Shown: one piece after another, positions 1 through 64,000 of the stretch
Numbering within the stretch: the first letter of the stretch is position 1
How the letters are laid out: each line of letters begins with the position of its first letter
NCBI RefSeq assembly: GCF_002804065.1
Contig: NZ_CP024955.1
Location: 3,100,001 to 3,164,000, forward strand
From: Kyrpidia spormannii
GTDB taxonomy: Bacteria > Bacillota > Bacilli > Kyrpidiales > Kyrpidiaceae
DNA length: 64,000 nucleotides
Direction: 5' to 3'
Notes under the pieces: generated by a model
What the model was told of the DNA's origin: nothing
The model's input: the letters and a program-made list of their open reading frames with translations, nothing else
Database searches by the model: none
Made by a program: the position numbers and the translations under genes

Positions 1-1
1 T

Positions 2-436
2 GCTCTCGGTTTGATTGTTTTGGTGTACCTGCTCATCCAAAAAACAAATCTTGGAATCGCAATGAGAGCGGTAGCTCTTGATTCGGAAGTTGCAGCTCTG
101 ATGGGGGTCAGGTTGAACCGCATTCTTGCCGCAACGTTTGCTTTAGGTGCCGGACTCGCCGCTGTCGCCGGTGTCTTGCTGGGGCCTATGTTCAATGTCT
201 ATCCGACAATGGGAGTTTCGGCCACTCTAAAAGCGTTCGTGGTCGTGTTATTGGGAGGCATAGGTAACGTGGCAGGCGCCATTGCGGGCGGGTTTCTATT
301 GGGTTTGATGGAAACCTACACGGCGGGCTATATCTCATCCGAATACAAAGATGTCATGTCCTTTATCCTGATGATCCTTGTCCTGTTGTTTAAGCCGAAT
401 GGAATATTTGGAACATATGTTCAGGAAAAGGTGTGA
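2..436 (+). CDS. livH: LivH-type ABC permease (C-terminal part)
   Basis: This is the C-terminal 144 residues of a branched-chain amino-acid-type ABC importer inner-membrane permease; the start lies left of the window. Visible are several hydrophobic helices, the family-typical stretch around AMRAVALDSEVAALMG and a Gly-rich VLLGGIGNVAGAIAGG segment, which matches the cytoplasmic coupling region of LivH proteins. The stop codon overlaps the next permease gene (GTGA at 433-436), so the two are translationally coupled. The periplasmic binding protein that would define the substrate is not in view, so leucine/isoleucine/valine should not be assumed; the amidohydrolase downstream suggests an amide or ureido compound. 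Confidence 0.9.
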   Translation, partial: ALGLIVLVYLLIQKTNLGIAMRAVALDSEVAALMGVRLNRILAATFALGAGLAAVAGVLLGPMFNVYPTMGVSATLKAFVVVLLGGIGNVAGAIAGGFLLGLMETYTAGYISSEYKDVMSFILMILVLLFKPNGIFGTYVQEKV

Positions 437-1389
437 TGAGGATGTTGGTCCTGTTGTTGTTGGGAGGCGCTTTGGTTCTCCCGGTCGCGGTCCCAGATGA
501 ATATCTCATCCACACACTGATCATGGCCGGGTTCAATATCATGTTGGTTTTGAGTCTTTTTCTGATCTCCGGGTTTGTGGGGCAGATCTCCATGGGACAC
601 GCCGCCTTCTTTGGCATAGGAGCTTATGTGTCTGCCCTGGTGTCCCTGCATCATGTCCCGGTCTGGTTGGGTTTCCTCGTTGCAAGCCTGGTCAGCTTGG
701 TGGTCGGCTTGGCAATCGGATATCCGGTTTTGCGGTTAAAGGGCCACTTCTTCGCCATCGCGACGCTTGGCTTTGGAGAAATCGTACGTTTGCTGATCAA
801 CAATTGGGTCGATATTACAGGAGGGCCCATGGGCATCACGAACATTCAGGCGCCGGAGGGACTGTTCGGACTCGACCTCTCTAGCAAGCAGACTTATTAC
901 TACCTGGTGCTGCTTTTTGTGATCGGCACGATTTACCTGTTGGTTACGCTCCGTGATTCCAAGTTCGGACGGGGTTTTATCGCTATCCGCCTCGATGAAA
1001 TCACTGCGGGAGCAATGGGGATTAACACCGCTTCATACAAGATTCTCGCATACATGTTGAGCTGTATGGTGGCCGGACTGTCAGGCGCCCTATATGCCCA
1101 TTACATCCGATTTTTGAGTCCCGAAATGTTCACCCTCAACAAGTCCATTGACGTATTGGTGATGCTGCTGATTGGAGGGGTTAACAGTATTTGGGGATGT
1201 GTCGTTAGCGCGCTAGTCATCACCTTGATGAATGAATCATTGCAGTCTTTAGACATTTATCAAATGTTTATGTTTGGGATCCTGATTCTCCTCATTGTTC
1301 TGTTTGTGCCGAAAGGACTGGGAGGCCTGTTTCAACGGTATGTAGCGGCAGGAAGGGGGTTGAAACGTGGAACCCATCTTGCGGATTGA
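433..1389 (+). CDS. livM: LivM-type ABC permease
   Basis: Second inner-membrane permease of the same HAAT-family importer, about 318 residues, the usual length for LivM. It has roughly eight to ten hydrophobic helices and the family signatures GHAAFFGIGAYVSAL near residue 55 and GAMGINTASYKILAYMLS near residue 193. Translation can begin at GTG 433, overlapping the livH stop, or at ATG 436, which is better spaced from AGGAAAAGG. Its end overlaps the ATPase gene by 23 bases, which indicates a single mRNA. Confidence 0.93.
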   Translation: MMRMLVLLLLGGALVLPVAVPDEYLIHTLIMAGFNIMLVLSLFLISGFVGQISMGHAAFFGIGAYVSALVSLHHVPVWLGFLVASLVSLVVGLAIGYPVLRLKGHFFAIATLGFGEIVRLLINNWVDITGGPMGITNIQAPEGLFGLDLSSKQTYYYLVLLFVIGTIYLLVTLRDSKFGRGFIAIRLDEITAGAMGINTASYKILAYMLSCMVAGLSGALYAHYIRFLSPEMFTLNKSIDVLVMLLIGGVNSIWGCVVSALVITLMNESLQSLDIYQMFMFGILILLIVLFVPKGLGGLFQRYVAAGRGLKRGTHLAD

Positions 1390-2140
1390 CAGAGTCAGTC
1401 TGTCCTTCGGAGGGGTCAAGGCGGTCAACAAGGTCAGCCTAAATGTGTATCCAGGCCAAATATTGGGATTGATCGGTCCGAACGGTGCAGGAAAGAGCAC
1501 GTTGTTCAATATCATCACAGGTCTGTATAAGCCGAGTGAAGGGAGAATTTTTTTCAAAGGCCGGGATATCACGGGCGAAAAACCACATAAAATTACGGCA
1601 CTCGGGATCTCGAGGACGTTCCAAAATATTCGTCTATTGATGGACCGTACAGTGTTTGAAAACATCCTCGTTGCCTTCCATCGGCAATGTCAATACAGTC
1701 TGGTTCAAACTTTTTTCATAACACGTACGTTCAAGCAGGCGGAAAGGCAGGTAAAGGAGCGAGCTTTGCAACTCTTGGATTCCTTTGGACTAGCCTCCAC
1801 AGCGGACACCCTTGTGGAAGAATTACCTCAAGGAATCCAGCGGCGGATTGAGATTGTGCGAGCTGTCGCAACTGGCGCCGACCTCATTTTTCTCGATGAA
1901 CCCGCTGCCGGGCTCAACGCCATTGAGACGAAAGAACTGATTGAGGTCATCAAGCGGTTGAATCGCGAGGGCAAGACGATCATTCTCATCGAACATGATA
2001 TGAAACTTGTGAAAGAGGTCTGTGAGGAAATCGCTGTACTCCACTACGGTCAACTGTTGCGATCGGGAACTTTTGATACCATTCGCTCCGATCCATTGGT
2101 GATTCAAGCCTACCTCGGGAGGCAGAAGGAGCATGCTTAA
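1367..2140 (+). CDS. livG: LivG-type ABC transporter ATPase
   Basis: Cytoplasmic ATPase subunit that energises the LivHM permease. Walker A is GPNGAGKST at residues 37-45 and Walker B is LIFLDEP near residue 171. The signature motif is atypical (LPQGIQRR instead of LSYGQQRR), but its position and the following arginines fit the LivG group, as does the FQNIRLL segment after the first half-domain. The start is GTG inside the end of livM; the end overlaps the second ATPase by 8 bases. Confidence 0.93.
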   Translation: MEPILRIDRVSLSFGGVKAVNKVSLNVYPGQILGLIGPNGAGKSTLFNIITGLYKPSEGRIFFKGRDITGEKPHKITALGISRTFQNIRLLMDRTVFENILVAFHRQCQYSLVQTFFITRTFKQAERQVKERALQLLDSFGLASTADTLVEELPQGIQRRIEIVRAVATGADLIFLDEPAAGLNAIETKELIEVIKRLNREGKTIILIEHDMKLVKEVCEEIAVLHYGQLLRSGTFDTIRSDPLVIQAYLGRQKEHA

Positions 2141-2834
2141 AATTAACGAGATTGACGTCTACTACCATAAGACATGTGCACTCCGAGGTCTAACAATAGA
2201 GGTTCGGCCCGGCGAAATTGTTACGTTGATCGGGGCCAACGGAGCAGGAAAGTCAACATTGTTGAGAGCCATCTCGGGACTGGAGAAGGTGTCCGCGGGA
2301 TCCATCGAATTTGAGGGACGAAATATCCTTGAACTTTCCCCGGACCGGATCGTCCGGTTAGGGATTGCCCATGTCCCCGAAGGGCGCAGGATTTTTGGGC
2401 GCTTGACCGTGATGGAAAATTTGCGGCTCGGATCATACATCAGACGGGATAAAAAGGCGATTGTTCATGATCTAGAACGGATATTTAGTTTATTTCCCGT
2501 CCTTCGCGACCGCAGATCGCAGTACGCCGGGACGCTCAGTGGCGGCGAACAGCAAATGCTGGCTATAGCCCGGGCTTTGTTGGCTAAGCCGAAGCTTTTG
2601 TTATTGGACGAACCATCCTTGGGACTCGCACCGGCCGTTGTGGACAGCGTCTTCGATGTCATCACGGAGATTCGGAAGTTGGGAGTTACGATCCTGATGG
2701 TCGAGCAAAATGCCAGAATGGCTCTCATGATTGCCGACCGTGGATATGTCCTAGAAACCGGCTCAATTGTTCACCAGGGTACATCCCACGAGCTCTTGAC
2801 GGATGAACTGATTGCCAAAGCTTACCTCGGATAA
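2133..2834 (+). CDS. livF: LivF-type ABC transporter ATPase
   Basis: Second ATPase of the importer, 233 residues, the standard LivF size. Walker A GANGAGKST lies near residue 36, the signature LSGGEQQMLAIARAL near 135 and Walker B LLLLDEPSLGL near 156. PEGRRIFGRLTVMENL is a typical LivF stretch. The ATG is inside the end of livG, so the four transporter genes are one coupled unit. Confidence 0.93.
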   Translation: MLKINEIDVYYHKTCALRGLTIEVRPGEIVTLIGANGAGKSTLLRAISGLEKVSAGSIEFEGRNILELSPDRIVRLGIAHVPEGRRIFGRLTVMENLRLGSYIRRDKKAIVHDLERIFSLFPVLRDRRSQYAGTLSGGEQQMLAIARALLAKPKLLLLDEPSLGLAPAVVDSVFDVITEIRKLGVTILMVEQNARMALMIADRGYVLETGSIVHQGTSHELLTDELIAKAYLG

Positions 2835-2917
2835 CGGGTTAAACTTTACCAGTTGTACTCCCATGGGAACGCACGAATCCTATGCGTACAAGACAAGACG
2901 GAGGGACTAACCGGGTT

Positions 2918-4141
2918 ATGAGAATTAATGGTGAACGGTTGAAAAAAACGATTACAGACATGGCTCAAATCGGGGCTACGCCGAACGGCGGGGTAACAAG
3001 ACTGGCCTTGTCCGATGAGGATAAGGACGCGCGGGATCTCCTCAAACGCTGGATGATCGAAACGGGACTGGAAATCCGCATCGACGATTTTGGGAATCTG
3101 TACGGAAGGCGGCCCGGAACAGATCCTGAAGCCGGAGCTATTCTGATCGGTTCTCACTTGGACTCGGTGCCGGCAGGCGGACGCTTTGACGGCGTCGTGG
3201 GAGTTTTGGCCAGTCTGGAAGTCTTGCGGACATTTAAAGATCTTGGAATTCAGACAAAGAGACCAGTGGAAATGGTTAATTTTACAGGAGAAGAAGGTGC
3301 CCGTTTCAGTCCTCCCATGTTGGGGAGTGGCGGTATCACTCAAATGTTTAGCTCATCTTTTATTTATGACCGGGTTGATGCTGATGGAGTTCGGTTTGAA
3401 GATGAATTGATCCGTATCGGCTACCGGGGAGAGAGTCCTCATCGGGCAAAGAATGTACAACATTTTGTAGAACTGCACATCGAACAGGGGCCGATCCTCG
3501 ATACGGAACGTGTTCCCATCGGCGCAGTAGAAGGAATCGTCGGTGTTTCGTGGTTGGAGGTTACAGTTCGCGGGGTTCGCGGACACGCAGGGTCAACCCC
3601 GATGGCGATGCGACGCGATGCTTTAATCGCCGCTTCCGTCATGGTATCAGCAATTGCGGAAGTCGCCACACAGGCCGACAAGGACTTGTTATTGACGGTT
3701 GGAAAATTTGTGCCCCGTTCATCGGCTCCCAATGTGATTCCCGACGAAGTGACGTTTTCTGTAGATATCCGCCACTATGATTCCCTGATACGAAAACGTG
3801 GTGTCCAAGCCGTTAAAGATTTGTTGATGAGCATCGGGAGAGAAAAGGGCGTCGATGTATCGGTGGTCGATCTGTGGAATATGGAGCCCACCGTTTTTTC
3901 TAAGAGTCTTGTTGAATTAATATGTGAAGTCTCGAGCTTCCTAGGCTATCCCGTCCGAAAAATCCGAGGCGGAATCGGACATGATGCAAAATACATGAAC
4001 GAGATATGCCCGTCGGCTATGATTTTCATCCCGTGTGTTGAAGGCAAGAGTCACTGTGAAGATGAGCTGGCATCGTGGGAAGATATTGAAAAAGGTACGA
4101 ATGTCTTGCTCCACGTTGTATATCGTTTGGCTCAACAATGA
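2918..4141 (+). CDS. M20-family allantoate/N-carbamoyl-amino-acid amidohydrolase
   Basis: Predicted zinc or manganese amidohydrolase of the AllC/HyuC group (407 residues), which hydrolyses allantoate, ureidoglycolate, N-carbamoyl amino acids or N-carbamoyl-beta-alanine. Metal-binding motifs are GSHLDSVPAGGRFDG (H80, D82, D91), GEEGARF (E125/E126) and HIEQGP (H187). An in-frame ATG exists at 2882, but 2918 is preferred because GGAGGG ends 12 bases before it and homologous sequence starts there. It follows the Liv-type importer by 83 bases with no terminator, so the transported solute may be its substrate. The exact substrate cannot be read from sequence. Confidence 0.88.
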   Translation: MRINGERLKKTITDMAQIGATPNGGVTRLALSDEDKDARDLLKRWMIETGLEIRIDDFGNLYGRRPGTDPEAGAILIGSHLDSVPAGGRFDGVVGVLASLEVLRTFKDLGIQTKRPVEMVNFTGEEGARFSPPMLGSGGITQMFSSSFIYDRVDADGVRFEDELIRIGYRGESPHRAKNVQHFVELHIEQGPILDTERVPIGAVEGIVGVSWLEVTVRGVRGHAGSTPMAMRRDALIAASVMVSAIAEVATQADKDLLLTVGKFVPRSSAPNVIPDEVTFSVDIRHYDSLIRKRGVQAVKDLLMSIGREKGVDVSVVDLWNMEPTVFSKSLVELICEVSSFLGYPVRKIRGGIGHDAKYMNEICPSAMIFIPCVEGKSHCEDELASWEDIEKGTNVLLHVVYRLAQQ

Positions 4142-4160
4142 TTCCACTGAAAGAAAATAA

Positions 4161-4202
4161 GCCCCGAAAGGTCGAGACCGTCGCCTTCGGGGCCTGTTTG
4201 TG
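4161..4202 (+). terminator. Rho-independent terminator of the liv-amidohydrolase operon
   Basis: GCCCCGAA at 4161-4168 pairs with TTCGGGGC at 4186-4193, with a smaller GGTC/GACC hairpin inside, followed by the T-rich CTGTTTGTGTT. It lies 20 bases after the amidohydrolase stop and before the insertion-sequence debris. Confidence 0.6.
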
Positions 4203-4216
4203 TTCCGAACCGCTGA

Positions 4217-5293
4217 TGGACGACCCACAGCAAAGACTAGCGTCCGGATCTCAAGCAGTTTCTCTTTGGGCTCGGGAGCTACAGAGGGCTTCCCTTATTC
4301 GCGGATGTCATGAGCGGGAATCAGAGTGACAAGACGTGGTACGGGCCATGGACAGAGCGCATCACGGAACTGTTGTCGCCGGAAGTCTGGAATACCCTGA
4401 TTGTCGTAGCCGATTCGGCCTTTGTTACCCAGGAGAACCTGAACACCTACGAGAAGCGGTGATTTATTAGCCGCATGCCGGAAACGTATCGTCTGTGTGA
4501 GGCGCTCAAGGACCAGGCGTTTGCCGATGAGAGCCGGTGGATCAAGGTCGGTTCGGTGGCTCACTCGGGGAAAGAGGCGGCGAGCTACCGGATTCAGGGG
4601 TTCGAAGACGAGTTGTACGGGAGGACCTATCGGTTTGTGGTGGTGGAGTCCTCGGCGCTCGATCAGCGCAAAGCCAGGCGACTGGAGAAACTTGTGGCGG
4701 AGGAGGCTCAGGCGATTGAGAAGGCGGTGGCCCAGCAGGAGCGGCTGAGCTACCACTGCGAAGCCGACGCCAAGGTGGCTTTGGAAGATTGGTGGCGGCG
4801 TCATAATCGCTGGGGATTTCATCATGTCACCGGCCAGGTGGTGCAGGAAAGGACCGTGAAACGGCGGGTGGGACGCCCGCGAAAACACGATCCTGACTCA
4901 GGGAGCGTCGAGGTGGTTCGGTGGCGGGTGAACTTCACGGTGGAACCCGACACGGAGGCCATTAAACAGCGACGGCGGCGGGAGAGGACCTTTGTCCTGA
5001 TCAGTAACGTCCCACGGACGCGTCGGGCCGACGATGCCGATCTGCTGCGGGATTACAAAGGCCAGATCGAGGTCGAGAACCTGTTTCGGGCCTTGAAGCA
5101 GCCCTATTTTGTGCACGGGATCTTCGTCAAGACCCTCAAACGCGTGTTGGCCTTAGCTTACGTCTTCCTGTTGGGGCTGCTGGTGTACGCGATCATTCAA
5201 CACCGGGTGCGCCAAGGGATGCGGGAGGATCAACAAACGGCACTGGCGATCGCGGGTGCGAAGTTCGCTCTCCGACCACCCGTACATTACTGA
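4217..5293 (+). pseudogene. IS1634-like DDE transposase, truncated with internal stops
   Basis: One reading frame encodes a recognisable IS1634/IS4-group transposase: HSKD, a stop (TAG 4238), RPDLKQFLFGL, LPLFADVMSGNQSDK, VVADSAFVT, a second stop (TGA 4460), then an open 272-residue stretch ending with the C-terminal DDE region (YKGQIEVENLFRALKQ). The N-terminal third is missing; what precedes 4217 does not resemble a transposase. An ATG at 4475 could start translation of the last part, but it would lack the first catalytic Asp region. It is a dead insertion sequence. No terminal inverted repeats were identified. Confidence 0.85.
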
Positions 5294-5610
5294 AAGAGTT
5301 TGACGGGTTAACCCCATGTGATCGAGCGGTCTGCCGGATGGGACGGTCACCCATTAACTTCAAGGACTCACCGAGAAGGGGATCCAGATTCTTCGGTGGA
5401 TTCGGATCCGGACGGATAACCTCTTGATGGAAGCTTCCTTGCCACCGGCGGAAAGCGGGTAATCGACCTCTCGGCGGGCGGGTTTTCGACATCAAGCGAC
5501 AACTGAATCCTCCGAGAGGTCCTTGGTTTGTGGATATAACGTCGAACCTTGTCGAAATAGGTAGATAATCAACATCATGTTTCGACATTCTTCGATATGC
5601 GAAAAATCGG
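5294..5610. other. Non-coding remnant between two dead insertion sequences
   Basis: No gene is supported here. A perfect 10-base inverted repeat, GACCTCTCGG at 5465-5474 and CCGAGAGGTC at 5512-5521, encloses 37 bases. The stretch beginning CCTCTCGGCGGGCG at 5467 is imperfectly repeated at 5617 across the end of the tnpB remnant. Such subterminal hairpins are usual at IS200/IS605 ends, and the region downstream of tnpB is where its guide RNA would be encoded, but neither role is demonstrated. Confidence 0.4.
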
Positions 5611-6403
5611 TTACATCCTCTCGACGGGCGTTTTTCGTCTCCGGTCCACTCCCGGCGACGGCGGCCGCAAGAGCCGCCAGATTCCCGCCGCATTCTCGTC
5701 CCGGTCCATCACCGTCCCGCATACGTCACACCGGTACACCCGTTCCCAAAGCGGAAGGATTTCCTTGATCGCCCCGCACCTGGAGCAGGTCTTGGAACTG
5801 GGATACATCCTGGGGGCCTGGACGAGACGGGACCCGTACCACTCGCATTTATACTGCAACTGCCGTCTCAACTCCGCCAGCCCCGCGTCGTAGATCGCCC
5901 GGGACAATCGCCGGTTCCGCCCCATCCCCGCCACATTCAGGTCTTCCACCACGACGGTGCCGAACGTGGTCGCCAGCCGGTGAGTCAGCTTGTGCATGGC
6001 GTCCAAGCGAATTCTCGCCACCCTCGCGTGGGCCCGGTTCAGACGCCGACGGGTATCCTCCCAGTGTCGGCTTCTGCGTTTTCGCCGGGCCAACTCCCGG
6101 TTCAACCGCGCGATCTTTCGCAATGCCTTGCGCAAGGGTCGCGGGTTCGGCACCTTCTCCCCCGTGGACAGGACCGCCAGGTGTTTCAGCCCGGCGTCCA
6201 CTCCCACCACGTCCCGGGGGCGCTTCGGCTGCCCAGCGTCCCGCTCCACTTCGCAGGTGAAACTCACAAACCACCGCCCGACTTCCCGGGAGACGGTCGC
6301 CGACAGAATCCGCGCCCGGTCACTTTGCACCCGCTCCAAGAGCGCCGTGGTCATCATGCAGCGAAGGGTCGAGCGCAAAGCGGTACGCCTGAAGCGCCTT
6401 CAT
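5611..6403 (-). pseudogene. tnpB: IS605-family TnpB with N-terminal deletion
   Basis: The RuvC half of an RNA-guided TnpB nuclease is intact: RuvC-I Asp in VGVDAGLKHLA, RuvC-II Glu in VVVEDLNVAGM, the zinc finger CSRCG...CDVCG and RuvC-III Asp in DRDENAAG. The true start survives at 6403 (ATGAAGGCGCTTCAGG, behind GGGAAGGAATC), encoding MKALQAYRFALDPS, but after about 14 residues the frame breaks and joins near the TTALLERVQSDRARIL segment. Roughly the first 120-150 residues are therefore deleted. The full family length is about 370-400 residues. Nuclease function is unlikely without the deleted DNA/RNA-binding lobe. Confidence 0.85.
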
Positions 6404-6526
6404 GATTCCTTCCCATCCTTTTTTGCGGCGGTCAGCAGCCCGCAAAGCCCAATTCCGTGCTCCCGATCGGCCGCAGGGCCGCGCGCAGAACGATGTCAAG
6501 ACCTCGATCAAGTTGTTGATATACAC

Positions 6527-6838
6527 TGAAAATGGACCCCAGATCGTCAGTGAAAATTGACCCCCACCAGATAGACTGGTACGCTCCTACTAATTTGAGT
6601 GGGAGCTGGGGAGAAAGGGTTCATCTCTATCGAGGATTGGACTGCGATTCGAGCACTCCAAGCCCGTGGTGTCAGGATTAAGGCGACTGCCCGGCAACCG
6701 GGAATTTCGCGCAACACTGTGCGTCGTGCCTTACGGGGGGAACGATCCACCGAAGTATGTCCGAAAGAAGCCGCCGGCTCGGGCAACAGACACATTCCTG
6801 GAGCACCCGTTCATGCCGGTAAATCCTCACACTCCTAA
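6527..6838 (+). mobile_element. IS21-family left-end remnant
   Basis: Two near-identical 14-mers, TGAAAATGGACCCC (6527-6540) and TGAAAATTGACCCC (6551-6564), spaced 24 bases apart, match the multiple terminal repeats of IS21-like elements. A broken istA follows. The element stops abruptly near 6830, where sequence on the other strand becomes a symporter gene. No istB or right end is present. Confidence 0.7.
6599..6830 (+). pseudogene. istA: IstA transposase N-terminal fragment, frameshifted
   Basis: The first frame gives FISIEDWTAIRAL followed by a helix-turn-helix, GISRNTVRRAL, both typical of the IS21 IstA N-terminus. After the Arg-Ala-Leu the homology continues in another frame (DPPKYVRKKPP), indicating a frameshift near 6735. 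The catalytic DDE domain is absent. Confidence 0.7.
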
Positions 6839-6899
6839 TACCTATAAGTATCATGACCAGAAAGTACAGTACTATCACCATCAGATCCAAGGCCACCAT
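6830..6899 (-). pseudogene. Sodium/solute symporter gene, 5' fragment
   Basis: Minus-strand translation from ATG 6899 gives MVALDLMVIVLYFLVMILIG, the first transmembrane helix of SSS-family (sodium:solute) symporters. A strong ribosome binding site GGAGGG sits five bases upstream of the ATG. Homology ends at about 6830, where the IS21 remnant begins. The gene was the last member of the minus-strand operon that starts at 12,035, so this operon once had a second transporter. Confidence 0.6.
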
Positions 6900-6948
6900 G
6901 CATTCCCTCCAAACACTTCATGATTATTCAGCGCAGCGTTTAGGACGA

Positions 6949-7896
6949 TTAGGCCCCTTTCCTGCCGGAAGCTACCAGGGATAGAAACTCGAATGCAACC
7001 GTTGCGCCAGCAAGTGCCGTCGTCTCTGTAGGGTCAAATGCAGGAAGTACCTCTACAATATCAAACCCAACAAAATCGAGCGGGTAAAGTTTTCGAAGCA
7101 ATTGTTGAGCTTCAAAAGTTGTAAATCCGCCAATTTCCGGAGTTCCAGTTCCTGGCGCATATGCTGGGTCTAGAAAATCGACATCAAACGAGACAAAGGT
7201 TTTGGCCGATCCGGCCCGCTCGATAGCCGTGCGTATTGTTTGCTCAAGGCCGATTTCGCGAACCTTCTCAGCGGTAAGAACCTCAAAACCCAACGAACGC
7301 CCCTCTTCGATGTCTGTTGGATCGTATACAGTTCCTCTTATGCCAATTTGGGTAGACCGTAATGGGTCTAGAAGCCCTTCTTCTAGAGCCCTGCGGAATG
7401 GGGTACCATGGGTATATTTCTCTTCCCAATACTCATCCCAGGTATCTAGGTGAGCATCGAATTGGATTAAAGCCAAGGGGCCGTGCACTTGAGCTAAAGC
7501 ACGCAGTTCAGCTAACGCAATACCGTGGTCACCACCCAATGTAATTGGTATAGCCCCCTCGTTGACCCAAGAATGTATTACATCAGTGATGTATCCATAA
7601 CTTCTCAAAGTGTTTCCAGGAATAACCGGGATATCCCCACCATCCACTATCTTAAGGACATCTGTCGGACGAACTGCATGGTAGGCATGCGCGGGTCTTA
7701 GAAGAGAAGATATCCGCCGAACCGCTTCAGGTCCGAAACGCGCTCCAGTTCGGAAAGTAGCCGTTGTATCAAACGGAGCCCCGAGAATTACCACATCTAC
7801 CCCTTTAGGTTCTGGATCGTAAGGTAGACGCATGAAGGTCCGGACACCTTCAAACCTCGGAAATTTGGTGACATCACTCTTCCAATCCTGAGACAT
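6949..7896 (-). CDS. Ureohydrolase (agmatinase/guanidinobutyrase family)
   Basis: A 315-residue arginase-superfamily enzyme that should cleave a guanidino compound to an amine plus urea. All binuclear manganese ligands are visible: GGDHG (H124), FDAHLD (D147, H149, D151) and SFDVDFLDP (two Asp near 230). The EIGGFTTFE stretch is also agmatinase-like. The open frame extends to 7986, but ATG 7896 follows GGAGGG by seven bases and is preferred. It lies 31 bases after the deacetylase gene. Agmatine, guanidinobutyrate and guanidinopropionate are alternative substrates that sequence alone does not separate. Confidence 0.85.
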   Translation of the reverse strand: MSQDWKSDVTKFPRFEGVRTFMRLPYDPEPKGVDVVILGAPFDTTATFRTGARFGPEAVRRISSLLRPAHAYHAVRPTDVLKIVDGGDIPVIPGNTLRSYGYITDVIHSWVNEGAIPITLGGDHGIALAELRALAQVHGPLALIQFDAHLDTWDEYWEEKYTHGTPFRRALEEGLLDPLRSTQIGIRGTVYDPTDIEEGRSLGFEVLTAEKVREIGLEQTIRTAIERAGSAKTFVSFDVDFLDPAYAPGTGTPEIGGFTTFEAQQLLRKLYPLDFVGFDIVEVLPAFDPTETTALAGATVAFEFLSLVASGRKGA

Positions 7897-7927
7897 GAGC
7901 ATTCCCTCCAAGATGTATTCAGTAGGT

Positions 7928-8767
7928 TCAGTAGTTAAAAGTCGGGATCGAAAGGTTACCGGCCTTCCAATTGGTGTATAAATCATCTAATGTGCAAATC
8001 AACACTCCGTCATATTGCTTGATATGCTGAATTAACCGATCTAAGATCGAAATGCGCGAGGCCCGACCGATTATCTCAGGGTGCATGGTCAGAGTGAACG
8101 CTCCCCCTTCTGTGTACAAGGCGTCAAACTCCGCCAGCCATAAACGAAGCACTTTCTCAGGTTCTTCGATTACGTAGCCATCAGCTGGCTTCGCGCTATA
8201 AGCGAATTGTTCCCAGTCATCCAATAGCCACGTCACAGGTATCTCCAGAATATTCCTATTCGAATCAGGCACTCTAACTTCGTAGGGATAATCCAGGCCC
8301 ATTAAGCTGGAATCGTAACCGAAGTTATGTTTATCTAGTAGGCTTAACGTTTGAGGCGTGATCTCCCATAGCGGTGCCCGAAAGCCGAGGGGTGTTATAC
8401 CAGTTATGGATTTGATTTGCATTTTAGATCGTGCTAGGATATCGTCCTCTTGTTCATAGCTAAGTTCATCGGTTCTCTCGTGATAGTAGCCATGACAGCC
8501 GATCGCATGCCCGGACTCAGCTATGGTCTTGACTAGATTTGGATCTATTTCAGCTGTATATCCAGGTATGAAGAATGTAGCTTTGATGTTGTAGTTATCC
8601 AGGACGCGTAGAATTCTTGGTACGCCTATACGCCGACCAAACGCCGAGGCAGATAACAACGACAGCCGTCTCTGGTTCTCCGGGTTTCCAATCCAACTGG
8701 CTTCCGCATCCACATCGAAACAGAACGAAACTGTCGCCTGATAACCTTGAATCCAATCAACACCCAC
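7928..8767 (-). CDS. NodB-fold polysaccharide deacetylase-like amidohydrolase
   Basis: A 279-residue protein without signal peptide, so cytosolic. NodB-domain motifs are visible: FDVDAE (residues ~17-22), CHGYYHE (metal-binding His pair), GFRAPLWE, YDSSLMG and TLTMHPE near the C-terminus. This variant resembles the PuuE/PgdA-like group, which includes enzymes acting on small cyclic amides rather than polysaccharide. Sandwiched between an amino-acid permease and a ureohydrolase, it more likely works on an imported N-acyl or cyclic nitrogen compound than on cell wall. That role is inference from context. Confidence 0.78.
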   Translation of the reverse strand: MGVDWIQGYQATVSFCFDVDAEASWIGNPENQRRLSLLSASAFGRRIGVPRILRVLDNYNIKATFFIPGYTAEIDPNLVKTIAESGHAIGCHGYYHERTDELSYEQEDDILARSKMQIKSITGITPLGFRAPLWEITPQTLSLLDKHNFGYDSSLMGLDYPYEVRVPDSNRNILEIPVTWLLDDWEQFAYSAKPADGYVIEEPEKVLRLWLAEFDALYTEGGAFTLTMHPEIIGRASRISILDRLIQHIKQYDGVLICTLDDLYTNWKAGNLSIPTFNY

Positions 8768-8771
8768 TATT

Positions 8772-10214
8772 CTAGTCCTCCTGAAATTCTAATTCTGGCG
8801 CTTCGACGGGAACTTTGTCTATTTTTCGTTTCCGAGAACCGTACCAGACCCACATCAACCCTGTAACAATCACCAGAGCCCCCATGTACCATGCATTATA
8901 GAGGTCGGAAGGCGACGATGGGTTCGCCCCGGCGGTATATCCAATGTCCGCTAGTACAATGATAGACAGCGCCGGAAGAATACTAGAGGTGAAAGCAGTT
9001 CCGAGTCTTCTTTCTCTAAACTGAACTACGATAAAAGCCGTTAATGCTGTTAGATATGATAGCACCAGAGTAATTGTAACCACGTCATAGTACCACTGGA
9101 GTTCGGCCAAAGGTTTAAGCCACACTAAAACGATGGCATAGGCAGAGACGAGCATCATCGCCACCCAAGGAGCTTTATGCTTATTGGTTCGGTGTAGAAC
9201 CGGAGGCAAATGCCTATCTCGACTCATCCGATAGGCAGCTCGAGACCCAGATGTCAGCGAGATTTGTAAACCGGCACACGAAGAAGTAATCACCACAAAT
9301 ACAGCAATCCAACTCAACCAGTTAGGTAGATAGGTCTGGGCAACGGCTGCGATCGGGCCTCCGTTTCCGTTTTCCACAATTTTGGCCAATCGCTCAACAG
9401 GGACAGCCATCTGCCAACCAATCGCGGCAACACTATAGATTACAAAAGCACTTGTCAGAACGATGATTAACGAGCGTTGAACGGTACGAACAGGAACCTT
9501 GGCCTCCTCAATTAGGTTAATTGCGGAATCGAAATTCGCTAACATCCATAGGCCAAACAAGACTCCACTCGCTAATGCCGCCCAGCCGCCGGCCCCGGTT
9601 ACTGAATATAAATCGTGAAATGATACATTGACGTGTGGTCGACTAATACCGAGGATCCCCAGGCCTACCACAACGGCAACTTCAAACACCAAGAACGTAC
9701 CAGCGGCGCGCGCCGTCATTTCTATGCCCCGCAGACACACTCCTAGAAACACGATGACGAGAATCGTCCCTATGATTTTAGCTTGAAGAACGCCTTGCAA
9801 AGCAGGAACCAACGCCTGTATATATTCAGCACCAATGACAGCCGTCATAGGTGTTACCGTGGCACACATAACGACATACGCCCAACCGAGAACAGTCCCG
9901 ATTTTTGGGTGAAGAAATTTCGTCGCGAACGCAAATATCCCTCCAGCACTTGGAGCTTTTCGAGTTAGATAGACCAGGGATAATGCTAGCACCAGCATTG
10001 GGAAAATATATGCAACTAGAATTGCGAGTGGGGAGCCGGTGCCATTGATTGCATACAGTAATGACATGGAAGAGGCCGCAACCCATGCTGGAGCATTAAA
10101 TCCAAGTGCAGCCAAAGACACTCCCGTTGTCCCGAGTTTATCTTTCTGCAATGTGGTGGGTAGCTCCTTGATTTCGCCGTGTTTATCATATCCGATAAAA
10201 TCCGAGAACCTCAT
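8772..10214 (-). CDS. APC-family amino acid/amine permease
   Basis: A 480-residue membrane protein with about 12 hydrophobic helices. The N-terminal LGTTGVSLAALGFNAPAW and KAPSAGGIFAFATKFLHP are typical of the APC superfamily (TM1 unwound helix and the following loop). The ATG is preceded by GAGAGGTGTGTG. It ends 5 bases before the deacetylase gene, so it probably imports the substrate of that enzyme and the ureohydrolase. Polyamines, guanidino acids or ordinary amino acids are all possible. Confidence 0.85.
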   Translation of the reverse strand: MRFSDFIGYDKHGEIKELPTTLQKDKLGTTGVSLAALGFNAPAWVAASSMSLLYAINGTGSPLAILVAYIFPMLVLALSLVYLTRKAPSAGGIFAFATKFLHPKIGTVLGWAYVVMCATVTPMTAVIGAEYIQALVPALQGVLQAKIIGTILVIVFLGVCLRGIEMTARAAGTFLVFEVAVVVGLGILGISRPHVNVSFHDLYSVTGAGGWAALASGVLFGLWMLANFDSAINLIEEAKVPVRTVQRSLIIVLTSAFVIYSVAAIGWQMAVPVERLAKIVENGNGGPIAAVAQTYLPNWLSWIAVFVVITSSCAGLQISLTSGSRAAYRMSRDRHLPPVLHRTNKHKAPWVAMMLVSAYAIVLVWLKPLAELQWYYDVVTITLVLSYLTALTAFIVVQFRERRLGTAFTSSILPALSIIVLADIGYTAGANPSSPSDLYNAWYMGALVIVTGLMWVWYGSRKRKIDKVPVEAPELEFQED

Positions 10215-10309
10215 CTATCACACACCTCTCTTCCCTGAAGCAATCTGCAGATTTCAAGTAAGTAGGATGCTTATGTTAAAGACTGATCGGCTTGATCTGC
10301 ACGACATAG

Positions 10310-11050
10310 TTAACCGTACATCACGCCTCCGCCATTGACGCCAACAACCTGCCCAGTCATAAAACTTGAATCATCAGATGCAAGGAACGCAACGACGTTC
10401 GCAATTTCTTCTGGTCGTCCCAAACGCTTAAGCGGGTATCTAGCGGACTCTTCAGCGACATATTCCGGTCCAAGGCGCTCAACCAGTGGTGTCAGGGTCC
10501 CTCCAGGCGCCACAGCGTTGACAAGGATACCGTAAGGAGCTAGTTCACGAGCCAAACTTTTTGTCAAGGCTATCACACCGCCTTTTGCAGCTGAATAATG
10601 AGCCAGTCGCTCACATCCCAATTGCCCCAAGTCTGATGCTATGTTGACAATGCGTCCCGCTCTCTGTTTCATCATCAACTTTACAGCTGCTCGGGCACAA
10701 TAAAACGCGCCATACAGATGAACTTTAACCATTTTATCCCACTCATCGTCCGACAGTTCAGTAAACACACTTTCTTTGAGGAACCCAGCATTGTTCACTA
10801 GAATGTCAAGGCGTTCAATACCCACAAACAGCTTGTTAACTTCTCCTGAACTGGACACGTCTCCGAGTTTCACTAGGCATTGGACGCCATGTCGCTCAAC
10901 CCGTTCTTTCACTTGATAAACTGATGCCTGAGACGGTAGATCATTGAGAATCACATTGGCACCCTTTTCTGCAAACGTCAGTGCCACAGACTTTCCGATC
11001 CCACTCCCGGCACCGGTAATCATGACCCATTTGTTCTGGAACGTCGCCAC
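10310..11050 (-). CDS. SDR-family oxidoreductase (FabG-like)
   Basis: Classical short-chain dehydrogenase of about 246 residues. The NAD(P)-binding motif is TGAGSGIG, followed by NNAG, and the catalytic Ser and YSAAKGG motif contain the Tyr-Lys pair. It ends with the FabG-like GQVVGVNGGGVMYG. GTG 11050 is preferred as start because AAAGGGG lies 7-10 bases upstream; an in-frame GTG occurs at 11059. The substrate is unknown; in this operon it may oxidise or reduce a hydroxy acid arising from the nitrogen compound. Confidence 0.82.
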   Translation of the reverse strand: MATFQNKWVMITGAGSGIGKSVALTFAEKGANVILNDLPSQASVYQVKERVERHGVQCLVKLGDVSSSGEVNKLFVGIERLDILVNNAGFLKESVFTELSDDEWDKMVKVHLYGAFYCARAAVKLMMKQRAGRIVNIASDLGQLGCERLAHYSAAKGGVIALTKSLARELAPYGILVNAVAPGGTLTPLVERLGPEYVAEESARYPLKRLGRPEEIANVVAFLASDDSSFMTGQVVGVNGGGVMYG

Positions 11051-11114
11051 AATAACCACCCCTTTCTATACCGACTATGCAAGAGATATAACGTTGTTGT
11101 TGAGCCTGAACGAA

Positions 11115-12035
11115 TCAAAAAGCATGCTCCTTTAGCCACGCTGCATAGGTCTCAATACCGGTTCGCAAATCATACTTTGGGCTATAGCCTAGTATGGACT
11201 TTGCCTTGGTGATATCGAATTCGCCGTTCTGATCCAGATAATCGATTGTACCCGGTCCAATGTCGATATCAGCTTCTGGAAACAGTCGCTTGACTTCCTG
11301 TACCACTTCCCCAAAGCTGACTTGGAAGCCGGCAGTAATATTGAACGCTTCAGATCCCACACTATCAATAGTGGCTGCAAGAATGGCTGCCTCGGCAACA
11401 TCTTCCACATGGACATAGTGGAACCGGTAATCACGGCCGCTTGGTTCATGTGTTGGAACCCCATCTATGGCATTGCGCAACAATGTCTTCAAATAGCATT
11501 GCATAAATTGCCCTGGTCCGTAGACCCATCCCGGTCGAAGCGACGGGATCTCCATACCATACAACTGTGAATACACGCGCCCAAGATGTTCTGTAAACAT
11601 CTTGGTGACACCATAGGGCGTAGTCGGCTCTAATGGAGCCATCTCGGATACCTTTCCAACCTCTCTGTTATGACCATAGACACACTCGGAACTGAAGTTT
11701 ACCACACGTTTGATGCCACAAATCCGTGCTGCTTCAAAAACAGATGCGGTTCCTAAGGCATTCGTGACGACTGTTTGATACGGAACTTCGCGCGATACAA
11801 CGGGGTGGCTGATAGCAGCCGTATGAATGACCGAAACAACGTTCTCCTCCCGACAAATCTCTATCAGACGGCCTACGTCGTTGATATCTGCTTGGTAATA
11901 TCGAAACAAAGGCGTAGATATATCCTGATCAATAAACCTTCTGTCGACACTGATCACTTTTTTACCGTAGTCTCGCAACATCCGAACAACTGTCTGTCCG
12001 ATAAAGCCAAACCCGCCTGTAACTAAAATCGCCAT
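11115..12035 (-). CDS. NAD-dependent epimerase/dehydratase (extended SDR)
   Basis: A 306-residue extended SDR with an N-terminal Rossmann motif GGFGFIG and the catalytic YGVTK at about residue 141. It resembles nucleotide-sugar epimerases and also uronate dehydrogenases, which share the short C-terminal domain. It is the first gene of the minus-strand operon; ATG 12035 follows AAAGGGGCGG. Its role with a ureohydrolase and permease is not obvious; no nucleotide-sugar genes are nearby. Confidence 0.8.
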   Translation of the reverse strand: MAILVTGGFGFIGQTVVRMLRDYGKKVISVDRRFIDQDISTPLFRYYQADINDVGRLIEICREENVVSVIHTAAISHPVVSREVPYQTVVTNALGTASVFEAARICGIKRVVNFSSECVYGHNREVGKVSEMAPLEPTTPYGVTKMFTEHLGRVYSQLYGMEIPSLRPGWVYGPGQFMQCYLKTLLRNAIDGVPTHEPSGRDYRFHYVHVEDVAEAAILAATIDSVGSEAFNITAGFQVSFGEVVQEVKRLFPEADIDIGPGTIDYLDQNGEFDITKAKSILGYSPKYDLRTGIETYAAWLKEHAF

Positions 12036-12089
12036 CTGACCGCCCCTTTCGGTGAGTCAATTACGAGGCTTGGCACTTAATTGCCCGTA

Positions 12090-12165
12090 TTTATGATACT
12101 TTATATCACAAACAAAATCAATCATTCTACACATAACGTCTTTATGTTACTTTATATGACACACA
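12090..12165 (-). promoter_or_regulatory. Promoter with paired operator-like direct repeats
   Basis: On the minus strand TTGATT (12121-12116) and TATCAT (12098-12093) are separated by 17 bases, a good sigma-A promoter 58 bases upstream of the epimerase ATG. A 25-base motif at 12090-12114 recurs at 12141-12165 with three mismatches, 51 bases apart (about five helical turns). Each copy contains an imperfect dyad of the form TGATA-5-TATCA. The proximal copy covers the -10 element and spacer, as expected for a repressor site; the distal one lies upstream of -35. No regulator gene is adjacent. Confidence 0.6.
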
Positions 12166-12191
12166 TATTCCTCGATAAGATCGTGGGGGCT

Positions 12192-13598
12192 TCACCCCTC
12201 CCTCGCCTCCTCCAGCGCCTCACCCAGCACCGTGGCGATCAACCTCACCTCCTCGTCGGTCACCACGAAGGGCGGCGCGATGGTGAGAACGTTGTTAAAC
12301 TGGGGAACCGTGTCGCTGTTCTTGCCGATGATCACGCCCCGGCGCTTGCAGCCGGCGATAACCTTGCCGACAAAGTCCGAGGGCGCCGGCTCTTTGGTCG
12401 CTTTATCGGCCACCAGCTCAATGCCCGCCATGAAACCGAAGAACCGCAGGTCGCCGACGTTCGGGTGCGCCGCCAAGGGTTCGAGCGCCTCCCGCAGCCT
12501 CTCGCCCAACTCCTCCGCCCGTTTGACATATCCCTGCTCATCCATCAGTTCCAACGTTCGTACAGCCAAGGCGCAGGCGGTGGCGTTGCCGCCGAAGGTG
12601 TTCACATGGCGGAAATGGGCATAGGGCTCATCCTCCTTAAACGCCTCGAAGAGCTCCTCCCGCACCGCCGTGGCCGAAAGGGGCAGATATGCGCTGGTGA
12701 TGCCTTTCGCCATGGTGACGATGTCCGGCTGCACCCCGTAGTTCTGGTGGCCGAACCGCCGCCCGGACCGGCCGAATCCACAGATCACCTCGTCGATAAT
12801 GAGCAAAACCCCGTACTTGTCACAAATCTCCCGCACCCGGCCGAGATACTCGGGCGGCGGCGCGATGACCCCACCCCCGGTGATGGTCGGTTCCATGATC
12901 ACCGCGGCCACTGTTTTCGGCTCCTCCCAGTTGATCACCTGCTCGATGGCGGACGCGCACTCAATTCCGCAGGACCCGTGGGTCTGCCCAAAGGGACACC
13001 GGTAACAATACGGCGGCGGAACGTGCACGAACCCCGGAGCCAAAGGCTCATAACGATATTTGCGCTGCGCCTGGCCCGTGGCCGCCAGGGCCCCCGCCGA
13101 ATTCCCATGGTACGCCCGGTATCGGGAGAGGATTTTCCACCGGGTGGGCTCCCCCCGCTGGGCGTGATACTGCCTGGCGATTTTAAAAGCCACCTCATTG
13201 GCTTCAGACCCGCTGTTCGAGTAAAATACCCGATAATCCCCGCCCAACCACTCGTTTAATTTTTCACTCAACCGAATGGCCGGCAAGTGACTCTGGGTCA
13301 ATGGAAAATACGGCATCTCTAGAAGCTGCTGATAGGCCGCTTCGGCCAACGCCTTCTGGGAATACCCGAGGTTGACGCACCACAGCCCGGACATGGCATC
13401 GAGATACCGATTCCCCTCCAGATCCTCCACCCATGCCCCGTCTCCTTTGACCACCACCATCGGATCCCGGCTGGCCACATAAGGCTGAATATGATGCCAC
13501 ACATACCGCCGATCTTTCTCGATCCACTCCCGGGTCTCCCTTCCTTCGGGAAGGTTCGGACGTCCCGACGTCTCCCTCAGGGTTTCTTGTTCCAACAT
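12192..13598 (-). CDS. Class-III omega-amino acid:pyruvate aminotransferase
   Basis: A PLP-dependent aminotransferase of 468 residues. The PLP-lysine sits in TMAKGITSAY; the phosphate-binding SGSEANEVAFK and the IIDEVICGFGRSG motif are present. A cysteine-containing stretch CYRCPFG is typical of the taurine/beta-alanine:pyruvate group. ATG 13598 is chosen because AAGGAG lies five bases upstream. With alanine dehydrogenase and a CoA-acylating semialdehyde dehydrogenase directly upstream, beta-alanine (giving malonate semialdehyde plus alanine) is the most economical substrate. Taurine is an alternative, but no sulfoacetaldehyde acetyltransferase is present. Confidence 0.85.
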   Translation of the reverse strand: MLEQETLRETSGRPNLPEGRETREWIEKDRRYVWHHIQPYVASRDPMVVVKGDGAWVEDLEGNRYLDAMSGLWCVNLGYSQKALAEAAYQQLLEMPYFPLTQSHLPAIRLSEKLNEWLGGDYRVFYSNSGSEANEVAFKIARQYHAQRGEPTRWKILSRYRAYHGNSAGALAATGQAQRKYRYEPLAPGFVHVPPPYCYRCPFGQTHGSCGIECASAIEQVINWEEPKTVAAVIMEPTITGGGVIAPPPEYLGRVREICDKYGVLLIIDEVICGFGRSGRRFGHQNYGVQPDIVTMAKGITSAYLPLSATAVREELFEAFKEDEPYAHFRHVNTFGGNATACALAVRTLELMDEQGYVKRAEELGERLREALEPLAAHPNVGDLRFFGFMAGIELVADKATKEPAPSDFVGKVIAGCKRRGVIIGKNSDTVPQFNNVLTIAPPFVVTDEEVRLIATVLGEALEEAREG

Positions 13599-13635
13599 TC
13601 CCACTCCTTCTTCCCGGCGTCATCCGTCCCGGGTG

Positions 13636-13729
13636 TTATGCACAGCTCATCCACATATCCACATTTCGGCTGTGGACAACTGCCCTCATCTTGTGGACAA
13701 CCCGCACCCTTATCCACATATTCTCCACA
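13636..13729. promoter_or_regulatory. Cluster of seven DnaA-box-like sites
   Basis: Within 94 bases are seven 9-mers equal to, or one base from, the DnaA box TTATNCACA: TTATGCACA 13636, TCATCCACA 13647, ATATCCACA 13655, TTGTCCACA on minus at 13671-13679 and again at 13692-13700, TTATCCACA 13710 and TTCTCCACA 13721. This density is far above chance. It lies between ald and the aminotransferase gene, with no dnaA, dnaN or AT-rich unwinding region nearby. It is therefore better explained as a non-oriC DnaA-binding cluster than an origin. Confidence 0.7.
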
Positions 13730-13765
13730 GTAGGCGCCGTCACCGCCCGCTGGACGGACGGCACA

Positions 13766-14890
13766 CTACACCGCCACAGCGCCTTCCAGCACCCTTCGGG
13801 GGTCCGTCCAGGGAAATCCAAAAGCTTCCGCCACGCCCCGACAGGTCACCCGTCCCCGGGCCACGTTCACTCCGCAAAGGAGCGGCCGATCGCCTAGGGC
13901 CGCCTTCACCCCGCCTCTGGCCAGCTTTAACACATAAGGCAACGTCGCCCCCGTCAGGGCAAAGGTCGACGTCCGGGGCACCGCCCCGGGCATGTTGGCC
14001 ACCGCATAGTGCACCACCCCGTGCACCGAATACACCGGATCATCATGGGTGGTCACCCGGTCCGCCGTCTCCACACAACCTCCCTGGTCCACCGCCACGT
14101 CGACGATCACCGCCCCCGGGCGCATCTGGGCCACCATCTCCCGGGTGACCAATTTTGGCGCCCGGGCTCCGGGGATAAGAACCGCCCCGATCACCAGATC
14201 CGCCGTCCTGACCGCCTCGGCCAGGGCATAGGCGCTGGACATCACCGTCTTCACCCGGCCCCCGAACAGATCATCCAGAGCCCGAAGCCGACCGCCGTCA
14301 ATGTCAAAAATCGTCACATCCGCCCCCAGCCCCGCCGCCATCTTCGCCGCCTGGGTGCCTACAGTTCCCCCTCCCACAACCACCACCCGGGCCGGCAACA
14401 CTCCCGGCACGCCGCCGAGCAGCACCCCGGCACCGCCGTTTGGCTTCTCCAAAAACCTCGCCCCGACCTGGACCGCCATCCGTCCAGCCACCTCGCTCAT
14501 GGGAGCGAGCAGGGGCAATCCGCCGCCATCCACCTGGATCGTTTCGTAGGCCACCGCCGTCATGCCCGCATCCCGCAGCGCTTCGGTCAGCTCCCGGTCG
14601 GCGGCCAGGTGCAGATAGGTAAACAGAATCAGATTTTCTCGAAAATACCGGTATTCTTCGGGCCGCGGCTCTTTGACCTTGACCACCAGATCGGCGGCCC
14701 ACGCTTCTTCCGCCGTGCCCAGGCGGCCACCGGCCCGCACGTATTCCGCATCGTCAATGCCGCTGCCGACCCCGGCCCCGGATTCCACCACCACCTCGTG
14801 CCCGGCGTCCACCAGATCCCGTACCCCCGCCGGCGTCAGCCCCACCCGAAACTCCCGTTCCTTGATCTCCTTCGGCACCCCTACCCGCAT
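13766..14890 (-). CDS. ald: Alanine dehydrogenase
   Basis: NAD-dependent interconversion of L-alanine with pyruvate plus ammonium; 374 residues, the family length. Visible are the N-terminal MRVGVPKEIKEREFRV, the substrate-binding KVKEP, the Rossmann region VVVVGGGTVG near residue 170 and YSVHGVVHYAVANMPGAVP, a hallmark of Ald. ATG 14890 overlaps the stop of the upstream gene by one base. In this operon it would recycle the alanine made by the aminotransferase back to pyruvate and release the nitrogen as ammonium. Confidence 0.92.
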   Translation of the reverse strand: MRVGVPKEIKEREFRVGLTPAGVRDLVDAGHEVVVESGAGVGSGIDDAEYVRAGGRLGTAEEAWAADLVVKVKEPRPEEYRYFRENLILFTYLHLAADRELTEALRDAGMTAVAYETIQVDGGGLPLLAPMSEVAGRMAVQVGARFLEKPNGGAGVLLGGVPGVLPARVVVVGGGTVGTQAAKMAAGLGADVTIFDIDGGRLRALDDLFGGRVKTVMSSAYALAEAVRTADLVIGAVLIPGARAPKLVTREMVAQMRPGAVIVDVAVDQGGCVETADRVTTHDDPVYSVHGVVHYAVANMPGAVPRTSTFALTGATLPYVLKLARGGVKAALGDRPLLCGVNVARGRVTCRGVAEAFGFPWTDPRRVLEGAVAV

Positions 14891-16365
14891 CACCGACCGC
14901 CTCCGAACCAGCGGGAAGTCACCATTTTCTTCCTTGTGTAAAATTCCACCCCATCCCGCCCCGTGGCGTGCAGATCGCCATAAAACGAATTTTTCCAGCC
15001 GCTGAAAGGGAAGAAGGCCATCGGCACGGGCACCCCGACGTTGACGCCGAGCATCCCCGCTTGCACCGTCTCCCGGAACATCCGGGCCGCCGCGCCGCTC
15101 TCGGTGTAGATCACCGCCGAGTTCCCGAACCGGGACCGATTCACCACCCCGATCGCCTCTTCCAAGCTGTCCGCGCGAATGACGCTCAGCACCGGGGCGA
15201 ACAATTCTTCCCGAGCCACCGTCATCTCCGGATTCACCCGGTCCAGAATCGTCGGCCCAAGGAAGAACCCCTGGGGCAGCCGCTCCATGGCGTCCCGGCC
15301 GTCCCGGGCCATGACCGCCCCTTCCGCCAGCCCCTGATGAATTCGCTCCACCACCCGGGCCCGGTGTTCGACGCGAATCAAGGGCCCCAGCTCCACCCCC
15401 TCCTCCAGGCCGTTGCCGATCCGCATCCTGTCCCCGGCTTCCACCAAGGCCTCCACCAAGGGATCACCCACCGATCCCACCGCCACCACCACACTACAGG
15501 CCATACAGCGCTGACCCGCCGACCCGAAACCAGAGTTCCGGATGGCGTGCACCGCCCCTTCGAGATTCGCGTCCGGCATCACGATGTGGTGATTTTTCGC
15601 CCCGGCCAAAGCCTGTACCCGTTTCCCCGCGGCCGCAGCCGTCCGGTACACGTGCTCGGCTACAGGCTGGGAGCCAACAAAAGAAACGGCATCCACCCCG
15701 GGGTGCGTCAGGAGGGCGTCCACCACCTCTTTGCCCCCGTGAACCAGATTGAGCACCCCTTCGGGAATCCCGGCTTCCATGGCCAACTCCACCAATCGCA
15801 TGGAAGTCAAGGGGGTCCGCTCCGAAGGTTTCAACACGAAGGCATTCCCCGCCGCCAGGGCGATGGGCATCATCCACATGGGCACCATCATGGGAAAATT
15901 AAAGGGCACGATGCCCGCCACGACACCCACGGGGTAGCGGACCATCTCCATGTCGATCCCCCGGGACACCTGGGGACTTACGTACCCTTGCATGAGGGTG
16001 GGCATCCCGGCCGCGAATTCCACCACTTCAATGCCGCGCCACACCTCGCCCCGGGCGTCGCCCAGGGTCTTGCCGTTTTCGGTGGTCACCAGGCGGGCCA
16101 GCTCCTCCAGCCGCTGGACCAAAAGCTCCCGCCACCGGAACATCACCCGGGCCCGCTCCACCACAGGTACTTCCCGCCAGGATTCAAACGCCTCCCGGGC
16201 GGCCCGAACCGCCCTGTCCACATCCGCAGCTGTGGACAGGGGCACCTCTGCCAAAAGCTCCCCGGTGGCCGGATTGGGCACCGGCAAGACTTGATCAGTT
16301 TGAGATGCCTGCCACATCCCGCCAATAAAATTTTTGAGCCGCATCTCCTGAACCGTCGTTCCCAC
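14890..16365 (-). CDS. mmsA: CoA-acylating (methyl)malonate-semialdehyde dehydrogenase
   Basis: Aldehyde dehydrogenase superfamily, about 491 residues. The nucleophilic Cys is in GSAGQRCMACSVVVAVG; the PFNFPMMVPMWMMP stretch is diagnostic of the MmsA/IolA group, which lacks the usual general-base Glu and forms acetyl- or propionyl-CoA with loss of CO2. GTG 16365 is preferred (GAGG eight bases upstream); another GTG exists at 16374. It is first in a three-gene operon with ald and the aminotransferase, together a plausible beta-alanine to acetyl-CoA pathway. Confidence 0.88.
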   Translation of the reverse strand: MGTTVQEMRLKNFIGGMWQASQTDQVLPVPNPATGELLAEVPLSTAADVDRAVRAAREAFESWREVPVVERARVMFRWRELLVQRLEELARLVTTENGKTLGDARGEVWRGIEVVEFAAGMPTLMQGYVSPQVSRGIDMEMVRYPVGVVAGIVPFNFPMMVPMWMMPIALAAGNAFVLKPSERTPLTSMRLVELAMEAGIPEGVLNLVHGGKEVVDALLTHPGVDAVSFVGSQPVAEHVYRTAAAAGKRVQALAGAKNHHIVMPDANLEGAVHAIRNSGFGSAGQRCMACSVVVAVGSVGDPLVEALVEAGDRMRIGNGLEEGVELGPLIRVEHRARVVERIHQGLAEGAVMARDGRDAMERLPQGFFLGPTILDRVNPEMTVAREELFAPVLSVIRADSLEEAIGVVNRSRFGNSAVIYTESGAAARMFRETVQAGMLGVNVGVPVPMAFFPFSGWKNSFYGDLHATGRDGVEFYTRKKMVTSRWFGGGR

Positions 16366-16576
16366 GCCTCTCACCTCTTTGCCGATCCTCTGGAATCAGC
16401 GTATCAGAATGGCGCGATCTTTTCGTCAGACAAAGTGTATGAGAATTGAGCCTCTTCATTGGACACTTCGGTGACTTCCAAGCGCTGGCCCCGCGCTACG
16501 AGACGGTATTTGACCATTGACATGAGAATGGAAGAAGCGTTTCCTTATTTCTAGAACGGAAGGAGGAAACCCGGCG

Positions 16577-17155
16577 TTGGAAGGGGAAGAACCCGTTAGT
16601 TTGCAACGGATGGCGACTTTGATCTGGGAGTTGCAGCGGACCATCCAGGACGCAAAAAGGGACATTCATCATCGATTTGATCATTTAGAGGAACGACTGG
16701 ATCACATCCAGATGCAACTGCACACTTTGCAACAGGAACAGGAGCGTTATAACGGGCGGCAGCGATCGGTGGAACAGACCGTGGAAACCTCCCGCAGACT
16801 CGGGGAACAGACCCTCGGCCGTTTTGGAGATTTAGAAAAAGAAATGGATCGGGTGATCCGGCGGGCGGGGGCGGAAGCGGATCGCCGCCTCGACCGCATC
16901 GAGGCCACCCAGCGGGAAATTCTCCGGGAACTGGAACAAACCTACGGTGATCTTCGCACATTCAGACGGGAGTGGCGGGCGAATTCCGGAGGAAGACATC
17001 CCGGTCGCCAAGAAAAAGGTGTTCCCCTCGCCGATGGCCAACCCGGCCTGGCAGGCGGCGCAAACCACCCACTGCCCCCGGAACAACCGCTGGGCCGCGG
17101 TACACAGACGATGTCCCCGGAAGGGCGGGTGGACAACCGGAAGGAAGACCGCTAA
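16577..17155 (+). CDS. Coiled-coil protein of unknown function
   Basis: A 192-residue soluble protein whose first 135 residues are heptad-rich helix (many Leu, Glu, Arg; RFDHLEERLDHIQMQL and similar) with almost no Gly or Pro, predicting a long coiled coil. The C-terminal 55 residues are Pro/Gly-rich and probably disordered. TTG 16577 follows AAGGAGG by about ten bases. No family recognised. It is divergent from the aminotransferase operon, 211 bases away. Confidence 0.6.
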   Translation: MEGEEPVSLQRMATLIWELQRTIQDAKRDIHHRFDHLEERLDHIQMQLHTLQQEQERYNGRQRSVEQTVETSRRLGEQTLGRFGDLEKEMDRVIRRAGAEADRRLDRIEATQREILRELEQTYGDLRTFRREWRANSGGRHPGRQEKGVPLADGQPGLAGGANHPLPPEQPLGRGTQTMSPEGRVDNRKEDR

Positions 17156-17164
17156 CGCTTCCAG

Positions 17165-17300
17165 GGAGAGATCGGGAGCCGACCCAAGCGGCCCAGCTCT
17201 GAGAATCGAGTAGGAGGGGGCGGCTAGCCCCCGTCCTCTCACACTGCCGAACATGCAGGTCCGCATCCGGCGATTCACCAATTTTGACAAAGCCTTCGGT
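17165..17300 (-). mobile_element. Degenerate group II intron 3' end (domain V/VI-like)
   Basis: Read on the minus strand, the stretch holds CCGGATGCGG...CTGCATG..CGG, which folds like a decayed intron domain V, followed by GTGAGAGGACGGGGG, a CTAGCC loop, CCCCCTCC and CTACTCGAT, matching the domain VI hairpin and 3' end seen in bacterial group II introns. No reverse transcriptase is present. The similarity is from memory of such elements, not a search, and the upper domains are absent. Confidence 0.45.
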
Positions 17301-17378
17301 AACGTTCGGTTAAACCCATCAAACCTTGGGCCTGCCAGTAGGCGTTGCCGAGGGCCGCTACCGGCTATACAACATTCA

Positions 17379-18236
17379 TCAGCCGCGAATCGCCCGAAGG
17401 CGTTTTTGCAAAGCGTCGATACACGCCTTCCCGGCATCCCTGCATCCGAGGGTATGGCTCGGATCCCCGTAAAACCCGTGATCATCCGAGCCTCCCGTGA
17501 TGACGAGGTCGAATCTCCGGGCGAGCTCCTTCGCCCGCCGCTCTTCCTCCGGTCCGTGCAAGGGATGATAAACTTCGATCCCCGCCAGGCCGGCCTCAAC
17601 CCATTCCTCCACCGCGGCAAAATTGTCAAACTGCCCCGGGTGGGCCAGAACGGGAACCCCGCCCGCCGCCCGAATCGCCGCAATGGCCTCCCGGGCGTCG
17701 AGATACACAACCGGCGTATATGCAATCCCCGCCTGACCGTTCTCTCCCCGGGAAAACAACCGCTTATAAAGCGGACCGTAGATCGACTCCGCATAACCGC
17801 GGTCGATCAGGGCGTGCATGATGTGCTGCTTGTACACGCCGGTCCCCCCTCGGGCATACCGCTGCACCTCTTCCCACGTGATTTCATACCCCGCCCGCTG
17901 CAGTTTGCCGACCATCTCAAAAGAGGCCCGATGTCGGCGCTCCCGCATGGGGCGACAAAAGGCTTCCAGGGCCGGGTGTCCCGGCTCGACGTACAGGCCC
18001 AAAAGATGCGCCCGCCTGCCCCTGGCGAAATCATACGCAGAAATCTCGATTCCCGGCACGATGTTGACGCCCTGCGCTCTTCCGATTTCGATCGCCCGGT
18101 GCAGGCCCGCAGTGGTGTCATGATCGGTGATCGCCAGATGGTCGACACCGACTTCCCTGGCCCGGGCGATCACCTCTTCGATGGACCGAGAACTGTCGGA
18201 CATCCGGGTATGGCAGTGCAAATCCACGATGCCCAT
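17379..18236 (-). CDS. PHP-domain phosphoesterase, probable PhnPP
   Basis: A 285-residue PHP-superfamily metal-dependent phosphoesterase: VDLHCHTRMSD (residues 4-14), ITDHDT, PGIEIS, LAHPG and GGSDDHG supply the metal ligands. ATG 18236 follows GAGGAGGGAG. It is the last gene of the phn run. The known PhnPP type from Eggerthella hydrolyses 5-phosphoribosyl 1,2-cyclic phosphate twice to ribose 5-phosphate and so replaces PhnP and PhnN, neither of which is seen here. Assignment to PhnPP rests on that context. Confidence 0.78.
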   Translation of the reverse strand: MGIVDLHCHTRMSDSSRSIEEVIARAREVGVDHLAITDHDTTAGLHRAIEIGRAQGVNIVPGIEISAYDFARGRRAHLLGLYVEPGHPALEAFCRPMRERRHRASFEMVGKLQRAGYEITWEEVQRYARGGTGVYKQHIMHALIDRGYAESIYGPLYKRLFSRGENGQAGIAYTPVVYLDAREAIAAIRAAGGVPVLAHPGQFDNFAAVEEWVEAGLAGIEVYHPLHGPEEERRAKELARRFDLVITGGSDDHGFYGDPSHTLGCRDAGKACIDALQKRLRAIRG

Positions 18237-18253
18237 GGACTGATCTCCCTCCT

Positions 18254-18511
18254 CTATGCATAATCGGCCCGGTAGACCACGGATCCCCCGACGATGGTCC
18301 GCCGCACCACCGGATGATTCCCGGCAGGCTCCACGAGAATGAGGTCGGCCCGTTTTCCGACTTCGATGGAACCCGGGTGCGCACAGACCGACGATCCGCC
18401 CGTTCGACACGTGCACGTTTTGGGTCGTCGGGTCTGGTTGTGTCCGGCCTCGACGACCCGGTCCACCAACACCACGGCACCGCCTTCCATCCACAAATTC
18501 GTCCTGCTCAC
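18254..18511 (-). pseudogene. phnM: Relict phnM paralogue with large internal deletion
   Basis: Only the two ends of a PhnM-like amidohydrolase remain. From ATG 18511 the frame reads TNLWMEGGAVVLVDRVVEAG, a typical N-terminal strand pair; VHVSNGRIVGLCAP continues in another frame; then the first frame resumes with GSIEVGKRADLILVEP and ends VVYRADYA, typical of the PhnM C-terminus. About 300 residues including all metal ligands are missing. It sits exactly where phnM is expected, after phnL. Sequence differs from the intact phnM at 23989, so it is not a recent copy of it. Confidence 0.7.
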
Positions 18512-18582
18512 CCCCGTCCGACTCGATTATGGCCGACGGCCAACCCCCACCGCCGAATCCGATGAGAGTCAAACAACCTGTG

Positions 18583-19293
18583 TCAGGCGGGGATGTCGCC
18601 GGCGATCACCCCGTCGTTCATCCGGATCTCCCGATCCACCACTTGTTCCATAAAATCGAGATCGTGAAAAATCCCGATCATGCTGGTGCCCGCCCGTTTG
18701 AACTCCCCGAGCAAATCGCGAACAATCCGCTTCGAAGATTCGTCCAGGGACGCAGTCGGTTCATCCAGGAGAAACAGCCGAGGACGTTTCACCATTTCCT
18801 TGGCCAGATTCAGCCGGAGCTTCTCCCCGCCGCTGAAGGTGTGGGGATACGTATCCCACAGTTTCTCGGGCAATTGAAAACGCCGCAGGATCTCCCGGGC
18901 CTCCCGTTCCGCCGCATCCCGGGAGACGCCGGCCTCCAGGGCCTTCCCCACGACCACCTCCATGGCCGTCAACCTGGGCAGCACATTCAAGAATTGCGAG
19001 GCATAGCCGATCTCCCGGCGGCGCAGGGCGATCACCTGTTGCTCGGTCGCCTGGGCCAGATCAATGGCGCCATAACGTTCCGAGCAATACACCATGGTCC
19101 CCCGGGTGGGTAGATAGGTGCGAAAAATGCACTTGAGCAAACTGGATTTTCCCGATCCGCTCTTCCCGGTGATGCCGAGGAATTCCCCTTCCTCAAGGGA
19201 AAAATGCACTCCACCCACGCCGACGATGGTCTTCCCGGTATGATGGATCCGAAAGATCTTGTGGAGCCCCTTCACGTCGAGAATCACAGCCAT
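18583..19293 (-). CDS. phnL: C-P lyase subunit PhnL (ABC-type ATPase)
   Basis: A 236-residue ABC-like ATPase associated with the C-P lyase core. Walker A GKSGSGKSS near residue 43, FSGGEKLRLNLAKEM signature, LFLLDEPTASLD Walker B. The bases around IGYASQFLNVLPRL match PhnL rather than transporters. In Escherichia coli PhnL takes part in forming ribose 1-methylphosphonate-type intermediates with PhnGHI. It starts 12 bases after phnK. Confidence 0.93.
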   Translation of the reverse strand: MAVILDVKGLHKIFRIHHTGKTIVGVGGVHFSLEEGEFLGITGKSGSGKSSLLKCIFRTYLPTRGTMVYCSERYGAIDLAQATEQQVIALRRREIGYASQFLNVLPRLTAMEVVVGKALEAGVSRDAAEREAREILRRFQLPEKLWDTYPHTFSGGEKLRLNLAKEMVKRPRLFLLDEPTASLDESSKRIVRDLLGEFKRAGTSMIGIFHDLDFMEQVVDREIRMNDGVIAGDIPA

Positions 19294-19305
19294 TTTTCCA
19301 TCTCC

Positions 19306-20151
19306 TCACCAAATCATGGAGTTCACCAACAGTTGGGTATACGCGTGTTGGGGGTCTTCCATGATTTGATCTGTCAAACCCTCTTCCACGATTCTGCCGT
19401 TTTTCATGACCACGGTCCGGTCGGCCAACATGCGAATGACCCCAAAATCGTGGGACACGACGATCATCGTGATGCCGAGATCCCGCTGAAGCTGCCGGAT
19501 CACATCCAAAATCTGCGCCTGCACCGACACGTCCAGCCCCGTGGTCACCTCGTCCAACAGGAGCAGCGGGGGATCATTGGCCAACGCTTTTGAGATTTGC
19601 ACCCGCTGCTGCATGCCGCCGCTGAAACGTTTGGGGGGCTCATCCATCCGCTCAATGGGAATTTCCGTTTTTGCAAGCAGATCCCGGGCTCGTTCCCGGA
19701 TCCGTCCCACATGGTACCAATCCGCGGCAATCAGTTTCTCGGCGATGTTGCCCCCGCTGGAAAAATCGAGCCTCAGCCCCAGATGAGGATTCTGGTACAC
19801 CACCCCCATCTGGTGGTTGCGGATCCACCGTTTCTTCTGTTTGCTGACCGTCCACAGATTGGTCTTTCCCCCATCCACGCCACGAAGAAACATCTCCCCG
19901 CCCGTGGGTTCCTCATCAAAGCACAGGGTTTTGATCAGGGTGCTTTTCCCCGATCCGCTTTCCCCGACGACGCCGAGGATTTCTCCTGGGTACACATCCA
20001 AACTCACGCCGCCGCACGATACGATCGAGCCGCACCGCGGACAGCGGTTGCTCTCGACTTCCGGGCCGGTCAAAAGCAAACAGTTCTCACAACCCGGCCC
20101 ATAGATTTTGCTCATCCCCCTCACCCGGAGCAGCGGCTCCTCTTCATGCAT
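19306..20151 (-). CDS. phnK: C-P lyase subunit PhnK (ABC-type ATPase)
   Basis: A 281-residue ABC-type ATPase that docks on the PhnGHIJ core. GESGSGKST, FSGGMQQRVQISKAL and LLLLDEVTTGLD are present. Between the first strands and Walker A it has an extra CENC...CPRC segment (residues ~21-41), a likely zinc knuckle absent from the E. coli protein. Overlaps phnJ by 8 bases. Confidence 0.93.
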   Translation of the reverse strand: MHEEEPLLRVRGMSKIYGPGCENCLLLTGPEVESNRCPRCGSIVSCGGVSLDVYPGEILGVVGESGSGKSTLIKTLCFDEEPTGGEMFLRGVDGGKTNLWTVSKQKKRWIRNHQMGVVYQNPHLGLRLDFSSGGNIAEKLIAADWYHVGRIRERARDLLAKTEIPIERMDEPPKRFSGGMQQRVQISKALANDPPLLLLDEVTTGLDVSVQAQILDVIRQLQRDLGITMIVVSHDFGVIRMLADRTVVMKNGRIVEEGLTDQIMEDPQHAYTQLLVNSMIW

Positions 20152-21019
20152 ACCATGACCCCCCGATCTCCACCGATTGACCCAGATTCCGCTTCTGCCT
20201 TTTTAAGCAGTAACTGGTATCTGAACAATAATAGCTGACTTCCCCGGTCTCCCGATCAAAGACTTCGGTCAAATACGTGCCCCCCTGGCCGCACCGGGCA
20301 CACACGCGGCCGTCAAAATCCTCGACCCGAAATTCATAATCCTCGAATTGGAGAGGAACGACGTCGGTGTGGGGCGGGATCGCGTAGATCCGCTTCTCCC
20401 GGCCGGCTCCGAACAGGAACAGGGTCTCGGCCCGGTGCAGTTTTGGCACATCAAATCGGGGGATCGGCGTCGGATCCATCACATACCGGCCGTTGACCAT
20501 GACCGGATACCGATGCGAAAGAGTGATCTCTCCCCATCGGACGATATCCTCATACAAAAACACCCAGAGTTTGCTGTAATCGCGTTCCGCGTGCATCCGG
20601 CGGGTCTCCCGTTCGCTGGGTTCCACCCAGCGCAGCGGCTCGGGATAGGGAACTTGAAGAACGAGGATTTGCCGATCGGTCAGCTTTTCCTCGGGAATCC
20701 GGTGTCGGGTTTGGATCAAGGTGGCCCGTCGGGTATCGGTGGTGGTGGTCACCCCGGTGGTGTCGTGGATGAGTTCCCGCAGATTGCAGGCGTTCACGCT
20801 GTCGTCGTCCCCCTGGTCGATCACCTTCACGATGTCGGACGGCCCAACGATGGCCAGGGTGATTTGCAAACCTCCGGTGCCCCACCCCCGGGCGATGGGA
20901 AGCTCCCGGGAACCGAAGGGCACCTGATATCCGGGAATGGCCACCGCCTTCAGAAGGCTGCGGCGCACCTCTCGTTTTGTGTTCTCATCGATAAACGCAT
21001 AATTGTATACACCGTTCAC
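20144..21019 (-). CDS. phnJ: C-P lyase catalytic subunit PhnJ (radical SAM)
   Basis: Cleaves the carbon-phosphorus bond of 5-phosphoribosyl 1-alkylphosphonate using a [4Fe-4S] cluster and SAM. The unusual cluster Cys set is at the C-terminus: CARCG, then YYCSDTSYC. The strongly conserved KAVAIPGYQVPFGSRELP and GWGTGGLQ follow the N-terminus. An upstream ATG at 21100 would overlap phnI by 85 bases; GTG 21019 overlaps the phnI stop as GTGA, has GAGGGGG upstream and gives 291 residues, close to the family, so it is preferred. Confidence 0.94.
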   Translation of the reverse strand: MNGVYNYAFIDENTKREVRRSLLKAVAIPGYQVPFGSRELPIARGWGTGGLQITLAIVGPSDIVKVIDQGDDDSVNACNLRELIHDTTGVTTTTDTRRATLIQTRHRIPEEKLTDRQILVLQVPYPEPLRWVEPSERETRRMHAERDYSKLWVFLYEDIVRWGEITLSHRYPVMVNGRYVMDPTPIPRFDVPKLHRAETLFLFGAGREKRIYAIPPHTDVVPLQFEDYEFRVEDFDGRVCARCGQGGTYLTEVFDRETGEVSYYCSDTSYCLKRQKRNLGQSVEIGGSWYA

Positions 21020-22131
21020 GCCCGGGGCCCCCTCTGCCGTTGGATTGATCGCACCCGAATCATCTCGGCTTGGAAATCGACATAATGAGGGAGTTTCCAA
21101 TGGGCAACAAATCCCGACGATTCGATGCCGTCGATGTGGTACAAGACAAACTCCTCATCTTCGGCCGGAGCCTGGGGATTCTCGGACACCATGGCCCGGT
21201 CCAGAGCGGCCATGGCGATGGCCTTGATTTCGTTATGCCCAAAGCACAGCCCATATCCCAAGGAAAACTTGGCCTGCAACCGGTCCGTTCGTTCTCTCAT
21301 CCTGGCCACCACCTCCGCCTCGGTCACCAACACCTCGCCAATGGTGACCACTTCCCCGCTGTGCAGCGGATGGGGGACCAACACAGGCACGTACCCGACC
21401 CTCAGTTCACCGAGGGTGGGGTGAATGGCCCCGTACCCCCGGGCGACGGAATAGGCGAAGGCCAACAACGCCCCGGTTTCTCCCCGGGCCAATGCCTGCA
21501 TCCGCATCGACCGACTCGCCGGAAAGCGGATGGACCGCCGGGTGATGTCGTCGATGGGCCCCGGCTCCCGTTGCCCCTCGGCGGCATCCGGATTTTCCAA
21601 CAGGCCCTTCGCCCGGAGCCAATCGATCATTTTGGGGAAATCCAACGTCCCCTGGGCCTCGAGTTCCTTCCACTCATCGCCTTCCACGTATTTCTTGAGA
21701 AACTCCCGGGCGCGCTCCTCGGTTTCCTCCATCAATTCAAATCGAAGGAGCCTCTGGGTGTAATCCCGGGTCGGGCCCAGAAACTGCCCGCCCGGCACAT
21801 CTTTGAACGCCGCGGAAATACGGCGGATCACCCGCATCCTGGAGGTATCCACCGCCAGGGAGTACTGGTTCCGCGGAACGGTGGAACGAAACGCCCGCAG
21901 AAGAAAAGCGGCCTCCAGGGTGTCGCCCTCGGCCTGTTTCAAGGCCAGGGCGGCGAGATCGGGATCATAGAGGGAGCCTTCCCCCATCACCTGGTCCACG
22001 GCCAGCCTCATTTGGTCGCGGATTTGGCGGACCTCAATGGGAACGCTGCCCCCTTTCAAGCGGTAGTAATCCAACAGGCGATTCGCTTCCTGGATGGCCT
22101 TTCGTCCGCCGCGCACCGCCGCGTATGCCAT
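21016..22131 (-). CDS. phnI: C-P lyase core subunit PhnI
   Basis: A 371-residue subunit of the PhnGHIJ core; with PhnG, H and L it attaches alkylphosphonate to ATP, and alone has nucleosidase activity in E. coli. Recognised by the N-terminal MAYAAVRGGRKAIQEANRL, KRTGEx-like central region RQMR and the C-terminal SYGLCFGHNE-type stretch (LGYGLCFGHNEIKAIAMA). ATG directly follows the phnH stop (TAAATG) with GGAGG nine bases upstream. Confidence 0.93.
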   Translation of the reverse strand: MAYAAVRGGRKAIQEANRLLDYYRLKGGSVPIEVRQIRDQMRLAVDQVMGEGSLYDPDLAALALKQAEGDTLEAAFLLRAFRSTVPRNQYSLAVDTSRMRVIRRISAAFKDVPGGQFLGPTRDYTQRLLRFELMEETEERAREFLKKYVEGDEWKELEAQGTLDFPKMIDWLRAKGLLENPDAAEGQREPGPIDDITRRSIRFPASRSMRMQALARGETGALLAFAYSVARGYGAIHPTLGELRVGYVPVLVPHPLHSGEVVTIGEVLVTEAEVVARMRERTDRLQAKFSLGYGLCFGHNEIKAIAMAALDRAMVSENPQAPAEDEEFVLYHIDGIESSGFVAHWKLPHYVDFQAEMIRVRSIQRQRGPRA

Positions 22132-22752
22132 TTACAGGACCTCCCATTCCAATGATGTGCTCCGGGGCACGCCGCAAACAAATCCGAACTCGTCCACGAG
22201 GATCCAATCCAACCCGAGCGGAAACTCCCGGTTGATCTCCCGCCAAGCCACCAAAGTGTCAGCGTGGACGGTGTCGATGTACAGCCGCCGCTCCCCGGGG
22301 ATGCCCGGCCCGCGCAGGGTGATGTGAATGAGCCGATCAGCCGGAAACGGCTCCCGGGCAAAGCGACGGACCCGGCAGACCACCGTGGCGCTCCGGTCGG
22401 GATATGTGAACGTCCCCCGGGGAAGGCGCTCGATGGGAAACCGCTGCTCCCCGTGGACAAACGCAAAGTCGCACCGGTCGACCGACGCCGTTTGGGACCG
22501 GGTATGCCGTTGCAGCAGGGTTCCGAATCCCCGATCCGACTCCGGGAGCCAAAAGGTCGTCTCCGGATCCAACAGGGTGAGGCCGATTCCCAAAACGCAC
22601 CTGTCCCCCCGAGATTTCGGGATCCCCCAAGGCCCCGGTTCACCGGGCGCGGGTTCCACGGCCACCGGTTTCCCCGGCCTCGCCATCGCATCCAACAGTT
22701 GGCGAAACAGCACCTGGGTGTACCGAACCTCGTCAAATTGTACTTCGGCCAT
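22132..22752 (-). CDS. phnH: C-P lyase core subunit PhnH
   Basis: A 206-residue structural subunit of the core complex. The N-terminal FRQLLDAMARPGKP is the PhnH signature, and the C-terminal half carries the family-typical FPLGLDWILVDE and IPRST-like ending. It overlaps phnG by 20 bases. Confidence 0.92.
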   Translation of the reverse strand: MAEVQFDEVRYTQVLFRQLLDAMARPGKPVAVEPAPGEPGPWGIPKSRGDRCVLGIGLTLLDPETTFWLPESDRGFGTLLQRHTRSQTASVDRCDFAFVHGEQRFPIERLPRGTFTYPDRSATVVCRVRRFAREPFPADRLIHITLRGPGIPGERRLYIDTVHADTLVAWREINREFPLGLDWILVDEFGFVCGVPRSTSLEWEVL

Positions 22753-23200
22753 CTAGTCCACCGTCCTCCTCATCCATCATTTCAAAATCCACGCGACTTC
22801 GACGGACGAGGGCGAACTCTTTGCGCCAGGCCTCTTCCTGCCGGGCCTCCTCGGCGACAAGCCAGTCCTCTATTTCACGGACCAGAGATTTCCATTTTTC
22901 CTGGGATGAATGGAAAACGGCGTCCAACACCGCGAGACCGTCAGCCCGTTCCGGCTGGTTCCCCATGGCCACTCCATATCCCCATTCGCCGTCCACCGAT
23001 ACCGTACTTTCACAGACGTGGATTTCTCCCACATAAAACTCTTCCTGCCGGACCGTTTCCCGGGCGCGCATCATCACCAGCCCGGGTCGGGCCGGTTTGA
23101 TCCACCGGACATCCCCGAGTCGGCCAACCTCGTCCACCCACGCGGACAGCCGCTCCATCGGTACCGTTTGCAAAATACGAGTACGCCGTTCGGAATTCAT
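22733..23200 (-). CDS. phnG: C-P lyase core subunit PhnG
   Basis: A 155-residue subunit that pairs with PhnI. It has the PhnG pattern RxLRxxETG-like PGLVMMRARETVRQEEFYVGE and the C-terminal EVEFFT-like VDFEMMDEE. Translation is coupled to the regulator upstream through an ATGA overlap (23197-23200). Confidence 0.92.
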   Translation of the reverse strand: MNSERRTRILQTVPMERLSAWVDEVGRLGDVRWIKPARPGLVMMRARETVRQEEFYVGEIHVCESTVSVDGEWGYGVAMGNQPERADGLAVLDAVFHSSQEKWKSLVREIEDWLVAEEARQEEAWRKEFALVRRSRVDFEMMDEEDGGLDGRSTI

Positions 23201-23934
23201 AACACGTCAACCCCGTGATGGAATTCCACCGTCAGCTCGTTCATGTCGCCGCGAACCCGGGTGTTGGCCGCTTCCACCGGGAATCCGTCCGGATGGATCA
23301 TCAAGCTTTCAATCTGCAGAATGGGGCTATCCTTGGGCAAGAACATCGCCTCCTTAACGGTGCAGAACATGGCGCGGATCACGGACCGAACCCGAATCGG
23401 CCGAAAGTGATAATGGGTCTGAAGAATGTCGTACAGAGAATGGAAATCGTCCAGGTGGTTCCCCAAGTTAGGAACAGCGTTTTCGGGCAAAGTCGAGGTG
23501 GCCACCGAAAAGGGCTCGTCATCGACATAGCGAACGATCTCCAATCGGTACACCCTGGCGCTGTCCGACAAGAGCAATTGTCTCCGTTCCGACTCGGTGG
23601 CCACATCCAGTTCGCAGGAGATCAACTGGCCCCGATGGGACCTGCCCAGCCGGTCGATTTCATCGCTGAACCGGGTATGCTGGGATAAGGCGTACGGAAC
23701 AATGGGCCGCTGCTTGACGAAAGAACCGACACCTTTGACCGTGGTGACCCATCCCAGGCTTGTCAATTTAGCCACCGCTTGGCGGACCGTGTGGCGGTTC
23801 ACCTGGTACCGCCTGCTCAAGGTCATTTCCGAGGGAATTTTGTCTCCGACCGACAGTTCTCCCCGCTGAATCATACCGATCAGATGATCCGCGAGCTGCA
23901 GGTAGTAAGGGATTCGATTCTGCTTCTGAATCAC
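23197..23934 (-). CDS. phnF: GntR/UTRA transcriptional regulator PhnF
   Basis: A 245-residue GntR-family repressor: winged helix at residues 10-75 (SEMTLSRRYQVNRHTVRQAV) and a C-terminal UTRA ligand-binding domain. GTG 23934 follows GAGGAGG by nine bases. It is the first gene of the phnFGHIJKL run and probably represses it in the absence of phosphonate or its catabolites. A perfect palindrome lies 17 bases upstream of its start, suggesting autoregulation. Confidence 0.9.
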   Translation of the reverse strand: MIQKQNRIPYYLQLADHLIGMIQRGELSVGDKIPSEMTLSRRYQVNRHTVRQAVAKLTSLGWVTTVKGVGSFVKQRPIVPYALSQHTRFSDEIDRLGRSHRGQLISCELDVATESERRQLLLSDSARVYRLEIVRYVDDEPFSVATSTLPENAVPNLGNHLDDFHSLYDILQTHYHFRPIRVRSVIRAMFCTVKEAMFLPKDSPILQIESLMIHPDGFPVEAANTRVRGDMNELTVEFHHGVDVL

Positions 23935-23951
23935 CGCACGGCACCTCCTCG

Positions 23952-23967
23952 GTCTAGATGTCTAGAC
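23952..23967. promoter_or_regulatory. Probable PhnF operator
   Basis: GTCTAGATGTCTAGAC is a perfect 7-2-7 inverted repeat and resembles the TCTAGAC-type sites of GntR/UTRA regulators. It lies between phnM and phnF. On the minus strand it overlaps a weak promoter-like pair (TTGCTC, 17 bases, TAGACC). Confidence 0.7.
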
Positions 23968-23988
23968 AAGTTCGAGCAACGCGGCGGC

Positions 23989-25179
23989 TCACAGCGCCTC
24001 CAGGACACCCCGGGCCTGGTAGGTCATCTGACAAGCCAACACCCCGCCCACAAAGACTTTTTCAATGACGGGAGTCCCTTCGTCCTCGCGCACAATGAGC
24101 ACATCGGCCACTTTTCCCGGGGAGATCGAACCGACCGCTTCGGCCATTCCCAGGGCCCGGGCCGGATGGTAGCTCACGAGGTTGACGGCCTGCCGCATAT
24201 CAAAACCCTTTCGGAAAAGCGCAAACACCGACTGAATCAGCGAGGGCGGATAGTAGTCGGAACACAGGATGTCCACGGCGCCGTGGCGCAGGGCTTCGAG
24301 AGCGGACACGTTGTTGCTGTGTGACCGCCCCAACAGGACATTCGGGGCGCCCATGGCCACAAGCAAACCGCGTCTCTTGGCCTCAATGGCGACGGGAAGC
24401 GAAACCGGAAACTCACAAATCGACGCGTGCCAACTCTCCGCCATGTCCAGCTTTTCGATGCTGTCGTCATCGTGAGACGCGATGGGTATCCCCCGTTTCC
24501 TGGCTTTCGCCGCAATGTCCTCCAAGGTCGATGGATCGATCTTTGGGAGGTTCATCCGAGCCTTCAACTGCTGTCTCGCCTGTTCATCGCTCAACCCGTC
24601 GCGGGCCCGGGTCAGGCGCACCTGGACTTCAAAATCCCGAAACTGGCCTTGGCCGGGCGTGTGATCCGTAAAAGACAGAAGGTCGATGACCTTTCCCTCG
24701 ATCAGTTGTTCCACCAGGGGCACCGCCGATCGGTTGGTGATTTCAAATCGCAGATGGATGTAATGCCGGATCAGCCGGCGCCCCCGGGTCAGTTGCCGAA
24801 TCGCCCGGATCAGAGAACCCACCCGGTCGTTGGAGCGCACACTCTCCCCTTCGTCGCCCAGCAAACACAGCGCGTGGTGGATGGTGGTGATGCCTTGGCC
24901 GGCGAGCTTCCGCTCCAACTCGGCAAAGGAGATGGACAGCGGAAGCGTGCAGTTCGGCCGGGGCTCCAGCTCCAGTTCAATGGCGTCGCTGTGGGTGTCG
25001 ACCAGACCGGGCAACACCCAGGCTCCCCGGGCATCATGCCATTCCGCGTTCGCGCCGCGCGACCGGGGCGCATCATCCACTTCGACGATTTTTCCGTCTT
25101 CAATCACGACGGTCCCGTTTTCGATGATTTCCGATGGGGTGACAACAGTCCCCCCCGCAATAATCTGCCGCGATCGCAC
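23989..25179 (-). CDS. phnM: PhnM, ribose 1-methylphosphonate 5-triphosphate diphosphatase
   Basis: Releases pyrophosphate from the alkylphosphonate ribose triphosphate intermediate. A 396-residue amidohydrolase with DTHSDAIELE (metal ligands), FTDHTPGQGQF, SHDDD, GAPNVLLGRSHSNN and CSDYYP, all PhnM-specific. It precedes phnF by 54 bases and follows the hexapeptide transferase by 27, so it belongs to the transporter half of the cluster. It is the only complete phnM in the window. Confidence 0.93.
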   Translation of the reverse strand: MRSRQIIAGGTVVTPSEIIENGTVVIEDGKIVEVDDAPRSRGANAEWHDARGAWVLPGLVDTHSDAIELELEPRPNCTLPLSISFAELERKLAGQGITTIHHALCLLGDEGESVRSNDRVGSLIRAIRQLTRGRRLIRHYIHLRFEITNRSAVPLVEQLIEGKVIDLLSFTDHTPGQGQFRDFEVQVRLTRARDGLSDEQARQQLKARMNLPKIDPSTLEDIAAKARKRGIPIASHDDDSIEKLDMAESWHASICEFPVSLPVAIEAKRRGLLVAMGAPNVLLGRSHSNNVSALEALRHGAVDILCSDYYPPSLIQSVFALFRKGFDMRQAVNLVSYHPARALGMAEAVGSISPGKVADVLIVREDEGTPVIEKVFVGGVLACQMTYQARGVLEAL

Positions 25180-25206
25180 AGCCGCTCCCCCATTTTCGGT
25201 CCGTTG

Positions 25207-25842
25207 TCAGGCGTATTTTTCCAAAAAAACCTGCAGGTCGTTAAAATCCGGCATTCGTTCCACCAACTGCTCCCGGGTCCAATCCCACCAGGCCACCGCC
25301 AGGAGCTTCTCGGCAATCTCCCGGGGGAACCGCGGCCGCAACGGCTTGGCGGGCACCCCGACAACGATCATGTAGGGCTCGACATCTTGGGTCACCACCG
25401 CCCCGGCTCCCACCACCGCCCCGGTTCCGATGGTGACGCCGGGCATCACCACGGCGTTGTGTCCAATCCAGACATCGTGCCCGATCGTCACAGGATGAGC
25501 CTGGCGCCAGGCGAAAATCTCCCGGTCATCCTCTTCGCCGAACCCATACTGCACCCGGCGGTAGGTGCAGTGGTGTTGAGTGACCCGCCACATGGGGTGG
25601 TTGCTGGGATTTAATCGGACGTGGGACGCGATCGAGCAGAATTTGCCCACGTTGGCGTAAATAATCTGCACATCCCCGGCCGTGTAGGTATAGTCGCCGA
25701 TGGTGGACTGTTCAATCACCGAACGCGGCCCGATGCTGGTCCACGGCCCCAGATCGCTTTGAATGATTTGCGCCGTTTCATGGACATGGGGAGTCTCCCC
25801 CAAAATCGGCGCCCGGGGATTGGCCAGAAACGCTTCACCCAT
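25207..25842 (-). CDS. Hexapeptide-repeat acyltransferase of the phosphonate locus
   Basis: A 211-residue left-handed beta-helix transferase of the kind repeatedly found in phn operons (phosphonate-associated transferase hexapeptide family). Repeats such as [20 protein letters not shown] and [22 protein letters not shown] are clear. ATG 25842 follows GGGAGG by seven bases; the longer open frame upstream overlaps phnE and is not used. It may acetylate aminoalkylphosphonates before import into the C-P lyase pathway, as PhnO does, but this is inference. Confidence 0.85.
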
Positions 25843-25901
25843 CTTCGCACCTCCCTCCCCAGCCGCAGCCGTCGTTTTAGCCGTGCGACAGGTCGGCGAC
25901 C

Positions 25902-26741
25902 TCAACCCTCCAACCGGTTCACCCGGAGTTTGAGTCGGTTCGTCAGGACTTCCACACTGAACACCAGGGCGAAAACAACCAGCATCGCAAAACAGGAGGG
26001 CTGGAACAGATACATCCGCATGTTGTCTTCGATGACCCAGCCGATGCCGCCGGCTCCCACCGTCCCGAGAATCACCGAGTCGCCGAGGTCCAATTCGAAG
26101 CGAAGAGCCGACCAGGACAGAAACGAGCCCCGCACCGTGGGCAGCACCCCCTGGCAAACGATCTGCACCCAATTCGCCCCGGTGGAACGCATCGCCTCCA
26201 GGATGCCCTTGTCCACCTCTTCCACCGATTGAGCGTAAACCTTCACCAGCATCCCCACGCTGTGGGTCATGATGGCCAGGGTGCCGGGAAAGGGCCCCAT
26301 ACCCACGGCCACAATGAAGATCAGCGCCCACACGAGCATCGGCACGGCGCGCAAAAACGACGCGAAGGCCTTGATACTTCGTCCGATGACCGGATGCGGA
26401 GTCAGGTTGTCCGCCGCGAGAAACGCCAGGAAAAAGGAGAGAATGATCGAAAACACGGTCCCGACGACGGCGGTCTCGATCGTCACCATGGCGGCGGAAG
26501 CGACATCCCGCCACCCGGACAGGTCCGGGGGAAACATTCTCCCCCAGTTTTTGAAAAATTCCATGATCCCTTTTCCGATCCGGCCATAGTCGAACTGCAA
26601 CTGCACCAGCGCAAAAACGTAGAACCCGCTCACCGCCAGAGCAACCCACAGCCACGACCGGCGTTTCCGCGGTTGCTCGGGAATCCTCGCCATCTCCACT
26701 TGGGCGGAGATCTGTTCCCGCCGTTCGGCCTGGACGCTCAT
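25902..26741 (-). CDS. phnE: Phosphonate ABC transporter permease PhnE (second)
   Basis: Inner-membrane permease, 279 residues, about six helices, with the PhnE coupling motif [23 protein letters not shown] 26741 overlaps the first permease stop as ATGA and follows AGGAGGAG. It forms a heterodimer with the preceding PhnE. Confidence 0.92.
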
Positions 26742-27535
26742 AGGATTCTCCTCCTGATCTTCCCCGTCAGCCACTCCGTGGCCCAGATCAACACCAGGAC
26801 GATCGCGATGGCCACGCTGACCTGTTGAAACTGAAACAGTTTCATGCCGTTCTGGATGGCGAACCCGATGCCGCCTCCTCCCACCATCCCGACGATGGTG
26901 GAAGCGCGAATGTTGAGCTCCATCATATACAGCGTCCATGCGGCAAACCCCGGCAGAACCTGGGGCCACACGGCCTGACCCAGGGTCTGCACATAACCCG
27001 CACCGGTGGCCCGCAGGGCTTCGACCTGCCGCTCGTCAATCTCCTCCAGGATCTCGGCGTAGGCCCGAACCAGAATCCCGATGGAAGAGAAAACGATGGC
27101 CATGGTCCCGACCATGTTGCCAAGACCAAAGGCGGCCACCAGGAAAACCGCCCAGATCAGGGTGGGAAGATTGCGCAGGACCGAGGCCAATCCCCGCACC
27201 GCCAGGCGCAGCGGCGTCCACGGGTTCGTGGTCCGGGCCGCCATAAACCCTCCGACCACCGCCACCAGCGCCCCCGTCACGGTGCCGACAAAACTCATGT
27301 ACACCGTCTCCAGCGTGGGCCTGATCAACTTCGGCAGCACCGACAGGTCGGGCGGGAGAAAATGGTGTGCAATCAGTTCGTAGATATCCCCGAACCCCTG
27401 CACCAAATGGACGACGGACCAATCGGTTTGGACAGCCGACCACACGGTGAGGAAGGCGATGGCCGCCACGATCAACCATTCCTGGTTTCGCTTCATGCGC
27501 TTGACAATCCGAATGGCATCTCCGCCTTTGTTCAT
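26738..27535 (-). CDS. phnE: Phosphonate ABC transporter permease PhnE (first)
   Basis: Permease of 265 residues paralogous to the next gene; coupling motif [23 protein letters not shown] 27535 overlaps the phnC stop as ATGA; the longer frame to 27688 lies inside phnC and is rejected. Confidence 0.92.
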
Positions 27536-28290
27536 ACCACGGCTTTCTCCTGGTAATAAATCTGCCCGATGATCCTGTCGTCCAGTTTGGAGGGCGGACC
27601 ATCGAAGACTTTGGTGCCCCGGTGAATCCCGATGATCCGTGTGGCGTATTTTTTTGCCATAGCCACCTGGTGCAAATTGACGAGGCACGTGATGCCATCC
27701 GCCCGGCAGATCGTGTGCAAATGATCCATGATGCTCTCCGACGTAGCCGGATCGAGGTTGGCAATGGGCTCGTCGGCCAGGATGAGGATGGGCTTTTGGG
27801 CCAAGGCCCGGGCGATGCCCACCCGCTGTTGTTGCCCCCCGGACAGTTCGTCCGCCCGTTTGTGCGCCTGTTCCAATAAGCCCATGCGCTCCAAAATCCG
27901 CAGCGCGTCCTCCTTTTCCTGGGCGCTGAACATCCCCAGCGCTCCCCGGAGGCTGTCCTTGTAGCCCAGTCTCCCGTGCAGGACGTTTTGAAGGACACTG
28001 ACTCGCGGGATCAAATTGTGGCTTTGGAAAACCATCCCGATTTCTCGCCGGAGACGCCTCACCCGGCGGCCGCCGGCCCGGGTGATGTTTTCACCTTTGA
28101 AGATCACCGCGCCCTGGGTCGGTTCGACGAGGCGATTCACACAACGAAGCAACGTGCTTTTGCCCGAACCGCTGGGGCCGATGACCGCCACAAACTCGCC
28201 GGGATGGACGGTGAAATCCACTTCCCGCAGAGCTTCGGTGCCGTCGGGATACACTTTTTTCAGGTGCTCCACCCGCAAAATGGGTTCCAT
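27532..28290 (-). CDS. phnC: Phosphonate ABC transporter ATPase PhnC
   Basis: ATPase of the phosphonate importer, 252 residues. Walker A GPSGSGKST near residue 38, PhnC-type insertion LGYKDSLRGALGMFS, signature LSGGQQQRVGIARAL and Walker B ILADEPIANLDP. Lies 19 bases after phnD. Confidence 0.94.
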   Translation of the reverse strand: MEPILRVEHLKKVYPDGTEALREVDFTVHPGEFVAVIGPSGSGKSTLLRCVNRLVEPTQGAVIFKGENITRAGGRRVRRLRREIGMVFQSHNLIPRVSVLQNVLHGRLGYKDSLRGALGMFSAQEKEDALRILERMGLLEQAHKRADELSGGQQQRVGIARALAQKPILILADEPIANLDPATSESIMDHLHTICRADGITCLVNLHQVAMAKKYATRIIGIHRGTKVFDGPPSKLDDRIIGQIYYQEKAVV

Positions 28291-28309
28291 GGGTTCACAC
28301 CGCTCTTTC

Positions 28310-29290
28310 CTATTTCTTTTTCAGAATGTCCTGGGGCGTCATGTGCAAAATCTTGGCCGTGTCGTAAACGATTTTGTAATCGGCGTCGGTCATCGGGTAG
28401 AAGGCCTTGGTGCCGGTCTTCTTGAAGTAGTCGGGATTCTGTTTGTCGTAATTCAACACGAACTCTTTGATTTTGGCCACGAGGTCCGGCGGCAGGTCGT
28501 TCCGGTAGGTCAACGGATCGAGGGGGATCGGTGCGGAGGTTTTGATCACGCGGAAATCGGATGCTTTCACCATCCCCGCATCAATGAAGCGCTGGATACA
28601 CACGTCGCACACCCCCGCTCCGTCCGCCTGGTGGTGGGCGATGGCGATAATGGACTTGTCATGGCCGCCCGAGTAGGACACGTTCGAGAAAAAGCTGTCC
28701 ACCTTCTCGGGCGGGATGTTCAGTTCCTCACTGATCATGGCTTGGGGAAACAGATGTCCCGACGTGGAGGCCGGATCGGCGTACAGGAAAGTTTTCCCCT
28801 TCAGGTCGGCGATGGTTTTCGCCGGGGAATCGGCGGGCACGACGATTTCGCTGTGATAAAAGGCGTTTTCTTTGCTCGTGGCCTTACAGGCGATGGGTTC
28901 CGCGCCGGCCTCCTGGTGGGCGATGATGTACGAGAAGGGACCGAAATACCCGAGATCCACCTTCTTCGCACGCATCGCTTCAATGACCGATGTGTAGTCG
29001 TCACCGACGTAGACGTTCACTTTGATACCCAACGCTTTGCCCATGTCTTCGGCAAATTTTCTCTCCACATCTCCGAGGTTGCCGGCGACCTCCGCCGGAA
29101 TCAAGCCATAATTCAGTTCCTTCGGCCAGTTCTGTTTGCCGCCGGCCTGTCCGGCGCTCCCCGCAGAAGCTGCGGAACCGGTGTCCGATGTCGCCTGCTG
29201 CGAACCGCAAGCCGTGAGGGAAGCCAACAAAAGAACCGCGATACCTGAGGCGAGTATCCGTTTTCGCACTTCTTTGAAGCCCTGGCGCAC
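28310..29290 (-). CDS. phnD: Phosphonate-binding lipoprotein PhnD
   Basis: Extracellular substrate-binding protein of the importer, 326 residues. A lipoprotein signal ends in LTAC (Cys28), followed by a Ser/Gly/Ala linker and the PhnD-like domain; KVDLGYFGPFSYIIAH and AYFYADPASTSGHLFP-type motif (LYADPASTSGHLFP) are family hallmarks. It is the first gene of the whole phn run on the minus strand. Confidence 0.93.
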   Translation of the reverse strand: MRQGFKEVRKRILASGIAVLLLASLTACGSQQATSDTGSAASAGSAGQAGGKQNWPKELNYGLIPAEVAGNLGDVERKFAEDMGKALGIKVNVYVGDDYTSVIEAMRAKKVDLGYFGPFSYIIAHQEAGAEPIACKATSKENAFYHSEIVVPADSPAKTIADLKGKTFLYADPASTSGHLFPQAMISEELNIPPEKVDSFFSNVSYSGGHDKSIIAIAHHQADGAGVCDVCIQRFIDAGMVKASDFRVIKTSAPIPLDPLTYRNDLPPDLVAKIKEFVLNYDKQNPDYFKKTGTKAFYPMTDADYKIVYDTAKILHMTPQDILKKK

Positions 29291-29374
29291 TGTGTAAACC
29301 TCCCTGCCCAGATTGATTTTGCATCCTGTTCTACGGCGCGCTTTTGAACAGCTGTCCGATGCACCCTTATGCTA

Positions 29375-29388
29375 ACTTGTTGACAAGT
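29375..29388. promoter_or_regulatory. Palindrome upstream of phnD
   Basis: ACTTGTTGACAAGT is a perfect 6-2-6 inverted repeat with the same TG centre as the putative PhnF operator at 23952, 85 bases upstream of phnD. Further up, TTAACT and TTACAC on the minus strand (near 29420-29437) loosely resemble PhoP half-sites. Confidence 0.4.
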
Positions 29389-29503
29389 ATCCGTCGTTAA
29401 CGAACCGAAAAAAGCGTGTAACATGTGAGTTAACTTTTCAATACGTCAGGATAATCCTCGCCGAAACAGAAACGGGGCGATGAAAAATTGAGCCCAAAGG
29501 GGT

Positions 29504-29532
29504 TTGACGAACCATCGGTTGAGCGATATATT
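29504..29532 (+). promoter_or_regulatory. Strong sigma-A promoter for an orphan transcript
   Basis: TTGACG (29504-29509), a 17-base spacer and TATATT (29527-29532). Directed away from phnD, with no sizeable coding sequence before the terminator at 29625. Confidence 0.6.
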
Positions 29533-29538
29533 AACGGC

Positions 29539-29660
29539 AGGAACTGCAGTTATTTACGCATGTCGTTGGGCATGAGATTTTTGAACAATTTGACTTTTTT
29601 CTCCGAACTGGAGCACGAAGCTATGCCCCCTTGGATTTTCCAAGGGGGCTGAGTTTTTTT
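29539..29660 (+). ncRNA. Candidate small RNA of about 120 nt
   Basis: Defined only by a good promoter ending at 29532 and a strong intrinsic terminator ending at 29660. Inside are a small CTCC/GGAG hairpin near 29601 and a 26-codon open frame from ATG 29572 to TGA 29652 (ends MPPWIFQGG within the terminator stem), which has no clear ribosome binding site. No known RNA family is recognised. Confidence 0.45.
29625..29660 (+). terminator. Intrinsic terminator
   Basis: GCCCCCTTGG (29625-29634) pairs perfectly with CCAAGGGGGC (29640-29649) across a five-base loop, followed by TGAG and seven T residues. Confidence 0.85.
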
Positions 29661-29910
29661 ATAAGCCGGATTCTGGCGTCGATGTCAACAGAGTCCGTTT
29701 TTTTCTCCTTCCCCGCCACAAGGCGAGGGGAGTGACTTGTTCATGGATGAAGATGTCACGACACTTGCCTGCCGAGTGAAGACGGACCCGGACGTGGTTG
29801 CGGTGCTGGACCTGCGGTTTCATCCGCTCTTGCAGAGTCTTGCCACCGGATACTGGTTGCCGGGCGCAGATCGCATCTCCCCGCCCACCGGGGGGAAATG
29901 GGCCGAACGA
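29661..29910. other. Unassigned 250-base stretch
   Basis: No gene is convincing. A plus-strand frame opens at TTG 29737 behind GAGGGGAGTG and stays open into the SDR gene, but its sequence (DEDVTTLACRVK...) is not recognised and most of it would lie antisense to the SDR. An imperfect CCCCGCC/GGCGaGGGG hairpin is at 29713-29732. It may be a remnant of an older gene. Confidence 0.3.
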
Positions 29911-30672
29911 TTATCGCGGCGCCATGCGAATCGCGCCGTCCAGCCGGATGGTGGTGCCGTTGATCATGGCATTGCCCACAATGGACGCCACGAGCATCGC
30001 GTACTCTTCGGGACGGCCCAGGCGGCTGGGGAAGGGCACCTGCTGACCGAGGGATTTTCGGGCCGGCTCCGGCAGACCCGCCAGCATGCGGGTATCAAAA
30101 ATCCCCGGGGCGATGCTGACGACGCGAATGCCATAGCGGGCCAAATCCCGGGCCGCCGGCAGGGTCAGCCCCACCACGCCGCCTTTGGACGCGCTGTAGG
30201 CCACCTGACCGATCTGCCCCTCAAAAGCGGCCACCGAAGCGGTGTTGATGATCACCCCGCGTTCTCCGTCCTCGTTGGGCTCCCCCTGGGACATGGCCTC
30301 GGCGGCCAAGCGCAACACATTGAACGTACCAATCAGGTTAACCTGAATCACCCGGGCGAAAGCATCGAGATCGTGGGACCCCTGTTTGCCGAGCACTTTC
30401 TCGGCGATGGCGATCCCCGCGCAGTTCACCGCAACCCCCAGGGGACCGAGTTCCTTCGCCGCCGCCACGGTGGCGCGCACCGATTCCGGATCCGTGACGT
30501 CCGTGCGGACAAACCGGGCGCCTTCCCCGAGGGACTCGGCCACCTCCTGGCCCCGGTCACTGACATCCGCGATGACCACCTTGGCCCCGAGCTCGTGCAG
30601 TTTACGCGCCGTGGCCTCGCCGAGCCCCGAGGCTCCCCCCGTCACGATGGCACTGTATCCTTTGACATCCAT
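29911..30672 (-). CDS. Type II 3-hydroxyacyl-CoA dehydrogenase (SDR)
   Basis: A 253-residue SDR of the HSD10 / 2-methyl-3-hydroxybutyryl-CoA dehydrogenase kind. TGGASGLG cofactor motif, NCAG, catalytic [10 protein letters not shown] and [10 protein letters not shown], and the C-terminal VRLDGAIRM-type end are characteristic. It probably oxidises short or branched 3-hydroxyacyl-CoA. An acyl-CoA ligase gene lies 91 bases upstream on the same strand, consistent with fatty or branched acid oxidation. Confidence 0.85.
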
Positions 30673-30763
30673 CTTATCGACTCCCCTTCCATGTTTCCGT
30701 TACGAGACATACTTCCCAAGGCGGAGGAACCTGCACCACCCGACCGATCTATACCCGGCACAA

Positions 30764-32395
30764 TTAAGAATGCGGCGATCCCGGGTCCCGTTCATCGTTC
30801 CAATGCTTAAACTGCTCCCGCAACTTCGCCTTCATAAACTTGCCCGCCGAGGTGCGGGGAATCTCCTCCAAAAACACGATGGCATCTGGCAGCCACCATT
30901 TGGCAAACTTGGGCTCCAGATACGCCCGCAACTCCTCCTCCGTCACCTGGATCCCGGCTTTTGGCACCACCGCCGCCAGAGGCCGCTCCTGCCATTTTGG
31001 ATGGGGGACCGCGAACACCGCCGCCTCCGCCACCGCCGGGTGGCCCATCAGGGCATTCTCAAGATCCACCGAGCTGATCCACTCGCCGCCGGACTTGATC
31101 AAATCCTTCGTCCGGTCGGTGATCTTCATGTAGCCTTCCGGGTCGATGGTCGCCACGTCTCCGGTCCGGAACCAGCCGTCCGGAGTAAAACTGTCGTTCT
31201 CGGGCATTTTGTAGTAGCTGGACGCCACCCAGGGGCCCCGCACTTGGAGTTCGCCCATGGTTTGCCCATCCCACGGGGCCTCCCCCGCATCCCCCACGAT
31301 CCGAGCTTCGATCAAGGGAACCGGCACCCCTTGTTTGGCGCGGAGGGCGTACTGCTCGTCCTCGGACAGGCCTTCCAGGGTCGGCTTGATGTGGCTCACC
31401 GTCGCCAGGGGCGTCGTCTCCGTCATCCCCCAGGCGTGCACAATCCGCAGGCCGAACCGGTCAAAAGCCCGGATCAGACCTTCCGGCGCCGCCGAACCGC
31501 CCACCACCATCCGCATGGGCTGCAGTTTCCACCGTTCGGGCTCCTTTTCCAGGGTCTGAACAATCCCCAACCAAATGGTCGGTACCCCCGCGGTAAAGGT
31601 CACCCGCTCCTCCGCAAACAGGTCCAACAGGCTGACCGGATCCAAGTGAGGCCCGGGAAACGCCAACTTCGCTCCCACCATGACCGCTGCAAAAGGAACG
31701 CCCCAAGCGTTGGCGTGAAACATGGGGACCACCGGAGTGGCCGTGTCTCGCCAGGAGATCGCCAAGGTGTCCGCCATGGCGCTGGCCAGGGAGTGAAGCA
31801 CGATGGCCCGGTGGGAATAAAGAACGCCCTTCGGCCTGCCCGTGGTTCCCGAAGTGTAGCACATCCCCGCCGCTTCGTTCTCCTCCAATTGGGGATAATG
31901 AAAATCCCCCGTGGCCGTGGCCAACAGGTCCTCATACTTTTCGTACTCCGACGAAACCGGGGCGTCGGTGAGGGAGACGACAAAAACGCGCTCCAGATTG
32001 ACCCGTCCCTTCACCTGTTCGTAAAGCGGCACCAGCACGTCATCGATGATCAAAAACCGGTCTTCGGCATGGTTCATGATGAAGGCGATGTCATCGGGGT
32101 GAAGCCGGAGGTTCACCGTGTGCAGAACCCCTCCCGCCGCCGGGATCCCAAAATACGCTTCCAGGTGGGCGTAGTGGTTCCACATCAGGGTGGCAACGCG
32201 GTCTCCTCGGCGGAGTCCGGCCTTTTGCAGGGCTTCGGCCAACCGCTTGGCCCGGCGATAAAAATCCGTATACCGATACCGGTGCAACGAGCGGTCCGGC
32301 AATCGGGAGACCACTTCAACCTTGCCATAAAACGTCCCCGCCCGTTCGAGCAGTGAGGGCAACACCAATGGAGTGTTCATCATGGTGCCGTTCAT
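30764..32395 (-). CDS. Medium/long-chain acyl-CoA ligase
   Basis: AMP-forming acyl-CoA synthetase of 543 residues. P-loop [15 protein letters not shown], adenine-binding [27 protein letters not shown] and the catalytic Lys near [12 protein letters not shown]. Overall it resembles AlkK/FadD3-type ligases. ATG 32395 follows GGGAGG by ten bases; a TATAAT on the minus strand at 32517-32512 may be its -10. Confidence 0.9.
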
Positions 32396-32639
32396 GAGCT
32401 GTAAACCTCCCTTGATACGGGATCGGACATCCGGCCGGACCCAGCCGCACCGCGAACTCCACAGACCGTCACCGGAATCGACGGAAATGGCCTGCCAACC
32501 GGCTCGTCTTCATTATACATAGGGATCAAAGGATTCGGAAGGGTGGAATGAAAGTCCACTTTTTTGTGCGGCGCATAATTGCTTGAACCCATGGAACAAT
32601 ATTCCTCGGGAAATTCCCCCAAACGAGGTTGGAAATCCT

Positions 32640-34211
32640 ATGGTGCGACGCAACGGAGAGGGACGCGGAAAGAATCGCAAAAACAAACAAGTTTCCTGGT
32701 CGGATCCCCAGGGCAGCGGGGAGGGGGCCGCGGGCTTATCCCCAGAGATCGACCAGCTTTATCAACAGATTCAAGAGATGTGGACAAAGTGCGATGACGT
32801 CCAATTCCGCTGGGTGCAGACAGCCGGGCGGCGGGGATTCATCGTCTGGATCTATACGTTGATCGGCAAAGAACTGGCCCAAGAAAGTATTCTTGAACCC
32901 TTGACCACCCTGGAAAAGGCGGAAACTGTAACAGATGTCCAACAGGCTTTGCGCAGCCCTTCTCTTCGGCTTGTAAGCAGTGTGGAAGAAATCAATATCG
33001 CCGTGGGGGAGGGGGCGGCGGTTCTGTGCCTGGACGGATTCACCCAGGCGATCGTCCTGGATGTCATGCAGTTCCAGGGGCGCTCAGTGGAACGTTCGAC
33101 GTTGGAGGCGGTAGTCCGGGGCCCCCAGGAGGCTTTCACCGAAAGTCTGGAAATGAACCTCGGACTCATCCGCCGCAGGCTCAAAAGCCCCCGGGTCAAA
33201 GTGGAATATATGGCCCTGGGCCGGGTGTCGAAAACTATGGTCGCCCTGGTCTACATCCAGGGCATCGTGAAACCAGGTCATGTCAAAGAGTGCCAGGAGC
33301 GCCTGAATCGGATCGACGTAGATTCCATCCTCGACTCCGGATACGTCGAGGAGCTGATCGACGATGCGCCCCTGTCCCCTTTCCCCACCATCGAATACAC
33401 CGAGCGCCCGGACCGCCTCGCCGCCGAGGCTTTGCAGGGGCGGGTGGGGATCGTCGTGGACGGCAGCCCCAACGCCTTGCTCATCCCGGCTCTGTTCGTC
33501 AACTTCCTGCAGTCCCCGGAAGATTATTTTGAACGGTACAGTATGGCCCTGGCCGTTCGCCTGTTGCGGCACATGTATTTCTGGATCGCCTTGCTTTTGC
33601 CCGCCACTTATGTGGCACTGTTGTCGTATCACCAAGAGATGATCCCGACCACCCTGTTGATGACCCTGACCGCCTCCCACGAAGGCGTGCCCTTTCCCGC
33701 CGTCGTCGAGGCGTTGATCATGGAAGTGACTTTCGAAGCCCTGCGGGAAGCCGGTATCCGCCTGCCCAAGGCCGTCGGCCAGTCGGTGAGCATCGTCGGC
33801 GCCCTGGTGATCGGCGAAGCGGCCGTCAACGCCGGCATCGTATCGCCTGCCATGGTCATCATCGTAGCGTTGACGGGAATCGCGTCCTTTACGGTCCCCA
33901 GTTACAACATCGCCATCACGTTCCGGCTCCTGCGTTTTCCCATGATGATCATGGCCGGGCTGTTCGGACTGTACGGCATCATCATTTCTCTGCTCATCCT
34001 GTGGATCCACTTGGTTTCCCTGCGGTCCTTTGGCGTGCCTTACATGACTCCCATCGCCCCCCTGGTGTGGGAGGATCTCAAGGACACCTTTAGCCGACCG
34101 CCTTGGTGGTACATGAAAAAGCGCCCAAAGATGTACGAAACGGTGGACCCCACCCGCAGCGCGGACATCCCTCGTCCTCTGCCGGGGACAGCCGAGGAGG
34201 ACCCGCTGTGA
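32640..34211 (+). CDS. gerAA: GerA-type spore germinant receptor subunit A
   Basis: Inner-spore-membrane germinant receptor subunit A, about 523 residues: a hydrophilic N-terminal domain (to ~residue 300) and four to five membrane helices. GerA-family markers are RVGIVVDGSPNALLIPALF, SYHQEMIPTTLL, PFPAVVEALIMEVTFE, REAGIRLPKAVGQ and VGALVIGEAAV. ATG 32640 with GAGG upstream is preferred over TTG 32583, which has no binding site. Followed by gerAC with a GTGA overlap. Confidence 0.93.
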   Translation: MVRRNGEGRGKNRKNKQVSWSDPQGSGEGAAGLSPEIDQLYQQIQEMWTKCDDVQFRWVQTAGRRGFIVWIYTLIGKELAQESILEPLTTLEKAETVTDVQQALRSPSLRLVSSVEEINIAVGEGAAVLCLDGFTQAIVLDVMQFQGRSVERSTLEAVVRGPQEAFTESLEMNLGLIRRRLKSPRVKVEYMALGRVSKTMVALVYIQGIVKPGHVKECQERLNRIDVDSILDSGYVEELIDDAPLSPFPTIEYTERPDRLAAEALQGRVGIVVDGSPNALLIPALFVNFLQSPEDYFERYSMALAVRLLRHMYFWIALLLPATYVALLSYHQEMIPTTLLMTLTASHEGVPFPAVVEALIMEVTFEALREAGIRLPKAVGQSVSIVGALVIGEAAVNAGIVSPAMVIIVALTGIASFTVPSYNIAITFRLLRFPMMIMAGLFGLYGIIISLLILWIHLVSLRSFGVPYMTPIAPLVWEDLKDTFSRPPWWYMKKRPKMYETVDPTRSADIPRPLPGTAEEDPL

Positions 34212-35449
34212 AAAGGACAGGAGGAGGCTGGCCAAAAAAGAGTGGATGGCTCATCGTCGTTCTTTTCGCCATTGTGCTCACGGGCTGCTGGGATCGGGTG
34301 GAAGTGACAGACCTCGCCCTGGTCATCGGCATGGGGATCGACGATGCCGGGCAAAACGGGGTCGATGTCACCGTCCAACTCCTCTCCCCCACCGGGCAAA
34401 CCATCGGGGGCGAGCAAGGCCAGGGAACCATGGGCGGCAGCGATTCGAGCGGAAAACGCGCGTTTATCAATTATCAACAACGAGGAAAAACGGTTCAAGA
34501 AGCTTTAGACCGGCTGTACCGCGTACTGCCGCGCCGGCCCTTCGTGGCCCACAATACAGTGGTGGTCTTCGGGCGCCGTTACGCCGAGAAGGGCTTCGAC
34601 CAGGCCTTGGATTACATCGAGCGGGAGCGCAACTTCCGCCGGTCACAAATGTTTGTGGTCACGAGCGGCACCGCCCGGGAACTGCTCGACGTCCAGACGA
34701 GCCCCGAGCGGGTCAACGCCCGGGGCTTGCGCAAGCTAGTAGACCAACAATTGCGCACTTCGATCACCGAGCCCAGCGTCGAATTGCGGGTCGTGAACGA
34801 CCTTCTCAGCCCGTCCCAATCCCCGGTCATGGCCTGGATCGACCCGGTCAATAACGAGCCGAGGGTCATGGGTGTCGGTTTATTTCAAGGGGGAAAATTG
34901 GTGGACCTCTTGCCCGCCCGGGAGAGCCAAGGTCTGATGTGGCTCCTTGGTCGCTCGGGTCAAGCGTTCATCCATATTCCATGTCCTGGAGGCAGTCCCT
35001 CGTCGACGAGCCAGCGCCTTTCGGTCCGGCTGATCAACACCAAACTGCATGTCGACCCCGTCATGACTCCTTCGGGAGTGGTGTTTCGCGTGCGGGGCTA
35101 TGGCCAAGGGGAGGTGGACGCCGTGTGCGAAGGAGAAACGCCGACCCCGGAGCGGATGCGGGAATGGGGGCAGCAGGTCGCCCAGTACATGGAGACGGAG
35201 ATGGACCGGACTCTCCAGCGCCTCAAGGCCAAACATGTGGACGCCGCCCAGTTCGGCAACCGGCTGTTCCGGAGAAATCCGGAACTCTGGCGCTCCGTGG
35301 CCCGGCGGTGGCCGGAGCTGTTCTCCAAATGCCGGGCGGAATACGATCTGCAAATCAACCTCCAGCGGTCCGGAATGATCTCCCAGTCGCCCCTGGAAGA
35401 CCGGTCGCCGGAGAACTACCCACCCCGACAGGGGCATGGGCGACGGTGA
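34208..35449 (+). CDS. gerAC: GerA-type germinant receptor subunit C (lipoprotein)
   Basis: Ger(x)C-family lipoprotein, 413 residues. The signal ends in LTGC, followed by WDRVEVTDLALVIGMGIDD, the GerAC signature. The C-terminal third has the family ELWRSVARRWPELFSKC-like region. GTG 34208 overlaps the gerAA stop as GTGA. No GerAB permease gene lies between or after the two, which is unusual for the receptor operons. Confidence 0.92.
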   Translation: MKRTGGGWPKKSGWLIVVLFAIVLTGCWDRVEVTDLALVIGMGIDDAGQNGVDVTVQLLSPTGQTIGGEQGQGTMGGSDSSGKRAFINYQQRGKTVQEALDRLYRVLPRRPFVAHNTVVVFGRRYAEKGFDQALDYIERERNFRRSQMFVVTSGTARELLDVQTSPERVNARGLRKLVDQQLRTSITEPSVELRVVNDLLSPSQSPVMAWIDPVNNEPRVMGVGLFQGGKLVDLLPARESQGLMWLLGRSGQAFIHIPCPGGSPSSTSQRLSVRLINTKLHVDPVMTPSGVVFRVRGYGQGEVDAVCEGETPTPERMREWGQQVAQYMETEMDRTLQRLKAKHVDAAQFGNRLFRRNPELWRSVARRWPELFSKCRAEYDLQINLQRSGMISQSPLEDRSPENYPPRQGHGRR

Positions 35450-35495
35450 AGCGGGGACTGGGGAAGGGAGTCGCCCGTCGCAAAGTGTGATGGCC

Positions 35496-37292
35496 TTACG
35501 CCTGCCCGCCCTCGGGTTGCAACCCGGATCCGGAGGGCGACGGTCCCCCGGATCCCGATGGAGTCGATGGGGCCGGCCCGGAGGGAACGGGTTCAGTTCC
35601 CAATCCCGCCTCCCCCGGACGGGATCCTTCGGGCGCGGGGCCCCGGGCGTCCCGTTTACGGTCCCGGCGCACATCCCGCAAGAAAAAGCTAAACAGCAGC
35701 CCCAACACCGTGAATCCCGTCGCCCACCAAAAGGCATCGTCGATACCTTGGACCGCCGCCTGCTGGGCCAAACTGCCGTACAAACCTGCAACCCCTGGCC
35801 CCTGGGCCTGGGCCGGCGGCAAACCTGCCGAGGATGCCGCACCAACCATCTGTTGCAAGGACTGCTGCACAAAGGGATCATATCGGTTTATCGGGTCGAG
35901 GTACATCCGAAGATGAAAATCGTTCCGGGTAGTGAACATGGTCGTCAGAAACGCCGTCCCAATGGCCCCGGCCACCTGCCGAACCGTATTGGATAAGGCC
36001 GTGCCGTGGCTATTTTTCACCATCGGCAACTGGTTCAGCCCGGCGGTCATGATGGGCATCATGAGAAGGGACATCCCAAAAGACCGGATGACGTAGAGCG
36101 CCAGAATATGGTTATAACTGGTTAGCGTCGTCAGTTTGGTGAACTCGAAGGTCGTCACCGCCGTTATGATCAGCCCCACCACCGCCAGGGGTCTGGGACC
36201 AATCCGGTCGAATAAAGCCCCGGAAACCGGGGACATGACCCCCATGATCAGAGCCCCGGGAAGCAACAGCAATCCGGCCTGGAGAGGGGTAAAGCCCCGG
36301 AGATTCTGCAAATAGATCGGCAAAAGAAACATGCCGGCGAACAGAGCCATGGTAATAATCGCGTTGATCAGGCTGCTCAGGGCGAACATGTCATAGCGAA
36401 AGATCCGAAAGTCGAGCATCGGTTCGGCAACGGAAAGCTCCCTCATCACAAAGAGAAACACTCCGATCGCCCCGATGACGAGTCCGGCGATCACTTGGGT
36501 CTGCCCCCACCCCCCGGACCCGGCCTCACTGAACCCGTACAGGAGGGCGCCAAAACCCAGGATCGACATCACCATGCCGTACAGATCTAAAGGGGGCCTG
36601 TGTTTGCGAGGGATGTCCCGAAGGTACACCATGCCCATCAGGATCACCAGAATGCCTAGAGGAATCATCCCGTAAAACAAAAGCCTCCACGTGTAGTATT
36701 CCACCACCCACCCGGACAGGGTGGGACCCACCGCCGGTGCGAAAATCATCCCCAGCCCGAGAAATCCCATGGCCCGCCCCCGGGCTTCAGGGGGGAAGAG
36801 AGCGAGAAAAATGTTCATCACCAAGGGCATGAGAATTCCGCCGCCCACGGCCTGAACGATCCGCCCGATGAGCATCAGGGGAAAATCCGTAGCGACCCCG
36901 CAGATGAGGGAACCCACAGAAAAAAAGGCCATCGCCGCCACGAACAGCGTTTTGCTCCCGAAGGTTTCCATTAAAAAGGCGGAGATGGGGATCAGTACGC
37001 CGGTGACAAGCATGTAGGCGGTCATCAGCCACTGGATCGTGTCCGCCGACACGTTGAACTCGTTCATCATGTGGGGGATCGCCACATTCAACAGCGTTTG
37101 GTTGAGAATGGCCAGAAAAACCCCGAGCATGAGCACCGCCATCAGGGGACCAAAACGCATCCCCTCGGGCAACCGGGCCCCCAACCCCGCGCCCCCGGGG
37201 CCCGATACCGCACCCGCCCCCGCCTCAGTGTTCGGTTCGCCGGTGGGGAGCCGGGAATCGCGTGTCCCGCCGTTTTCGGACGGATTGTCCAT
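35496..37292 (-). CDS. DHA2-family MFS multidrug exporter (EmrB/QacA-like)
   Basis: A 598-residue drug:proton antiporter with 14 predicted helices. Motif C GLGMIFAPAVGPTLSGWV and LNQTLLNVAIPHMMNE match EmrB. A ~45-residue Gly/Pro/Ser-rich cytosolic N-terminal stretch and a similar C-terminal tail are unusual additions. ATG 37292 follows GAGGGGG. It is last in an operon with two adaptor proteins and a MarR regulator. Confidence 0.92.
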   Translation of the reverse strand: MDNPSENGGTRDSRLPTGEPNTEAGAGAVSGPGGAGLGARLPEGMRFGPLMAVLMLGVFLAILNQTLLNVAIPHMMNEFNVSADTIQWLMTAYMLVTGVLIPISAFLMETFGSKTLFVAAMAFFSVGSLICGVATDFPLMLIGRIVQAVGGGILMPLVMNIFLALFPPEARGRAMGFLGLGMIFAPAVGPTLSGWVVEYYTWRLLFYGMIPLGILVILMGMVYLRDIPRKHRPPLDLYGMVMSILGFGALLYGFSEAGSGGWGQTQVIAGLVIGAIGVFLFVMRELSVAEPMLDFRIFRYDMFALSSLINAIITMALFAGMFLLPIYLQNLRGFTPLQAGLLLLPGALIMGVMSPVSGALFDRIGPRPLAVVGLIITAVTTFEFTKLTTLTSYNHILALYVIRSFGMSLLMMPIMTAGLNQLPMVKNSHGTALSNTVRQVAGAIGTAFLTTMFTTRNDFHLRMYLDPINRYDPFVQQSLQQMVGAASSAGLPPAQAQGPGVAGLYGSLAQQAAVQGIDDAFWWATGFTVLGLLFSFFLRDVRRDRKRDARGPAPEGSRPGEAGLGTEPVPSGPAPSTPSGSGGPSPSGSGLQPEGGQA

Positions 37293-37305
37293 CTCCCTCA
37301 CCCCC

Positions 37306-37944
37306 TCAACTTTTGTGAATCCGGACGGTGGCGTTCATCCCCGGAACAATATCCTGGTCATAGGCCGTCATGGAAATCCGCACCGGGATCCGCTGCACCA
37401 CCCGGGTATAATTCCCCGTGGTATTTTGCTGAGGGAACAATGAAAAGACGGAGTTGGCGGCGAGCCCGACCTGATCCACCCGGCCCTTGATGGTGGCTCC
37501 GGGGTCCGCATCAACTGTGACATCCACGTCCGCCCCGACATTGACATCGGCAATGCGGGTTTCTTCGATATTGGCGAGAATGTAGAGCTTTTTCATGTCC
37601 GCCATCGTCGCCAGGGGCTGGCCGATGGACACGATTTGGCCGTCCGTGGCGTTGCTCTGGATGATCGATCCGCTGATGGGGGCGGTGATGCGGCCGGCGT
37701 CCCCCGCACCGTCGATTTGACCGATGGTATCACCTTGATTAAAGGTCTGGCCCACCGTCCCCTTCCAACCGCTCAACCGGCCCGGAGCCGCGGGGCTGAC
37801 CGGCACCAAATCCGCCCACACCCGGGCGTCGTCGGTGGCGATATAGTTCCAGCGCTGATAAAGATAGTAGTAACCGCCGAGCACCAAAGCGGCGAGGATC
37901 ACCAGGGCAATCAAGTTGAAAAGGATAATGCGGGAAGCTTTCAC
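37306..37944 (-). CDS. HlyD/EmrA-family efflux adaptor
   Basis: A 212-residue membrane-anchored adaptor: one N-terminal helix, the YIATDDARVWADLVPVS strand typical of EmrA, a lipoyl-like half (GRLSGWKGTVGQTF, ITAPISGSI) and a beta-barrel ending VPGMNATVRIHKS. The coiled-coil hairpin of Gram-negative EmrA is absent, usual for Gram-positive members. GTG 37944 with GGGGG upstream is preferred over TTG 37965. Confidence 0.87.
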   Translation of the reverse strand: MKASRIILFNLIALVILAALVLGGYYYLYQRWNYIATDDARVWADLVPVSPAAPGRLSGWKGTVGQTFNQGDTIGQIDGAGDAGRITAPISGSIIQSNATDGQIVSIGQPLATMADMKKLYILANIEETRIADVNVGADVDVTVDADPGATIKGRVDQVGLAANSVFSLFPQQNTTGNYTRVVQRIPVRISMTAYDQDIVPGMNATVRIHKS

Positions 37945-37977
37945 CGGTGCTGGTCCCCCTTCCAATGGTTGATCTCT

Positions 37978-39036
37978 CTACCGATGAATCCGAACCGACG
38001 CGTTCATCCCCGGTACGACATATTTTCCGGAAAAATCGTCCACGGCGATCCGTACCGGCACCCGCTCAGTCGGCCGGGTTTGATTCGTGCCGGCTGCGGA
38101 AGGCAGCTCCGGGGCGGCGAAGGATCCGGCGGCGTCGGCGATGCGGACCACTTTCCCTGGAAAGGATGTGCCGGGATAAGCGTCCAGGAACACGTCCACG
38201 TCTTTCCCCACGGACAGATTCTTTAGGATGTTGTCGTCGATGTAGGCGGTCACAAAGGGTTTGGAGAGGTCGGCCACGACGGCCAAGGTCCACCCCGGGA
38301 CCCATATCGCCCCGGGGATGGCGGCCGTGTAGAGCACCACGCCATCAATGGGACTCGTGAGGTTCACCGGCGTAGGAAGAGCGGGCACGGGTGCCGCAGA
38401 CGGCGGCGCAGTGTTGGGTGAAGCCGGGCGCGGTGAGGCAGGCGGGAGGCCGGTGTGAACCCGAGAGCGGCGTGCAGCTGGCTGAGAGCCGGGCGCCGAC
38501 CGGGAGCGGACGGTAGATCGGTTTCGCGTGGTCTCCCTATTATGCGTGGTGCCAACTTGAGAGGCGAGGGCCTGTAGGGCCGGTGACGAAGTGGCGTTCG
38601 CACGAGCCGCCGAGGCGCCGGACACGGCCCCGAAGGCGGTTGCTCTTCCGCCGGGGGCAGCCGGCGCCGTCGGCGCTGTCCCAGCCGTCCTGCCTGCAGC
38701 CCCCTGACCCGCTCCCGGGGCAATTCCGGCAGACCCGGATCCCGACGGGGCCCCCGCCCCCGACGCGGATCCCGCCCCCGCCATCGAAGACGGGATAGAG
38801 GCCAGGGGCTGGAGGGTCCCCAGCACCGCTCCTGCGGAAATCCGGTCACCTGTCTTTGCCGACCACTGGGTCAGCCTGCCCACCTCCGGAGCGCTGATAA
38901 CCACCAGGTCCGCCCCCACCTGGGCCTGATTCGTGCGGATGTATTGCGCTTTGTCCCAGAAAAAGAAGCCGGCTGCCCCCGCCGCAGCGGCCACAGCCAG
39001 CCAAAGGATCAGGTTGAGCAGCACGAGTCGTCTCAT
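37978..39036 (-). CDS. HlyD-family efflux adaptor with long disordered insert
   Basis: A 352-residue second adaptor paralogous to the preceding one: N-terminal helix, YIRTNQAQVGADLVVISAPE, then TSPIDGVVLYTA and a barrel ending VPGMNASVRIHR. Between the two lipoyl halves lies roughly 130 residues of Gly/Ala/Ser/Pro/Arg-rich low-complexity sequence. ATG 39036 follows GGAAGGAG. Confidence 0.85.
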   Translation of the reverse strand: MRRLVLLNLILWLAVAAAAGAAGFFFWDKAQYIRTNQAQVGADLVVISAPEVGRLTQWSAKTGDRISAGAVLGTLQPLASIPSSMAGAGSASGAGAPSGSGSAGIAPGAGQGAAGRTAGTAPTAPAAPGGRATAFGAVSGASAARANATSSPALQALASQVGTTHNRETTRNRSTVRSRSAPGSQPAARRSRVHTGLPPASPRPASPNTAPPSAAPVPALPTPVNLTSPIDGVVLYTAAIPGAIWVPGWTLAVVADLSKPFVTAYIDDNILKNLSVGKDVDVFLDAYPGTSFPGKVVRIADAAGSFAAPELPSAAGTNQTRPTERVPVRIAVDDFSGKYVVPGMNASVRIHR

Positions 39037-39117
39037 CGGCGGTCGGACTCCTTCCCCACATCCGAATCTCCGCTCGTTAGTCTGCCCCACGTGCAAAATC
39101 CTTTGCATACGATGAAT

Positions 39118-39567
39118 TTAACGGAGTCCGTCCTTTTGGGATTCCTCGATAATCGTCAACAACGTTTTGAGATGGCGAATCAGCCCCTCTGCTTCCTCCG
39201 ACGGCATTTTTTCCAACAATGTCCGAAAATAATCCATGTGCAAAACCGGGACCTTTGCGACCAAATCCCGGCCCTGTTCACTCAGGCTCACCCAGACCAC
39301 CCGCCGGTCGTGCTCGTCCCGGACCCGATTCACCAGGCCCATGCGGACCAGGCGATCAACGATCCCGCTGGCTGTACTGGTGGACATGCCCACCCGGCGG
39401 CTGAGTTCCGCCAAGGAATGGGTGCCTTCCTTGTGAAGAGTTCGCAGAACCCACATCTGCGGAACCGTGAGGTCGTACTCCCGGAGCTCCTGATGCACCC
39501 GCTGTTTGAATTCCCGCATGGTGCGCCGCATCAAATCGATCAGTTCACTGATTTGCTCATCTCGCAT
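39118..39567 (-). CDS. MarR-family transcriptional regulator
   Basis: A 149-residue winged-helix regulator. SLAELSRRVGMSTSTASGIVDRL is the recognition helix region and DEHDRRVVWVSLSEQG the wing. ATG 39567 is preferred (GGAGG seven to eight bases upstream); the frame extends to 39612 through the putative operator. It leads the efflux operon and probably represses it until a toxic ligand binds. Confidence 0.9.
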   Translation of the reverse strand: MRDEQISELIDLMRRTMREFKQRVHQELREYDLTVPQMWVLRTLHKEGTHSLAELSRRVGMSTSTASGIVDRLVRMGLVNRVRDEHDRRVVWVSLSEQGRDLVAKVPVLHMDYFRTLLEKMPSEEAEGLIRHLKTLLTIIEESQKDGLR

Positions 39568-41317
39568 CCCCAGGTCCTCCCCCGCCAGGGCTATCATTCG
39601 CGTACGAATCATTTATCATAGAACCATGTTGTGAGCGTCCTGTCAAGAACGACAACACCTCCGCCACAAAGGGCTGCGCTCCCACTAAAAGGATCCCCCG
39701 TTCACCCTCGTGTCCCTTCTCACCCGATAGCACCCATTCAACCGGGGGCTCTATCTCCAGCGAATGTGGCCCGACGGCCGTCGGGGCACGCGTGCCAACC
39801 CTGGGCTCCCCGGCATGCCTGGCCACGCCGAGTTCTCCAGCAGCCCCGGCCTGCCCAGCAACCCCGGCCTCTCCCGCACTCCCGGCCTCCCCGGCACCCC
39901 CGGCCAGCCTGCCCACCCCGGCTCTGGCCGGCCACTTTCCGCTCTGCGTCAACCACCTCTCCGCCACTCGCCACGCTTCCCCCAAATCCTGCGCCGTTTC
40001 CACCCGGGCGTACCAATTCCTGGCCACCGCCGCCCCTTCCCGGGGATACGTGAAATACCCGTTGCCCGCCCGGGTGAGAACCAGGCCATCGCTCACCGGC
40101 GCCAGCTCCCGGTACACCCCCGGATAATCCTTGTCCGATGGCACCGCCGCGATGGTGATCACCCGGCTGCCCCACCGTTCAATCAACTTCCGAATCTGGG
40201 CCGCGCTGGCGGCCGTCACCGCCCCGTCCACCAGGATCATAGGATTCCGGGAGAGGATCTGGCACCGACCGGGGTGCACCACCTTCCGCAAGCCCTCTGC
40301 CGCCAGAACCTCCGACCAGAGCGCTCCCCTGCGGCCGCGCCGGCTTTGGTCCTGCAGAATCCCCTCCGCCACCGCTGCGGCGAGGGCCGCGTTATCCGCC
40401 TGAAACGCGCCCACCGCTTGAAGGGTGGTTTCAACTCGACGTCCCCCCGGGGTTGTGAGCGCCGCCCACAACCCCTTCGAAGTGAGATGAACCTCTTCCA
40501 CGAAAAAATCCTGCCCCAATATCCGAAGGGGCACGCCCCGGGCTTTCGCTTCACCGCGAAGCAGTGCCGCAACTTCAGGGTCTTGGCGCCCGGCAAAAGC
40601 CGCCATCATGCCCGACCGGATCGCCCCCGCTTTATGCCAGGCCACATCCGCCAAGGTCGGCCCGAGTTCTTTCAAATGTTCCTCCATCACCGGGGTCACC
40701 GCCGCCCACCGGGCGCGGACCTGGGCCACATCGTCAAACCGGGCCCCCCGACCGCATTCGAGTACGTCGATGTCTGTTCCCGCCTTCCGAAAAGCGCACA
40801 GCGCCACAGCCAGGTAGATCCCCACCGGGGCGATGTACTCGTCGGGCCGAATTCCTTGGACAACCTCCTGGACCAATGGGTCAATCTCGTCCATCCAGTG
40901 GACAAAATCTTCCTCGGGAAGGGGGACTCCGTTGATGGAGATCCGCTCCATCGGGTGAAGGAGGTGAGGACCCGTGAATAGCCCCACTCGGAAACCGTGG
41001 GCCTGAAGAATGCCGGCAATCATCCGCGCCGTGGAGCCCTTGCCCTTACTGCCCGCCACCACGACGGACGGAGTGCCGCGATCCGGCCCTCCCAGCCGAT
41101 CCAACAACCTCCGCGTCAAGTCCGGCCGGCGCCGCTCGGCATCCGGTCCAGTCCAGCGCCCGGGCGCCGGCGCCCGGCTATTGTCCCCGGGAAAACCCGC
41201 TCGGGCCCAGGAGGCCCGGTTGTACGACCTATACACCGCATCAATGGCATCCCAAAACCGATCGAACACGCGCCGCTTCCGCCTTTCCGCTGCCTTTTGG
41301 CCGAACTGCCGTTTCAC
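39557..41317 (-). CDS. FolC-like Mur-ligase family protein
   Basis: A 586-residue protein of the folylpolyglutamate/dihydrofolate synthase fold. The P-loop reads GSKGKGST (canonical GTNGKGS), then TGPHLLHPMERIS and HKAGAIRSG (canonical EKAGIIK). These departures suggest a divergent paralogue rather than the housekeeping FolC. Near the C-terminus about 40 residues are Gly/Ala/Glu repeats (AGEAGVAGQAGAAGE), and the end overlaps the MarR gene. GTG 41317 has only a weak binding site. Confidence 0.78.
   Translation of the reverse strand: MKRQFGQKAAERRKRRVFDRFWDAIDAVYRSYNRASWARAGFPGDNSRAPAPGRWTGPDAERRRPDLTRRLLDRLGGPDRGTPSVVVAGSKGKGSTARMIAGILQAHGFRVGLFTGPHLLHPMERISINGVPLPEEDFVHWMDEIDPLVQEVVQGIRPDEYIAPVGIYLAVALCAFRKAGTDIDVLECGRGARFDDVAQVRARWAAVTPVMEEHLKELGPTLADVAWHKAGAIRSGMMAAFAGRQDPEVAALLRGEAKARGVPLRILGQDFFVEEVHLTSKGLWAALTTPGGRRVETTLQAVGAFQADNAALAAAVAEGILQDQSRRGRRGALWSEVLAAEGLRKVVHPGRCQILSRNPMILVDGAVTAASAAQIRKLIERWGSRVITIAAVPSDKDYPGVYRELAPVSDGLVLTRAGNGYFTYPREGAAVARNWYARVETAQDLGEAWRVAERWLTQSGKWPARAGVGRLAGGAGEAGSAGEAGVAGQAGAAGELGVARHAGEPRVGTRAPTAVGPHSLEIEPPVEWVLSGEKGHEGERGILLVGAQPFVAEVLSFLTGRSQHGSMINDSYANDSPGGGGPGDAR
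39593..39612. promoter_or_regulatory. Probable MarR operator
   Basis: ATCATTCG-CGTA-CGAATCAT is an 8-4-8 inverted repeat with one mismatch, centred 35 bases upstream of the MarR start. It lies inside the 3' end of the upstream folC-like gene. Confidence 0.6.
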
Positions 41318-41498
41318 TTCCTATCATACCGCAAGCCAGACGACCGCGACCATCGGCGAGAACTGAGGCGACCGCCAGACGCTCAAAACCGGAAACCTCG
41401 CGCTGTGGGGGAGATCGATCTGAAACCCCGCACCCGTGTGGAAGAGCGGGCGAAGAATCGTTATCATGGAAACAGAACGGAGGAAGCGAGGGGTAACC

Positions 41499-42296
41499 AT
41501 GCGAGTAGCGCTCTGTCAAATGGAAGTGGTTCAAGGCGACCGCGCCGGAAACCGGTCCCGGGCCGAAGCGATGGTCCGGGAGTCGGCGGGACGCCGGGCC
41601 GATGTCGTCGTCCTGCCGGAAATGTGGACGTGCGGGTATGATTTTGCCCATCTTTCCGAACACACCGAGGAGATCGACGGTGAAACAGCGACCTTGCTCG
41701 GCCGGTGGGCCCGGCAATACGGGATTTGGCTGGTCGGCGGATCGTTTCCTATAGAATTCGCCGATGGGGTGTCGAATACGGCGCTGACCTTTGCGCCGGA
41801 CGGAACGCTGGTCAACCTCTATCGCAAAATCCACCTCATCGGCTTGATGGACGAGGACCGCTATCTGGTCCCCGGGGAGACCCGGGCCACCTTCGCCTTG
41901 GGGGAAACGGGCACGCCGGACTCGACCCGGGCCGGGGTGATGATTTGCTACGATCTTCGCTTTCCCGAGTTGGCCCGGGCCCACGTGCTGGAGGGCGCTG
42001 AGGTCCTCTTCCTTCCCGCGGAGTGGCCGGTTCAGCGAGCCGATCACTGGCGGACTCTCCTCATCGCCCGGGCCATCGAGAATCAGGCCTTCGTGATCGG
42101 CGTGAACATCGTCGGGCGCAATGACCGGGATCGGTTCACCGGCGGGTCCCTGGCGGTGGACCCCTGGGGCCGGGTGGTGACCGAGGCTGGGACCAAGCCG
42201 GGGATTGTGTATGCGGATCTCGATTTAAGCATTGTGGCGGACGTGCGGCAAAAGATGACGGTGCTCAAAGACCGCCGGCCCAAAGCTTATCTCTAA
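41499..42296 (+). CDS. Nitrilase-superfamily carbon-nitrogen hydrolase (omega-amidase-like)
   Basis: A 265-residue amidase. The catalytic triad is visible as Glu in LPEMWTCGYD, Lys in YRKIHLIG and Cys in MICYDLRFPE. It resembles omega-amidase/MtnU proteins that deaminate 2-oxoglutaramate or 2-oxosuccinamate, a damage-repair or methionine-salvage role. ATG 41499 has GAGGGG upstream. Divergent from the folC-like gene. Confidence 0.85.
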   Translation: MRVALCQMEVVQGDRAGNRSRAEAMVRESAGRRADVVVLPEMWTCGYDFAHLSEHTEEIDGETATLLGRWARQYGIWLVGGSFPIEFADGVSNTALTFAPDGTLVNLYRKIHLIGLMDEDRYLVPGETRATFALGETGTPDSTRAGVMICYDLRFPELARAHVLEGAEVLFLPAEWPVQRADHWRTLLIARAIENQAFVIGVNIVGRNDRDRFTGGSLAVDPWGRVVTEAGTKPGIVYADLDLSIVADVRQKMTVLKDRRPKAYL

Positions 42297-42299
42297 CCT

Positions 42300-42327
42300 T
42301 TGCACGGATACCTATTGCTGGTATACT
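42300..42327 (+). promoter_or_regulatory. Sigma-A promoter of csaB
   Basis: TTGCAC (42300-42305), 16-base spacer, TATACT (42322-42327), about 36 bases before the csaB ATG and directly after the amidase stop. Confidence 0.55.
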
Positions 42328-42362
42328 TGTCCTTGTTTATTGGACAATTCGAAGGAAGGGTC

Positions 42363-43475
42363 ATGATTGTGGCGACCATTTTGATTGCCGGGTACTACGG
42401 GTTTCATAATGCCGGTGATGACGCCGTCCTTCACGGCATCATCACCTCCCTGCGCCGCTATGACCCGACGGTGCACTGCCGGGTGCTCTCCAATCAGCCC
42501 CGCCACACCCGGGCCCTGTTTCGGATCCCGGCTTACGACCGGTGGAACCCGTGGACGATTATCCGGCAACTCAAAAAGGCCGATATGCTGGTCATGGGCG
42601 GGGGCGGCCTCCTGCAGGACGTGACCAGCCCCCGAAGTATTCTCTATTATCTCGGCGTGGTCCAGATGGCCAAATGGCTGGACAAACCGGTCGTTTTTTA
42701 CGCCCAGGGATTCGGCCCGGTTCGTCGCCCCCTCTCAAAATGGCTCATCCGGCGAACCCTCAACGATATCGACCTGATCACCGTCCGGGATGAAGGATCC
42801 CGGGACGATTTTCTGCGTACCGGCGTCACCCGGCCGCCCCTTTTGGTGACCGCCGACCCGGCCATGGCCATCGATACAAGCCTGGTGGACGCGGAGATGG
42901 GCCGGGCGATTCTGGAGCGACACCGGGTGCCGACCTCCCGGGTGGCGGTGGTTTCCGTGCGGGAGTGGCCAACCGCCAAAGTTCCGTATAAAAGGATCTT
43001 TGCCGAAGGGCTGAAGCGGCTCATCGAAAAGGGATGGCACGTGGTGTTTCTCCCCATGCAACACCCCAAGGACCTCCGGCCTTCGAGAGAGATCGCCCGG
43101 TGCTTGGGCCACGGCTCCACGGTGATCGAGACGCCCCTGACGGTTTTCGATATCCTCAACGTGATCAAAGCCGCCGATATGGTGGTGGGGATGCGCCTGC
43201 ACTCCCTCATTCTCGCGGCGCTCCTGTCCGTGCCCGCCGTGGCTTTTTCTTATGACCAGAAGATCGAGCGGTTTTCCCGGCGGGTCGGCATTCCTTGCGC
43301 CGGTTCCACCCAGGCCGCCGATGAAGAAACCTTCATTCATACTTTGCTTTCCTGCAGTGAACACCTTGATGAAGCCCGGGCGGCCATGATGCCGGGGACC
43401 GACGAGATGCGGCATTTGGCCCTGGAGACGGCCAGGCGCACCATCGAGATCCTGCACCGGCGGCTGGGGGAATGA
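42363..43475 (+). CDS. csaB: Polysaccharide pyruvyl transferase CsaB
   Basis: A 370-residue enzyme that transfers pyruvate from phosphoenolpyruvate to the secondary cell-wall polysaccharide, creating the anchor for SLH-domain S-layer proteins. Markers are GYYGFHNAGDDAVL (residues ~10-23), GGGGLLQDVTSPRS, YAQGFGPV and VVGMRLHSLILAAL. ATG 42363 is preferred over TTG 42300, which is inside the promoter. It implies an S-layer held by SLH domains. Confidence 0.92.
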   Translation: MIVATILIAGYYGFHNAGDDAVLHGIITSLRRYDPTVHCRVLSNQPRHTRALFRIPAYDRWNPWTIIRQLKKADMLVMGGGGLLQDVTSPRSILYYLGVVQMAKWLDKPVVFYAQGFGPVRRPLSKWLIRRTLNDIDLITVRDEGSRDDFLRTGVTRPPLLVTADPAMAIDTSLVDAEMGRAILERHRVPTSRVAVVSVREWPTAKVPYKRIFAEGLKRLIEKGWHVVFLPMQHPKDLRPSREIARCLGHGSTVIETPLTVFDILNVIKAADMVVGMRLHSLILAALLSVPAVAFSYDQKIERFSRRVGIPCAGSTQAADEETFIHTLLSCSEHLDEARAAMMPGTDEMRHLALETARRTIEILHRRLGE

Positions 43476-43776
43476 ACCGGAAACACCACCTGTTCACAGG
43501 AATCATCCCGCTCATGCCCTCAATACCACGAGCATCGTATCCCCACGGCCCTCAAGAAAGTTTCGTTCCCCCTTCCTTTTCTGCGAACACACCGTGAACA
43601 TATCGCTGCGAGCATGGCCCGCCCAAATGGGATTGTCAACCCGCCGACTGTTGTATTCTCCCGTCCACACCAGCGGAACTTGTCAAAATTAAGGCAAATG
43701 CGTGGTACAACCTCGGTTCAACCTGCGTATTCATGCACTATCACGGGCAACGAAACACGAAAGGGGACCAATTCAA
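43476..43776. other. Intergenic region without recognised gene
   Basis: About 300 bases between csaB and a small spore-coat-like gene. No coding sequence or clear terminator is seen. A loose TTGTCA...TATTCT pair with a 15-base spacer near 43633 is too weak to call. Confidence 0.4.
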
Positions 43777-44073
43777 GTGGAACACCAGATTTCCGCGCCA
43801 AGCCTCCTGCACATTCTCCATTCGTTGATTGGGAAAGTGGTGCGCATCAATAAAGGACCGGAGTCTATTTTAGGTAAACTGGTGGCTATCCGGTCGAATT
43901 ATGTGGTCGTGGAACCCGTCGACAGAAAGCACCCCAGGTTGGAGGACAAACCGCCGTTTATATTCTATCAAATCCATCATATCAAGAGCATTGAGGAAGA
44001 AAAACTCCCCCCATTAAGGCCAAAGGTTCACGGCAAAAAAAGAAGGCCCGCAAAAAGGACGACAGGGTGCTGA
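43777..44073 (+). CDS. Small DUF2642-like protein
   Basis: A 98-residue protein with a central beta-rich segment LIGKVVRINKGPESILGKL, VAIRSNYVVVEP and FYQIHHIKSI, the layout of DUF2642 proteins, several of which are spore-coat components. The C-terminus is highly basic (KVHGKKRRPAKR). GTG 43777 follows AAAGGGG. Function not known. Confidence 0.6.
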   Translation: MEHQISAPSLLHILHSLIGKVVRINKGPESILGKLVAIRSNYVVVEPVDRKHPRLEDKPPFIFYQIHHIKSIEEEKLPPLRPKVHGKKRRPAKRTTGC

Positions 44074-44156
44074 AAAGCTTGAAGCCCTTCTCCTCGCCTC
44101 AGAAAAAGCCGGTCCATGACAAGCCTGTTTGATTCCAGGGAGGAGAGGAGGATTCG

Positions 44157-44306
44157 ATGGTGTTCGCCATAGTGATTGTGCTGGCCGGCTGCATCCTCTA
44201 TTGGCTGATGAAACCGCCAAACATTGCGCGTCAACCCGAACCAATCAGGCCTCAGGAAATGGATGCTCCAGTTTCTTATGGTTATGAGGCGAATCCGGAT
44301 GCTTGA
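44157..44306 (+). CDS. 49-residue single-pass membrane protein
   Basis: ATG 44157 stands seven bases after GGAGAGGAGG, one of the best binding sites in the window. The protein begins MVFAIVIVLAGCILYWLMK, a single membrane helix, followed by a polar 30-residue tail. Its last 8 bases overlap the start of the transporter gene (44299), giving translational coupling. It is probably an accessory or regulatory subunit of that transporter; no family recognised. Confidence 0.65.
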   Translation: MVFAIVIVLAGCILYWLMKPPNIARQPEPIRPQEMDAPVSYGYEANPDA

Positions 44307-45693
44307 CATGACGGCAGTCTTCACCCTTTTGATATTCTTGCTGACAGTCCTGTTCGTTATGTGGAGGCCCCATGGGATCAACGAGGCAATCCCCACAACG
44401 GTCGGAGCGGTGTTCATCTCTCTGCTGGGTGTGGTTCCGTTCACAGACATCACCCGGATATTGGGGATTGTCAACGGAGCTTCGATCACCATCCTCTCCA
44501 CGATTGTCATGTCGATTGTCCTGCAAAGCATTGGTTTTTTTCGCTGGGTGGCTTTCAACCTGGTCGAGAGGGCGAGAGGTTCGGGGGTTCTGTTGTACTG
44601 GTATGTCAATCTTCTCTGTTTCTTGATGACCATGTTCTTTAACAACGACGGCAGTATTCTGATCACCACGCCCATCATCATACAAATAACGACACTTCTG
44701 CATCTCAAACGAGAGCAGAAGATGCCCTATCTGTTGTCCGGTGCACTGGTTGCCACCGCCGCCAGTGCACCGATTGGCGTCAGCAATCTGGCCAATCTGA
44801 TCGCGTTGAAAATTGTAGGTCTGGATTTGAACACCTATGCCGCCATGATGTTCGTCCCCTCCATGATCGGCATCGCGGTGATCGCGCTGCTTCTTTACCT
44901 GTATTTCAGAAAAGAGATTCCAAATAAAATCTCAATTGCTCCCGACCCCACCCCGCCCCCGCCGCCCCCTCGAAAACCGAAACACCATCATCCCGTCCAG
45001 CCACCGGATCCTCCTCATCAGCTCGAACTACAGGCCGGTGAACCGGTCGACTGGTGGATGTTCCGGATCTGCATTACGATTGTCATCTTCGTCAGAGCGG
45101 GATTTTTTCTGTTTTCAGGTTTGGGAATTCCCATTGAATGGATTGCCATCGTCGGAGCCTTGCTCTTGATCGCCGTCAGATGGTATCGCAAAAAAATCGG
45201 GGCATTGGACATCATTAAGAAAACCCCTTGGCACATTCTGGTGTTTGCTTTCACGATGTACGTCATCGTGTACGGCCTCCGCAATTCCGGCTTGGTGATG
45301 ATCATCGTCGAACATTTGCTCAGCCCGGTGGCCTCGAATCATCTGTCTGCCAGTTTGGTCATGGGAGGTTTTTTAACTTTATTGTCAAATGTGTGCAATA
45401 ACTTGCCGTCCGTTATGATCGGGACATTGGCCCTGACACAAATGGGATTGGACACCCACACCCTCCAGATCGCGTACCTGGCCAACATTATCGGCAGCGA
45501 CGTCGGGGCACTGATCACGCCGATGGGAACACTGGCAACTCTAATCTGGATGTTCATTTTGAAGAAAAACGGCATTGCCGTGTCGTGGGGTGAATATCTG
45601 AAAATTACCTCATTTGTCATACCCATCGGACTGATCATCAGTTTGTTGAGTCTCTATGGATGGACCGAGTGGCTCTTCTTTCGAGTCAAGTGA
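44299..45693 (+). CDS. ArsB-family anion transporter
   Basis: A 464-residue inner-membrane protein with 10-12 helices, of the ArsB/NhaD superfamily. FNNDGSILITTPIIIQI and SNVCNNLPSVMIGTLAL correspond to the two conserved Asn-Asp and Asn-Asn pore motifs of ArsB; GSDVGALITPMGTLATLIW follows. The cytoplasmic loop near residue 220 is an unusual Pro/His-rich run (PPPPPPRKPKHHH). No arsR or arsC is adjacent, so arsenite export is uncertain. ATG 44299 overlaps the small gene; ATG 44308 is an alternative. Confidence 0.8.
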   Translation: MLDMTAVFTLLIFLLTVLFVMWRPHGINEAIPTTVGAVFISLLGVVPFTDITRILGIVNGASITILSTIVMSIVLQSIGFFRWVAFNLVERARGSGVLLYWYVNLLCFLMTMFFNNDGSILITTPIIIQITTLLHLKREQKMPYLLSGALVATAASAPIGVSNLANLIALKIVGLDLNTYAAMMFVPSMIGIAVIALLLYLYFRKEIPNKISIAPDPTPPPPPPRKPKHHHPVQPPDPPHQLELQAGEPVDWWMFRICITIVIFVRAGFFLFSGLGIPIEWIAIVGALLLIAVRWYRKKIGALDIIKKTPWHILVFAFTMYVIVYGLRNSGLVMIIVEHLLSPVASNHLSASLVMGGFLTLLSNVCNNLPSVMIGTLALTQMGLDTHTLQIAYLANIIGSDVGALITPMGTLATLIWMFILKKNGIAVSWGEYLKITSFVIPIGLIISLLSLYGWTEWLFFRVK

Positions 45694-45981
45694 GCCACCG
45701 GCGCAGAAAAACAGGTCCCGGAAGAGGATGGATCGCCTTCCCCGCTTCCACCGAGGCTGTCGATGTTCCGGTGTTCCCATCCTCCTCCGGCGCCGGTCCC
45801 CTCATGATATTCTCCCCCCATACACCCCGGTACGGATCTTGGACCGGAACCGACCGCTTCTCTCCCCTGCGAAAAAAGGACTTCTCTATAACGATATGGC
45901 CGGATCTTGAAAATTTGCCTAAAGGAAAGCGGACGTGAAGGATTTCCGAATCCCCGGAGCGAATACGGTTTAATAATCCAA
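45694..45981. other. Intergenic region upstream of the pilus cluster
   Basis: No gene is supported; short open frames here lack binding sites and resemblance. It contains AT-richer stretches (near 45880-45980, GGTTTAATAATCC) that could hold the pilB promoter, but no clean -35/-10 pair was found. Confidence 0.4.
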
Positions 45982-46067
45982 GTTTCGCGCCTTCGGGCAG
46001 CCACTTTCGCCTTGACGGGATTGGGTAAACGGCCGATGACCGGCCGCACTAGTCTCGGGCGCGAAAC
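45982..46067 (+). other. Structured leader of pilB (long-range stem)
   Basis: GTTTCGCGCC (45982-45991) pairs perfectly with GGCGCGAAAC (46058-46067). Inside, CGGCCG-ATGAC-CGGCCG (46030-46046) forms a second hairpin. It ends 36 bases before the pilB start. The layout resembles a closed multibranch leader RNA; it does not match the c-di-GMP, THF, preQ1 or cobalamin riboswitch sequences known to me. Confidence 0.5.
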
Positions 46068-46103
46068 CTATTGACCCATGTATGCGGAAGAGGGGTACCG
46101 CCC

Positions 46104-47762
46104 GTGACGCGGAAACGACTGGGGGACCTGCTCATCGAAGCAGGCCTGATCACTCCCGAGCAACTCGAACAAGCCCTCAAGGATCAGAAAATCACCGGCC
46201 GCCGGCTGGGAGAGGTGCTCACCCAGAGCGGGGTGCTCACCGAGGACCAATTGATCGAAGTGATGGAGTTCCAACTGGGCATTCCCCATGTGGACCTAGA
46301 CCGGTTTCAGGCGGATCCGGCGGCGTTGGAGCTGGTGCCCGAAACGTTGGCCCGGCGGTACAAGGTCATTCCCCTGAAGCGGTCGGGCAACCGCCTGACC
46401 GTGGCCATGGTGGACCCGTTGGACTATTTTGCCATCGACGACATTCGGATGACCACCGGGCTGCACGTGGACCCGGTCATCGCCACCCGCGACGACGTGG
46501 ATCGGGCGTTGGAGCAGTATTACGGCCTGAAGCAATCGGTGACCGAGGTCCTCAAGGACGTCCGGCCCGAGCAGATCGACGAAGAGCAGGTTCGGGCCGA
46601 GGATGCGCCCATCGTGCGGCTGGTCAACCAATTGATCGAACAAGCGGCGGACGGGCGGGCCAGCGACATCCATTTTGATCCGCAACAGCAGGCGATGGTG
46701 GTGCGCTTTCGCATCGACGGCGTCCTGCACACCCAGATGCGGCTGCCGAAACATCTTCAGCCGGTGCTCACCGCCCGGGTGAAAATCATGGCCAATCTCA
46801 ACATCGCGGAACACCGGCTGCCCCAGGACGGCCGCATCCAATTGAAGGTGCGGGGGCGGCCCGTGGACGTGCGGGTGGCGACCCTGCCGACGATTTTTGG
46901 GGAGAAAATCGTGCTGCGGCTGCTGGATGTCCGCAATGCGGTGAACCGGATCGAGGATCTGGGATTTGCCGAGCGGAACCGGGAGGCGTTTCTCTCGATG
47001 ATCCAAGCCCCCCACGGGATCGTCCTGGTGACGGGCCCCACCGGAAGCGGCAAAACCTCGACGTTGTACGCCGCCCTTCACCAGTTGAACACCGAATCGC
47101 AAAACATCATCACGGTGGAGGATCCGGTGGAGTACCAGATCGACGGGGTCAATCAGGTGCAGGTCAACCAGACGGTGGGGCTCACTTTCGCCGTGGGATT
47201 GCGCTCAATTCTGCGGGAGGACCCGAACATCATCATGGTTGGGGAGATCCGGGATGAAGAGACGGCGGAAATCGCGGTGCGGGCGGCCTTGACCGGCCAC
47301 CTGGTGCTTTCCACGTTGCACACCAACGATGCGCCGGGGAGTATCACCCGTCTGATCGATATGGGGGTCGAGCCCTATCTGATCGCGTCGACCTTGCGGG
47401 GGGTCGTGGCCCAGCGGCTAGTGCGGCGGATTTGCCCGGAATGCCGGGAAGCGTACCGGCCTGCGGCGGATGAGGCGGAGCTCCTGGCGGACCACGGGTT
47501 TTCGGTGGAGACGCTCCAGCGTGGGCGGGGATGTACGGCGTGTCACCGCACCGGCTACCGGGGGCGGATGGCGGTTCACGAGCTGTTGCCGGTGAATGAG
47601 GAGGTGCGCGCCCTGATCGCCGACCGCCGGCCCGCGGCGGAGTACCGCCGGGCGGCCGAGCAGCAGGGCTTTGTGCCGCTGATGCAGGACGGATTGGAAA
47701 AAGCGGTGAAGGGGCTGACCACGGTCCAGGAAGTGCTACAGGTGATTGTGGATGAGGGCTAG
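46104..47762 (+). CDS. pilB: Type IV pilus extension ATPase PilB with MshEN domain
   Basis: Hexameric ATPase that powers pilus assembly, 552 residues. Walker A GPTGSGKTS near residue 312, the Asp and His boxes around ITVEDPVEYQIDGVNQ and LSTLHTNDAPGSITRL, and a zinc site (CPEC...CTAC) near the C-terminus. Residues 5-57 hold two 24-residue MshEN motifs, RLGDLLIEAG... and RLGEVLTQSG..., separated by five residues, the c-di-GMP-binding arrangement. GTG 46104 follows GAGGGG by eight bases. Confidence 0.94.
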   Translation: MTRKRLGDLLIEAGLITPEQLEQALKDQKITGRRLGEVLTQSGVLTEDQLIEVMEFQLGIPHVDLDRFQADPAALELVPETLARRYKVIPLKRSGNRLTVAMVDPLDYFAIDDIRMTTGLHVDPVIATRDDVDRALEQYYGLKQSVTEVLKDVRPEQIDEEQVRAEDAPIVRLVNQLIEQAADGRASDIHFDPQQQAMVVRFRIDGVLHTQMRLPKHLQPVLTARVKIMANLNIAEHRLPQDGRIQLKVRGRPVDVRVATLPTIFGEKIVLRLLDVRNAVNRIEDLGFAERNREAFLSMIQAPHGIVLVTGPTGSGKTSTLYAALHQLNTESQNIITVEDPVEYQIDGVNQVQVNQTVGLTFAVGLRSILREDPNIIMVGEIRDEETAEIAVRAALTGHLVLSTLHTNDAPGSITRLIDMGVEPYLIASTLRGVVAQRLVRRICPECREAYRPAADEAELLADHGFSVETLQRGRGCTACHRTGYRGRMAVHELLPVNEEVRALIADRRPAAEYRRAAEQQGFVPLMQDGLEKAVKGLTTVQEVLQVIVDEG

Positions 47763-47940
47763 AGGGAGCGGGGGCAGGCCGGACGCATGCCGTGGGAGCG
47801 GTGGACCGCGTGCGTGAAGCGGCGGCATCCGGGTGGCTGCGTCCCCGGGAAGCAGCGGCGTCCGGCGGGCCGCGCATCCCGGCGGATTGGACAGCCTGAG
47901 GCCGATTGAACCGGTACATTCGGCCGGGCGAAAAGCATGG

Positions 47941-47968
47941 TGAAATGTTATGTTTTGCTCATTTCACG
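47941..47968. promoter_or_regulatory. Inverted repeat upstream of pilC
   Basis: GTGAAATG (47941-47948) and CATTTCAC (47961-47968) form a perfect 8-base inverted repeat with a 12-base AT-rich spacer, 52 bases before the pilC start and inside the 258-base pilB-pilC gap. It could be an operator or an mRNA hairpin. Confidence 0.4.
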
Positions 47969-48020
47969 GTCCAAAGAATGCGATAACCTATTACCTGCAA
48001 TGAAGGGGGAGGGGAAGAGC

Positions 48021-49373
48021 ATGGCGCTGTTCCGGTACCAAGCGGTCAACCGAGCGGGAAAAGCGGTGCGCGGGCAGATCGAGGCCGCGGATGCGGCGGC
48101 GGCCACCGCCGATCTCCGACGGCAGGGGCTCTTCCCCATGCGGATCGACCCGGCGGCGGAGGGCCGGGCACGGACTCTGGGCCTTGGTGGGCGGGGTCCG
48201 GAACAGGCCGTGCGATCGGGGACGCCCCGAAGCCGGGCGGTCCCCGATCCGGAGGTCCGGAGCCCGGCGGGGACGGAACGGGCCGCAAAAGGTGACCGGC
48301 CGGCGTTCTTTGGTCTGCGTCTTGGTGAAGGACGGGTCAAGGTGCAGGCGTTGGCGGTGTTCTGCCGCCAGTTCGCCACCTTGGTGCGAGCCGGTGTCCC
48401 GGCGGCCCGGTCGGTGGAGATCCTGGCGGCCCAGAGCGAGAGCCGGACATTGAAACGAACGCTCGAAGCGGTGGCTGAGGAGGTGCGCCAGGGCACGGCC
48501 CTGCGGCAAGCGTTCGCCAATCACCAGGCGGTATTTCCGCCCCTGTTCATCAATATGGTGGGCGCCGGAGAATTCTCCGGGCAGCTCGACCTGATGCTGG
48601 AGCGGGCGGCTCAATTTTACGAACGGGAGCGGGCCACCTCGCAGAAAATCATGTCTGCGATGACGTATCCGACGGTAGTGTTGGTGATCGCCCTGGGGGT
48701 ATCGGTGTTCCTGCTGACCTCGGTGATCCCGACCTTCGCCCAAACCTTCGCCCAGCAAGGGGTGGCCCTGCCCTTGCCCACCCGGATCACTCTGGGGCTC
48801 AGCCGGTTTCTGACCGAGCGATGGTACCTGGCCCTGGCTCTGGTGGCGGCGGTGGTGAGCGGCGGGATCGCCGGGGCGCGGACTCCGGCCGGGAGGCGGT
48901 GGCTGGGGCGAATCTCGTTGGCGGTGCCCGTGTTTGGCCGGTTGAACCGCAAGCACGCCGTGGCCCAGTTCAGCCGCACCTTCGCCACCCTGGTGCGGGC
49001 GGCGGTGCCGATCTTGGACGCGTTGGATTTGGCAAAAAAGGTGATGGGCAATGTCCTTTACCAAGAGGCGCTGACCGAAGCCCAGGAAGGGTTGCGGTCC
49101 GGCCGGACGGTGGCTGAGGTGCTCGGCCGGTATCCCCGGCTGTTCCCGCCGATGGTGGTGCAGATGATCGCCGTGGGCGAAGAGACCGGGACATTGGACG
49201 ATCTGTTGGATAAACTGGCGGATTTTTACGAGACGGATGTGCAGGAGATGGCGGCCCGGCTGGGGGCCTTACTCGAACCGATGATGATTCTTTTTTTGGC
49301 CGTGATTGTGGGACTCATCATTCTTTCGGTTTATCTGCCCATGTTCCAGATGATGAATTTTGTCGGTTCGTAG
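48021..49373 (+). CDS. pilC: Type IV pilus inner-membrane platform protein PilC
   Basis: A 450-residue GspF/PilC platform. Two GspF domains are visible: FCRQFATLVRAGVPAARSVEIL (from ~residue 115) and FSRTFATLVRAAVPILDALDLA (from ~residue 318), each followed by membrane helices, and the EEVRQGTALRQAF stretch. Residues 50-105 are an Ala/Gly/Arg/Pro-rich insert. ATG 48021 follows GGGGGAGGGG. Confidence 0.94.
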   Translation: MALFRYQAVNRAGKAVRGQIEAADAAAATADLRRQGLFPMRIDPAAEGRARTLGLGGRGPEQAVRSGTPRSRAVPDPEVRSPAGTERAAKGDRPAFFGLRLGEGRVKVQALAVFCRQFATLVRAGVPAARSVEILAAQSESRTLKRTLEAVAEEVRQGTALRQAFANHQAVFPPLFINMVGAGEFSGQLDLMLERAAQFYERERATSQKIMSAMTYPTVVLVIALGVSVFLLTSVIPTFAQTFAQQGVALPLPTRITLGLSRFLTERWYLALALVAAVVSGGIAGARTPAGRRWLGRISLAVPVFGRLNRKHAVAQFSRTFATLVRAAVPILDALDLAKKVMGNVLYQEALTEAQEGLRSGRTVAEVLGRYPRLFPPMVVQMIAVGEETGTLDDLLDKLADFYETDVQEMAARLGALLEPMMILFLAVIVGLIILSVYLPMFQMMNFVGS

Positions 49374-49504
49374 AGTGCAGGAGCGGGATGGAGTCACGGG
49401 GTGGCTGGACGGACATTCGGCGGCACCCGGAGGTCCGCGGCGGGACAGCTGCGGAGCGGGGACAGACAAAGAGCCCCGTGTCCGACCGGAATGAGAACAT
49501 GCGC

Positions 49505-49534
49505 CCCGCCCGAGGTGCGATCCCGAAGGGCGGG
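49505..49534 (+). other. Hairpin between pilC and pilin
   Basis: CCCGCCC (49505-49511) pairs with GGGCGGG (49528-49534); a T-rich stretch follows 15 bases later. It may attenuate or stabilise the pilin mRNA, 45 bases before its start. Confidence 0.35.
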
Positions 49535-49578
49535 TTCATCTCACAATCATTTTTGGGGTAAGGGAGGAGGAGAAGCAC

Positions 49579-50007
49579 ATGGTGACACAGGACATCGCAC
49601 CGGTGCGTCGTGAAGAGAAGGAGCCGGCTCGGCCGCAGGCCATCCGGCGACGGCGTCAAGCCGGGTTCACCCTCATCGAAATGCTGGCGGTGGTCGTGAT
49701 TCTGGCTATCGTGGCAGGCGTGGGGTTTGTGGTGGTGAATAATCAGATTGAGAATGCTAGGGTGAACACGGACAAAGCAAATGTGCGAACCATTGCGGAT
49801 GCGACACAGCGCTACATTATGGACAAAGGTGCGGCTCCAACGGACGTTGGTGACCTCGTGACTAACGGATATCTGGCAAAAGCTCCAGTTGATCCTTGGG
49901 ATTCAACGAAAACTGATGCCTATTCGATCTCAACAACCGACAAAAACGTTACCATAAGTGGCCCAAAACCGGGCGATAGTCTCACTTTGTCCAATGTGCT
50001 ACCGTAG
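49579..50007 (+). CDS. Type IV pilin (ComGC/PilA-like)
   Basis: Prepilin of 142 residues. A long basic 29-residue leader ends in G and is followed by FTLIEMLAVVVILAIV, the prepilin cleavage site with Glu5 and hydrophobic helix. The remainder is a short globular domain rich in Asp/Thr/Lys, ComGC-like, without a C-terminal disulphide. The binding site GGGAGGAGGAG is very strong, as expected for the major subunit. The globular part is less GC-rich than its neighbours. Confidence 0.9.
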   Translation: MVTQDIAPVRREEKEPARPQAIRRRRQAGFTLIEMLAVVVILAIVAGVGFVVVNNQIENARVNTDKANVRTIADATQRYIMDKGAAPTDVGDLVTNGYLAKAPVDPWDSTKTDAYSISTTDKNVTISGPKPGDSLTLSNVLP

Positions 50008-50052
50008 TCATCGACGCAGTAATGAACATTCACTCGTCCCATAATACGAGGC

Positions 50053-50832
50053 ATGGAAGCGCGGGGAGATTGGCTAGCCGTAGTCGTTACGATTCTGGGC
50101 CTTATTGTCGGCTCCTTTCTCAACGTGGTGGCCTACCGGTTTCCCCGGGGGGAGTCGGTGATGTTTCCGCCGTCCCGCTGTCCCCGCTGCGGTGCCCGGA
50201 TTCGCCCACGGGATCTGATCCCGGTGGTGAGTTGGGTGTGGCTGCGGGGGCGGTGCCGGGACTGCGGGGCGCCGGTTTCCCTGCGATATCCGCTGGTCGA
50301 AGCCTTGACCGGTGGGTTATGGGGGTTGGCCGCGTGGCGGTACGGTTGGTCGCTGGAGACGGCGTTGGGGCTGGTGGTCATAAGCTTTTTGATCGCATTG
50401 TCGGCCATTGATCTGGAGTGGCAGATTCTCCCTGATGAACTGACTTATCCGTTGGCGATCATGGTGATCGGAGCCAGACTGTGGATGGGACCGGAACCGT
50501 GGTGGTGGTATCTGGGCGGGGCAGCCCTGGGGGCGGGGATGCTTTTTGCTCTCTACTGGTTGAGTCCGCTTCTCTTCGGCAAAGAAGGCATGGGGCTCGG
50601 GGATGTGAAGCTCATGGTTGGCCTGGGGGCGTTCAGCGGCCTCACAGGCACAGTCCTGACTTTGTTCGCGGCCTCGCTCGCGGGTCTTGCGGTTGGACTG
50701 GTCTTGCAACGAATGGATCGCCTCGGGGAGCAACGCCGGATTCCATTCGGCCCGTTTTTGGCCGGAGGGGCATTGTTGTCGTGGCTGTACGGCGATACTT
50801 TGATGAAAGCATACTTCGGCCTGTTTTTGTGA
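50053..50832 (+). CDS. pilD: Prepilin peptidase/N-methyltransferase
   Basis: Aspartic membrane protease that cleaves and N-methylates the pilins of this cluster. 259 residues with about seven helices. The cytoplasmic zinc site is intact (C43, C46, C68, C71) and the two catalytic Asp are in SAIDLEWQILPDE (D120) and GLGDVKL (D184). The end overlaps the next pilin as GTGA. Confidence 0.94.
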   Translation: MEARGDWLAVVVTILGLIVGSFLNVVAYRFPRGESVMFPPSRCPRCGARIRPRDLIPVVSWVWLRGRCRDCGAPVSLRYPLVEALTGGLWGLAAWRYGWSLETALGLVVISFLIALSAIDLEWQILPDELTYPLAIMVIGARLWMGPEPWWWYLGGAALGAGMLFALYWLSPLLFGKEGMGLGDVKLMVGLGAFSGLTGTVLTLFAASLAGLAVGLVLQRMDRLGEQRRIPFGPFLAGGALLSWLYGDTLMKAYFGLFL

Positions 50833-51320
50833 AATCGGGGGCGATGACGGTGAAACGATCTCGGTGTTTCAACCAACCGTCGGAACGAGACCTGGGATTC
50901 TCGCTCGTGGAAGCCTTGGCCTCGCTCGCCATCGCCGCGGCGCTGCTTGTCGGAATCATGGGGTATTTTACGACAGCTTATGTGGGGGTTCGGCAGGACG
51001 GAACCCGAAGCCAGGCCGTTTCCCAGTCGGAACGAGCCATAGAGGCCACCCGGGCGTGGCTGATGGACCAGTATGCCCAGGGCAAGTTGGACACCTCCGC
51101 CCAATCCAAGCAGGTCCAGCCCGGCGACTTGGCATCGAATGGTTTCGCCGCATCCCCCAATATGAACACCACAGTCACGTACGGGTACGCGCAAAGTGGC
51201 CCGCCAGGGTGGGAGATCACGGTGACCACCACGTGGCAAAGCCGGGGACAGTTGCAGACCTATCAGATCACGTCATTTTTCGGGAAGTACGACCATGCCA
51301 AATCACGGGCAAGTCAGTAG
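50829..51320 (+). CDS. Minor pilin (PilV/GspI-like)
   Basis: Prepilin-like protein, up to 163 residues, with cleavage site DLG before FSLVEALASLAIAAALLVG. Start is uncertain: GTG 50829 overlaps the peptidase stop, ATG 50844 and GTG 50850 are also in frame. The C-terminal domain holds Thr/Val-rich strands. It overlaps the next minor pilin by 26 bases. Confidence 0.85.
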   Translation: MKSGAMTVKRSRCFNQPSERDLGFSLVEALASLAIAAALLVGIMGYFTTAYVGVRQDGTRSQAVSQSERAIEATRAWLMDQYAQGKLDTSAQSKQVQPGDLASNGFAASPNMNTTVTYGYAQSGPPGWEITVTTTWQSRGQLQTYQITSFFGKYDHAKSRASQ

Positions 51321-51807
51321 GATTCGAGGACGCGAGGGTTTCACGTTGGTCGAGATCACCGCAGCCATCGTGGTTGCTCTGCTGGTCCTCAGTGTCATGT
51401 TCGCGGTTCGCCAGTACGCAACGACGACTGAACGGGCGATCGAGATCCAGGGACATCTGCAACAGACGGTGCGCAATGCGGAGACGGTGATCCTCGGGTT
51501 TATTCGGGACAGCCGCGATGTCAGTCGCACCCAGGACGGCCGTTCACTTACCGCTACCCAGGGCTCGGGGGACAGGATGACGGCCGCATGGGATGGGGTG
51601 CAAACGCTGACGGTAACGGTAGTAAAGGCCACCGGCAGTGGAACGGCAACCTACACGTTTCAGCCGATTACCCAGTTTCAGGTGTCCCAAGCTCCGGGAG
51701 CGAACGGCCGGGTGTTCACGATCACCATGAGCGCGGGCCAAGGGAAACAAACGTTTAGAGATTCCATCTCCGTCCTGCCCCGAATCCCGTCGTCTCCCGG
51801 GCAGTGA
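51295..51807 (+). CDS. Minor pilin (PilW/ComGF/GspJ-like)
   Basis: Prepilin-like protein of 170 residues: leader MPNHGQVSRIRGREG, then FTLVEITAAIVVALLVLSV with Glu5. The globular part is Thr/Val/Gln-rich. Position between PilV-like and GspK-like pilins matches the order of minor pilin genes that make the pilus tip. Confidence 0.85.
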   Translation: MPNHGQVSRIRGREGFTLVEITAAIVVALLVLSVMFAVRQYATTTERAIEIQGHLQQTVRNAETVILGFIRDSRDVSRTQDGRSLTATQGSGDRMTAAWDGVQTLTVTVVKATGSGTATYTFQPITQFQVSQAPGANGRVFTITMSAGQGKQTFRDSISVLPRIPSSPGQ

Positions 51808-51818
51808 GGTGAGTCACC

Positions 51819-53234
51819 GTGCGCTACAGCTACATGGGACCGAAACGCGGCAAGCACGGAAACGGCAAACACCCGGGCCAGCGTCGACACGATGGGTTTA
51901 CCCTGGTGGCGGTACTCCTGGTGGCGGTGATTCTGCTCACGCTTCTCTCCGCAGTGAGCACCCTCGTGCTGGCCGAATCAAAGCAGACCGGACTCACAGC
52001 GCGCCAGCAACAGGCGTACAACCTGGCCGAGACGGGACTTGAGCGGTTTATGGCAGCCCTGCAGACGGCTGCTCAGGGGGATCTGAGCCAGTTCCCGTAT
52101 GATTCAGGGACACTGGCGGGGTGGGTTCAAGCTCGGGGGATTCAGGGCCCCGGGGTTACTGTACAAGCCGTGTACGTCGACGAGAACGGAGCGGTCGTTA
52201 TGTCGACCACCCCGCCGTACCCGCACTTGATTCGGGTCCGGTCAACCGGGACCGCGCAAGGGGTTCAGAAAACCATCGTCGCCACCGTGGACCTTCAGTA
52301 CCTCGGTAACATTTTTCGATATGTGCTGGCTGCCACGGCACAAACGGGCACGGGGATTCAGTTCGATGCAAATATGTCGCTGAGTCTGTACGGATCCATT
52401 TATACGGATGCCGATCTGGCCGTTACCAATTCGAATCAGAAAATCCCTTCGGCTCTGACGATCCAAAACGGCACCCTGGATCTTGGGCCGGACTCGCCGT
52501 TGAAGGGTACGGAACGATGGTTTCCCAATCGCATAACGGTTCGCAAGCTCACCACGCCGCTCGCCCTACCATCCTTCGATGACGTAGTGACAGCCCTTCA
52601 GACTGGAAATGGGAACGGGAACATCCAAACCTTTGCATCCAGCGGAACGCATTATTTGTTTCAAGATCTGTGGGGCGGGTGGTGGGATCTCTGCCAAACC
52701 GGAGGGTCCGTCCAGATATCGCCCATCGACCCGGGTAAACCGGTTCTCATGTTCAGTGATCCCGATGCCGATGTGATCGTACTCGGGAATCCTTCCCACA
52801 AGACGGTGGTGGTGAACGGGGAGCTCACGGTGTACGCGTTTATCGACGGGACGTCGCCGCCGTTATACGTGGCAAAAAAGGACGTTCTACTCGACACAGA
52901 CTTTTTGGAGAGCCTGGGGGTTGCCTTCGATGTCTTCATCCAGAGTCTGCTGGACCTTCTGCACCATGGAAATGACATTCGACTGCCGAAGTTGGTCCCC
53001 GGGGGCATCATTCCTGGTTATATCTTTGCACCAAACGGCACTGTGACGGCCCGTGGAGATCATTCTTTTCAGCTGATCGGGGCCATCATCGGGCAACGTA
53101 TTGTATTTGACTCTATACATTTTCTGGGTTTGGGATGGCTGTCGGCTTCCTTGCAACAAAGTACGGACGGCTTGGATCAAAAAATCCCGTGGTACGTCCC
53201 CCGGCCGGTGGTTATTGAAAGGCACACGGAGTAA
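51819..53234 (+). CDS. Large GspK/PilX-like tip pilin, copy 1
   Basis: A 471-residue pilin with a 26-residue leader ending in DG, then FTLVAVLLVAVILLTLLSA; position 5 is Ala, not Glu, as in GspK-type tip pilins. The conserved helix LTARQQQAYNLAETGLERF follows. The remaining ~350 residues are a large extracellular domain that ends IERHTE. GTG 51819 follows GAGGTGA. It is paralogous along the whole length to the next gene. Confidence 0.82.
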   Translation: MRYSYMGPKRGKHGNGKHPGQRRHDGFTLVAVLLVAVILLTLLSAVSTLVLAESKQTGLTARQQQAYNLAETGLERFMAALQTAAQGDLSQFPYDSGTLAGWVQARGIQGPGVTVQAVYVDENGAVVMSTTPPYPHLIRVRSTGTAQGVQKTIVATVDLQYLGNIFRYVLAATAQTGTGIQFDANMSLSLYGSIYTDADLAVTNSNQKIPSALTIQNGTLDLGPDSPLKGTERWFPNRITVRKLTTPLALPSFDDVVTALQTGNGNGNIQTFASSGTHYLFQDLWGGWWDLCQTGGSVQISPIDPGKPVLMFSDPDADVIVLGNPSHKTVVVNGELTVYAFIDGTSPPLYVAKKDVLLDTDFLESLGVAFDVFIQSLLDLLHHGNDIRLPKLVPGGIIPGYIFAPNGTVTARGDHSFQLIGAIIGQRIVFDSIHFLGLGWLSASLQQSTDGLDQKIPWYVPRPVVIERHTE

Positions 53235-53401
53235 TCGGAGCGGTCCGGGTCGGAACACGGTCGCGGTCTGCGAGTCGGTACGACCCCGCAGCGATCAATC
53301 GGTGGGTTCGAGGGATTCCGTTCAGCGCACCCGGAATCAGGACAGTTCGACTTTGGTCACACGCTTTGCCCCGGCTGCAATGGATCGTGAGGTGAGTCGC
53401 C

Positions 53402-54952
53402 ATGGTTGCAAAACGCATCGGAGAACGAAACACCCGGCAGCGGACGAGCCGCCAACAGGCGGGGTTTACCTTGGTGGCAGTGCTGTTGGTGGCAGTCATC
53501 CTGCTCACCTTGCTCGCCGCGGTGAGCACGATGGTGCTGGCCGAATCCCGGCAGACCGGCCTCACCGCACGACAGCAGCAGGCCTACAGCCTGGCCGAGG
53601 CGGGTCTCGAACGATTCATGGCGGCATTGCAACAGGCGGCCGACAGGTCCTCGGATTTCCCGTATGACCCGGGAAGTCTCGGCGGTTGGATCGACCGGCA
53701 TGCCGTCAACGAGCCGGGTGTCTCCGTCACGGCCACCTATATGCGGGAGGACGGGCAACCGGTGTCGGCGAACCAGGTGCCGCCGTATCCCCATCTGATC
53801 CAGGTGCGGTCTACCGGGATCGCGGACCATGTCAGCAAGACCATCGTGGCCACGGTGGATTTGCAGTTTTTGGGCGGGCTCTTTGGGTACGCATTGGCGG
53901 CGTTGTCGAAAGACGGATGGGGAATTCAATTTGATCGGGATCTCGTCAACCTGTACCCGGATTTGACCATCAACGGACGTATCTATTCAAACTCAGACAT
54001 TCGCTGGGGTAATAGCCGGGCCCTTCCACCGATACTGCAGACCAACTCCTTGGCCGTGGAATTGGGTCCGAACTCGCCGATTCAGGGCCGGCAGGATCTC
54101 CAAAATGTCCCTTCCCGGGTTCCAGTTACGCGGCTAGAGGCACCACTGGCTTATCCGACTTACGAGCAGATGGTGGCGAGCCTGAAGAAAAGAGCAGCAG
54201 GGGATGTACAAACGATCAACGCGCAGATCCGCGGTATTCTTCTGAGCATCGGCCCATGGTCGGTGTATCTCCCAAGTTTCTTGGCCGATCTTTCGGGCCT
54301 CGACTGGGTTCAAGCCATTTTGAAGTTGCTGTCGTGGCGGCCCATTTGGATCGCTTCCGATACCGTTTATTTTACAGATCCCAATCTTGACCTGTTCGTG
54401 ATCGGGAATCCGCGTGCCAAAACGATAATCTCGGAGGGCAACCTTCATCTGATCGGTTTACAAGGGGACAGTGCTCAGCGCACCATTTATGTCGCCAAAA
54501 AGGACGTATTAATCGGCGTGGATCAAATCCCCAACGTCTTGAAGAATGTCCTGGGTGATCTTTCCAAGATAATCGGTTGGTTACTTCGTATCATTGAAGA
54601 CATCCTCAATGGGATTCTGTCCGTCGTTTTAGGCCTTTTGGGGATCCATATCGATATTGATCTCTTGAGCCAGATTTCGTACATATTGCAATGGATTCTG
54701 CGGCTTCTACAGAATGTCATTCCTCCGGATCGCGTGACCGGTTACATCTACGCACCCAACGGAACTGTGACGTTCGGTGGCGCTTTCATGGGATTACACG
54801 GCGGTGTCGCCGCGAAACAAATCAAATTCCATTTCCTGAACGCTATCAAGATCAACTACCAGGACACAGACCTCATGGCCGACTTCGACCCAAGCCGGCG
54901 GCCGGAGCTCTACATCCCCCAACCGGTGATCGTGGAGCGTCACACCGAGTAA
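53402..54952 (+). CDS. Large GspK/PilX-like tip pilin, copy 2
   Basis: A 516-residue paralogue of the preceding protein: leader of 21 residues, FTLVAVLLVAVILLTLLAA with Ala5, LTARQQQAYSLAEAGLERF, and a C-terminus ending VERHTE. Shared blocks include TIVATVDLQ, YVAKKDVL and GYIYAPNGTVT versus GYIFAPNGTVT. It carries an extra hydrophobic Ile/Leu-rich stretch at residues ~370-440. The ribosome binding region is also duplicated (GAGGTGAGTC). Confidence 0.82.
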   Translation: MVAKRIGERNTRQRTSRQQAGFTLVAVLLVAVILLTLLAAVSTMVLAESRQTGLTARQQQAYSLAEAGLERFMAALQQAADRSSDFPYDPGSLGGWIDRHAVNEPGVSVTATYMREDGQPVSANQVPPYPHLIQVRSTGIADHVSKTIVATVDLQFLGGLFGYALAALSKDGWGIQFDRDLVNLYPDLTINGRIYSNSDIRWGNSRALPPILQTNSLAVELGPNSPIQGRQDLQNVPSRVPVTRLEAPLAYPTYEQMVASLKKRAAGDVQTINAQIRGILLSIGPWSVYLPSFLADLSGLDWVQAILKLLSWRPIWIASDTVYFTDPNLDLFVIGNPRAKTIISEGNLHLIGLQGDSAQRTIYVAKKDVLIGVDQIPNVLKNVLGDLSKIIGWLLRIIEDILNGILSVVLGLLGIHIDIDLLSQISYILQWILRLLQNVIPPDRVTGYIYAPNGTVTFGGAFMGLHGGVAAKQIKFHFLNAIKINYQDTDLMADFDPSRRPELYIPQPVIVERHTE

Positions 54953-55052
54953 AGGTAGGGGAGGGTCGCGTCGGCCCGGGTTAACGGCGGACGGTTTCAC
55001 GAGACAAATAACCAGATAAGAAGGCTCATTCCATAGAGAAGAGAGGATTCCG

Positions 55053-56291
55053 ATGCGGTTTTCTTTGATGGGCCCTTCGGGGGTCGGGGTGAGTTTTCAC
55101 GAACATGTCGTCGAGGTGGTCCGGGTGGACGGGCGAGGGCCGTTTCCGGTGGTGGGTCATGTGCTCATCCCGTTCCCGGCGCAAGTGTACGAGAACGGGT
55201 GGGTGAAGGACATTATAGCCTTTACCGATCTGTTTCGCAGCCGGCTGACGGATGCCGGCCTGGCGACGGGCCGACCAACCCTGTGCCTGCCGACATCGGC
55301 GGTGGTGCTCCGCACGGTGACGCTGCCCCGGACCGGTCGAAAGCAGGCGCGGAATCTGATCCAGTTCCAACTTTCCCATGAGCTCCACCTGCCTTTCGCA
55401 GATCCGGTGTTTGATTTTGACTATTATCCCCCGGGTTTCCCGAACCCCGACGGCCATGAAAGCCTAGAGGAGGGCGTGCCGGTCCTGTTGGCGGCGGCGC
55501 CCGGAGAATTGGTGCACCGACTAGAACAGGTTTTCCGGCGGATGAAGACTCCCTTGGGGGCTGTCGAAGTGAAGGGACTGGCCAGTTTGCGGGTCCTGCG
55601 CAACCTCGGAAAGACTGTCAACCAGGGGACGCTTCTGGTGCATTTTGGCCCTGACGCCGTGGACGTGCATTTCTATGTGAAAGGGCAGTTGCTGTTGAGC
55701 CGCTGGTTGGACCTCAACCCCCTGGAATACAGCCCCGCCGAGATCGAAGAACTCCAGGGCGGATCGGGAGTGCCGGGACAGCCGGATCTGGCGACATTCG
55801 CTGCCGCCGGGGCCCCGACCCAAGCCGAAGTGGCCGTGGGCACCGCCGGGGCTGCGGCCGAGACCCGAGGGACAGGGGTGCAGGAAGGCAGCATGAACCC
55901 GGAGGCCGAGCCCGGGGCGCGGGAGACGGGATCGGCGACAGGCTCTGGAATCGAACCGGCCCCGGCGCGGACCGGCCTTGCCGCCCCCGGCACGTGGATG
56001 GCCATGGGCCGGCCCGGAGCGAACTTGAGCGCCTTCGCCGCCGATCTGCAGTATCAGATTGACCGACTGTTTTCGTTTTTGCAGTACACTTTGCGCCAGG
56101 AGGATCTCGCTGTCACCCGGCTGTGGCTGGCGGGGTACGTGCCCCACGCCGAAGCAATTTCGGCGGGCCTGTCCACCCATCTGGCGCTGCCCGTCGAAGT
56201 GTTAGAAACACCCCGGGATTCCAGCGGGAATCCCGTCGACCTGCCGGCCCTCGGGGCGGCCTTGAGGGGGATGGTGCCGGATGAAGATTGA
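55053..56291 (+). CDS. pilM: Type IV pilus assembly protein PilM
   Basis: Actin-like cytoplasmic protein of 412 residues that anchors PilN. LCLPTSAVVLRTVTLP and QFQLSHELHLPFADPVFDF match PilM. Residues ~230-310 are an Ala/Gly/Glu/Thr-rich insert not found in compact PilM proteins. The final 11 bases overlap pilN. Confidence 0.87.
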   Translation: MRFSLMGPSGVGVSFHEHVVEVVRVDGRGPFPVVGHVLIPFPAQVYENGWVKDIIAFTDLFRSRLTDAGLATGRPTLCLPTSAVVLRTVTLPRTGRKQARNLIQFQLSHELHLPFADPVFDFDYYPPGFPNPDGHESLEEGVPVLLAAAPGELVHRLEQVFRRMKTPLGAVEVKGLASLRVLRNLGKTVNQGTLLVHFGPDAVDVHFYVKGQLLLSRWLDLNPLEYSPAEIEELQGGSGVPGQPDLATFAAAGAPTQAEVAVGTAGAAAETRGTGVQEGSMNPEAEPGARETGSATGSGIEPAPARTGLAAPGTWMAMGRPGANLSAFAADLQYQIDRLFSFLQYTLRQEDLAVTRLWLAGYVPHAEAISAGLSTHLALPVEVLETPRDSSGNPVDLPALGAALRGMVPDED

Positions 56292-57126
56292 TCTCTTACC
56301 GAAACCCGAGCCGGTTCACCCGCTTTGGACGGCCGTCCTCACCGGAACCGCCGGCCTGTTGGCCATCGCCAATCTCTGGGCCGCCGGAACGTGGATCAGT
56401 TCCGTCGTCCAAACCAGGACTACCGAGGCCGGTTACCGGGATTTGGAGGCGCGCCTTCCCGCCCTGCAGCGCCAAGCGGCCGAACAGCAGCGCAGGGAAA
56501 CGCTGACCCGGCAGATCGACGCCCTGCAAAAATGGGCCGCGTCCCGACCGGATTTTCAATCCGAGGTACATCTCCTCTCCAGCCTGCTGCCCGGCCGCAG
56601 TGAACTGTTGAGCGTGCAGTACACGGGAGGAGCGAACTACGAGGTAAAGGCATCACTGCCTGATCTGGAATCGGTGGCCACCTATCTGCGGGCGCTCCAG
56701 AACGACGCTCAAGTGGCTACGGTCACGGTCAAATCGGTCGCTCGCCAGACGGCGGCCGTCGGGATAACGGTGCCGCCGATGCCGACCGGGGGAGTTCCGT
56801 CCACCACACCGCCCACGGGAGGGCCAACCCCAGCGGTCCCATCATCAGGCGGATCGCGGCCCACTCCCGGGTCCACAAGCTTTGTTCCGAGCCTTCCGAC
56901 TTCGGGCGACCCGCCCCAAACTTGGTTGGCGCGGCTGGCCTCCCTTCTGCCCTGGAGCCCCGGGGTGGCCAAGGCTTCGGAGGGCCCTCTCCCTGAACCG
57001 CAGGATTCCGGAGCCGCACAACCCGGGGATGGGGCGAACACTCAGGGGGCCGGGTCGGTTCCGGGCCAAACAATACCGCAACTAGCGGTGTACATTCTTG
57101 ATTTTAGCGTCACCTTGGGACGGTAG
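56281..57126 (+). CDS. pilN: Type IV pilus assembly protein PilN
   Basis: A 281-residue bitopic membrane protein. The short N-terminal motif MKIDLLPKPE corresponds to the PilM-binding INLLP of PilN, followed by one membrane helix, a coiled coil and a ferredoxin-like fold. Residues ~165-215 are a Pro/Gly/Thr/Ser-rich insert. Confidence 0.87.
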   Translation: MKIDLLPKPEPVHPLWTAVLTGTAGLLAIANLWAAGTWISSVVQTRTTEAGYRDLEARLPALQRQAAEQQRRETLTRQIDALQKWAASRPDFQSEVHLLSSLLPGRSELLSVQYTGGANYEVKASLPDLESVATYLRALQNDAQVATVTVKSVARQTAAVGITVPPMPTGGVPSTTPPTGGPTPAVPSSGGSRPTPGSTSFVPSLPTSGDPPQTWLARLASLLPWSPGVAKASEGPLPEPQDSGAAQPGDGANTQGAGSVPGQTIPQLAVYILDFSVTLGR

Positions 57127-57136
57127 GAGGAGAACG

Positions 57137-58054
57137 ATGACATTCACCAGAAAGTTTCAAGCCCTTAATCCCTTTCATCGCTGGCTCATTGTAATCTCCG
57201 CGGCCCTGTTGGTGACCTTTGGGGTTCTCGGCTATATCTCGTTTTCCGCCACCCGGGAGGCCCGGACCGCGGCCGCCCGTCTCAAGGACGCGCAAGATCA
57301 GATGCAGGCGTTGCAACAAAAAGTTGCCCGGCCCGTGCCGGCCCCGGATCTGTCTTTGCCCGCCCGGGAGATTCCGACCAATTGGGACATGGCGCGCTTT
57401 TTTGCCGATCTCACCAACGCAGCCAAGACTTGGGGGGTCCATATCACCAGCGTGACCCCAAACCCGCCCACCCCAGATCCGGGGGGATTTCAACCCTCTG
57501 GCAACAACGGTTCTGGAAGCGCCTCCGTTCCATCCGCCTCGGGAAATACGGCAAACCGCCCGGCGTCAACTCCAAACGGTAACACCCAGCCGTCGGGTGT
57601 GCCTTCGACGCCCAGTGGATCGACCGCCGGAAGCACCACAGGTTCAGCGGCAAAAGGAACGACTTCGGGGAATGCGTCGGGGCAGGCCGCTCCTGCGGAG
57701 GGAAATGCCGGGGCCACCAAGGGAAAAGAGGGGAATCCGCCCGCCGCCCTGCCCGGCGTCCACAGTCTGACCCTCGCGGTCGACGCCGAGGGGACAGGGT
57801 CCAACCTGCTGGCATTTCTGAACGAGCTGACGGCCATGCCCCGTTTGGTGTGGATCACCGAGTATACTCTCGATTTTGGCCAGGGGGGGACTCGGTCCGG
57901 AGGCGGCGCGGTCGGAGCGGGATCCGGCCCGGCGAGACTCCAGCTCACACTGACGCTGTACTCCCACGCCCCGTGGGACAGCCGCGCAGTTGCCGAGACG
58001 CCATGGCCGTTCCCGATCCAACCCGCAGGTAATCCGGAAGCGTTCGGGCCGTGA
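57137..58054 (+). CDS. pilO: Type IV pilus assembly protein PilO
   Basis: A 305-residue bitopic protein: N-terminal RKFQALNPFHRWLIVISAALL with one helix, a coiled coil and a ferredoxin-like fold split by about 90 residues of Ser/Gly/Thr/Asn/Pro low complexity (residues ~128-215). ATG 57137 follows GGAGGAG and the pilN stop by ten bases. Confidence 0.85.
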   Translation: MTFTRKFQALNPFHRWLIVISAALLVTFGVLGYISFSATREARTAAARLKDAQDQMQALQQKVARPVPAPDLSLPAREIPTNWDMARFFADLTNAAKTWGVHITSVTPNPPTPDPGGFQPSGNNGSGSASVPSASGNTANRPASTPNGNTQPSGVPSTPSGSTAGSTTGSAAKGTTSGNASGQAAPAEGNAGATKGKEGNPPAALPGVHSLTLAVDAEGTGSNLLAFLNELTAMPRLVWITEYTLDFGQGGTRSGGGAVGAGSGPARLQLTLTLYSHAPWDSRAVAETPWPFPIQPAGNPEAFGP

Positions 58055-58066
58055 GAGGAAAGGGCC

Positions 58067-58102
58067 AGAGGGAAACCCAAATCCAGGGTAACCCTCTTTT
58101 TT
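58067..58102 (+). terminator. Intrinsic terminator of the pilus operon
   Basis: AGAGGG (58067-58072) pairs with CCCTCT (58092-58097), with an inner CCC/GGG pair, followed by six T residues. It is 12 bases after the pilO stop. Confidence 0.8.
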
Positions 58103-58206
58103 CTCGCATTCCCATGGCTGCAGCAAGCCTTGGCGGTGGCAAACCCCGAGTCCTCCCGGGGATGTGTCCGGCCTTCATTCCATGGAGCGCCCGAACCGGC
58201 CCCCGC

Positions 58207-58974
58207 TCAATAATACACAATGCGCCGTTCCTCCGGTTTACCAAACAAAAACCCCTGGCCCAGACTCACGCCCAGGTCCGCCAGGATCCGGGCGTGCTCC
58301 TCGGTTTCCACGCCCTTGGCCACAACCTGGGCCCCGATCCGCTCGGCCATCCGGCAGATGCGCTCCACTTTGTGGCGCCCGGCTTCACCCGCCCCAACAC
58401 GTTCCACGCACGATACGTCAATTTTCATAAAATCCGGTTGGAGAAGGGCGGCCGCTTCCATGTCAGCCGGCCTTACTCCCACATCGTCCAAAGCCAAAGA
58501 CAGACCCCGGGCCCGCAGCGGTTCAAAAATCTCGGCAAGCTCGGTCCACCCCGAGGGCGGCAGGCGGTTGGTCAGTTCCAGAACGAGGTAGTCCAGATCA
58601 AGATCCTCGAACTCTTCATAAATGCGAAGGGCGAATCGCTCCACCGTCGGTGCGAGGATGTTGATGAAAGCGCGGTCCCGGCGGGGACGGTGGGCCATGG
58701 CCTGGAGAAAGATCAAGTAATCGGTTTCCAGCAGAATATCCAGCGTATGTGCATGAGCAAAGAGGTGTTCCGGATCCCGCAGTGCCTTTACGAGGGGACC
58801 GCGCACGAGGAGTTCGCAGCCTATCTTCCGATGGTCGGTCATCCGGACGATGGGTTGGTAGGCAAAATGGACATCGGTGAGAAAACGCAAAAAATCGACT
58901 CTTCCCGGGAAGATCTCCCCCACCTCATTCATTCCTGCCATTGAGTAAATAAAGAAATCCGTTTGTCTCAGCAC
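58207..58974 (-). CDS. Degenerate EAL-domain protein
   Basis: A 255-residue EAL domain without other domains, convergent to the pilus genes. Preserved: ELLVR (E54), N105, ELTN (E133), DD163-164, K184, VET (E223) and GQGFLFGKP. Changed: the catalytic general base is Lys220 in AKGVET (canonical AEGVE) and loop 6 reads DVGVR instead of DFGTG. It is therefore predicted to bind c-di-GMP or a partner protein rather than hydrolyse it. GTG 58974 lacks a clear binding site; ATG 58941 is an alternative. Confidence 0.8.
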   Translation of the reverse strand: MLRQTDFFIYSMAGMNEVGEIFPGRVDFLRFLTDVHFAYQPIVRMTDHRKIGCELLVRGPLVKALRDPEHLFAHAHTLDILLETDYLIFLQAMAHRPRRDRAFINILAPTVERFALRIYEEFEDLDLDYLVLELTNRLPPSGWTELAEIFEPLRARGLSLALDDVGVRPADMEAAALLQPDFMKIDVSCVERVGAGEAGRHKVERICRMAERIGAQVVAKGVETEEHARILADLGVSLGQGFLFGKPEERRIVYY

Positions 58975-59197
58975 CGCCCGGAGGAGCTGGGTCGGTTTTT
59001 ACAGCTTACTTTACAGATTCGGCAGCCGGATCAAAATGTCCTTCAGCACCCCCGCTGACACCGCAACCTCCGGACCTGCCCGGACATGACGGGTTCCGGG
59101 GTCAGGGCGGTGACGCGACCGCCGCCGATGAACGGGTGAGCCCCGCATGCAGCCATCCCCCAAACCTGCTATCATGGGTCGTAGCGAGGTGACCCTC

Positions 59198-59968
59198 ATG
59201 TGCGGACGATACACCCTGACCGTCGATTTTCAAGTGGTGTTCGAGCGGTTCGGCTTCCAAACCGCCGGAGATTTTACGTACACCCCCCGGTATAACATCG
59301 CCCCGTCCCAGCCGGTGCTGGCGATCATCTCCGACGGACGCGTCCGCCGGGGCGGATATCTCCGCTGGGGGCTCGTGCCCCCTTGGGCGAAAGACCCCTC
59401 CATCGGGAACCGGATGATCAACGCCCGGATCGAGACTGCCGCAACCAAGCCCGCTTTTCGCGAAGCCATCCGCCACCGCCGCTGCCTCATCCCCGCCGAC
59501 GGATTTTATGAATGGAAATCCACGGCCGGCGGCAAAATCCCCATGCGCTGCACCCTTCGCTCCCGGGAAGTGTTTGCGTTTGCCGGCCTATGGGAAACCT
59601 GGAAAGGCACAGAGGGCAAAATCTTGCACACCTGTACGATTCTCACCACCGCCGCCGCGCCCTCTCTGGCGTCCATCCACGACCGCATGCCCGTCATCGT
59701 CCCCCGGGAGTTGGAACAGCCGTGGCTGGATCCCGGCCTCAAGGATCCCGAAGCCCTCCTCCGGCAGCTTCGCCGGCCGCCCGGCGAGGATTTCGAGGCC
59801 TATGAGGTGTCCCGCCTGGTCAACTCGGCCGGCGTAGACGACCCGCGCTGCATCGAACCGGCCGCCGCCAAGGGCCGGAACGGGGCTCCGTCGTCCGCCG
59901 GGACGCCACATGGAGAAGAATCGCCACCGGAAGGGACGCCAATGCCGGAAGGAGGGACAGGCACGTGA
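59198..59968 (+). CDS. yedK: SRAP-domain protein (YedK/HMCES family)
   Basis: Forms a covalent thiazolidine link to abasic sites in single-stranded DNA through Cys2. ATG 59198 gives MCGRYTL with the required Cys2. Other active-site motifs are NARIETAATKPAFREA, RRCLIPADGFYEW and IHDRMPVIV. 256 residues, with a ~35-residue Gly/Pro/Ser-rich C-terminal tail beyond the domain. Its stop overlaps the first M42 peptidase start (GTGA 59965-59968), so the genes are coupled. Confidence 0.92.
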   Translation: MCGRYTLTVDFQVVFERFGFQTAGDFTYTPRYNIAPSQPVLAIISDGRVRRGGYLRWGLVPPWAKDPSIGNRMINARIETAATKPAFREAIRHRRCLIPADGFYEWKSTAGGKIPMRCTLRSREVFAFAGLWETWKGTEGKILHTCTILTTAAAPSLASIHDRMPVIVPRELEQPWLDPGLKDPEALLRQLRRPPGEDFEAYEVSRLVNSAGVDDPRCIEPAAAKGRNGAPSSAGTPHGEESPPEGTPMPEGGTGT

Positions 59969-61044
59969 AAAACTGGCAAGGAATCGAGTCTTTTCTGCAG
60001 CTGCTGGCCCTCGATGGTCCCTCCGGCCACGAAGACGTCGTCGCGGAGTGGATCAGCGAGCGGTTCAGTGCGGCGGGACTCACCGTGCAGCGAGATGCCC
60101 TGGGAAATCTCCTCGCCCGGCGGCCCGCCTCATCTGCCGGCGATGGCGGGCCCCCCACCGTCCTCATCACCGCCCACATGGATGAAATCGGCCTCATGGT
60201 CTCGCACATCGAAGCTGGGGGCTTCCTCCGCTTCGTCCCCGTCGGGGGCGTGGACCCGCGGACCTTGCCCTCCGCCGAGGTGACGGTTCACGGGCGCCGG
60301 CCCTTTCCGGGAGTCATCGGCAGCAAACCACCCCACCTCAGCACCCCCGAGGAGCGCAAAGAAGCGGCGGGCATAGATCGGCTGTTCATCGACCTCGGGC
60401 TGCCGGAATCGGAGGTGCGGGAGTGGGTCCGGCCCGGGGACCCGGTGACGATCCGCCGCCACCCCCAGCGGCTTCTGGACGACCGCATCGCCGCAAAATC
60501 TGTGGACAATCGAGCCTCGGTGGCGGCCGTCTTCGAATGCATCGCCCAGTTGTCTTCTCATCCGCTCCAAGTTGACGTGGTTTTTGCCGCCACGGTGCAG
60601 GAAGAAGTCGGAGTTCGGGGGGCAGCGACGGCGGCTTATCAGATCCGGCCGGATCTGGCTGTGGCGGTGGATGTGTGCCACGCCCGGTCCCCGGGGGTGT
60701 CGACGGAGCGCACGATGGGCATGGGGGACGGCCCGGCGATTCAATTTGGCCCCAACATCCACCCGGCCCTGTTCCGGTCCCTCACCGCCGCGACCCAGGC
60801 CGCGGGCTTGCCCCATCAAATTCTCGTCGCTCAGGGGGCCACGGGGACCGACGCCCGAGTGATGCAGCTGTGCCGGGAAGGGATACCCACCGCCGCCCTG
60901 GGGATCCCGATCCGATACATGCATACCTCGGTGGAGACGGTGCAGTATCAAGACATCCGCCGTACGGGACAACTCTTGGCGGGATGGCTGAAGGGCCTGA
61001 ACCGCGATGTTGTGGAGGGATTTTCGTGTTTCTTCGACGTTTGA
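59965..61044 (+). CDS. M42-family metallo-aminopeptidase, paralogue 1
   Basis: TET-type dodecameric aminopeptidase of 359 residues. All ligands of the binuclear metal site are visible: AHMDEIG (H71, D73), SVDNR (D181), TVQEEVG (E213 base, E214), AVDVCHA (D236) and IRYMHTS (His). Starts at GTG inside the SRAP stop. Confidence 0.9.
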   Translation: MKNWQGIESFLQLLALDGPSGHEDVVAEWISERFSAAGLTVQRDALGNLLARRPASSAGDGGPPTVLITAHMDEIGLMVSHIEAGGFLRFVPVGGVDPRTLPSAEVTVHGRRPFPGVIGSKPPHLSTPEERKEAAGIDRLFIDLGLPESEVREWVRPGDPVTIRRHPQRLLDDRIAAKSVDNRASVAAVFECIAQLSSHPLQVDVVFAATVQEEVGVRGAATAAYQIRPDLAVAVDVCHARSPGVSTERTMGMGDGPAIQFGPNIHPALFRSLTAATQAAGLPHQILVAQGATGTDARVMQLCREGIPTAALGIPIRYMHTSVETVQYQDIRRTGQLLAGWLKGLNRDVVEGFSCFFDV

Positions 61045-62222
61045 GCGAAACGCCGGGACCCTCGGGGTTTGAAGACCAAGTGAGACACGTTCTCATCGAA
61101 GAGCTGCGCCCCCACGCCCGGCGGATGTACACCGATGCCCTGGGAAATTTATTCGTGGAAACCGGTCCCGAACAGGGAGGTCCCCGGGTGATGTTGGCCG
61201 CCCACATGGACGAAGTCGCCCTGATGATCGTCCGCATCGATGACGAGGGCACCCTTCGATTCCGGGCCATCGGCGGTATCGACGAGCGGGTGCTGGTGTC
61301 CAAAGCCGTTCGGGTGGGCCCCGCCGGCCTCCCGGGGGTGATCGGCTCCAAGGCCGTGCATTTGCAAAAACCCGAAGAACGCAAACGACCCATCGCCATT
61401 GAGGATCTGTACATCGACATCGGCGCCAAGGACGCCGATCAAGCATCGGGCCGGGTGCACATCGGCGACTACGCGGTATTCGCCACAGAGTACGAACAGA
61501 TCGGGCAGGGCAAAGCCAAAGGCAAAGCCTTCGATGACCGGGTGGGGTGTGCGGTCCTCGCCGAACTGGCGAAACGGTCTTTTCAGCTTCCGACCACCTT
61601 TGTCTTCACCGTCCAGGAGGAAATTGGCCTGCGGGGGGCCGGCCCCGCCGCTTATCGCGTCAATCCCGACCTCGCCTTCGTGATCGAAGGCACCCTTTGT
61701 TTTGATGTTCCCGACGCCCGGGACGAGGACAGCGTAACCGTCCAGGGACGAGGGCCGGCCATCAGCCTCCTCGACCGCGCCACCATCCCTCCCCAATCTC
61801 TCATCCGGTGGATGGCGGAAGTAGCCGACGCCCGGGGAATCCCGTACCAGTGGCGACGCTCGGGGGCCGGGGCCAATGACGCCGGAGCGATCCACCTGAC
61901 CCGCCGGGGCATCCCCACCGGAGCCATCTCGGTGCCGGTGCGCTACATCCACAGTCCGGCGCAGATTGTGGACCTGTCGGATTACGCCAACACCATCGCC
62001 CTGACCGAGGCCCTGCTTCGGGATCTGGAAAACCACCCGGACCGGCTGGATGGGCTGCGACTCGCAAACCGGGTTTATCCGCCGGTTGCACCGGGCAACG
62101 GGCCGTCCCCAGGTGTACCCCCGCACCCGGGCCGCCCGGGCCCAGAACCCCCTCAGACCTCTGGAGAGGGCCGAGAGGGAAACAACACCGCCGCCGAGGA
62201 GGAAGGAGAGAAAGAACCATGA
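61026..62222 (+). CDS. M42-family metallo-aminopeptidase, paralogue 2
   Basis: A 398-residue M42 enzyme with complete metal site: AHMDEVA, AFDDRVG, TVQEEIGLRG, VIEGTLCFDVP (Glu in place of Asp, as in one M42 branch) and VRYIHSP. GTG 61026 has GGAGGG six bases upstream and overlaps paralogue 1 by 19 bases. The C-terminal ~50 residues are Pro/Gly/Glu-rich and disordered. Confidence 0.9.
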   Translation: MFLRRLSETPGPSGFEDQVRHVLIEELRPHARRMYTDALGNLFVETGPEQGGPRVMLAAHMDEVALMIVRIDDEGTLRFRAIGGIDERVLVSKAVRVGPAGLPGVIGSKAVHLQKPEERKRPIAIEDLYIDIGAKDADQASGRVHIGDYAVFATEYEQIGQGKAKGKAFDDRVGCAVLAELAKRSFQLPTTFVFTVQEEIGLRGAGPAAYRVNPDLAFVIEGTLCFDVPDARDEDSVTVQGRGPAISLLDRATIPPQSLIRWMAEVADARGIPYQWRRSGAGANDAGAIHLTRRGIPTGAISVPVRYIHSPAQIVDLSDYANTIALTEALLRDLENHPDRLDGLRLANRVYPPVAPGNGPSPGVPPHPGRPGPEPPQTSGEGREGNNTAAEEEGEKEP

Positions 62223-63190
62223 CCGACTGGAACCGCATGACCGCCGAAGCGTCATCTGCCTTTGGCCCCGCCGGATTCGAAGAAGGGATTCGCCGCTGGG
62301 TCACGGGCGCGGTGGGAGGAAAACTCGACCGCTGTGAAACGGACCCTTTTGGCAATGTCCTGGCCCGGACTTGGACCCCGGGGGCCAAAGGCCGGGTCCT
62401 TCTCGTCGCCGGCCTCGATCAACCGGGCATCCTGGCCACCCACGTCGACGGCGATGGCCGGGTGCGCATCGCACCCATCGGGCCGATTCAGCCCCGGGAC
62501 CTGCCCGGCCAAAAAATCCGCTTTCAAAGCGGAGCCACGGGCTTGGTGGACGCCGAGGTCAAGGGCGAGGGCGAGGCCGTCGATTGGCACTCGTTGTTCG
62601 TCGTGCCCATTTCCGGAACGGTGGGCATTGGTGAACCGGGGGTGATCGACCCCCGGGTAGAGATCCTCGGGGAGATCGCCGTAGGCGCAAATCTTCCGTG
62701 GCGGGCCGGAACCATCGTCCTCGCGGCTTTGGCGGACCAGCTCGCGGGCGGTCGCTACGATGTGACCCTGCTGTTCAGCGCCCAGCGCTCGGTGGGAGCC
62801 CGGGCCGGGCGGCTCGCAGCCTTTGAGGAAGCTTTCGACTGGGCTCTGGACATCGGCACGGCCGCCGTCAACGCGGCGCCAGGAAGCTCAAAGGGCGGCC
62901 TCCGGGTCGGCGGTGGTCCGGTGATCCGGGCCATGGACCGGTCTTTGGTGGTGCGGCCGGAGATGAAACAGCGCCTGTGGGACCTGGCCGAAACCCGGGG
63001 GATTCCCCACCAAGCGGGCGTCACACCCGAGGCCACGTCCGACGGAGGAATCCTGGCGATGAGCGAATCCGGGCTTCTCGTGGGCGGCATCGACATCCCC
63101 GTTTACAAGACCCGGGGAAGCCTGGGATTCCTGCAGTTGACCGACCTCCAGGCAGCCCTGGATCTTCTGCGGGCGGCCCTGGAGACCTGA
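62219..63190 (+). CDS. Catalytically degenerate M42 homologue, paralogue 3
   Basis: Same fold as the two preceding genes (323 residues; FGPAGFEEGIRRWV, DPFGNVLAR, LLVAGLDQPGILATHVD) but the metal site is lost: the His of AHMDE is Gly65, the catalytic EE pair is Arg190-Ser191 (AQRSVG), the DNR/DDR Asp is not present, and the C-terminal His is replaced in PVYKTRG. Only D67 and D211 persist. ATGA overlap with paralogue 2. Probably a structural or regulatory partner. Confidence 0.8.
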   Translation: MTDWNRMTAEASSAFGPAGFEEGIRRWVTGAVGGKLDRCETDPFGNVLARTWTPGAKGRVLLVAGLDQPGILATHVDGDGRVRIAPIGPIQPRDLPGQKIRFQSGATGLVDAEVKGEGEAVDWHSLFVVPISGTVGIGEPGVIDPRVEILGEIAVGANLPWRAGTIVLAALADQLAGGRYDVTLLFSAQRSVGARAGRLAAFEEAFDWALDIGTAAVNAAPGSSKGGLRVGGGPVIRAMDRSLVVRPEMKQRLWDLAETRGIPHQAGVTPEATSDGGILAMSESGLLVGGIDIPVYKTRGSLGFLQLTDLQAALDLLRAALET

Positions 63191-63224
63191 GGCTGAGGCG
63201 CAGGGCCGCACGGGGCCCTGCCCC

Positions 63225-63569
63225 CTACGACTGAGCGATCAGAGCCACGCCCACGAGAATCACCAACACCCCGAGCCAGCGAACCGGCGACACGGCCTCG
63301 TGAAAAATCCACGCCGCCGCCAGGACCCCGAGGACATAGGACAAACTCTGGAGGGGATAGGCGATGCTCAGGGACAACCGGGAGAGGACGGCGAACCAGG
63401 CCACCGTGGCCGCCACATAGAGAAGTAAACCGAGGAGGATCCAGGGGGAGAAAAACGTCTCCGCCACATTGTTCAAATGAAGGCCGCCCACCTGGCCCAG
63501 GCCGATTTTAAAACACACCTGCCCGGCCACCAATAAAACGATATTGAAGAGTAACAGCAGGTAGATCAC
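63225..63569 (-). CDS. Small EamA/SMR-like membrane transporter
   Basis: A 114-residue protein with four helices of the DMT superfamily, similar to ArnE/ArnF or EmrE-like subunits: GQVCFKIGLGQ and SIAYPLQSLSYVLGVLAAAWIFHE. Overlaps the upstream DUF2304 gene as ATGA. In envelope loci such proteins accompany glycosyltransferases as lipid-sugar flippase components. Confidence 0.82.
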   Translation of the reverse strand: MIYLLLLFNIVLLVAGQVCFKIGLGQVGGLHLNNVAETFFSPWILLGLLLYVAATVAWFAVLSRLSLSIAYPLQSLSYVLGVLAAAWIFHEAVSPVRWLGVLVILVGVALIAQS

Positions 63570-63928
63570 CCTTTGTTCCCCCGTTCGGCAACGGCTTTCT
63601 GTTCAATTTCCTCCCTCAGGATGGCCGCCTCCTGGGCCAGGCGCACCACCCGGTCCTCCAGCCGGGACAAAACCACCGTCACATGAAGGATCAGGGAAAA
63701 ACAAAACACGAGGCCGACCAAGAATAACAGTGAAGGCGCGTAATACACGTGGAAAAACGCCGCCATATGTTCGATGGCGGATCGAAAGGTCGAGAGCACG
63801 AGCATCAACAGCCCGACAAAAATCCAAAGGAGCGAATATTTCTCCTTCAGTCGCCGGCGACGGACCAAATCCAGCACAATCAAGATAAACCCGACGGAAA
63901 ACAAAATGGCCAATTGATAGACATCCAT
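63566..63928 (-). CDS. DUF2304 membrane protein
   Basis: A 120-residue protein with three predicted helices and a basic RRRRLKEKYSLLWI segment, the DUF2304 hallmark, ending in a coiled coil. ATG 63928 follows GAGGGGG by eight bases. DUF2304 genes usually lie beside a family-2 glycosyltransferase. Confidence 0.82.
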   Translation of the reverse strand: MDVYQLAILFSVGFILIVLDLVRRRRLKEKYSLLWIFVGLLMLVLSTFRSAIEHMAAFFHVYYAPSLLFLVGLVFCFSLILHVTVVLSRLEDRVVRLAQEAAILREEIEQKAVAERGNKG

Positions 63929-63945
63929 CCCCGCAGCCCCCTCGA

Positions 63946-64000
63946 TCAACCGTGATTTTCCCGGGACAGGCGGGGCCGGCGGAGAACGTTCATCATGAGG
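63946..64000 (-). CDS. C-terminal end of an upstream gene
   Basis: An open minus-strand frame enters from the right edge and stops at 63946-63948, ending RPRLSRENHG, just before the DUF2304 gene. It is probably the tail of a glycosyltransferase, judged only from the neighbouring DUF2304 and SMR genes. Only 17 codons are visible. Confidence 0.35.
   Translation of the reverse strand, partial: LMMNVLRRPRLSRENHG

Follow-up and report, generated by a model that had tools for sequence, protein, structure and literature searches.

A conserved DnaA-box cluster beside ald in Kyrpidia, a probable DnaA reservoir near oriC

Introduction

Why should seven DnaA boxes be packed into a short gap between two metabolic genes? 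The question arises from the window analysed here, a stretch of 64,000 bases corresponding to positions 3,100,001-3,164,000 of the 3,352,175-base circular chromosome of Kyrpidia sp. EA-1. A sequence-only reading of the window had offered two answers, a site equivalent to the DnaA-box clusters of Bacillus subtilis or regulation of the operon by DnaA.

Six such extra-origin clusters are listed for B. subtilis, at ywcI/vpr, gcp/ydiF, jag/trmE, ywlC, yqeG/sda and yydA, in the accounts we drew on of the work of Okumura et al. 2012 (PMC5295017, PMC13220808, PMC4447404). In vitro each region contains 4-11 sites, and the affinity for DnaA is about that of oriC (PMC4447404). Deletion of all six leads to early initiation, which is partially corrected when one is restored (PMC5295017, PMC13220808). 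DnaA is also a repressor of ywlC, vpr, trmE-noc and further genes next to the clusters, and an activator of sda (PMC4447404). The control of initiation by extra-origin clusters in Firmicutes is debated because each of the B. subtilis clusters is individually weak, and two reviews disagree on the weight that they should be given as regulators. In E. coli, datA works with IHF, while B. subtilis does without IHF and without datA or DARS loci (PMC13220808).

Results and Discussion

Seven DnaA boxes lie between ald and an aminotransferase gene

All seven sites reported by the sequence-only reading were found exactly at 13636-13729 of the window. Sites were taken as boxes if they were within one mismatch of TTATNCACA; two are perfect and five have one mismatch, and they are ordered + + + - - + +. 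Box 1 (13636-13644, + strand, TTATGCACA) is perfect. Box 2 (13647-13655, +, TCATCCACA) and box 3 (13655-13663, +, ATATCCACA) have one base in common, and the two boxes on the opposite strand, box 4 (13671-13679, -) and box 5 (13692-13700, -), are both TTGTCCACA. The second perfect site is box 6 (13710-13718, +, TTATCCACA), and the cluster is completed by box 7 (13721-13729, +, TTCTCCACA).

The flanking genes are all on the - strand. Transcriptionally upstream is ald, encoding alanine dehydrogenase (13766-14893; TIGR00518, 561 bits against a cut-off of 392), which is preceded by a methylmalonate-semialdehyde dehydrogenase-like (MMSDH-like) gene (14890-16374; TIGR01722, 627 bits against 449), the first of the three-gene set. 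Downstream is a class III aminotransferase of the PRK07678 subfamily (12192-13604; NF005812, 771 bits against 488). The boxes occupy 94 of the 161 bases between ald and the aminotransferase gene, downstream of ald and with 31 bases between them and the start codon of the aminotransferase gene. No terminator was found in the gap that would separate the two genes, and a simple consensus scan of the gap found no promoter-like site on the - strand. Rfam gave no match to a structured RNA across window positions 11000-17000.

The density of the cluster is far above background. Sites with at most one mismatch number 1,347 genome-wide, compared with 1,023 for a reversed control pattern, and in the 804 kb of the genome that was scanned they occur at 0.045 per 100 bases. 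From this background a Poisson estimate for seven sites in 94 bases is approximately 5e-14 per place, and when 3.35 Mb of sequence were simulated with a first-order Markov model, no stretch of 94 bases had more than three sites. The cluster sequence is present as a single copy in the genome. A 24-base match to it in one other genome (G053) was rejected as chance, being located within unrelated sequence with no box cluster.

The chromosome record of EA-1 starts at dnaA (PMC5773743), with the gene at position 337, and the position of the window on the circle puts the cluster 238.5 kb from oriC, or 7% of the chromosome. In a second complete Kyrpidia genome (G001) the distance is about 230 kb.

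The boxes are conserved as a unit within Kyrpidia

The boxes were compared among three Kyrpidia genomes, one of which, G001, has the cluster at 95% identity across the 241-base query and is therefore hardly informative. The third, the diverged MAG Kyrpidia sp. Bu79, has all seven boxes with the order, strand and spacing kept and with no indel over the 94 bases. Box 1 is identical in all three genomes, while in Bu79 boxes 2 and 7 are both CCATCCACA, box 4 is TTTTCCACA, box 5 has become a perfect TTATCCACA and box 6 is TTTTGCACA; five of the seven are within one mismatch of the consensus and the other two have two mismatches. Between Bu79 and EA-1, 54 of 62 box positions are identical as against only 11 of 32 spacer positions (Fisher p 6e-7), and the boxes also exceed the four-fold sites of ald, which are identical at 135 of 224 (60%; Fisher p 6e-5). 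Since the alignment to Bu79 was located through the boxes these figures favour box identity, though the orthologous location, the order and the spacing are independent of this. Within the box, columns T4, C6, A7, C8 and A9 are unchanged in all seven while the first three positions vary.

The surroundings have changed much more. In Bu79 the intergenic region is about 600 bases and cannot be aligned outside the cluster, and the cluster lies at very different distances from the aminotransferase start and the ald stop, while its internal spacing has not changed. As the gap lengths to both genes differ so strongly between the species, the conserved unit is the cluster itself. The boxes and their spacing are thus under purifying selection as one unit, within Kyrpidia only. 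Conservation in relatives had been proposed as a check on the cluster, and within the genus the boxes have been kept, box by box.

Function of the cluster

That the boxes have been kept while the DNA around them changed makes it most likely that the cluster is a reservoir site which soaks up DnaA and helps to time replication. We consider it probable that it is an extra-origin cluster of the B. subtilis type, sequestering DnaA near oriC; the occupancy by DnaA, the sequestration and the effect on the timing of initiation in Kyrpidia are what we infer from its sequence. DnaA would bind all seven boxes, probably cooperatively. Being proximal to oriC, the cluster would be copied early in each round, raising the number of high-affinity sites just after initiation, and this larger number of sites would leave less free DnaA for a second round at oriC.

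The likeness to the B. subtilis clusters is close. In both, the boxes are packed into a non-coding gap outside oriC and have no unwinding element; the number of boxes is similar, and the B. subtilis clusters are also mostly proximal to oriC. The differences are that the gap between ald and the aminotransferase gene is none of the six listed B. subtilis positions, that the host is GC-rich and thermophilic and that the Kyrpidia cluster is known from its sequence. The type of element would be an established one, and only its location new. The equivalence suggested by the sequence-only reading is thus borne out in box count, proximity to oriC, the missing unwinding element and conservation in the genus, while titration itself would follow by analogy. 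The E. coli loci datA, DARS1 and DARS2 are likewise non-coding groups of DnaA boxes away from oriC and influence initiation, an effect that is presumed for Kyrpidia.

An alternative is that DnaA at the cluster regulates transcription of the aminotransferase gene or attenuates read-through from ald, so tying a metabolic step to the state of replication. The cluster fills the gap directly upstream of the aminotransferase start, and DnaA in B. subtilis does control genes beside its clusters (PMC4447404). However, in Bu37, a MAG of the sister genus, the MMSDH-like gene, ald and the aminotransferase gene are intact, with protein identities of 85-88%, and the short gap between the latter two has no box cluster, only a single imperfect site. 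Among 78 further aminotransferase loci, most of them from Bacilli, none reaches four boxes within 120 bases. The changed distances to the genes in Bu79 also argue against regulation, and the simple promoter scan, with no hit on the - strand, may point the same way; we regard regulation as unlikely. Regulation of the operon, as the sequence-only reading had raised it, is weakened by the boxless operon of Bu37 and by the box-to-gene distance not being kept within Kyrpidia. Absence of the boxes where the flanking genes are kept had been named beforehand as evidence against a role for the cluster; it is seen in the sister genus, whereas Kyrpidia has kept the boxes, a pattern that fits a site that arose in Kyrpidia or was retained only there. 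Together with the movement of the cluster relative to both genes, the boxless operon makes the boxes a feature of the genus and a unit independent of gene distance, which is more in keeping with a reservoir for DnaA binding than with part of a promoter.

Since five of the seven sites have one mismatch to the DnaA consensus, the cluster could instead be bound by another regulator recognising TCCACA-like repeats. This seems very unlikely, as the variants TTATCCACA, TTGTCCACA and TCATCCACA also occur in the oriC of EA-1 and the DnaA-box positions conserved between species are T4 and C6-A9.

The box density equals that of oriC, as might be expected if the cluster were left over from a second origin or an integrated one, but we reject a second or plasmid-derived origin as highly improbable. 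The true oriC of EA-1 is bipartite, with box groups on both sides of dnaA at 3,351,943-3,352,041 and 1,356-1,449, and its boxes are followed by an AT-rich stretch. The cluster beside ald has neither feature: within about 300 bases the maximum AT content over 30 bases is 60%, compared with 77% beside the oriC boxes, and the neighbouring genes are metabolic as judged by profile matches. The sequence-only reading was therefore right that origin genes and an AT-rich unwinding element do not accompany the boxes. Similar DNA was also not found in plasmid and phage records. Chance accumulation or a dispersed repeat, the least credible explanation, is refuted by the simulation, the single copy and the box-by-box conservation.

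Other box groups on the chromosome

The genome was searched with three paired-core patterns, the candidate places were read, and 804 kb, chiefly around oriC, were scanned in full. This search identified two strong clusters outside oriC, of which the one beside ald is the densest, though because the pattern searches detect only boxes with a TCCACA core, clusters built from different variants may be missed in the rest of the genome. The second cluster has six boxes at 2,881,554-2,881,679 of the EA-1 chromosome (2555-2680 of the fetched locus L015), 470 kb from oriC, and adjoins fliD, fliS and a FlgN-like gene, names assigned from reading the translations. This flagellar-side cluster occurs in EA-1, Bu79 and Bu37 (4891-4966 of L105 and 8212-8331 of L104 in the relatives), while G001 has only two boxes with at most one mismatch there. 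Pairs of TCCACA at 402,500-405,500, 432,900-433,600, 611,100-611,800, 641,000-642,700 and 2,544,800-2,545,500 did not belong to any group of three boxes. A weaker group of four imperfect DnaA-like sites is present in 55 bases at 3,041,293-3,041,347 (15293-15347 of L123), and in the window three imperfect sites (TTATCCCCA, TTATCAACA and TTGTCCACA) lie in 52 bases at 32736-32787.

Cluster addresses differ between lineages

In a genome from another family of the class (G004), a cluster of five boxes directly follows tsaD (gcp), where B. subtilis has its gcp/ydiF cluster; in G004 it is approximately 306 kb from dnaA if the contig is circular. In a survey of 36 tsaD loci (L151-L186), the 600 bases following the gene were examined for five or more boxes within 200 bases. 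Such a cluster was identified in 21 loci, representing 18 of the 25 families of the class that were sampled outside that of Kyrpidia. Upstream of tsaD no such cluster was seen in the 36 loci. The downstream cluster is absent from all four genomes of the Kyrpidia family, from both Kyrpidia and the sister genus. In EA-1 its expected place is 203.6 kb to the right of oriC, while the cluster beside ald is at 238.5 kb on the other arm. The family has the flagellar-side cluster in place of the one at tsaD, and Kyrpidia additionally has the one at ald.

This one lineage suggests that the addresses of the clusters turn over while the function is retained. It is possible, and we put it forward tentatively, that Bacilli keep a roughly constant DnaA-binding capacity close to oriC at changing addresses, and that Kyrpidia, which lacks the tsaD site, acquired the one at ald. 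If this were true it would provide evolutionary evidence that the clusters act by their number and distance from oriC rather than through the neighbouring genes, and Kyrpidia offers a natural test of these two possibilities. The retention of the ald cluster box by box amid changed DNA, in a lineage with no tsaD cluster, indicates that selection cares about such sites.

The genome encodes DnaA together with YabA, a DnaA regulator of the B. subtilis type. A 257-aa ATPase with a weak match to Bac_DnaA is found at nine places on the EA-1 chromosome with identical scores, and is probably the IstB-type helper of a multi-copy IS21-like element.
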